In this document: positions 1 to 33,634 of the stretch, piece by piece | Numbering within the stretch: position 1 is the first letter of the stretch | How the letters are laid out: every line of letters begins with the position of its first letter | Source: Sneathiella sp. | GTDB taxonomy: Bacteria > Pseudomonadota > Alphaproteobacteria > Sneathiellales > Sneathiellaceae | Reading direction: 5' to 3' | DNA: 33,634 nucleotides | Assembly (NCBI GenBank): GCA_016764355.1 | Contig: JAESSA010000013.1 | Location: 1-33,634 of the forward strand | The notes under the pieces: model-generated | Seen by the model: the letters and a program-made list of their open reading frames with translations, nothing else | What the model was told of the DNA's origin: nothing | Database searches by the model: none | Program-made: the position numbers and the translations under genes

Positions 1-210
1 GCATGCATCTGCATCAATGAATATTCTAGTCACTCGTTTTCCCGAAGTTATCTTACATTTTGGCCTTTATAACAGACTGTTTGAAGCTCAGAGCTATTTA
101 TTTGTGTTTGCAAAGAGTACCATGATGAATTCTACGAACATTTTATTCAAATTTATATATGTAGCTTTTCTTAAATATAACAAAAAAAACCGTCAATTTA
201 AAAGAAGACA

Positions 211-993
211 GTGAATAGGAAATATCTCGTGCAAAAGAGAGCGTTTTTGAGAAGTTTGGGCCTGTGTATTGTTCTGACTTTAAGCATTTGCGGACTTGTT
301 ACAAATGGTTCAGCTAAAGATGCTCTTATATTTTTTGCCGTAAATTATCCCCCTTACGATATTGAAAATGATTCCTCTGGAAAAAGGGGATTTGATGTGG
401 AAGTCGTAGAAGCAGCCTTCGCGTCAGTTGGCATCAACACCGAAGTCCAATTCCGCCCCTGGAAAAGGATTATGAGCGAAGTTGAATCTGGTAAAGCAAC
501 GGGCGCCGTAACCTGCAGCGATGTTCAGGCTCGTCGCAGTTGGGTGTATCTATCAGACAAACTGAGCGTCACACGATTAGCCATTGTCGTCGGTAAATCC
601 AATGAGCCTAAAAATATCCTGACAGTTAATGATCTTAAGCAGCTAAACACCGTCGCGGTCAATGGGTATGCAAGCGAGAAAGAACTAACAAAACTTGGAA
701 TAGAACATGTAAAAACAAACACCATTGAATCAGCGTTAAAAATGGTGACATATCGCGACTCCATACATGCCTTCTATGGTGGCTGGGAAAGCACCCAATT
801 TGTCGCGTCCACAATGGGCATTCAGGAAAAGCTCACGTTCTTGCCCGATACAAGTAAAACTCCCCACCCCTTTTATGTTTGCTTTAGTCAAAAGTGGCCC
901 AATGTGAAAACGATCATTGAGCAATTCAATAAGGGCTTAAACAAAATACGGCAGGAAGGCTTATATGAAACCATTCATACTAGGTATAAATAA
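211..993 (+). CDS. transporter substrate-binding domain protein (family 3 solute-binding protein, SBP_bac_3), exported
   Basis: 260 aa ORF with GTG start, hydrophobic N-terminal signal segment, 'VNYPPYDIEN..GFDVEVVEAAF..' and 'FRPWKRIMSEVESGKATGAVTCS' typical of SBP_bac_3; no permease/ATPase genes nearby. Confidence 0.85.
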   Translation: MNRKYLVQKRAFLRSLGLCIVLTLSICGLVTNGSAKDALIFFAVNYPPYDIENDSSGKRGFDVEVVEAAFASVGINTEVQFRPWKRIMSEVESGKATGAVTCSDVQARRSWVYLSDKLSVTRLAIVVGKSNEPKNILTVNDLKQLNTVAVNGYASEKELTKLGIEHVKTNTIESALKMVTYRDSIHAFYGGWESTQFVASTMGIQEKLTFLPDTSKTPHPFYVCFSQKWPNVKTIIEQFNKGLNKIRQEGLYETIHTRYK

Positions 994-1060
994 AATCCTT
1001 TGCGTATTCCCTTAATATGCGGAACACTGAATATTATTAGCTGAAAAATAGGGGAAATAG

Positions 1061-1450
1061 ATGAAGCTTTATAAATCATCCACTTTTAACGTAATTTTTT
1101 TAATACCCATCGCAATGGCAGCGACTGGAGATGGATGCTCAACAACACCTGAGGGTATTGCCGTGGCACCTAAAGAAATCACAACATTGTTCTCTAATAA
1201 TACCATCAAAGTAGTTGATAATAACATCTTTGCCTTTACCCGCAAAGATGGATCGATGGTAGGGGAAAATATTGTAAGTGGGGGGACTGTCGGAAAGTGG
1301 TGGCTTAATGAAGATGGGGTACTCTGCGCTGATTGGCAGGATGACAAAGAAGATGCCCGTTGCGATAAGCTTATCCTCTCTGGTGACAAGACCTATGAAT
1401 GGTTTGGCACGAAGCTGCAAATTCTCAAAGGCAACACTCAAAACCTTTAA
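1061..1450 (+). CDS. small exported hypothetical protein (129 aa)
   Basis: ATG preceded by ggggaaatag, hydrophobic N-terminus followed by Cys-containing segment; 'GTVGKWWLNEDGVLCADWQDDKEDARCDKLI' resembles small secreted DUF995-like proteins. Confidence 0.6.
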   Translation: MKLYKSSTFNVIFLIPIAMAATGDGCSTTPEGIAVAPKEITTLFSNNTIKVVDNNIFAFTRKDGSMVGENIVSGGTVGKWWLNEDGVLCADWQDDKEDARCDKLILSGDKTYEWFGTKLQILKGNTQNL

Positions 1451-1480
1451 CTCAAACAACATAATAGACAGGGCACGCTG

Positions 1481-2770
1481 TTGGCGAGAATATCTGGCAT
1501 AACCGGCATCATAATCATCGGAATATTGTTCACTTTCCGAGCATCCTTTGCAGATTATAATTACCCGATAAATAACCCCCTTGCCGCGACAATTGTCGGT
1601 ACGCCCTCGACAATGAAAGGAATTCTGCCAAGTGACATTGGCGTACAGGAGAGAACCCTTCCAATTTTAGCGGAAAAGAAGGCTCCAGACGGCCTTTGGT
1701 ATAATAGAGACCTTAAATACTCAGTCGCCTTGCAGGACAACAAAGCCCCTCTCGTTTTCGTCATTGCAGGAACAGGGGCCAGTTACAGCTCACAGAAAAT
1801 GAAGGTTCTACAGAAGAATTTTTATAAAGCTGGTTATCATGTGGTCAATATCTCCTCCCCTAGCCATTCAAATTTTATAGTCTCCGCCTCGCAAGGTTCT
1901 GTGCCGGGGAATTTATGGATAGATGCCATTGATCTGCACAAAGTAATGGTGCGCATTCAGCAAACACTGATTGGACAGGCGGATATCAATGGTTACTCAG
2001 TATCTGGATATAGCCTTGGTGGAAGCCATGCGGCTTTTGTGTCCGCCTATGACAGCCAAGTAAAACATTTCAATTTTCAAAAAGTCCTACTGATTAATCC
2101 TGCTGTCAATCTTTACAATTCAACGGCCATACTTGACGGCATGTTAGACAACAGCCCCTATGGAAGCGAAGGGGGCGTGGAACGGCTATTAAGTGAAGTG
2201 TTTGAGACCATTGTAGAGAGTTTCGAGAGAGAAGATTTTACAGAATTTAGTGAAGATTTTCTCTATCTTGCTTATAAAGAAAAACGCCCGACCAACGCAG
2301 AAATGGCGGCTTTGATCGGCGTCTCTTTTCGTCTCTCGGCCAGCAACATGATTTTTACGTCGGATGTCATGAGTAAAAGCGGTTTTATTTATCCAAAAGA
2401 TGAGGAATTTGGCGTCACCACGTCCACAACGCCTTATTTAGGCAGGTTAGCAACGGTCAATTTCAAAACTTATATTTCGGATTTATTTTTCCCTCATTTC
2501 AAATCTCTATACCCAGAGATCACGTTGCAAAAACTTATTTTTGGCTCGAGCCTCAACGCTATAGAGAACCATATTCGTGGCAATCCAAAATTCTCTCTTG
2601 TGACCAATGCAGATGACATCATTCTGGCCCCTGGAGAACTTTCCTACTTGCAAAGTCTTTTTGCGGGCCGAGCCTGGATTTTCCCTAATGGGGGCCATTG
2701 TGGCAACCTTGAACATAAAGACGTGCTTGAGGCTATATCGAGCGCGCTTCGCACTACAGGTAAGAGTTAA
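1481..2770 (+). CDS. exported alpha/beta hydrolase (putative serine esterase/lipase)
   Basis: 429 aa; TTG start as given; signal-like N-terminus; GYSLGG nucleophile elbow, later 'TNADDIIL' Asp and 'NGGHCGN' His. Confidence 0.75.
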   Translation: MARISGITGIIIIGILFTFRASFADYNYPINNPLAATIVGTPSTMKGILPSDIGVQERTLPILAEKKAPDGLWYNRDLKYSVALQDNKAPLVFVIAGTGASYSSQKMKVLQKNFYKAGYHVVNISSPSHSNFIVSASQGSVPGNLWIDAIDLHKVMVRIQQTLIGQADINGYSVSGYSLGGSHAAFVSAYDSQVKHFNFQKVLLINPAVNLYNSTAILDGMLDNSPYGSEGGVERLLSEVFETIVESFEREDFTEFSEDFLYLAYKEKRPTNAEMAALIGVSFRLSASNMIFTSDVMSKSGFIYPKDEEFGVTTSTTPYLGRLATVNFKTYISDLFFPHFKSLYPEITLQKLIFGSSLNAIENHIRGNPKFSLVTNADDIILAPGELSYLQSLFAGRAWIFPNGGHCGNLEHKDVLEAISSALRTTGKS

Positions 2771-2780
2771 AGGGACCGGA

Positions 2781-3881
2781 ATGTTAATCAACAGATCACA
2801 TACTGCGCATCTCTTAAAGCGTCTCATCGTCTCTGCCTTGCTTTTTTTAGCCTTGCAATCAAATTTGCCTGCAGCCTCACTGCCCGCAGGCTACGAACGA
2901 TCTCTGGAACAAGCTGCTAAAACGATCAATCAGGACAAACAAAACCGCGCTCTTCAAGCCTCCCTCAATATGCCAGTAAACCGGAATTTCGCTTGGGAAA
3001 ATGCTGTGGTTGCAAATGTCGTTTCTCAATATTGGGAAGCTTATCCAGATCGCCGCTCCGAATTAATAACGGCTGCAAAAGGCCACTTTCCAAATTTCAC
3101 ACCGTCTCAAGATCCTTTGTTTTTGGCCTCAGCTTCTCCGTACCAATCAACGGGCCTCCACCCTTCCAGCCAGTATATACAGCCAAGCCTTCAAAAATAC
3201 AGGGGACAGCAATTTGTGAATACAGCTGATTTATTCCACCCCAAAGCGGCAACTCATAAAGCCAAATACCCTTTTGAAGGAAACGACCCGTTCGAAGGAT
3301 TTAATCGCGGAGTTTTCTATTTTAACGCCAAGTTTGACAAATACTTCTTCATCCCCATCACAGATTTATATCAATTCGTCACTCCGGATTTTGTGGAAAC
3401 AGGTATACACAATGTTTTCAATAACATTGGCGAGATAACCAGCTTTGGAAACGAAATCCTGCAACTAAAACTGGATGACGCTCTAAAAACTTTCCTCCGT
3501 TTTGGCATAAACACAACGTTGGGTCTTGGCGGATTTGTCGATGTAGCAACAGAAATGGGTCTTCCTGAAGATAAAGAGGATTTCGGTCAGACACTGGGAT
3601 ATTGGGGAGTGGGCGAAGGCCCCTATATAGTCATACCCATATTCGGGCCGTCAAACCTGAGAGATGGAACCGGGCTTATTGTTGATACGCTGGCTTTCGC
3701 TTATGTAGACCCTTTAACACTCGATAGTTATCGCAGTGATCATTTAGCCATCTATGGCATTCAAGCTGTCGATATCCGTGCCTCTATTGACTATCGTTAT
3801 CACATAAGTGGCTCCCCTTTCGAATATGAAATTGTACGGTATCTGATAAGCAAAAAGCGCACGTTGGATATCCTAAAGTAG
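2781..3881 (+). CDS. mlaA: MlaA/VacJ-family protein (phospholipid transport), N-terminally extended
   Basis: Start chosen at ATG 2781 after gggaccgga; conserved 'DPFEGFNRGVFYFNAKFDKYFFIPITDLYQFVTPDFVETGIHNVFNNIGE..FGQTLGYWGVGEGPYIVIPIFGPSNLRDGTGLIVD'. Confidence 0.88.
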   Translation: MLINRSHTAHLLKRLIVSALLFLALQSNLPAASLPAGYERSLEQAAKTINQDKQNRALQASLNMPVNRNFAWENAVVANVVSQYWEAYPDRRSELITAAKGHFPNFTPSQDPLFLASASPYQSTGLHPSSQYIQPSLQKYRGQQFVNTADLFHPKAATHKAKYPFEGNDPFEGFNRGVFYFNAKFDKYFFIPITDLYQFVTPDFVETGIHNVFNNIGEITSFGNEILQLKLDDALKTFLRFGINTTLGLGGFVDVATEMGLPEDKEDFGQTLGYWGVGEGPYIVIPIFGPSNLRDGTGLIVDTLAFAYVDPLTLDSYRSDHLAIYGIQAVDIRASIDYRYHISGSPFEYEIVRYLISKKRTLDILK

Positions 3882-4000
3882 ATGGTCTTGCATACAGGAG
3901 AATTATTTCCTGACTGGTAGAATTGAAAAAAATCACTATATTCTTTTATAGAAATATAAAAAAAATCCGAAGAGAGGAAAAACAAAGAAGGGATTTAGGT

Positions 4001-4618
4001 ATGCGTAAAACAGTTGTTCCAGACACTGCACCGGTCCGCGAAGCCGTGGGAATTTTTGATAATGTAGAGGCTTTATATGACTGCGTGGAGGAATTACAAA
4101 CGAACGGATTTGACCGCTCCGACATAACATTACTCGATCATCCCCACTTGACCAACGGCCTCAGTCGCAACTCCGTCAATGATACACATTTAGCCGAAGA
4201 CAGCCCCACAGCCATACGTGGCCCCTTCATTGATCCCCAATCATTAGGGGACGCAGAAGGCGCCCTAATTGGCATTCCGCTTTATATTTTTACGATTGTC
4301 GGTGCCGGCGTCACGGCAGCTTATGGCGGATCCATTGCCATGATCATTACCGCAGCTGCCATTTTGGGAGTAATAGGTGCATCCATCGGCGGCGCAGCGG
4401 CTTTCTGGCTCAAACGTCGGCACGATGCCTACTATACAGATCAGATCAAGCATGGGGGAATTCCTCTATGGATTCATACAAAAGATGAAGAACACGAAAA
4501 GCAAGCTGTGAAAGCCCTTGAAGCTTATAATGCGGATGATGTGCATATTCATGATTTGGAAGAACTCCCCTATGAGGTGAGAGAGGGCCGTACAACAGCT
4601 TATCATATTATCCACTGA
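4001..4618 (+). CDS. GSP17M/YflT-like domain membrane protein
   Basis: Start ATG 4001 preferred over the 3923 ORF start; 'REAVGIFDNVEALYDCVEELQTNGFDRSDITLL' and a central hydrophobic Gly/Ala-rich hairpin. Confidence 0.65.
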   Translation: MRKTVVPDTAPVREAVGIFDNVEALYDCVEELQTNGFDRSDITLLDHPHLTNGLSRNSVNDTHLAEDSPTAIRGPFIDPQSLGDAEGALIGIPLYIFTIVGAGVTAAYGGSIAMIITAAAILGVIGASIGGAAAFWLKRRHDAYYTDQIKHGGIPLWIHTKDEEHEKQAVKALEAYNADDVHIHDLEELPYEVREGRTTAYHIIH

Positions 4619-4931
4619 CAATACGCAGCGACCTTATAAGATCCAAAAGAGCCTTTAATTTTGACGTGATGCTTAACCAGCCGCGCGAAGGAGGGTATGA
4701 CTTATCCCCAAAGAGTACGCTTATAATTAAGACCCTGGAATACTACTGACAAGAATAAAGACGTTCATAATAAATCCTATTCACTAATATAAATGGCTAT
4801 TTCTTAGGAAATATTGAAAATATCATTTAATATTAGATTTTTTTGCATTACTATTACTACTGTGCTAAGAATAATGCGTCGCTTGTGTTGTTATCTAGTT
4901 CCAGTCCACGTGAAGTTGGGGGATTTAATAG

Positions 4932-5789
4932 ATGATTGTTGCACTAGTACTGATTTTTATCGCGCTTGGCTCCGTCGTCTTTCACGTTGTCAACCCTTGG
5001 TGGTGGACAGAAATCGCCTCTAATTGGGGCTATATTGACGATACAATCGTTCTCACATTCTGGATAACCGGCACCGTCTTTGTTGCTGTCATTTTATTTA
5101 TGGCATATTGCATTCTGAAATTCAGGACGGAAAAAGGCCGACGCGCCCATTACGAACCGGAAAACAAAAAGCTAGAAATTTGGCTCAGTGTTCTGACCTC
5201 TATTGGCGTCGCGGGAATGCTGGCGCCAGGCCTGATAGTTTGGCAGCAATATGTCACTGTTCCTGAAAATGCCAGTGAAATTGAAGTTATGGGCCAGCAG
5301 TGGCAATGGAATTTCAGGCTACCGGGAAAAGACGGACGTTTGGGAAAAACCGAAATCCGGTTCGTCGATGATGATAATTATTTCGGTGTTGATCCCAACG
5401 ATCCAAATGGTCAGGACGATGTTCTGATTGAAGGGGATGATCTTCACATTCGCATGGGAAAACCCATCAAATTTCTATTGCGTTCCGTCGATGTTCTTCA
5501 TGATTTTTATGTTCCGCAATTTAGGGCTAAAATGGACCTTGTTCCTGGTGTCATAACCTATTTCTGGATCACCCCTATACGGACAGGAACCTTCGATATT
5601 TTATGTGCTGAATTATGTGGCATTGGACATCATGAAATGCGGGGTTCTGTCACGGTGGAAAAGGACGCAGCTTTTCAGGAGTGGATATCAGAGCAAGAAA
5701 CCTTTGAGGAAGTTCAAGCCGCCGCCCTGCACAGAAAATTAAATAAAGAGTTAGCGCAAAATGAGTTAGAACCCCGCGCAAAAAATTAA
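4932..5789 (+). CDS. coxB: cytochrome c oxidase subunit II (CoxM-like)
   Basis: Two TM helices, 'GQQWQWNFRLPG', His in 'DVLHDFYVP', intact CuA motif 'CAELCGIGHHEM'. Confidence 0.95.
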   Translation: MIVALVLIFIALGSVVFHVVNPWWWTEIASNWGYIDDTIVLTFWITGTVFVAVILFMAYCILKFRTEKGRRAHYEPENKKLEIWLSVLTSIGVAGMLAPGLIVWQQYVTVPENASEIEVMGQQWQWNFRLPGKDGRLGKTEIRFVDDDNYFGVDPNDPNGQDDVLIEGDDLHIRMGKPIKFLLRSVDVLHDFYVPQFRAKMDLVPGVITYFWITPIRTGTFDILCAELCGIGHHEMRGSVTVEKDAAFQEWISEQETFEEVQAAALHRKLNKELAQNELEPRAKN

Positions 5790-5853
5790 GGGGTCGAAGT
5801 AGCCGTTGTTTTTCTAATTGAGAGGGAAGGCTTTCACAGCCGAAAAATAGCTT

Positions 5854-7656
5854 ATGACTGAAACCACATCTCCAGAAGACGACATTGTCCCTCCCCAGGA
5901 AGTTCCTGAAATGGATCTTTACCACCCTCATAGCTTTCTCACGCGCTGGATTTTCAGTCAGGACGCCAAAGTCATAGCCATTCAATATTCTTTGGTCGCC
6001 ATATCAATCGGTATGGTGGCCTTGGTCTTATCCTGGCTTATGCGATTGCAGCTGGGCTTTCCTGATAGTTTCGACTTCATCGATGCCGCTGATTATTACC
6101 AATTCATCACCATGCATGGCATGATTATGGTGGTCTATCTTTTAACCGCGCTGTTCCTAGGCGGATTTGGCAATTACCTGATCCCCCTGATGGTCGGCGC
6201 GCGAGACATGGTCTTTCCCTATATCAATATGCTGAGCTTCTGGATTTACCTACTTGCCGTCCTTGTCCTTGTCAGCTCCTTCTTCGTCCCTGGCGGCCCA
6301 ACGGGGGCTGGTTGGACCCTTTATCCGCCCCAAGCCATTCTGTCGGGCACGCCTGGTCAGGAGTTCGGCATCATCCTAATGCTTGCCTCCCTCATGTTAT
6401 TCATCGTCGGTTTTACCATGGGCGGTTTGAATTATGTTGTGACCATCTTACAAGCCCGCGCACGGGGCATGACCCTCATGCGTATGCCGCTGACCATTTG
6501 GGGAATTTTTATCGCGACAGTGCTCGCCCTTTTCGCTTTTCCGGCACTTTTTGTAGCCTCCCTCATGATGATGTTTGATAAAATTCTAGAGACCAGCTTC
6601 TTCATGCCGGCCATGATCGAATTTGGGGAGAAAATGAGCTATGGCGGCGGTAGTCCGATCCTGTTTCAACATTTATTCTGGTTTTTTGGTCATCCTGAAG
6701 TTTATATCGTTGCCCTTCCCGCCTTTGGCATTGTGTCAGACTTACTCTCCGTCAATGCCCGCAAGAATATCTTTGGATATCGCATGATGGTTTGGGCCAT
6801 TGTGGGCATTGGTGCCCTCGCCTTTGTCGTTTGGGCCCATCACATGTATGTCAGTGGTATGAACCCCTATTTTGGTTTCTTTTTTGCCACCACAACCTTG
6901 ATCATTGCCGTACCAACAGCTTTAAAAGTGTATAACTGGGTACTGACTCTTTGGCGGGGGAATATCCATTTGACCCTGCCCATGTTGTTCGCGCTGGCTT
7001 TTATCCTGACATTCGTCAATGGTGGTATAACCGGCTTATTCCTTGGGAATGTTATTGTGGACATCCCCCTCTCTGACACCATGTTTGTTGTGGCCCATTT
7101 TCACATGGTTATGGGAGTTGCCCCCATTATGGTAATTTTCGGTGCCATCTATCATTGGTACCCGTTACTTACCGGTCGCATGCTACATAATGGTATGGGC
7201 CAGTTCCATTTCTGGGTGACCTTCCTTGGCGCTTACGCCATCTACTTCCCCATGCATTATCTTGGGTTTATTGGTGTTCCCCGTCGGTATTTCGAATTGG
7301 GGGAGACGACCTTTATTCCAGACTCGGCCCATGACCTGAATGCGTTTATCACAGTCGCGGCCCTCGTGGTTGGCTTTGCTCAACTTGTCTTCCTTTTCAA
7401 TCTATTTTGGAGCCGTCGCAATGGCATTGTTGCAGAACGCAACCCATGGAAGGCAACCACACTGGAGTGGCAAACAGAGCATATGCCACCAACCCATGGC
7501 AATTTTGGTAAGGATCTCCCCATCGTTTATCGCTGGGCTTATGACTTTAGTGTTCCCGGCGCGGAAAGTGACTTTATCCCGCAAAATATGGCGACAAAAG
7601 ACGTTAAACTTGCAGAAGGCATGACGGTCGCTGATTTGAAGGCAGAGAAAACATGA
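5854..7656 (+). CDS. ctaD: cytochrome c oxidase subunit I (CoxN-like, A-type)
   Basis: Multi-TM; 'ITMHGMIMVV', D-channel 'GARDMVFPYINMLSFW', 'FWFFGHPEVYIVALPAFGI', 'WAHHMY', K-channel 'AVPTALKVYNW', 'VAHFHMVMG'. Confidence 0.97.
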   Translation: MTETTSPEDDIVPPQEVPEMDLYHPHSFLTRWIFSQDAKVIAIQYSLVAISIGMVALVLSWLMRLQLGFPDSFDFIDAADYYQFITMHGMIMVVYLLTALFLGGFGNYLIPLMVGARDMVFPYINMLSFWIYLLAVLVLVSSFFVPGGPTGAGWTLYPPQAILSGTPGQEFGIILMLASLMLFIVGFTMGGLNYVVTILQARARGMTLMRMPLTIWGIFIATVLALFAFPALFVASLMMMFDKILETSFFMPAMIEFGEKMSYGGGSPILFQHLFWFFGHPEVYIVALPAFGIVSDLLSVNARKNIFGYRMMVWAIVGIGALAFVVWAHHMYVSGMNPYFGFFFATTTLIIAVPTALKVYNWVLTLWRGNIHLTLPMLFALAFILTFVNGGITGLFLGNVIVDIPLSDTMFVVAHFHMVMGVAPIMVIFGAIYHWYPLLTGRMLHNGMGQFHFWVTFLGAYAIYFPMHYLGFIGVPRRYFELGETTFIPDSAHDLNAFITVAALVVGFAQLVFLFNLFWSRRNGIVAERNPWKATTLEWQTEHMPPTHGNFGKDLPIVYRWAYDFSVPGAESDFIPQNMATKDVKLAEGMTVADLKAEKT

Positions 7657-8273
7657 GTTTTTTTAGTGAAATAGCATCCAAACCGTGGACGGATGAGCAA
7701 ATTAAAGTGGATGACCAATTTAAGGGTCACACTTTCACCCTCCCCAAAGCCATGCTTGGATTGCGCGTTCTGCTCGTCGTGGTCACGATGTTTTTTACTC
7801 TCCTCGCCATTGCCTATTCCGGCCGCATGACCTTTGAAGATTGGCAGTCCCTCCCAGAACCGGGTTTACTCTGGTTTAATACTGGCTTGCTTTTGGTCAG
7901 CAGCGTTGTCTTCCGCTGGACAAAGTCAGCCACACAGCAGGGGCGAAATGGGAAAGTGAAACTCGGCTTGTTTCTAGTGGGGGCACTGGCTTTTGCCTTC
8001 CTCATCGGACAGCTCATCGTATGGCAACAACTGGCAGATCTTGGGCATTTTGCGTCCGCAAATCCAGCTAATGGGTTTTTCTACTTGATTACGGGTCTTC
8101 ACGGATTGCACCTGCTTGGCGGTCTTGTGGCTTGGGGTAGAACGACCCTTCGCGTAATGCGAGGCAAGATCGGCCAAGAGAAGCTCCTCTTGAGTGTGGA
8201 AATGTGTGCCCTATATTGGAGTTTCCTGCTTGTCGTATGGTTAGCGATGTTCCTGCTTTTACTTGTCACCTAA
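7653..8273 (+). CDS. cytochrome c oxidase subunit III family protein (CoxO-like)
   Basis: Start overlaps the ctaD stop (ATGA); 206 aa, 'FFYLITGLHGLHLLGGLVAW', 'EMCALYWSFLLVVWLAMFLLLLV'. Confidence 0.92.
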   Translation: MSFFSEIASKPWTDEQIKVDDQFKGHTFTLPKAMLGLRVLLVVVTMFFTLLAIAYSGRMTFEDWQSLPEPGLLWFNTGLLLVSSVVFRWTKSATQQGRNGKVKLGLFLVGALAFAFLIGQLIVWQQLADLGHFASANPANGFFYLITGLHGLHLLGGLVAWGRTTLRVMRGKIGQEKLLLSVEMCALYWSFLLVVWLAMFLLLLVT

Positions 8274-8286
8274 TAGGAGAAGTGAA

Positions 8287-9009
8287 ATGTCACAAACGGC
8301 GTCCCCTAAATCAGCAGAGTCTGCGGCTGATCCCGGTCGCATAGAATCTGCCATCCAGGATTGGAGTTCAGATCAGCGCGCCTTTAAGAATGTTCCTTGG
8401 GGCAAGGCGATGATGTGGCTTTTCCTGCTCAGTGACACCTTTATTTTCAGCATCTTCCTAATCTCCTACATGACAGTGCGTATGTCTACCAAAGTGGCTT
8501 GGCCCAATACAAGTCAGGTTTTTGCGCTGGAAATTGGCGGCGTACAATTCCCTCTCCTGCTTATTGCTATCATGACATTCATTCTAATCAGCAGCAGTGG
8601 CACCATGGCCATGGCCGTTAAATTTGGCTATAGCAAAAACCGGAAAATCACCGCCATTTTAATGCTCGTCACCGCCCTTTTTGGACTGTCATTTGTCGGC
8701 ATGCAAGCCTTTGAATGGACAAAATTAATTCATGAAGGCGTCCGTCCGTGGTCGAACCCTTTTGGGGCACCGCAATTTGGGTCCATCTTCTTTATGATCA
8801 CGGGTTTTCACGGGTTCCATGTCTCCATAGGGGTCATCTTCTTGTTCATTGTGGCCCGGAAAGTCTGGCGAGGAGATTATGACACCGGCAAACGAGGCTT
8901 TTTTACAAGCCGACGGGGAAATTATGAACATGTGGAAATGATGGGTCTGTACTGGCATTTCGTGGATTTGGTCTGGGTGTTTATTTTCGCATTTTTCTAT
9001 CTTTGGTGA
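8287..9009 (+). CDS. second cytochrome c oxidase subunit III family protein (CoxP-like)
   Basis: ATG 8287 after aggagaagtgaa; 'IFFMITGFHGFHVSIGVIFL', 'EHVEMMGLYWHFVDLVWVFIFAFFYLW'. Confidence 0.93.
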   Translation: MSQTASPKSAESAADPGRIESAIQDWSSDQRAFKNVPWGKAMMWLFLLSDTFIFSIFLISYMTVRMSTKVAWPNTSQVFALEIGGVQFPLLLIAIMTFILISSSGTMAMAVKFGYSKNRKITAILMLVTALFGLSFVGMQAFEWTKLIHEGVRPWSNPFGAPQFGSIFFMITGFHGFHVSIGVIFLFIVARKVWRGDYDTGKRGFFTSRRGNYEHVEMMGLYWHFVDLVWVFIFAFFYLW

Positions 9010-9021
9010 AGGGACTTTAGA

Positions 9022-9351
9022 ATGGAACAAGACCAAACGCACGGTCAGGAACACCCCATTAGTACCTATTTCTGGATTTGGGGATTGTTATTCGTCTTAA
9101 GCGCATTCTCATACATGGTGGATATTCTGGGCTTTGAAAGTTATACCCGCTGGACACTTATTCTTGTATTTATGCTATCAAAAGCGGGGCTCATTGTCGC
9201 TATCTTCATGCATATGGCGTGGGAGAAAACAGCCATTATTTACGCCATTTTGTTGCCCACGGCCTTTATATTGGTTTTTGTTAGTTTAATGATGTTAGAG
9301 GCGGACAATACACATCTTGTGCGGGAGATTTTCTTCTCAAGTCCCTTATAA
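9022..9351 (+). CDS. prokaryotic cytochrome c oxidase subunit IV family protein
   Basis: 109 aa, three hydrophobic helices, 'FMLSKAGLIVAIFMHMAWEK', last gene of the oxidase operon. Confidence 0.85.
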   Translation: MEQDQTHGQEHPISTYFWIWGLLFVLSAFSYMVDILGFESYTRWTLILVFMLSKAGLIVAIFMHMAWEKTAIIYAILLPTAFILVFVSLMMLEADNTHLVREIFFSSPL

Positions 9352-9379
9352 AAGATTTGATAGACAATCAAACAAAGCG

Positions 9380-10489
9380 TTAAACGCCACCGAAAATTGG
9401 GTCATACCAGGATTTGAATTCAAGATAGTCTTCGACCAATTTTTTCTTGTCGTAAATGCGAACCTGTTCCCATACTTTGTCATAGATGTCTGAAAATATG
9501 GAATTATTGTCCCTATTTTCAGGTTCCATTGTTATCCCCTTCATCTGACAGTATTCCCGAGCCATCCCTGTCAGCTCCGCGCCAACTCCCATACCTTCTG
9601 TCAACTCGTAACATGCGGTAAAAACACATTTAGGGATGTCACCCGCCAGATTTTCTTGCAAAGAACAAGAAAGAGCTTCGTAGAGGGACGCTGGATCCCG
9701 GTCACACTGAACTTCCGCATTTGTGTTTTTTTCCCTCTCTTCCACCCATGACGCAAAATTATTTGAAGACACAATCGGGATCAGAATTGGGGAAATTTTT
9801 AGCGGGGCATCCATGTGCTTGAATATGGGACTATCATCAAACCCATTAAAATGTTTTAGAAAGACCCCATTGGCAATTTTGGTAGAATAGTTCTTGGCCG
9901 CGTTGGCGAAGAGTGTCTCGAACTCAGGGGCCATCAGCCCTTTGCCGCCATGCATAATGTTTGACGGTTGTTCTATTTCGACCTCTTCCTTGGTTATTGT
10001 AGCGCATTGGGCAAAGATTTCTTTTATAGGTTCGTCCAAGATAGCCCTTAAAGCCCTAATTTTTTCCCTATATTTCTCACTTGGACCGATATCAAAAACA
10101 ACATCATTTTTAATATGTTCGTAAACCCTTGTTTTTTGAATGACCCGATGGTTTTTCAAAGCTTGTTCAAGTTCATTGCGATCGAAATAATTCAGACTGC
10201 CATATAGTTGGAAGATTTGAAGGAGTGCGGCCAGAACCATGGTAAAAAATAGAGCATTATAAATTCTGCGCTTTTTTCGCACCTCTTCTGCAAATATTTT
10301 GGGTAATTTCATCAGTACTGTCAGTAAACCCTCATGACGCTCGGCCGTCTTTCCAGCTTTATTTTGGATTTCTTCGGAGATTTTTTTAGTGATTTCTTTG
10401 GGGTCAATGACATCACTTTTCCACGTCAGCAAAAGTCCAAGAAGAGCGATTACCAATTGGGCAATAATTCCGACAATTGCGACGATCAT
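9380..10489 (-). CDS. hypothetical membrane-anchored protein, family not recognised
   Basis: 369 aa ORF; N-terminal TM plus a second hydrophobic segment 'IYNALFFTMVLAALLQIFQLYG', then a Cys-containing soluble domain. Confidence 0.65.
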   Translation of the reverse strand: MIVAIVGIIAQLVIALLGLLLTWKSDVIDPKEITKKISEEIQNKAGKTAERHEGLLTVLMKLPKIFAEEVRKKRRIYNALFFTMVLAALLQIFQLYGSLNYFDRNELEQALKNHRVIQKTRVYEHIKNDVVFDIGPSEKYREKIRALRAILDEPIKEIFAQCATITKEEVEIEQPSNIMHGGKGLMAPEFETLFANAAKNYSTKIANGVFLKHFNGFDDSPIFKHMDAPLKISPILIPIVSSNNFASWVEEREKNTNAEVQCDRDPASLYEALSCSLQENLAGDIPKCVFTACYELTEGMGVGAELTGMAREYCQMKGITMEPENRDNNSIFSDIYDKVWEQVRIYDKKKLVEDYLEFKSWYDPIFGGV

Positions 10490-10602
10490 ATACGCCCCCT
10501 AAGCCTTAAACGGCGGCAGTTTTTGGTTTGGAGTATTTTAGACGTTTAAATTGAATATATTACAATATCAAAATATTAAAGATTGTATAGAACTAATTCC
10601 TT

Positions 10603-11922
10603 TTATTCAATGAATGACGAGGACTTAATCAGCCACAAGCGATCAATCTGTACGCCTAGTTTATCAAAGTATTGAGCCTCAATGCGTTCCGCATCTATAA
10701 GGCTATAAACTACCTTGCCACCATCCAACATTCTAATGACAAGATTATCCCCCTCCCACACTGAATTTAGACGCACCCACTGACCTTTCAAAATTTCCAA
10801 TTTTTTGCTTTTTCCAATGGCAAAGACGGCCTGCCCACCGTCCATGTCTAGCGCTTCGACTACCAGAATATGGTTCAATTTAGTATCTGAAGTCCCCGCC
10901 CAAAAGCCAGAAAACATTCTTTGTGCTATTGGCAATTTTGTTTCTGCTTTTGTTATAGCCAAATCATCGGGCAGCGGAACATCATTATAAGGTGAAGCCT
11001 CTTTTCCAAGCCTCAATACCGGCCTTTTTTGCGATTGGGAAATTAGCCTTTTTGAAATTAACTTTAGGTAATTATCCAGAGCACCTCCCCAAACTTGCTC
11101 ATAACGATAAAGAAGATGTCCATTGTCGTATGGTACGTCAAAGGCGAAATATTGCCCTATCCCGCCATGGGATTTATAGATTTCAAAATTCCATCGACTA
11201 TGAGCCGTTGAAAAATAAGGATCACCCTTTCCATAGAGCCAAAGCGTAGGCCGCTTATAATTTACACCTTGCAGAAATACAGCGCGGTTTATGCTCGGCC
11301 CTTCAAGGCATTTATCGGTCATCCAGCCACCCACCAAATTAATAACGCCTTTAACTTGATTGGGATGATGCCCCGAATAAGCAACAGAAAGCGCCCCGCC
11401 CCGCGATACACCTCCGATAAGAATGTTGTTTGCATCTACTTTTGAGTAACTGGAGAGTATTTCAATCGCAGCACTAATATCTTCCAGTGCACGCTCAACG
11501 CCGGGTAAGGAAAGCTCTGGCAGACAAGAATAACCTTGAGCTCGATCTTTACTAAACCCCTCGTCATACAGTCCATCCGATTTTCCGCGACCACGTCGCT
11601 GAGGAAAAGCAACCATCCAGCCCCTGTCGTTAAAAAACTTTGATATTGCTTTCGTCCAAAAGGTTTCTTTGAATTTTTCCGGAGATTTTCCCAGACCAGT
11701 AGAGCCATGATTGAAAACCAGGAGTGAAAAAGGTCCCTGTCCTTTGGGCATAGAGTAGACAACTTCCAGCTTTATGGATTGGCCATTCTCAAACAAATCT
11801 GTTTCCAGATATCGGACTGTTCGTGCATTTGAGACAGAGGAGATAACAAAGACCAACGTTAAGCTTATCAACGCATTTCTTATCAACCGACTAATGCGGA
11901 ACCAGTTGCTGAGTATCCCCAC
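10603..11922 (-). CDS. exported alpha/beta hydrolase family protein (dienelactone-hydrolase/peptidase S9-like)
   Basis: 439 aa, signal-like N-terminus, 'LLVFNHGSTG', 'PQRRGRGKSDG', 'GGVSRGGALSVAYSGHHP'. Confidence 0.82.
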   Translation of the reverse strand: MGILSNWFRISRLIRNALISLTLVFVISSVSNARTVRYLETDLFENGQSIKLEVVYSMPKGQGPFSLLVFNHGSTGLGKSPEKFKETFWTKAISKFFNDRGWMVAFPQRRGRGKSDGLYDEGFSKDRAQGYSCLPELSLPGVERALEDISAAIEILSSYSKVDANNILIGGVSRGGALSVAYSGHHPNQVKGVINLVGGWMTDKCLEGPSINRAVFLQGVNYKRPTLWLYGKGDPYFSTAHSRWNFEIYKSHGGIGQYFAFDVPYDNGHLLYRYEQVWGGALDNYLKLISKRLISQSQKRPVLRLGKEASPYNDVPLPDDLAITKAETKLPIAQRMFSGFWAGTSDTKLNHILVVEALDMDGGQAVFAIGKSKKLEILKGQWVRLNSVWEGDNLVIRMLDGGKVVYSLIDAERIEAQYFDKLGVQIDRLWLIKSSSFIE

Positions 11923-12005
11923 ACTGAAACCTCTCCGTTATCTCTCGAAGGCTTCATATTACTTCAAAACACTACTGAAGCGATAATACAAAACGGGTTC
12001 ATAAA

Positions 12006-12033
12006 AAAAGGCGGCCCGATTGGACCGCCTTTT
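12006..12033 (-). terminator. Rho-independent-like terminator downstream of valS
   Basis: aaaaggcgg-cccgattgga-ccgcctttt: 9-bp arms with A/T flanks, just after the valS stop at 12054. Confidence 0.8.
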
Positions 12034-12053
12034 GATTGTGAGTGGGATTGATT

Positions 12054-14717
12054 TTAAAGTTCGCTCAAACGCTCCGCTGCGTCTTTAAGTTTCGCCATCT
12101 TAATCTCGGCTTCGCTTAGTTTTTCACGTTCTCCTGCAACAACCGCCTCTGGGGCGCTGCTGACAAACCTCTCATTTCCAAGTTTTTTGTTCAGGCCGGT
12201 CATATAACCGTTCAATTTGCCCATTTCTTTTGTAAGGCGGGCTTTTTCAGCATCCAGATCCATGGCACCAGCCAAAGGAAGCGCCACACTGGCCCCGTCA
12301 TGTACAAACTGCAAGGAGCCCTTAGGAAGCTCTGCATCCACCACTTTGCTCTCCAGACGCGCAAGACGAGAGATCACAGCCCAGTGACTTTCCAGCCGTG
12401 TTTTATGATCGTCAGATCCTTCATTAAAGATCATGGGGATCTTGGCGCCAGCAGGAACATTCATTTCACTGCGAACACCGCGAATACCTGTGATCAATCC
12501 TTGAACCCATTCCATTTCTTCAATCGCAGCCGCATCGACAGCAGTATCAGGGTAGACAGGCCAGTCACTAATAATCAAATCAGCATCCCGCTCCGCGCCC
12601 AAGCCGCCCCATAATTCTTCTGTTATGAAAGGCATGAAAGGATGAAGGATTTTGAGGATCTGATCCGGAACCCAAGCAGTCGTGGCTTGTGTTTCAGACT
12701 TCGCCTCCGCATCATCTCCCTGGAATGGAATTTTAGCCACTTCCAGATACCAGTCACAGAACACATTCCATGTGAAGGAGTAGATGGCATTAGAGGCATC
12801 ATTGAAACGGTAACCGTCTCGTTTTCCTTCCAACGCTTCGCGAACAGCCGCTTCACATTTAGCAACCTCACCAACGATCCAACGATTGATCGTAAGTTTG
12901 GTCCCAAAGGGATCAAAGCCTTTAGGTACACTGCATTCATTCATTTCTGAGAAGCGAGCCGCATTCCAAAGTTTTGTTGTGAAGTTCCGATAGCCTTCGA
13001 CACGTTGTTCAGACAGGCGGACATCCCGTCCCTGCGCCGCACTGGAGGAGAGGAAGAAACGAAGAGCATCCGCGCCATATTCATCAACCAAGTCCAAAGG
13101 ATCGACAACATTCCCCTTTGATTTAGACATCTTCGCACCATGTTCATCGCGAACAAGGGCGTGGATGTAAACCGTATGGAATGGGGGCTCTTCTTCCATA
13201 AAGTGAAGACCCATCATCATCATCCGGGCAACCCAGAAGAAAATGATATCAAAGCCCGTGATCAAAACGTCTGTCTGATAATATTTATCAAGTTCAGGTG
13301 TTTTATCGGGCCACCCTAAGGTAGAGAAAGGCCAAAGCGCTGAAGAGAACCACGTATCCAGAACATCTGAATCGCGGGTGAGTTCTTCATCTTTGCCATA
13401 ATGAGCTTTTGCCGCGGCAAAGGCCTCTTCTTCCGTTTCTTCAACGAAAATCATCCCATCAGGGCCGAACCATGCCGGAATCCGATGACCCCACCAAAGC
13501 TGACGTGAAATACACCATGGCTGGATGTTACGCATCCAATCAAAATAGGTATTCGACCACTTTGCCGGAACAAATTTAGTTTTACCGCTTTCCACAGCAC
13601 GAATAGCAGGTTGCGCCATTGTGGCTGCATCGGCAAACCACTGATCGGTCAAGTACGGCTCGATCACCACGCCAGAACGATCTCCGTAGGGAACCGTGTG
13701 GGGATGATCTTCAATTTTAACCAGAAGACCAAGTTTTTCGAATTCTGCGACAATCTTTTTACGCGCGTCGAAGCGGTCCATTCCCTGGTATTCGGCCGGA
13801 ACCGTATCGTTCAAGCAGGCATTTTCCGTCATGATGTTAATCACTTCAAGACCGGCACGTTTACCAACCTCAAAGTCATTAAAATCGTGAGCAGGCGTTA
13901 TCTTAACAGCACCAGAGCCTTGCTCCGGATCTGCATATTCATCGGCGACAATCGGGATACGGCGTCCAACGATGGGCAGAATAACAAATTTTCCCACCAG
14001 ATCCTTATACCGCTCATCCTCTGGATGGACAGCAACGCCTGTGTCCCCCAGCATGGTTTCCGGGCGCGTGGTGGCAACTGTAATGTAGCGGCCCTCTTCC
14101 CCTTCAATAGGGTACTTGAAGTGCCACATGTTGCCGTTGACCTCACGCTGCTCAACTTCCAGATCCGAGATCGCAGTGTGGAATTGTGGGTCCCAATTTA
14201 CCAAGCGCTTGTCTCGGTAAATCAGGCCTTCCTTATGAAGCTGAACGAAAACCTTGCGAACGGCTTTGGACAATCCCTCATCCATGGTGAAGCGTTCACG
14301 GTCCCAGTCGCAAGATGCGCCTAGACGGTGAAGCTGTCCCATAATGGAGCCGCCAGATTTCTCTTTCCACTCCCAAACTTTTTCGATGAATTTTTCACGG
14401 CCAAGATCATGGCGCGTAAGACCCTCTTCGGCTAACTGGCGCTCAACAACCATTTGCGTTGCAATACCGGCATGATCCGTACCCGGTTGCCACAAAACAT
14501 CTTTGCCGCGCATTCTCTCAAACCTGACGAGAATGTCTTGCAGCGTATTGTTAAGGGCATGGCCCATGTGAAGATTGCCAGTTACATTTGGTGGCGGAAT
14601 GACAATTGTAAAGGCGTCATCGCTCTCAACGCGACCACAGGCAAACGCACCGCTCTCCATCCATCTGGAATAGAGTTTTCCTTCGACCTCTTGCGGCCGA
14701 TAAGATTTGTCCAGCAT
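12054..14717 (-). CDS. valS: valyl-tRNA synthetase
   Basis: 887 aa class I aaRS; 'PPPNVTGNLHMGHALN' (HIGH-type), 'KMSKSKGNVVDP', C-terminal coiled coil. Confidence 0.99.
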   Translation of the reverse strand: MLDKSYRPQEVEGKLYSRWMESGAFACGRVESDDAFTIVIPPPNVTGNLHMGHALNNTLQDILVRFERMRGKDVLWQPGTDHAGIATQMVVERQLAEEGLTRHDLGREKFIEKVWEWKEKSGGSIMGQLHRLGASCDWDRERFTMDEGLSKAVRKVFVQLHKEGLIYRDKRLVNWDPQFHTAISDLEVEQREVNGNMWHFKYPIEGEEGRYITVATTRPETMLGDTGVAVHPEDERYKDLVGKFVILPIVGRRIPIVADEYADPEQGSGAVKITPAHDFNDFEVGKRAGLEVINIMTENACLNDTVPAEYQGMDRFDARKKIVAEFEKLGLLVKIEDHPHTVPYGDRSGVVIEPYLTDQWFADAATMAQPAIRAVESGKTKFVPAKWSNTYFDWMRNIQPWCISRQLWWGHRIPAWFGPDGMIFVEETEEEAFAAAKAHYGKDEELTRDSDVLDTWFSSALWPFSTLGWPDKTPELDKYYQTDVLITGFDIIFFWVARMMMMGLHFMEEEPPFHTVYIHALVRDEHGAKMSKSKGNVVDPLDLVDEYGADALRFFLSSSAAQGRDVRLSEQRVEGYRNFTTKLWNAARFSEMNECSVPKGFDPFGTKLTINRWIVGEVAKCEAAVREALEGKRDGYRFNDASNAIYSFTWNVFCDWYLEVAKIPFQGDDAEAKSETQATTAWVPDQILKILHPFMPFITEELWGGLGAERDADLIISDWPVYPDTAVDAAAIEEMEWVQGLITGIRGVRSEMNVPAGAKIPMIFNEGSDDHKTRLESHWAVISRLARLESKVVDAELPKGSLQFVHDGASVALPLAGAMDLDAEKARLTKEMGKLNGYMTGLNKKLGNERFVSSAPEAVVAGEREKLSEAEIKMAKLKDAAERLSEL

Positions 14718-14762
14718 TGCTGAATCTCTCTTTATATCTAGTTATAACAAATTGGGTGGAAA

Positions 14763-14778
14763 GGCCGCCCAAGCGGCC
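14763..14778 (-). terminator. GC hairpin between popZ and valS, terminator-like
   Basis: Perfect ggccgc-ccaa-gcggcc stem; only a short T run (ttt) on the minus strand, so termination is uncertain. Confidence 0.45.
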
Positions 14779-14812
14779 TCAGTATAATCGGCTCACAGCT
14801 TAACAGGAAGAC

Positions 14813-15505
14813 TTAATCCTTGTCGTCCGCCCGATCCGCGAGCTTGCTCACTTCCCGTTCTACAATGCGTTGAACAATGCTTGCCAAATGTTCATCCAGC
14901 CAGTCTTTCAGCATTGGACGCAATAAATCCCGCACCAATCCTTCAAGTGTTGCATGGCCATTGCCCATTGGCATACCGCGCGATGAAGAAACAGCATCGG
15001 TTAAATTGGCGAAAGAAGTAGTTGCCGCCGCGACCGTCGGGTCATTTAACAGACTATCCAGTCTGGCATCCGTATTATCCAATTCTGGTCCGGGCTCGAA
15101 AACGTCTTCAAGCTCAGGTTCAAAAACTGGTTCTGGTTCTGGTTCTGGTTCTGGCACAGCTTCAGGCTCTGGAGCTGGTACAGCATCGAACTCGATCTCA
15201 TCCTCAACCACGATTTCTTCTGGAGAAATCACTTCACCGTCATCGTTCACTTCATCGGTAAGGTCCAGAATATCGTCTTCGACTTCAGGTTCTGGCTCGG
15301 GAGCTGGTTCCGGTTCGGGAATAGATTCTGGTTCGGGTTCTGGCTCGGGAATAGGCTCAGGTTCAGCAGAAGCTTCTTCTACAGGTGCTGCCTCAGCAGC
15401 ATCCGCAGCCGGAGCTTCATCATCGTCATCTTCAGAAATGATACGCCGAATGGAGGCTAGAATTTCCTCCATGGTTGGCTCTTGTTCTGCCTTTGGATCA
15501 CTCAT
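14813..15505 (-). CDS. popZ: PopZ / DUF2497 family polar organising protein
   Basis: N-terminal '[19 protein letters not shown]', acidic Pro/Glu-rich linker, C-terminal '[39 protein letters not shown]'. Confidence 0.92.
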
Positions 15506-15613
15506 CGTCTAATTCACCAACAAGAATAGAAGTACAATCTGCGAAACTTAACGAAGAACGACAGAAAACGCCAGCCTTCAACTACAATTTCGTTCTATTT
15601 GGTTAATGAAGCC

Positions 15614-16978
15614 TTAATCCAGACCACCATCTGTTCCGAACCATTTGTCGCGAACACGGTTATAATTGGCTTTAGGATCATAAAGATCAACAGCAAGACT
15701 TAGCTCTTCTGCACTCAAATTACCGACAGAAGCGAACACATTATATACAGCGACATGCACGTCCCTGCGCGAGGTAACCAAGCCTACCTGACTTTCCAAT
15801 AATTCTTGCTCAGCATCCAATACGTCCAATGTTGTACGGGAGCCAACCTGGGCCTCCTGCTCCACACCTTCCAGCGCAATTGTGTTTGCACGAACCTGCT
15901 CTTCATTAGAGGTAACCTGCGCCCGCGCGGTTTCTAACTGCTCCCAAGACTGGGTAACGGCTTCGCGAACTTGCCTTACGGCTGTCTCAATTTCAATTTT
16001 ACGTTGATTGTTTAACTGACGAGCTTGGCGAACAGCACTGTAAACTGAACCCGATTGATACAAGGGTACAGTCAGCGTTGCAGAAATAGATCCTGTTTCA
16101 GCCCACTGTGATTCTGAAGACTGGTCATCAGATTGTGAGAGCACCCCATCCAATGTAATACTTGGCAACAAACGCCCGGATGTTTCCCGGATGTTATGCA
16201 TGGAACTTTCTTCCTGAAACTTCGCAGATTGGATATCGGGGTTATTACTCATTCCCAATTCCAAAGCCGACTCAATTGATTCGGGAAAATTAGCGGGAAT
16301 TTCAGGGTAAGAAACCTCACCGGGTCTTTGGCCAACAACTCGCTCGTAAGTCGCTTCACTGACTTTCAGATTACCAACAGCTTGCACAAAATCAGATTTC
16401 GAGCCGGCAAGCCGTGCCTCGGCCTGTGCAACATCAGTCCGTGTAATTTCGCCCACATCAAAGCGGTCCTGAGCGGCCTCACGTTGGCGCTCCAGAACAG
16501 TTACATTGTTTTTTGTCAAGATAACGACAGATTGATCGCGTACGACATTCATGTAAGCCGAGACCGCCGTTTGCAACACAGATTGTTCGACAGAATCTAG
16601 ATTGGAACGTGCAGCCTTTACGTTGGCCTCTGCAGCGCTGGTGCCAGCAACGGTTCTGCCGCCCGTATAAAGGGGCTGAGAGACTGAAAGCGCCAAGCTA
16701 CTTGGCTCATAATTACGATCACCGCCCGCTAAAGTGGTTGAGCTATTTTTGCTATATTCATTACCCGCTTCTCCAGTGACCGTCACAGTTGGACGCCAAC
16801 CTGAGAGGGCCTGAGAAACACCTTCATCGACGCCGCGGACACTGGCCCGTTGCGCCTGCAAGGTTGGGTTGGTTGTATATGTCTGGGCAAGGGCTTCATG
16901 CAAAGTCTCTGCATGCAGGGCAGAAAAACTTGTTGTCGCAGCGATTACAGATGCAACCGTAAAAATAATTTTTTTCAT
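15614..16978 (-). CDS. TolC family outer membrane protein
   Basis: 454 aa, signal peptide, 'TLHEALAQTYTTNPTLQAQRASVRG', repeated coiled-coil/beta organisation, 'QEAQVGSRTTLDVLDAEQELL'. Confidence 0.95.
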   Translation of the reverse strand: MKKIIFTVASVIAATTSFSALHAETLHEALAQTYTTNPTLQAQRASVRGVDEGVSQALSGWRPTVTVTGEAGNEYSKNSSTTLAGGDRNYEPSSLALSVSQPLYTGGRTVAGTSAAEANVKAARSNLDSVEQSVLQTAVSAYMNVVRDQSVVILTKNNVTVLERQREAAQDRFDVGEITRTDVAQAEARLAGSKSDFVQAVGNLKVSEATYERVVGQRPGEVSYPEIPANFPESIESALELGMSNNPDIQSAKFQEESSMHNIRETSGRLLPSITLDGVLSQSDDQSSESQWAETGSISATLTVPLYQSGSVYSAVRQARQLNNQRKIEIETAVRQVREAVTQSWEQLETARAQVTSNEEQVRANTIALEGVEQEAQVGSRTTLDVLDAEQELLESQVGLVTSRRDVHVAVYNVFASVGNLSAEELSLAVDLYDPKANYNRVRDKWFGTDGGLD

Positions 16979-17208
16979 TTATGCAGGCCCCTCGCGCACA
17001 TTTTTTCTACTAATTGATTGAAGTCTACTCTCAAGCAACTGAGCATACAACATTAAGTTATTAACATGCCCAAACAGGGTATCACTTCGCTAAAGCCGCG
17101 CTCTAGCAGTATTTTAAGCGTCGTGTCTAACGGGTATTTTCCCGACCACAAACTATTTACGCAAAAATACAAGCCACACTGTGACCTGTGTCATAATCCT
17201 AAAGCCAG

Positions 17209-17865
17209 TTAGAGGCTGAAGGATGCAGACTTTTTCATACTCTGGTTTACAGGTGCCGCAGCGTTAAAAAGAGATTTTGCATAGAAACCGCCCCCTTGAC
17301 GCGAATAGATTTTCGCAACACCGGGGTTACTCCCAACGACACAAACCAAACGCCCGTCTTCACTTAGCTGATTCAGGAGTGATTCCGGAGCAGCATCGAC
17401 GGCACCGTTAATGTGGATAACATTATAAGGCCCCTGCTTTGCATTTCCCTCAACCAGCGAACCTTCGATCACCGCAACATTATCAGCTTCAAGTCCAGTC
17501 AGTGTCTCTGTTGCCTGAGCCACCATCTCTTCGCTCTCTTCCAGCGCGACCACGGCCTGAGCCAGATGGCCCAGCACAGCGGATGAGTATCCCGTGCCGC
17601 AAGCCACATCTAAGACCACATCAGTTTTTGTAATTTTAGCGGCCTGTATTAACAGGGCAAAAATACGAGGTTCGATCAGATAGCGATTGTTCGCAACTTC
17701 AAGATCTTCATCCATATACGCAACACCGCGAAGGTTCTTTGGAACAAATTCTTCCCGGGGAATAGTGTCCATAGCCTCAGCAACACTATCGCTGGTGACA
17801 TTATTGGGGCGAAGTTGACTGAGCACCATTGAGTGACGCGCCGTTGCAAAATTTTCAGTCATCAT
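17209..17865 (-). CDS. protein-L-isoaspartate O-methyltransferase family protein (divergent)
   Basis: SAM motif 'VLDVACGTGYSSAVLGHLAQAVVALEE', 'IPREEFVPKNLRGVAYMDEDL'; adjacent to tolC. Confidence 0.87.
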   Translation of the reverse strand: MMTENFATARHSMVLSQLRPNNVTSDSVAEAMDTIPREEFVPKNLRGVAYMDEDLEVANNRYLIEPRIFALLIQAAKITKTDVVLDVACGTGYSSAVLGHLAQAVVALEESEEMVAQATETLTGLEADNVAVIEGSLVEGNAKQGPYNVIHINGAVDAAPESLLNQLSEDGRLVCVVGSNPGVAKIYSRQGGGFYAKSLFNAAAPVNQSMKKSASFSL

Positions 17866-18077
17866 GAATTTCCCGTTTTTTTCTGGTACTTACAGGTCTC
17901 AATTTAGCCGATCAAATACAGACCCTTGAATATGGCCGCGTTTATACTGAATAACTTGCAATGTTGGCAAGAAAGAAGCGAGCGGATTTTTCTACTTTTC
18001 ACTAGAATCAAAATTTCAGTGGTAATAAAGCCTCTAATTTATTGAAATTCGGTGAAGTTTTGCAACGAATGCGCTTT

Positions 18078-18374
18078 TTATAAATTTTTCTCAGGCAAAG
18101 CAGGAGACCTCATTCTCCAATTATGCCCCGTCGCCATGATGCAGGCGGTCTTGTCGGGCGATGTCATTATGATCACCCAGAGGTCATTTTTCAAACTATT
18201 GAACACTTCTATCAAATACCCGTTATCAACTATTCCAGCAGAAACAGGCTTTTCTGCATATTCTTCAACCAAATAACCTCTAAGACTATTCCGCTCGAAA
18301 CATGGCAGCTGAGCGGTCGCGGGTGTTATACTTATAGAAACGCTCAGAAAAACAATCGAAGACAACCAGTTCAT
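18078..18374 (-). CDS. small exported hypothetical protein
   Basis: About 98 aa, strong SD (AAGGAG) before TTG/ATG, signal sequence 'NWLSSIVFLSVSISITPATAQ'. Confidence 0.5.
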   Translation of the reverse strand: MNWLSSIVFLSVSISITPATAQLPCFERNSLRGYLVEEYAEKPVSAGIVDNGYLIEVFNSLKNDLWVIIMTSPDKTACIMATGHNWRMRSPALPEKNL

Positions 18375-18475
18375 CAAAATCTCCTTCGGTTAAACGATAA
18401 ACCGCTCTCAAGACTGAGTTTGATGCGGTTTTAGTTAAACGTTCGACCAGATGGATAAGTGATAAATTATTTCCC

Positions 18476-18895
18476 TTAACTTCTTAAAAGGGTTGCAATC
18501 CTCTCGCTTCGTTGGCCAACCTGCCGCGCCCATTTACTATCCAGCGCTTCAGTTGCAGCAAGATCAAAATCCCCTTTGCCGAGCGCCGTCAGCATTTTTT
18601 TAAACTTGCTAAGGCGCGGCCAACCCAGGTTAAAACACATGTCAGCCAATGCAATTTTTTGCGGATTAGGAAGAGACGACCAGCAACCGACCTTCTGGCC
18701 CAGCTCCTCCAAAACAAGTCCAATATCATTTGACAAAAGATACATGGCCTCCTCTTTACTAATCCCGCGATCATCCAGATTGCGCCCGACACCAATGGTA
18801 AGTTTCCCGACAGTGTCCCGGTAAGGCTTCAATCGAAGAGCTTCATTTTCTATCAAATCTTCAGTAAGCTGCGCCTTCAGCTGTGATTGCGTCAT
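18476..18895 (-). CDS. phage-type lysozyme (glycoside hydrolase family 24)
   Basis: 139 aa, 'LIENEALRLKPYRDTVGKLTIGVGRNLDDRGIS', 'CFNLGWPRLSKFKKML'; SD AAAGGGG upstream. Confidence 0.88.
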   Translation of the reverse strand: MTQSQLKAQLTEDLIENEALRLKPYRDTVGKLTIGVGRNLDDRGISKEEAMYLLSNDIGLVLEELGQKVGCWSSLPNPQKIALADMCFNLGWPRLSKFKKMLTALGKGDFDLAATEALDSKWARQVGQRSERIATLLRS

Positions 18896-19179
18896 GATTA
18901 ACGTCCCCTTTGACGATAGAGATATTTAAAAATGGGAGAAATTATGTATTTTAATGAAAAGTAGAACGCACGCGGGAGAAAAAGATAAAAACCAATTCAC
19001 CAAGCCCATAGCAAGAATGAGATTTCTAACCATCCTAGTAGGCAAACTGTTCTAAGGTGCACCTACCCATATATTCTAACATTAGTTGAAAAAAATATAA
19101 ACCAAATTCTACAACTATCCCTAAAATAAGTAGTAATCAGTTATTCGTTAAAAGGAGGTTCACTCAAAGGAGGTATCAT

Positions 19180-19566
19180 ATATTTCACCGACTGAGGGTT
19201 TGGGCTGCGGCTCTAAAAAGGGGCATATTCGCTTTGTATTTGGCAATGCGAGGCCCGCGGGTCTCCTGGTTTGCCAAAGCATTGGCTGCCATTGTCGCCG
19301 GATATGCTTTTGGCCCAATTGATTTGATCCCTGATTTGATCCCGATCATTGGTTATCTGGATGACGCAATTTTGCTCCCGCTTGGTATTTTACTCGTCAT
19401 TCATTTGATTTCGGCTGTGGTCTTCAATGATTTACGTCAAAAAGCGGCAACACATTTTGAGACGAAAAAACCACAGATCAAAATTGCCGCGGTGGTTATC
19501 CTTTTAATTTGGCTGCTCCTTGCCGTGGCTGCCCTGCAATTTATAGTCACACCGACAACACCATGA
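19180..19566 (+). CDS. DUF1232 (YkvA family) membrane protein; start probably AUA at 19180 (ORF track starts at TTG 19234)
   Basis: 'KALAAIVAGYAFGPIDLIPDLIPIIGYLDDAILLPLG'; in-frame upstream extension IFHRLRVWAAALKRGIFA resembles family N-termini; AAAGGAGG located about 6 nt before ATA. Confidence 0.78.
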   Translation: MFHRLRVWAAALKRGIFALYLAMRGPRVSWFAKALAAIVAGYAFGPIDLIPDLIPIIGYLDDAILLPLGILLVIHLISAVVFNDLRQKAATHFETKKPQIKIAAVVILLIWLLLAVAALQFIVTPTTP

Positions 19567-19718
19567 TTTTTCCTTGCAGGCACATGGACAATCCACCCGC
19601 CCTGTCAGCAACAAAATATTCGATTATCCAGCCTTGACACTCCCCTTTTAAAGTCTTAAAACGCCTATGCTTTTAAAGCACACCACACGCTTTTTTACTG
19701 AAGCACACCAAGATTTGA

Positions 19719-19792
19719 GGCCTGGTGGCGGAGTGGTGACGCAGCGGATTGCAAATCCGTGTACACCAGTTCGATTCTGGTCCAGGCCTCCA
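19719..19792 (+). tRNA. tRNA-Cys (anticodon GCA)
   Basis: Acceptor ggcctgg/ccaggcc, U discriminator, encoded CCA, anticodon loop gattGCAaatc, T-loop ttcgattc. Confidence 0.95.
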
Positions 19793-19885
19793 CTTTCCCC
19801 AAAACGTCGATACAACCTCTCCCCCTCCTCATTACCCCTCATTCATGCTATGGAACATTAGACGTCTTTTATAAAGAGCCGTGAA

Positions 19886-21133
19886 ATGAGCAGAACAAGT
19901 GGGCTTAGAGCACTCCTTGACCCCGAGCGATTACACGCCCCGAACGTCCGCGATCAACTTGTGGTGTGGGCGACTTACGCAATGGCTATCTGCGCCTTTT
20001 TCTGGGGTGTTATTTACTTTAGTGTCGGGGAAGTTACCGCAGCCTTTATTCCGTGGTCGTATTCAACCCTCTCTGCCTTATCCCTCTTTTCACTCACGAA
20101 ATTCCCAAACTACGGATTATTGAGGCAAAGTCAGCTTGCCTTTTCACTCATCCTTCCCTTTCTCCTGATGATAGCTTTAGGGGGATGGGTAAACTCATCA
20201 GCGGTGGTTATCTGGTCGCTCATAAGCCCGATAAGTGCCTTAGTGTATTCTGGAACTCGGCGTGCAACACTGTGGTTTATGGCATTTTTGCTTATCGTTA
20301 CCTTTGGCATATTTATTGACTTTCCAGCCCTCACCCACACAAATTCCATTCCCCCCTTAATTATTGTCCTGTTTTTTGCCTTAAATATTGGCGGGTTATC
20401 CACTGTGGCATTCGTTATTCTTCGCTATTTCGTAAATGCCAACAATCGAGCTTATGATTTGCTGGAAAAAGAACGAACCCGATCAGAAAATCTCATTAAA
20501 AATATGCTCCCCCCAACAATCGCGGAAAGGTTAAAGGAAGGCCCGCAAACCATCGCCAATAAAATTGACAATGTCAGTATCTTGTTTGCCGATATATCCG
20601 GATTTACCCGATACGCCATGAACCACAGCCCTGAAGAAGTTGTCACCTTACTTGATGGGTTATTTTCAACTTTTGACAAATTTGTCGAAGAGCTCGGTTT
20701 AGAGAAAATCAAAACCATTGGGGATGCCTACATGATCTCAAATGGCCTTGATCAAAATGCCACAACAGGCGCAAAAGCGGCGGCTGAATTTGCTCTTAAA
20801 GCCATGTCTCACATGCACCAAATAAAGAGAAACCGGGCGGTTGATCTGGACCTTACTATTGGCTTGCATACGGGCACTGTTGTCGCCGGGGTCATCGGCG
20901 TTAAGAAATTCTCCTATGATATCTGGGGGGATGCGGTCAATGTTGCCGCGCGCCTTCAACAAAATGCAACAAGAGGCCACATCTTGTTATCTGGAGAGAC
21001 CTTAAGCTTATTAGAAAATGAATTTGAGGTCACCGATGAAGGCTCAATCCCTCTTAAGGGGCATACACCTGTTCAATGCTTCCAGCTTCAATCCTCCCGT
21101 CATTCATCGCCTAACAAGTCAGGTTCGGCTTAA
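19886..21133 (+). CDS. membrane adenylate cyclase (class III)
   Basis: Multiple N-terminal TM segments, then 'VSILFADISGFT', 'EKIKTIGDAYM', 'LTIGLHTGTVVAGVIG', 'DIWGDAVNVAARL'; Lys/Asp pattern fits ATP specificity. Confidence 0.93.
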   Translation: MSRTSGLRALLDPERLHAPNVRDQLVVWATYAMAICAFFWGVIYFSVGEVTAAFIPWSYSTLSALSLFSLTKFPNYGLLRQSQLAFSLILPFLLMIALGGWVNSSAVVIWSLISPISALVYSGTRRATLWFMAFLLIVTFGIFIDFPALTHTNSIPPLIIVLFFALNIGGLSTVAFVILRYFVNANNRAYDLLEKERTRSENLIKNMLPPTIAERLKEGPQTIANKIDNVSILFADISGFTRYAMNHSPEEVVTLLDGLFSTFDKFVEELGLEKIKTIGDAYMISNGLDQNATTGAKAAAEFALKAMSHMHQIKRNRAVDLDLTIGLHTGTVVAGVIGVKKFSYDIWGDAVNVAARLQQNATRGHILLSGETLSLLENEFEVTDEGSIPLKGHTPVQCFQLQSSRHSSPNKSGSA

Positions 21134-21368
21134 GTATAGAGCTCACAGATATCCTCGCCCGTATCGCCGATCACAAAATTTACCGCAAAGACGAATTATC
21201 TTTTAGGTCAATTAAAAGGTGATGCGTTGCTTTCCTTCCTGAAGCAAGTGAACCATTTAATGACCTGTGGAGTATCACGGGGCAAAGCTAATACTAGCCT
21301 TTTACCGATCGACAGACACACGATAAGTCAAAGACTTCGCCTGACCCGACAGTTGAAGTGGAAACAGC

Positions 21369-22199
21369 GTGCAGAATATTTTAAGCCGATTAACGTCCAG
21401 TACTTTCTCACTCTTGTCCTTGATTTGTTTTCTATGGATGTTTGTCTTTGCATCGTCCGCCTCCTCGAAGGAATCTGTAATTATTGCTGGTCCTGCAGAC
21501 TATCCGCCGTATAGTTACATGGAAAAGAACGAGCCGAAGGGCTTCTATATTCAAATATTGAAGGAAGTCTTCGCTCAACTGGAAGACTATGACGTTCAAA
21601 TTGAATTAGTACCTTGGAAACGCGCATTAGAATATGTTGAAACTGGGCACTATTTGGCAGTTTTTCCTCCCTATAAGTGGCCTGAACAACGCCCCTGGAT
21701 AAAATACTATTCTGAACCAATTCTGATCGAGCGCGTCGCGGTTTACTGCCGAAAAGAAGTTTTGAAGGATCAAATACGGCGAAGCTGGCCGCAAGATTAT
21801 TTTGGATTAACGGTGGGAACAGATTTGGGTAATTTATCTGCTGGAGTGGCTTTCTTCAAAGCCGTAGAAGCAGGTAAAATAAGCCTATTAGAAATGAAGT
21901 TGGAAAAAAGTATCTCGAGAGTTCTATTGGGTGAAATATCGTGTTTTGTCCAAGACCCAAGGGTGTTAAATATTTACTTCGATCGATATGCCAAACAGAA
22001 AAGTCTGGAAAATTCATTTTCAGATTTCCTCAGTTTAGGCACAATTATTTCCAACAATTGGGGTTATCTGGGGTATTCCGATTTAGATGAAAAGCGTTTC
22101 CCATTCAAATGGGATTTCATTAAGAAAGTCGACGCGATAATTCAAAAAATGAAAAACCGAGGCCGGATAAAAGAAATTGTTGAAAGCTACCAAGATTAA
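21369..22199 (+). CDS. transporter substrate-binding domain protein (SBP_bac_3), exported
   Basis: 276 aa, GTG start, signal sequence ending SSASSKE, 'AGPADYPPYSYMEKNEPKGFYIQILKEVF', 'VPWKRALEYVETG'. Confidence 0.82.
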   Translation: MQNILSRLTSSTFSLLSLICFLWMFVFASSASSKESVIIAGPADYPPYSYMEKNEPKGFYIQILKEVFAQLEDYDVQIELVPWKRALEYVETGHYLAVFPPYKWPEQRPWIKYYSEPILIERVAVYCRKEVLKDQIRRSWPQDYFGLTVGTDLGNLSAGVAFFKAVEAGKISLLEMKLEKSISRVLLGEISCFVQDPRVLNIYFDRYAKQKSLENSFSDFLSLGTIISNNWGYLGYSDLDEKRFPFKWDFIKKVDAIIQKMKNRGRIKEIVESYQD

Positions 22200-22247
22200 A
22201 AAATAATGGCTACGTTGCCTCTATAACGGCTTGATGCGAATATAGCT

Positions 22248-23672
22248 TCAATCCTCTCGCCACTCATCCCCGAGTAATTCTGGCTCATCATATGCATAGA
22301 AGTCTTCCAGGTGTTGGTCAGATGACGCGCGAAATAAAGCTTTAACCAAGTGATCGACCAGCCTGTCCACACCCGTATTAACGCCAGGAATATCGCTACT
22401 GACGGGGGCGTGGGTAAGGGTTGCGGCAGCATTAAAAAGATGAAGGCGCTCAAGATAAGCGGCGGTCCCCGGCTCCTTTGGCAAAAACTCAAAGCCTGCC
22501 CCCAGATAGGGGTAACGCTCCAAAGTCTCATCCTCTTCCCCCGCCTTGGGCGCAAAGCAATCCTTCCACAACAAAATGTCATCGAAAAAGGGGGCAATTT
22601 CTGGCTGAGCTTTTAAATCCATGGCATAACCCGTACCGAAAATAACATAATCCACAGAAAAATCACCGGCCCCGGTTTCGATTTTCACATGGTTTTCTGC
22701 CACCGCCATATGACGGATACCCGCACCGGTATGTAGTTTAAAGTTATCAAATTGCTTCAGCCTCAACATGGTACTTCTGGGCGCTGCTATGCGCGCATCA
22801 AAACCATGCTTTAAAAACCGCCATCGATCCTCCATATTTAGACTAGCAAACCCCTTCATAAAGCCCGGATAGACAATGCTTTTGAATTTGTTTAGACGAG
22901 GAAGAACAGGTGCCCGCACTAACATTTGCACCTCTGCCGCGCCCGCCTCCAGTGCCGTTGCTGCGTTATCGGCTGCTGACGCCGCCCCGCCGATCACAGC
23001 GACGCGCTTCCCTTCAAGAGCTCCAAAATCAATAACCTCTTCTGTATGGGCATAAAATCTCGCAGGCAATGAAGCTGCAACAGTGGGAAGCGAAGCGCCA
23101 CCGGTTGCAGCGCGCCCTGTCGCTAAAACAACATGACGGGCAAAATGGATTATATCGCCTTCAAAACTTGAGAATGTAAGGCGGAATAAATCTCCTTGAG
23201 GCTCTATTCCTGTCAATGTCCTATGATTGGTCACAGGTAAATCCAAAACTTTGCGATACCAGACAAGATAGGTCATCCACATTTCTTTTGGAATTTTATC
23301 CAGCGCCTCCCATTGGGCTATCCCCCACTGCGCCTCGAACCAAGCTCGGAAGGTAAGGTTTGGCAGCCCCATATTCGGACCCGTCAAATGCTTAGGAGAG
23401 CGCAAGGTTTTCATGCGGGCTGTGGTAATCCAAGGTCCTTCCTGTCCCGGCGCGCTTTGATCGAACAACGCCAAATTTCGCACACCTTGGCTTATCAGTC
23501 CAAAGGCTGCCGCCATACCGCAGGCCCCGGCCCCAATAATCGCAACGTCCAGCGCCCCTTCCCCGCTCCCACTAAATCGCGGCTTCACCCAATTGTCAGA
23601 AGGATAATTGATATAGGAGAAATCTCTCACGATAGTCGCTTCAAGGACGTCTAAATTATTAGTCTGATTCAT
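22248..23672 (-). CDS. FAD/NAD(P)-dependent oxidoreductase (flavoprotein monooxygenase-like)
   Basis: 474 aa; 'DVAIIGAGACGMAAAFGL', second Rossmann 'VAVIGGAASAADNAATAL', 'VLATGRA', 'YVIFGTGY'. Confidence 0.88.
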   Translation of the reverse strand: MNQTNNLDVLEATIVRDFSYINYPSDNWVKPRFSGSGEGALDVAIIGAGACGMAAAFGLISQGVRNLALFDQSAPGQEGPWITTARMKTLRSPKHLTGPNMGLPNLTFRAWFEAQWGIAQWEALDKIPKEMWMTYLVWYRKVLDLPVTNHRTLTGIEPQGDLFRLTFSSFEGDIIHFARHVVLATGRAATGGASLPTVAASLPARFYAHTEEVIDFGALEGKRVAVIGGAASAADNAATALEAGAAEVQMLVRAPVLPRLNKFKSIVYPGFMKGFASLNMEDRWRFLKHGFDARIAAPRSTMLRLKQFDNFKLHTGAGIRHMAVAENHVKIETGAGDFSVDYVIFGTGYAMDLKAQPEIAPFFDDILLWKDCFAPKAGEEDETLERYPYLGAGFEFLPKEPGTAAYLERLHLFNAAATLTHAPVSSDIPGVNTGVDRLVDHLVKALFRASSDQHLEDFYAYDEPELLGDEWRED

Positions 23673-23774
23673 AGTTCGATCTTTTGTTGGTTCTTTTTAT
23701 TTATTTAAGAGATCATTGATGAATATTGCAAGCTCGGTTAGTTTCTTTTGTAACAACAAAAGCAGGAGAACGTC

Positions 23775-23963
23775 ATGCGTCTTATTATAGCGATCTTATT
23801 ACCGTTTCTGGTTTTTTTCACAATCGGCAAACCTTTTCAGGGAATCTTTTGCCTGATCTTGCAAATATCTTTGATCGGCTGGATCCCCGCAGCGATCTGG
23901 GCCGTCTATTCTGTAAGCCAATACAACACAGATAAGAAAATATCGGCCTTAAGAGAAGACTGA
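23775..23963 (+). CDS. YqaE/Pmp3 family small membrane protein
   Basis: 62 aa, SD caggag, 'LPFLVFFTIGKPFQGIFCLILQISLIGWIPAAIWAVYSV'. Confidence 0.72.
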   Translation: MRLIIAILLPFLVFFTIGKPFQGIFCLILQISLIGWIPAAIWAVYSVSQYNTDKKISALRED

Positions 23964-24087
23964 TAAAAGGCAGAAAATGGCGGTTTTTTAGTTCCAGGTG
24001 AATTTTTTTTCGAAAAAGTGAAAAACAGGGCTTGGCAGGTTAATCTGCAATTGCTATAAGCCGCGAACCAATACAAACGACCACTGT

Positions 24088-24163
24088 TCCTCGATAGCTC
24101 AGTTGGTAGAGCAGCTGACTGTTAATCAGCCTGTCGCAGGTTCGAGTCCTGCTCGAGGAGCCA
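24088..24163 (+). tRNA. tRNA-Asn (anticodon GTT)
   Basis: tcctcga/tcgagga acceptor, G discriminator, encoded CCA, anticodon loop actGTTaatc, T-loop ttcgagtc. Confidence 0.96.
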
Positions 24164-24167
24164 ATTT

Positions 24168-24204
24168 AAACCCTTGAAAACTTAATTGTTTTCGAGGGTT
24201 TTTT
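24168..24204 (+). terminator. Rho-independent terminator after tRNA-Asn
   Basis: aaacccttgaaaac-ttaatt-gttttcgagggttt followed by T run. Confidence 0.85.
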
Positions 24205-24454
24205 CCTGGCCTGAACTATACCGCGCACAGAAACAATCCAATTTTAGCGGATAAAATTACTCTTCCGACTCTCCCTTAACCCCGCCTTTTGGGTCGGTAA
24301 AGAAAATTTCCCATTTATTGTTGGATATACTGAAAAATTGTATATATACTTATGATTATATACAAAATAAATAATATTGAAAATATTTGCGCATGTTGCG
24401 AGTCCTAAACGGGACTATTGAACTCAAGTAATTACAAATGGGTAAGGTGCAAAT

Positions 24455-26026
24455 ATGGCAGGTACCTTGACAAGGGTTGAAGATGTATATGCAAAACTAG
24501 CTGTTCCCTTCTGGGTTCTGCTTTTTATCAGTTTTCTGTCAATCAGCGCGCTGGTTTTCTTTTCCATTCATACGCAAAATCAAAATTCCATACAATCTTC
24601 GATTCACTTAGCCAATTCGGTACTGGACGGGCAAAAAAAAGATCTTGAAACCTTGACACGAGATCATAGTTTTTGGGATCAAGCCGTTGAAAATATTGTT
24701 AAAGAACCTAATCTGGGTTGGGCAGATTTGAATATTGGCCTTTATTTATTTGAGGCGGAAGGCATATCATCTAGTTATTCACTAAATGAAGACAACACGC
24801 TGATCTACGCCCAAATAGATGGCGTGAGACAACAAGACGATCCCTTATCTCGGTTTTCAGGGGGATTGGAAATTTTACTTGAAATAGCCCGCTCAGGAGA
24901 TCCCTCCACCCGTCCAATGCCTCAATTAGGGTATCTTGTGGACGAAACCGGCGTTCATCTGGCCGCGGCATCCGTATTAACGACTTACCAAGGGTTCTCG
25001 GAAAATAGAACCATTCAACAGACAAGCTCAATCCTTCTATTAATCCAACGACTAGACGAGGCTTTACTTAAAGATATTTCTGACAATTTTTTTCTTACTA
25101 ATGCTAGGTTTCTTGAGGATATAAGCCTTGCACCGGAAGCTTCGCTACAACTGTTCTCTCCAGATAAAACACATATCGCAACACTTTCATGGACGCCACA
25201 ACGTTTGGGGGATCAAACGCTGCCTGTCATGCTTTTGGGCATATTCATTGTTTTTACCCTAATGGCAGTTATCGCCTATTTCTTTCTCAAGCGCATAAAT
25301 GTAGCCGCCCAAACAACCAGCAAAGCCATTGAGGCCGATCAGGCTAAATCAGAATTTCTGGCCAATATGAGCCATGAATTAAGAACGCCCCTTAATACAA
25401 TTATTGGTTTTTCCGACATTATGAGGAACCAGCTTTTTGGCCCTATGGGCAACGACAGATACTTAAATTATACTGGGGATATAAATGCTGCAGGAGATCA
25501 CCTTCTCAGCCTCATAAACGAGATACTCGATCTTGCGAAAATTGAAGCAGGCAAGTGGGAGCTGGTACTCGAAGAAGTCGATCTCAATGAAATATTGCTT
25601 TCAAGCCTGCGCTTCATCAACAAGCAGGCCTTCGAAAAGAAAATCGACTTGAAGATTGAAATGGGAGAAAATATACCCAGGTTCCGCTCTGATCAACGGG
25701 TATTAATGCAAGTTATCCTGAACATTCTCTCTAACTCAGTAAAATTCACACCCTATGGTGGATGCGTCACCTGCCGCACGTCGCTGACAGAGGATCGGCA
25801 TGCGCGCATACATATATCCGATAATGGCATTGGGATAATTAAGGCAGACATACCAAAAATACTAAAGCCCTTTGGACAAGTAGCACTAAATAACGACTTT
25901 CAGCATCATGGGACTGGGCTGGGCCTGCCCATCACCCGAAAGTTGATTATTTTGCTGGGTGGTAGCTTTTCCTTGCAAAGCGAAGTGAATGTCGGGACCC
26001 AAGTCACCATTTGCTTTCCCCTTTAA
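24455..26026 (+). CDS. sensor histidine kinase with CHASE4-like periplasmic domain
   Basis: Two TMs flank an extracytoplasmic domain ('DLETLTRDHSFWDQAVENIV'); HisKA 'SEFLANMSHELRTPLNTIIGFSDIM', HATPase 'NILSNSVKFTPYGG','DNGIGI','GTGLGLPI'. Confidence 0.92.
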   Translation: MAGTLTRVEDVYAKLAVPFWVLLFISFLSISALVFFSIHTQNQNSIQSSIHLANSVLDGQKKDLETLTRDHSFWDQAVENIVKEPNLGWADLNIGLYLFEAEGISSSYSLNEDNTLIYAQIDGVRQQDDPLSRFSGGLEILLEIARSGDPSTRPMPQLGYLVDETGVHLAAASVLTTYQGFSENRTIQQTSSILLLIQRLDEALLKDISDNFFLTNARFLEDISLAPEASLQLFSPDKTHIATLSWTPQRLGDQTLPVMLLGIFIVFTLMAVIAYFFLKRINVAAQTTSKAIEADQAKSEFLANMSHELRTPLNTIIGFSDIMRNQLFGPMGNDRYLNYTGDINAAGDHLLSLINEILDLAKIEAGKWELVLEEVDLNEILLSSLRFINKQAFEKKIDLKIEMGENIPRFRSDQRVLMQVILNILSNSVKFTPYGGCVTCRTSLTEDRHARIHISDNGIGIIKADIPKILKPFGQVALNNDFQHHGTGLGLPITRKLIILLGGSFSLQSEVNVGTQVTICFPL

Positions 26027-26181
26027 AGACCTTACCGGAAACGCCTGAACTAAAATCCAACGCTCGCCTTTTTTGAGTCTCTCCATAATAAAATGTGTTT
26101 ATTTGTCAGTTCATTTTTGTTACTATATTATTTATAGTTACAAACTTGTCCTCAGCATTTGACTTTCAGGAGCAAAAAATA

Positions 26182-28383
26182 ATGATAAAAAAAGTGCTAT
26201 GCGCCAGCTGTGATGTCCATTGCCAAGTGAGCGCACACGTGCCTGATACTGGCCTGGTTAAAGATGTGAAGGTCAGGGCACAGAACCCAGCTAAATATAA
26301 AGCGAACATTTGTATCAAAGGCATTCATGCGCCCTTGGGCTTAAGCCACGAAAAACGAATTACTCATCCTTTAAAACGTGTTGGCGCGCGAGGCAGCGGT
26401 CAATGGGAACAGGTATCGTGGGATGAAGCCTTGAATGACATTGCTCTTCGCCTTAAAAAGATCGTTGAAGAACATGGCCCTGAGGCTCTTGCCGTTTCCG
26501 AGTCTCCTGCGATTGTTCAAAATAGTATGGGCATGACCCGACGCTTCATGAACTTACTGGGATCGCCAAATTATATCAGTGGTGTCGCCCTTTGTATGGG
26601 AAATACAGCGGCGGTAAATCGACTGACATATGGCTGGTTTCCTTTCCCTGATTTCCAGCGCGCGGAATGTATTGTTCTTTTCGGGCATGATCCAAAGCCT
26701 CATTCCTGGACACCAATTTATAACGCCATACGCAGAGCACAGCTCCGTGGAGCCAAACTGATCGTTATCGATCCAAGAGAAAGCGAAAATGCTAAAGTTG
26801 CTGATCTGTGGCTCCCCCTCAACCCCGGAACGGATGCCGCCCTTTGCTTCGGCTGGCTAAAAGTAATTATAGATGAAGAGCTTTATGATAAAGATTTCGT
26901 TGCAAATTGGACGACTGGTTTTGAGGAATTTAAAGAACGCGTAAATGAATTCCCTTTGGACCGTGTTGCCAAAATCACCGGTGTCGACGCGGACCTTATT
27001 GCCCAGTCCGCCCGAATGTACGCGACCAGCGGCCCTGCTGTCATTCCCTGGACACCAATTACAGACCAGCAACGTAACTCCACATCGGCCATTCGCCTTC
27101 ACGGTGCCTTAAGGGCGATCTGCGGATTTCTGGATGTGCCGGGCGGCGAAATAATGCACGGCTTCAACCCCGACGTTATATCCGAGACAGAGTTGGAAGT
27201 GCATGATGAACTGCCCCAAGCAAAAAGAGACTTACAACTGGGCGCGGATAAACATCCTGTTTTCACCTACAAAATGATGGCATCCCCTGAAATTCGCGCC
27301 GCCACTAAACGTGTTTGGGGTAATGAATGGGCAAACATAATATCCGGCAATTATATGGCTCACCCGACATCGGTTTTTAAAGCCATGAAGGGAGACGGCC
27401 CCTATCCAGTAAAAGCATTTTTCACTATCGCCAATAATACCCTAATGAGTTACGCAAATATGCCTCTCATCCATGAGGCGCTGTTAAATCAGGATTTAAT
27501 TGTCGCGTTTGAGCAATTCAGATCCCCCACGGCCCAGCTTGCAGATTATATTCTACCCAGCGACTCGTGGTTGGAGAGAAATGGCTTATCAGACGGTTTT
27601 GGATGGACCAGTATCGTTCGACCGTCTCAAAAAGTGGTCAACCCAGCAGGCGAGTGCCGCGGCATCTATCAGGTATGGAGTGGGCTGGCTAAGCGCATGG
27701 GATTTGGAGAACAGTTCCCTTGGAAAAATGAAGAGGCCTTAATGGATCACAGGCTTTCAAAACTAGGTATGAATTTTGAGGATTTTGCAGAAACCCACGC
27801 AATGCATATCCCTAAAATGACCCTGAAAAAATATGAAAAAACAGGTTTTGCTACACCGTCTGGAAAGGTGGAGCTCAAATCAAGTGTCTTAGAAAAATTC
27901 GGTTTTGATCCCCTTCCCTATTGGCGCGAAGATCCAGATCTTGGCCCAGACTTCCCCTTAAAAATGTTTGTCGGGGTTCGGGAAGATGAATATTTCCAGA
28001 CAGGTCACCGCCATATAGAAAAATTCCGAAAGCGCAATACAGAGCCCTATTTCTTCGTTTCAGTAAAAGATGCTGATGAAGCCGGGCTCACCCAAGGGAA
28101 CTGGGCTGAGGTTTTCACTGTTTTGGGCAGCGTAAAAGCCAAAGTGGATATTCAGGAACAAATGCCTGAGGGTGTCATCCGAGTTCCTCATGGTTGGTGG
28201 GACCCTGAACGAGAAGAAGGGGACGGCTCCCTTTCCGGCGCATGGGAATTTGCTGATAGCCAAATTTGCCCTGATGACGATGATCATATAGACCGAGAAC
28301 AAGGCATTCCCCAATTAAAGGGAACGGCGTGTCGCATTCAACCTTTGAGCGCTGATTATAGCGCGAAATATGCGCAAAAATAA
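26182..28383 (+). CDS. molybdopterin (Mo/W-bisPGD) enzyme of the DMSO reductase family, acetylene hydratase-like
   Basis: Start at ATG 26182 with SD AGGAG (ORF 26095 is an N-terminal over-extension); C7-x2-C10-D11-x2-C14...C44 FeS motif, 'LGSPNYISGVALCMGNTAA', 'WLPLNPGTDAAL', 'QLADYILPSDSWLERNG'. Confidence 0.88.
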   Translation: MIKKVLCASCDVHCQVSAHVPDTGLVKDVKVRAQNPAKYKANICIKGIHAPLGLSHEKRITHPLKRVGARGSGQWEQVSWDEALNDIALRLKKIVEEHGPEALAVSESPAIVQNSMGMTRRFMNLLGSPNYISGVALCMGNTAAVNRLTYGWFPFPDFQRAECIVLFGHDPKPHSWTPIYNAIRRAQLRGAKLIVIDPRESENAKVADLWLPLNPGTDAALCFGWLKVIIDEELYDKDFVANWTTGFEEFKERVNEFPLDRVAKITGVDADLIAQSARMYATSGPAVIPWTPITDQQRNSTSAIRLHGALRAICGFLDVPGGEIMHGFNPDVISETELEVHDELPQAKRDLQLGADKHPVFTYKMMASPEIRAATKRVWGNEWANIISGNYMAHPTSVFKAMKGDGPYPVKAFFTIANNTLMSYANMPLIHEALLNQDLIVAFEQFRSPTAQLADYILPSDSWLERNGLSDGFGWTSIVRPSQKVVNPAGECRGIYQVWSGLAKRMGFGEQFPWKNEEALMDHRLSKLGMNFEDFAETHAMHIPKMTLKKYEKTGFATPSGKVELKSSVLEKFGFDPLPYWREDPDLGPDFPLKMFVGVREDEYFQTGHRHIEKFRKRNTEPYFFVSVKDADEAGLTQGNWAEVFTVLGSVKAKVDIQEQMPEGVIRVPHGWWDPEREEGDGSLSGAWEFADSQICPDDDDHIDREQGIPQLKGTACRIQPLSADYSAKYAQK

Positions 28384-28435
28384 TTGAGACGACGGGGAGG
28401 AATGTCCTCCCCTTCAAAACAGAACGAGAGACCGG

Positions 28436-28948
28436 ATGAAACGAAGTTCGCTTGCTGACAGATATTGCTCTATTGCCCGCTCCAGCGCAGAATTGGTGGA
28501 TGGTTGGACATTCGTGATTTTACGAGAAATATTTCTCCACAATCGCCGCTTCGATGGCTTACAGGCTCAAACGGGAATGTCTCCTCGCTCCCTCACTTTA
28601 CGGTTAAAACTCCTAGTGGAAGAAAAAATTCTAGAAAAAACCGCTTATCAGCCAGCTCCCAAGCGGTACGAATATCGGCTCACCCCCAAAGGTCTAGATC
28701 TTTGGCCAATGGTTGTAATGCTAAAACAATGGGGCGATAAGTGGCAAGGCCCGTGGGAGGGGGATCAACCGCCTCTTGGTCTAACTCACAAGGGGCATGA
28801 TCACGAATTAACGCTCGAAATATCCTGTAAAACCTGCAACGAACTTGTAGATGCGCATTCAGGGGAATCTTATATCAGCGCCCCAATGGCAGCAGAGCGT
28901 GCTGCGATGGCAAAGACCCATGAGAAAAAGATCAAGGGCATTGTGTAA
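28436..28948 (+). CDS. HxlR family helix-turn-helix transcriptional regulator
   Basis: 'CSIARSSAELVDGWTFVILREIFLHNRRFDGLQAQTGMSPRSLTLRLKLLVEEKILEKTAYQPAPKRYEYRLTPKGLDL'. Confidence 0.9.
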   Translation: MKRSSLADRYCSIARSSAELVDGWTFVILREIFLHNRRFDGLQAQTGMSPRSLTLRLKLLVEEKILEKTAYQPAPKRYEYRLTPKGLDLWPMVVMLKQWGDKWQGPWEGDQPPLGLTHKGHDHELTLEISCKTCNELVDAHSGESYISAPMAAERAAMAKTHEKKIKGIV

Positions 28949-29599
28949 TCATTCTGCGTCAGGTTGGTTTTCTGGCCGTGCATCTTTGAAGGGGATAAGG
29001 TCCCGGCAATTTTCTTCAATGCGCAAAATGTTTGGATAATCATTCATCGGTATATCAAACCGCCGGGCATTGTAGATTTGCGGGATTAAACAGCAATCGG
29101 CCATACCCGGTCCACTGCCGTGGCAGAAATCCCCTGTATGGGCAGCGTTTTCAAGCATGACCTCAAAAGCTCTAAATCCTTCGCTCACCCAATGGCTATA
29201 CCATTCCGTCTTGCCAGCTTGGCTGGCATCCATTTCGGTCACCAGATATTTAAGCACCCGCAGATTATTTAAGGGATGCATCTCACAGGCAATGACATCG
29301 CACAAGCTTCGCACCTGGGCTCTCTCGAGAGCCTCTTTAGGCAACAAGGCGGGATAGGGATATTGCTCTTCCAGATATTCAAGGATGCTTAAGGACTGGT
29401 TAAGATACGTGCCGTCCACATCCAAGACTGGCACGAGTTTTTGGGGATTGAGGGAGGAGAATTCTGCACTATTGTGCATACCACCCCCCGTCACCAGATG
29501 AACCCCCACATGGCGCCACTCAAGACCCTTCAAGTTCAAGGCAATACGCACCCGGTAGGACGCACTGGATCGCCAATAGCCATGAAGGGTGAGGGTCAT
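28949..29599 (-). CDS. maiA: maleylacetoacetate isomerase (zeta-class GST)
   Basis: Start at 29599 (TAATG overlap with the upstream stop); 'LHGYWRSSASYRVRIALNLKGLEW', 'NPQKLVPVLDVDG', 'SLSILEYLEEQYP'. Confidence 0.93.
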   Translation of the reverse strand: MTLTLHGYWRSSASYRVRIALNLKGLEWRHVGVHLVTGGGMHNSAEFSSLNPQKLVPVLDVDGTYLNQSLSILEYLEEQYPYPALLPKEALERAQVRSLCDVIACEMHPLNNLRVLKYLVTEMDASQAGKTEWYSHWVSEGFRAFEVMLENAAHTGDFCHGSGPGMADCCLIPQIYNARRFDIPMNDYPNILRIEENCRDLIPFKDARPENQPDAE

Positions 29600-30906
29600 T
29601 ACATCTCCTTTAACGACGGATGTTGAACTGCAGGCAGGATTTTGCCCGTCGCATCGCCAAATCCAATGCGGTAGCCATCCCCCTGACACCAACCGGTCAT
29701 GGAAATGGTATCGCCATCTTCAATAAAGGTACGGCTCTCGCCGCCGTCCAACGTCATGGGATTTTGCCCGTTCCAAGATAGCTCTAAAAAGCTGCCAAGA
29801 CTGTCTTTATCCTGCCCGCTTATGGTGCCCGATCCCAGCAAGTCGCCACTGCGCATAGCACAGCCGCAAGCCGCATGATGAGCAAGCTGTTGAGGGCTAG
29901 ACCAATACATATATTTAAAATTGGTTTTGCAGATTGTCGTGGCTTTTGCCGCCGCCTCTGGCTGTACTGTCACTTGCAATTTGAGATTGTAGTTATAACC
30001 GGCCTTTTGCCGTAAATAAGGTAAGGGTTCCGGGTCTTGGACCGGCCCCGCTTGGCGGAACGGCTCCATCGCTGCGCGGGTGACCACCCAAGGGGAGATC
30101 GTACTGGCAAAGGCTTTGGCCTGGAAAGGTCCCAAGGGCTGATATTCCCATACTTGAATATCCCGTGCACTCCAATCATTGAGGATGACATAACCGAAAA
30201 TCATCTCGTTGGCCTGATCCACCGTAATGGGTTGCCCCATGGGGTTTGAAGTCCCAACGATTGCCGCGATTTCAAGTTCCATGTCGAGCTTGCGGCACGC
30301 ATCGAAAATTGGACCGTCGCTCCCCGGCGGCTTTATTTGTCCCAAAGGCCGATGAATATCTGTGCCACTGGCAACGACGGTGCTAGCGCGGCCGTTATAA
30401 CCGATCGGGATATGCAGCCAGTTTGGCATTAGTGCGTTATCAGGATCACGGAACATGGTGCCCACATTGGTCGCATGTTCTTTTGATGCATAAAAATCCG
30501 TATAATCCCCAACCTGCACCGGCATATGCAGGGTAGCGTCTGCTTGGGACACTAAGGCCAGTGCCCGCAAATCCTCATCATCCTGAAGCGTGCGGGAGGA
30601 CGCATCCAGCAATGCGCTGACAACGGCGCGCACCTCTGCCCACACCTTGGGACCAAGGCTCATAAACCGGTTTATGTCCGGCGCGGAGAAAATGTCTTTC
30701 GAAATGGGGATAAGCCACGTTTTCTCCAGCACCGACAAATCAAGAATTTGATCCCCGATGGCAACCCCGACCCTTTTTTCAGGCTTGCCCGCCGTGGTAA
30801 AAACCCCAAAGGGAAGGTTCTGGATAGGGAAATGACAATCGGGCTGATTGGCACTCACCAGCCAACTTTTAAGGGCCGGATCATTTGTTTTATCGTCTGT
30901 TGTCAT
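29599..30906 (-). CDS. fahA: fumarylacetoacetase
   Basis: 435 aa; 'LPFGVFTTAGKPEKRVGVAIGDQILDL', 'DYTDFYASKEHATNVGTMFR', 'MELEIAAIVG', 'LNDWSARDIQVWEYQPLGPFQAKAF'. Confidence 0.96.
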   Translation of the reverse strand: MTTDDKTNDPALKSWLVSANQPDCHFPIQNLPFGVFTTAGKPEKRVGVAIGDQILDLSVLEKTWLIPISKDIFSAPDINRFMSLGPKVWAEVRAVVSALLDASSRTLQDDEDLRALALVSQADATLHMPVQVGDYTDFYASKEHATNVGTMFRDPDNALMPNWLHIPIGYNGRASTVVASGTDIHRPLGQIKPPGSDGPIFDACRKLDMELEIAAIVGTSNPMGQPITVDQANEMIFGYVILNDWSARDIQVWEYQPLGPFQAKAFASTISPWVVTRAAMEPFRQAGPVQDPEPLPYLRQKAGYNYNLKLQVTVQPEAAAKATTICKTNFKYMYWSSPQQLAHHAACGCAMRSGDLLGSGTISGQDKDSLGSFLELSWNGQNPMTLDGGESRTFIEDGDTISMTGWCQGDGYRIGFGDATGKILPAVQHPSLKEM

Positions 30907-30920
30907 AATATCTTTAACCC

Positions 30921-32021
30921 TTAGTCGGTTTTAATCACGCCCCGTGCGATCTGATCCCGTTCGATTGACTCGAACAGCGCCTTAAAGTTCCCCTCGCCAA
31001 ATCCATCATCTTTTTTCCGCTGGATGAATTCAAAGAAAACCGGCCCAATGACCGTATCAGAGAAAATCTGCAACAACAGCCGCGGATCGCCATCTTCAGT
31101 CGAGCCATCAAGCAGTATTCCGCGCATTTGCAATTCTCCCACAGGTTCCCCATGCCCCGGTAGACGATCTTCCAGCATGTCGTAATAGGTGCTGGGCGGC
31201 GCGGTCATGAAAGGCACGCCTTTTTTCTTTAACATGTCCCAGCTGGCCAACAAATCTTCACTTTCAAAGGCGATATGCTGAATGCCTTCGCCATTATATT
31301 CCATCAAAAATTCTTCGATTTGTCCGGTGCCCGCAGAGGCCTCTTCATTGAGGGGAATACGGATTTTGCCGTCTGGTGCGGTGAGCGCCCGTGATTTAAG
31401 GCCCGTATATTCGCCCTTAATATCGAAATAGCGGATTTCGCGGAAATTAAACAGTTTCTCGTAAAAATCGCCCCAATATCCCATGCGACCGCGATAGACA
31501 TTATGGGTCATGTGATCGATGACTTTAAAACCACAGCCGACGGGATGACGGTCCACCCCTTCAATAAATTCAAAATCGATATCGTAAATGCTCTGCCCTT
31601 CCTCATACCGATCGATCAGGTATAGGGGCGCACCGCCGATACCCTTGATCGCGGGCAAGCGCAGCTCCATCGGACCTGTTGGGATGTCCACAGGCTGAGC
31701 GCCCAGCTCCAACGCGCGGGTGTAGGCTTTGTGGGAATCTTTCACCCGAAAGGCAAGACCGCAGGCGCAGGGACCGTGTTCTTCGGCAAAATACGCCGCG
31801 TGGCTTTTGGGCTCATTATTGATGATCAGGTTTATGCCGCCTTGGCGAAACAACACCACATCTTTAGATCGATGAGTGGCGACCTTTGTAAAGCCCATCA
31901 TCTCGAATATGGGTTCTAACACACCCGGCTTGGGCGAGGCGAATTCAACGAATTCAAAGCCATCAAGGCCCATGGGGTTTTCATATAAATCGGTGGAATT
32001 CTGGGTATCTGCTTTTGTCAT
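30921..32021 (-). CDS. hppD: 4-hydroxyphenylpyruvate dioxygenase
   Basis: 366 aa; '[10 protein letters not shown]', 'VIDHMTHNV', '[13 protein letters not shown]', '[22 protein letters not shown]'. Confidence 0.96.
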
Positions 32022-32151
32022 TTTTGACTCTCATTTTTATAGATCAGGGTGCGTTAAGGGGCTCTCCGACTTATCGGAGGGGCGCAGGCAATGCCCCGCA
32101 CACTGTTCGCCAGAATGTCTCCGATCATGAGATACATATGCCTATGCTCCT

Positions 32152-32688
32152 TTACGGGCGATGACTGCCGTCATGCATCCATTTTGCATGATCGGGGGCC
32201 ACCTTGGTTTTGTCCCATTCGTTCAGCATGTCCCATTTCACCTGATCCAGCTTTTTATCCATGTCTGCCGTGCTGGTATTAACGGCAAGCTCAAGGCGAT
32301 GACCGCTGGGATCAAAGAAATAGATAGATTTAAAGATAGTGTGATCGGTCGGCCCGACAACCTCTATTCCGTCGGCCTCCAATTTTGCCTTGGTTAAAGC
32401 CAGATCATTCAGATCATCAATTTGAAAGGCGATATGCTGCACCCAATCAGGAGTGTTTTGATCCCGATCCATTTCCGGGAAGGACGGCAGCTCGAAAAAC
32501 GCCAGTACATTGCCCGCGCCCGCATCCAAAAACACATGCATATAAGGGTCTGGCGCTTTGGTGGAGGGCACTTCATTTTCAGCAATCGCCAGAATAAAAT
32601 CCATGTTCAGGTATTTCCCATACCATTCCACCGTCTGCTTGGCATTCCGGCAGCGATAAGCCACATGGTGGATCTTGTTAATTTTCAT
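32152..32688 (-). CDS. VOC family protein (single-domain glyoxalase/extradiol dioxygenase fold)
   Basis: Start ATG 32688 with SD gaggag; 'INKIHHVAYRCRNAKQTVEWYGKYLNM', 'DWVQHIAFQIDDLNDL', 'DPSGHRLELAV'. Confidence 0.9.
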   Translation of the reverse strand: MKINKIHHVAYRCRNAKQTVEWYGKYLNMDFILAIAENEVPSTKAPDPYMHVFLDAGAGNVLAFFELPSFPEMDRDQNTPDWVQHIAFQIDDLNDLALTKAKLEADGIEVVGPTDHTIFKSIYFFDPSGHRLELAVNTSTADMDKKLDQVKWDMLNEWDKTKVAPDHAKWMHDGSHRP

Positions 32689-32753
32689 TTCTATCTCCTC
32701 AAATAGACAGGCAGGAGGGCGCATCTCTTCGGCTCTCTCACAAAACAATAATG

Positions 32754-32767
32754 GTAACATTTGTTAC
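32754..32767. promoter_or_regulatory. inverted repeat, candidate operator in the VOC/marR intergenic region
   Basis: GTAACA-tt-TGTTAC, perfect 6-bp arms. Confidence 0.4.
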
Positions 32768-32852
32768 TAAAGTCAATATGGATTCACATTATATTTTTTG
32801 ATTATATCTGCGCATATAAGCAATTGAACTCAGACCCCGTTCAATTTATAAT

Positions 32853-32884
32853 ATCAAATGTTATGAATTTGATTGGTTACCAAT
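32853..32884. promoter_or_regulatory. two overlapping-edge inverted repeats, candidate MarR operator(s)
   Basis: ATCAAAT-N7-ATTTGAT (32853-32873) and ATTGGT-t-ACCAAT (32872-32884) directly upstream of marR. Confidence 0.45.
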
Positions 32885-32897
32885 AAGGACAGTTCCG

Positions 32898-33437
32898 ATG
32901 GCAAAGGATAGCCGCACAATTCGCGGGGAGATTAAAACACCCCTTGATGGTTCGTGGGAGATACCCAAAGACAAGGCAACGCGGGACGATGCCCATCTGG
33001 ACCTCACCACCTTCTACCCCTACCGCCTGTCTATCCTGAATATAGCGGTGAGCAAGTCCATCTCTCAACTTTACGCGGATCGGTTTAATTTAAACCGCCA
33101 TGAATGGCGCATCATCGCTGCCCTTGGGGATCAACAGCCCCTCACCGCCACGGATATTGCCAAGATCACCAGTATGGAGAAAATGCCCGTCAGCCGCGGG
33201 GTGGCTAAATTGATCGAGGACGAGATGATCGAGGCTACGGAGAACGCATCCGACCGCCGCCAGAAAACCCTCCGCCTGTCCAAAAAAGGCACCACCATCT
33301 ACAAACAAATCGTCCCCCTCGCCCAAGCCCGCGAGGATTACATCCTGTCTGGCCTAACACCGGACGAGTACGCAGAACTCAACCGGCTTCTTGGGAAGAC
33401 TTATGAAAAGGCGCTGGAGTTGCAACGGCGGGGGTGA
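32898..33437 (+). CDS. MarR family winged-helix transcriptional regulator
   Basis: 'RLSILNIAVSKSISQLYADRFNLNRHEWRIIAALGDQQPLTATDIAKITSMEKMPVSRGVAKLIEDEMIEATENASDRRQKTLRLSKKG'. Confidence 0.93.
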   Translation: MAKDSRTIRGEIKTPLDGSWEIPKDKATRDDAHLDLTTFYPYRLSILNIAVSKSISQLYADRFNLNRHEWRIIAALGDQQPLTATDIAKITSMEKMPVSRGVAKLIEDEMIEATENASDRRQKTLRLSKKGTTIYKQIVPLAQAREDYILSGLTPDEYAELNRLLGKTYEKALELQRRG

Positions 33438-33607
33438 GAGTTTTTTTTGGAACCCAAATTAGGTAAAAATTTCTCTAGCGCGGCTAATAAAAAACATCCA
33501 GCTTGCCATCGTAGGTTTTTAAAACATAACTGAAGGTCTACTATCGAGGGCGATCTCAACGGGTCAATGCAACACTTTAATCTTTAATGAAAAGATGGAG
33601 TGTTGTT

Positions 33608-33634
33608 ATGAGTTACAGACGACGCATATATTTT
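33608..33634 (+). CDS. 5' end of a truncated ORF (MSYRRRIYF...), possibly REP-associated tyrosine transposase-like
   Basis: ATG after GGAG inside a hairpin; runs off the window end; only nine codons visible. Confidence 0.25.

Follow-up and report, generated by a model that had tools for sequence, protein, structure and literature searches.

An acetylene hydratase-subfamily protein from Sneathiella with a divergent predicted pocket and an adjoining HxlR-family regulator gene

In the stretch of Sneathiella sp. DNA analysed here (33,634 nucleotides, hereafter the window), positions 26182-28383 encode a metallopterin protein of the acetylene hydratase (AH) subfamily, the branch of the DMSO reductase family that is marked by Asp13. 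It has counterparts of AH cluster cysteines 9/12/16/46, of Asp13 and of Cys141 (C138, the predicted metal ligand), it falls with AH in phylogenetic trees, and it is predicted to adopt the AH fold. Taking all observations jointly, we read it, with a probability of about 0.5, as a non-redox, inducible hydratase of this subfamily whose substrate would be some small unsaturated compound and not acetylene. To our knowledge, no well-studied metal-pterin enzyme other than AH adds water rather than moving electrons, a single acetylene hydratase has so far been characterised, and the AH subfamily is the only non-redox metallopterin hydratase subfamily.

The subfamily itself is known: further members with Asp13 have been described (PMC12096430), and many metagenomic homologues have been read as acetylene users in evolutionary arguments (PMC10100899). 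The aerobic clade that includes our protein is a distinct variant of it, and in the open-access literature we found no description of its pocket divergence, its HxlR operator or its missing Fe-S neighbour. If this widespread clade hydrates another compound, annotations as acetylene users and the inferred history of acetylene metabolism will need revision. A second substrate would also help settle the AH mechanism, which is itself still disputed (PMC12096430), and the linked regulator and operator offer a direct route to the inducer.

Assignment by sequence, fold and phylogeny

The best phmmer match of the window protein in the PDB was AH (2E7Z; 45% identity, 664.8 bits over residues 3-715), and the similarity is far above chance, given an E-value of 1e-198; the next match, a thiosulfate/polysulfide reductase, scored 198 bits. 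Pfam recognised two molybdopterin domains only, with the chain ending at residue 733, and among the NCBIfam matches listed there was no AH model and all lay far under their cut-offs. A subfamily profile made from eleven proteins, the window protein excluded, gave the window protein 1191 bits, AH 1153 and the Rhodococcus opacus protein 1141 (the latter two being members of the training set), compared with at most 614 for proteins with a CxxCH motif, at most 284 for redox references (FdhF, 284) and at most 258 for the other two MopB proteins that this genome encodes. An AlphaFold2 model computed from an alignment of 40 sequences (pLDDT 91.5, pTM 0.92) matched 2E7Z in Foldseek with a TM score of 0.95 and an rmsd of 1.6 Å, while every other structure, redox relatives included, reached 0.80 or less.

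The residues named in a preliminary description of this DNA can all be read in the open reading frame, which starts MIKKVLCASCDVHC...: the N-terminal motif is C7-A-S-C10-D11-V-H-C14, C44 follows downstream, and the segment ALCMGN supplies C138 and M139. The AH numbering and the offsets given there were also correct, in that the alignment with 2E7Z pairs C9, C12, D13, C16, C46, C141 and I142 with C7, C10, D11, C14, C44, C138 and M139, and it further places K48 on K46; D11 aligns gap-free with Asp13, so that the catalytic Asp is retained and Ile142 is replaced by Met, as had been proposed. The four cluster cysteines, Asp13, Lys48, Cys141, Trp179 and Trp293 (AH numbering) are unchanged throughout the 81 relatives whose N-terminus is intact. 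Asp after the second cluster Cys is indeed unusual: it is absent from FdhF, PsrA and NapA, as well as from the other two MopB proteins of the genome. In a 2025 review, Asp13 is described as specific to the AH subfamily (PMC12096430). By itself, however, it does not fully identify a member: a Coriobacteriia protein (L140) has CGVCDNIC yet scores only 316 bits with the subfamily profile, versus at least 1065 for subfamily members.

Table 1. Features of the enzyme gene and its surroundings (window coordinates)
Feature	Position	Strand	Basis
Cytochrome oxidase cluster: COX2, COX1, two COX3-like, COX4_pro	4932-9351		
Predicted sigma-70-type promoter, TTGTCA-17-TATTAT	26103-26131	+	10/12 consensus letters; consensus match only
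Candidate operator, inverted repeat TTTGTTACTATA-ttatt-TATAGTTACAAA over the -10 box	26116-26144	+	11/12 pairs
Ribosome-binding site AGGAG for ATG 26182	26168-26172	+	sequence
AH-subfamily metallopterin enzyme, 733 aa	26182-28383	+	664.8 bits to 2E7Z, TM 0.95, trees
Codons C7, C10, D11, C14 (first three cluster Cys and Asp13 counterpart)	26200-26223	+	invariant, 81/81 N-terminally intact relatives
Codons C44 (fourth cluster Cys) to K46 (Lys48 counterpart)	26311-26319	+	invariant, 81/81
Codon A110 (pocket; AH Ile113 counterpart, Trp in most relatives)	26509-26511	+	alignment; presumed pocket role
Codons C138 (predicted metal ligand, Cys141 counterpart) and M139 (at AH Ile142; mostly Ala in relatives)	26593-26598	+	alignment
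Codon W176 (AH Trp179 counterpart)	26707-26709	+	invariant, 81/81
Codon W290 (AH Trp293 counterpart)	27049-27051	+	invariant, 81/81
HxlR-family regulator, 170 aa, Cys at position 11	28436-28948	+	PF01638, 64.9 bits (cut-off 20.8)

Both mixture-model trees placed the window protein in one clade with AH, the aerobic clade and the plasmid-borne R. opacus protein (support 96/97 in one tree and 100/99 in the other), and so gave no sign of the grouping with a redox clade that the preliminary description had named as a refutation. This clade leaves out formate dehydrogenase, DMSO reductase, NapA, the genome's other MopB proteins and the CxxCH/CxxCY relatives, and a quick tree of 58 rows agreed with it; the long outgroup branches are not reliably ordered, but the AH clade itself is stable. 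Within the subfamily, the R. opacus protein is the first branch. In the tree with 100/99 support, the only row of the AH clade without the motif (L158) is a C-terminal match of the gene of L131, the motif lying beyond the stretch read. Scores, fold and trees together rule out membership in the redox MopB groups (Fdh, Psr/Phs, Nap, Dms).

AH-related Coriobacteriia proteins with CxxCH (Actinomycetota; L116, L118, L132-L134, L145, L150, L152 and L157) form a separate clade (100/100 each). Among the Coriobacteriales proteins that have been reported as acetylene hydratases (PMC7858054), some may fall with this CxxCH clade and not with AH.

Pocket residues and the proposed reaction

The AH pocket, which we take to consist of I14, I113, I142, W179, W293 and W472 (residues said to have been described in Seiffert 2007 and tenBrink 2011), is only partly kept. 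At positions 14/113/142/472, AH has I14/I113/I142/W472 and the window protein V12/A110/M139/F473, although the partner of W472 sits in a loop of unsure alignment, with W475 two residues further. The R. opacus homologue has I/I/L/W, and in most members of the aerobic clade the residues are I/W/A followed by F or Y. The pair at 113/142 is Trp/Ala in 66 sequences, Ala/Met in 11, Trp/Met in two, Trp/Ser in one and Ile/Leu in one (R. opacus); Ala/Met is found both in the window protein and its sister from a genome of the same genus (G004) and in a separate group of Rhodospirillales and Gammaproteobacteria. The bulky residue changes sides between the two positions, with two independent pairs, too few for a co-variation test. 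Reviews bear out parts of this pocket list: Trp179 and Trp472 have been named as lying near the active Asp of AH (PMC12096430), and much activity was lost when an Ile of the AH pocket was changed to Ala (PMC6013536). The latter review also states that AH converts no acetylene derivatives.

The alignment thus suggests a pocket wall remodelled in the aerobic clade relative to AH. As this wall is unlike that of AH, the substrate would probably be not acetylene but another small, unsaturated and hydrophobic compound, and because the pocket residues differ from I14/I113/I142/W472 (with the alignment at W472 unsure), we do not file the window protein as an acetylene hydratase in the strict sense. 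A true acetylene hydratase, with which an aerobe would use or detoxify acetylene in a pocket that differs in detail and still fits it, seems to us unlikely, even though the catalytic residues and fold of AH are all kept. Aerobic acetylene users are known, with the R. opacus enzyme reported to be molybdenum-dependent (PMC7858054), but it is the plasmid homologue of R. opacus, whose genus includes known acetylene users, that keeps an AH-type pocket, and this protein branches apart from the aerobic clade. Published surveys do count AH homologues as acetylene users (PMC10100899); against this stand the exchange of Ile113/Ile142 for Ala/Met in the window protein and for Trp/Ala in most of its clade, in view of the activity lost by the Ile-to-Ala variant, and the absence of the Fe-S neighbour of the reference AHs.

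By analogy with AH, the proposed hydratase would be a cytoplasmic single-subunit enzyme with W- or Mo-bis-MGD and a [4Fe-4S] cluster. The reduced metal would be held by C138 and two pterin dithiolenes, with the cluster bound by C7/C10/C14/C44 beside it, and D11 would act as the base that positions and deprotonates a metal-bound water; this water would then add across a carbon-carbon multiple bond of a substrate lodged in the hydrophobic pocket, without net transfer of electrons. We infer that catalysis is of a non-redox kind. For the aerobic clade as a whole, we would tentatively, at a little short of even odds, propose the first non-acetylene branch of the AH subfamily: inducible hydratases with opposite size changes at 113/142 that act on other alkynes or alkenes.

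Partner genes and regulation

As the preliminary description had claimed, the window holds no gene for an Fe-S subunit or membrane anchor, and the protein has no leader or Tat motif, its chain beginning right before the cluster motif. Within two genes of the AH-like gene, a scan for motifs only (which flavoproteins would escape) found no 4Fe-4S ferredoxin-motif gene in 84 of 85 loci, the exception being R. opacus; an AH-like gene from Coriobacteriia (L115) also has a ferredoxin-motif gene close by. Reference AHs have nearby Fe-S genes (PMC7858054), and the missing partner therefore sets the aerobic clade apart from them, as it does from redox complexes. We treat such a neighbour as a supporting, not a defining, mark of AH in the strict sense.

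The partners of MopB enzymes need not be encoded next door and can lie away from the enzyme gene, which would accommodate a redox enzyme with an unlinked soluble donor, such as a reductive dehydroxylase or a dehydrogenase, whose likeness to AH reflects common descent only. We consider this improbable. The nearest characterised relatives of AH, the catechol dehydroxylases, are reductive (PMC7028382), but the candidate dehydroxylases of Coriobacteriia (so called from their class and similarity) carry CxxCH and form the separate clade described above (100/100 each). Similarly, a relative from a Rhizobium plasmid (L012, 31% identity) sits with a ferredoxin and an FAD/NAD(P) protein, but it has Tyr at the Asp position and falls outside the AH clade, in which Asp13 is invariant and the scan for Fe-S motifs found no recurring partner alongside. 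A catechol dehydroxylase as such also seems improbable: the window has none of the Tat signal, Fe-S subunit and anchor of the Eggerthella lenta type, and the protein lies outside the CxxCH clade of presumed Coriobacteriia dehydroxylases. Hydroxyl or sulfur transfer, as by pyrogallol transhydroxylase or the metallopterin ergothioneine synthase, can be set aside as very improbable: the synthase module is AH-related and Cys-ligated (PMC9516567), but the window protein has no fused cysteine desulfurase, ending at 733 residues, and none was found among its neighbours, and pyrogallol transhydroxylase is a poor match (45.6 bits by phmmer in the PDB, TM 0.71 in Foldseek). Of the earlier wording "hydratase or hydroxytransferase", the first part is a sound inference and is strengthened by the apparently remodelled pocket, and the second is weak on these same two scores.

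The HxlR gene lies on the strand of the enzyme gene, 52 bases past its stop codon. An HxlR gene also adjoins the enzyme gene in G004 and Albimonas (opposite strand) and lies divergently upstream of it in many others: of the genes up to two places from the enzyme, 17 of 230 belong to this family, versus 1 of 694 at four or more places (p 5e-10, one contig, L009 = L036, having been taken twice). TetR (6 versus 0) and MarR (6 versus 2) genes are likewise enriched nearby. In addition, AGTCCA-n5-TGGACT, found by eye in the very sequences scored, occurs with at least 10 of 12 letters in the promoter region of 12 of the 15 HxlR-adjacent scored loci but in only 1 of 63 others (p 1e-10). Kinship of the loci inflates the p-values for both adjacency and operator, although the contrast is still large, and we read the motif as a putative operator footprint linked to HxlR in relatives of the window gene.

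This motif is absent from the window and was rejected as an operator of the window gene. The candidate operator there is a different inverted repeat, over the -10 box of the predicted promoter (Table 1); equal or better repeats arose in 0.45% of 2000 local shuffles, and it is known from this single genome, unseen in relatives. The adjoining HxlR protein probably represses the enzyme gene from such an operator and would release it in the presence of the substrate or of some reactive compound. As one-component regulators of this type generally answer to a ligand or reactive compound, the enzyme is probably inducible.

The window does hold a cytochrome oxidase cluster (Table 1), putatively that of the aa3 oxidase named in the preliminary description. 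Just upstream of the enzyme, at 24455-26026, is a gene for a CHASE4 sensor histidine kinase, whose link to the enzyme is unsupported. Positions 28949-33437 hold a tyrosine/homogentisate-type catabolic cluster with genes for a GST-like protein, fumarylacetoacetase, 4-hydroxyphenylpyruvate dioxygenase, a glyoxalase-fold protein and a MarR regulator.

Distribution and comparison with known systems

The enzyme is present in 16 of 386 genomes of its class, at an E-value of 1e-130, and in 3 of 25 of its own genus. Its named relatives are mostly Pseudomonadota (Hydrogenophaga, Variovorax, Paraburkholderia, Zavarzinia, Nevskia, Halioglobus and Zhongshania), and further ones come from MAGs of Myxococcota, Binatota and Acidobacteriota. 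The closest, at 70% identity, is from a Sneathiellales MAG (JAKSCD010000449.1, L036) and is the same contig as that of G004 (L009). The third copy in the genus (G023:C1:1224889-1227036, L011) is only 52% identical, groups with actinobacterial sequences and has an adjoining MarR gene. The genus thus holds two separate lineages of the enzyme gene, likely because of horizontal transfer.

Several recurrent neighbours were seen in relatives. A protein of 74-99 residues is encoded directly after the AH-like gene at L055:12202-12435 and 19 other loci (L010, L054-L087), mostly with an ATGA stop overlap; it has invariant D-x2-CR, F-x-RD and RG, no match in Pfam, NCBIfam or the PDB, and a weak predicted model (pLDDT 69, pTM 0.32). 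Divergent copies follow the gene in G067 and G144, and none was found in G000 or G004. A MobA-like nucleotidyltransferase gene, perhaps dedicated to the cofactor, lies at most two genes away in L010, L055, L056 and L057. The genome of the window yielded no MobA, MoaA or ModA, which is uninformative for a MAG that is 66% complete and whose genus relatives have MoaA and MobA. In Burkholderiales relatives, an enoyl-CoA hydratase gene directly follows the AH-like gene in L028, L031 and L032 and is the second gene downstream in L033, and L032 also has a tautomerase-family gene next; enoyl-CoA hydratase as a standing partner was rejected, since the enrichment did not go beyond p 0.08 and the crotonase models that scored best were not the same at all loci.

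Of the known systems, the AH of Syntrophotalea (Pelobacter) acetylenica, 2E7Z, has in common with the window protein the fold, the cluster cysteines, Asp13, Lys48, Cys141, Trp179 and Trp293, whereas the latter differs at pocket positions 14/113/142/472, in lacking an Fe-S neighbour, in its aerobic host and in its HxlR regulator. The R. opacus plasmid homologue (NZ_CP082159.1, L008; 42% identity) is likewise a CxxCD member of the AH subfamily with the same catalytic residues; unlike the window protein, it combines an AH-like pocket with a nearby FdxA ferredoxin and a first-branching position, and it is a candidate for the molybdenum-dependent acetylene hydratase of aerobic Rhodococcus. Its locus (NZ_CP082159.1:625087-651297) has FdxA and MoeZ nearby and flanking transposases. 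The catechol dehydroxylases (Dadh, Hcdh, Cldh) are Cys-ligated DMSO-reductase-family enzymes related to AH (PMC7028382), but they are reductive, unlike the enzyme proposed here, and those of E. lenta have Tat, Fe-S and anchor partners. Finally, the metallopterin ergothioneine synthase of Caldithrix abyssi has an AH-related metallopterin module like that of the window protein, but with a fused cysteine desulfurase, 27% identity to AH and an occurrence in anaerobes only (PMC9516567).
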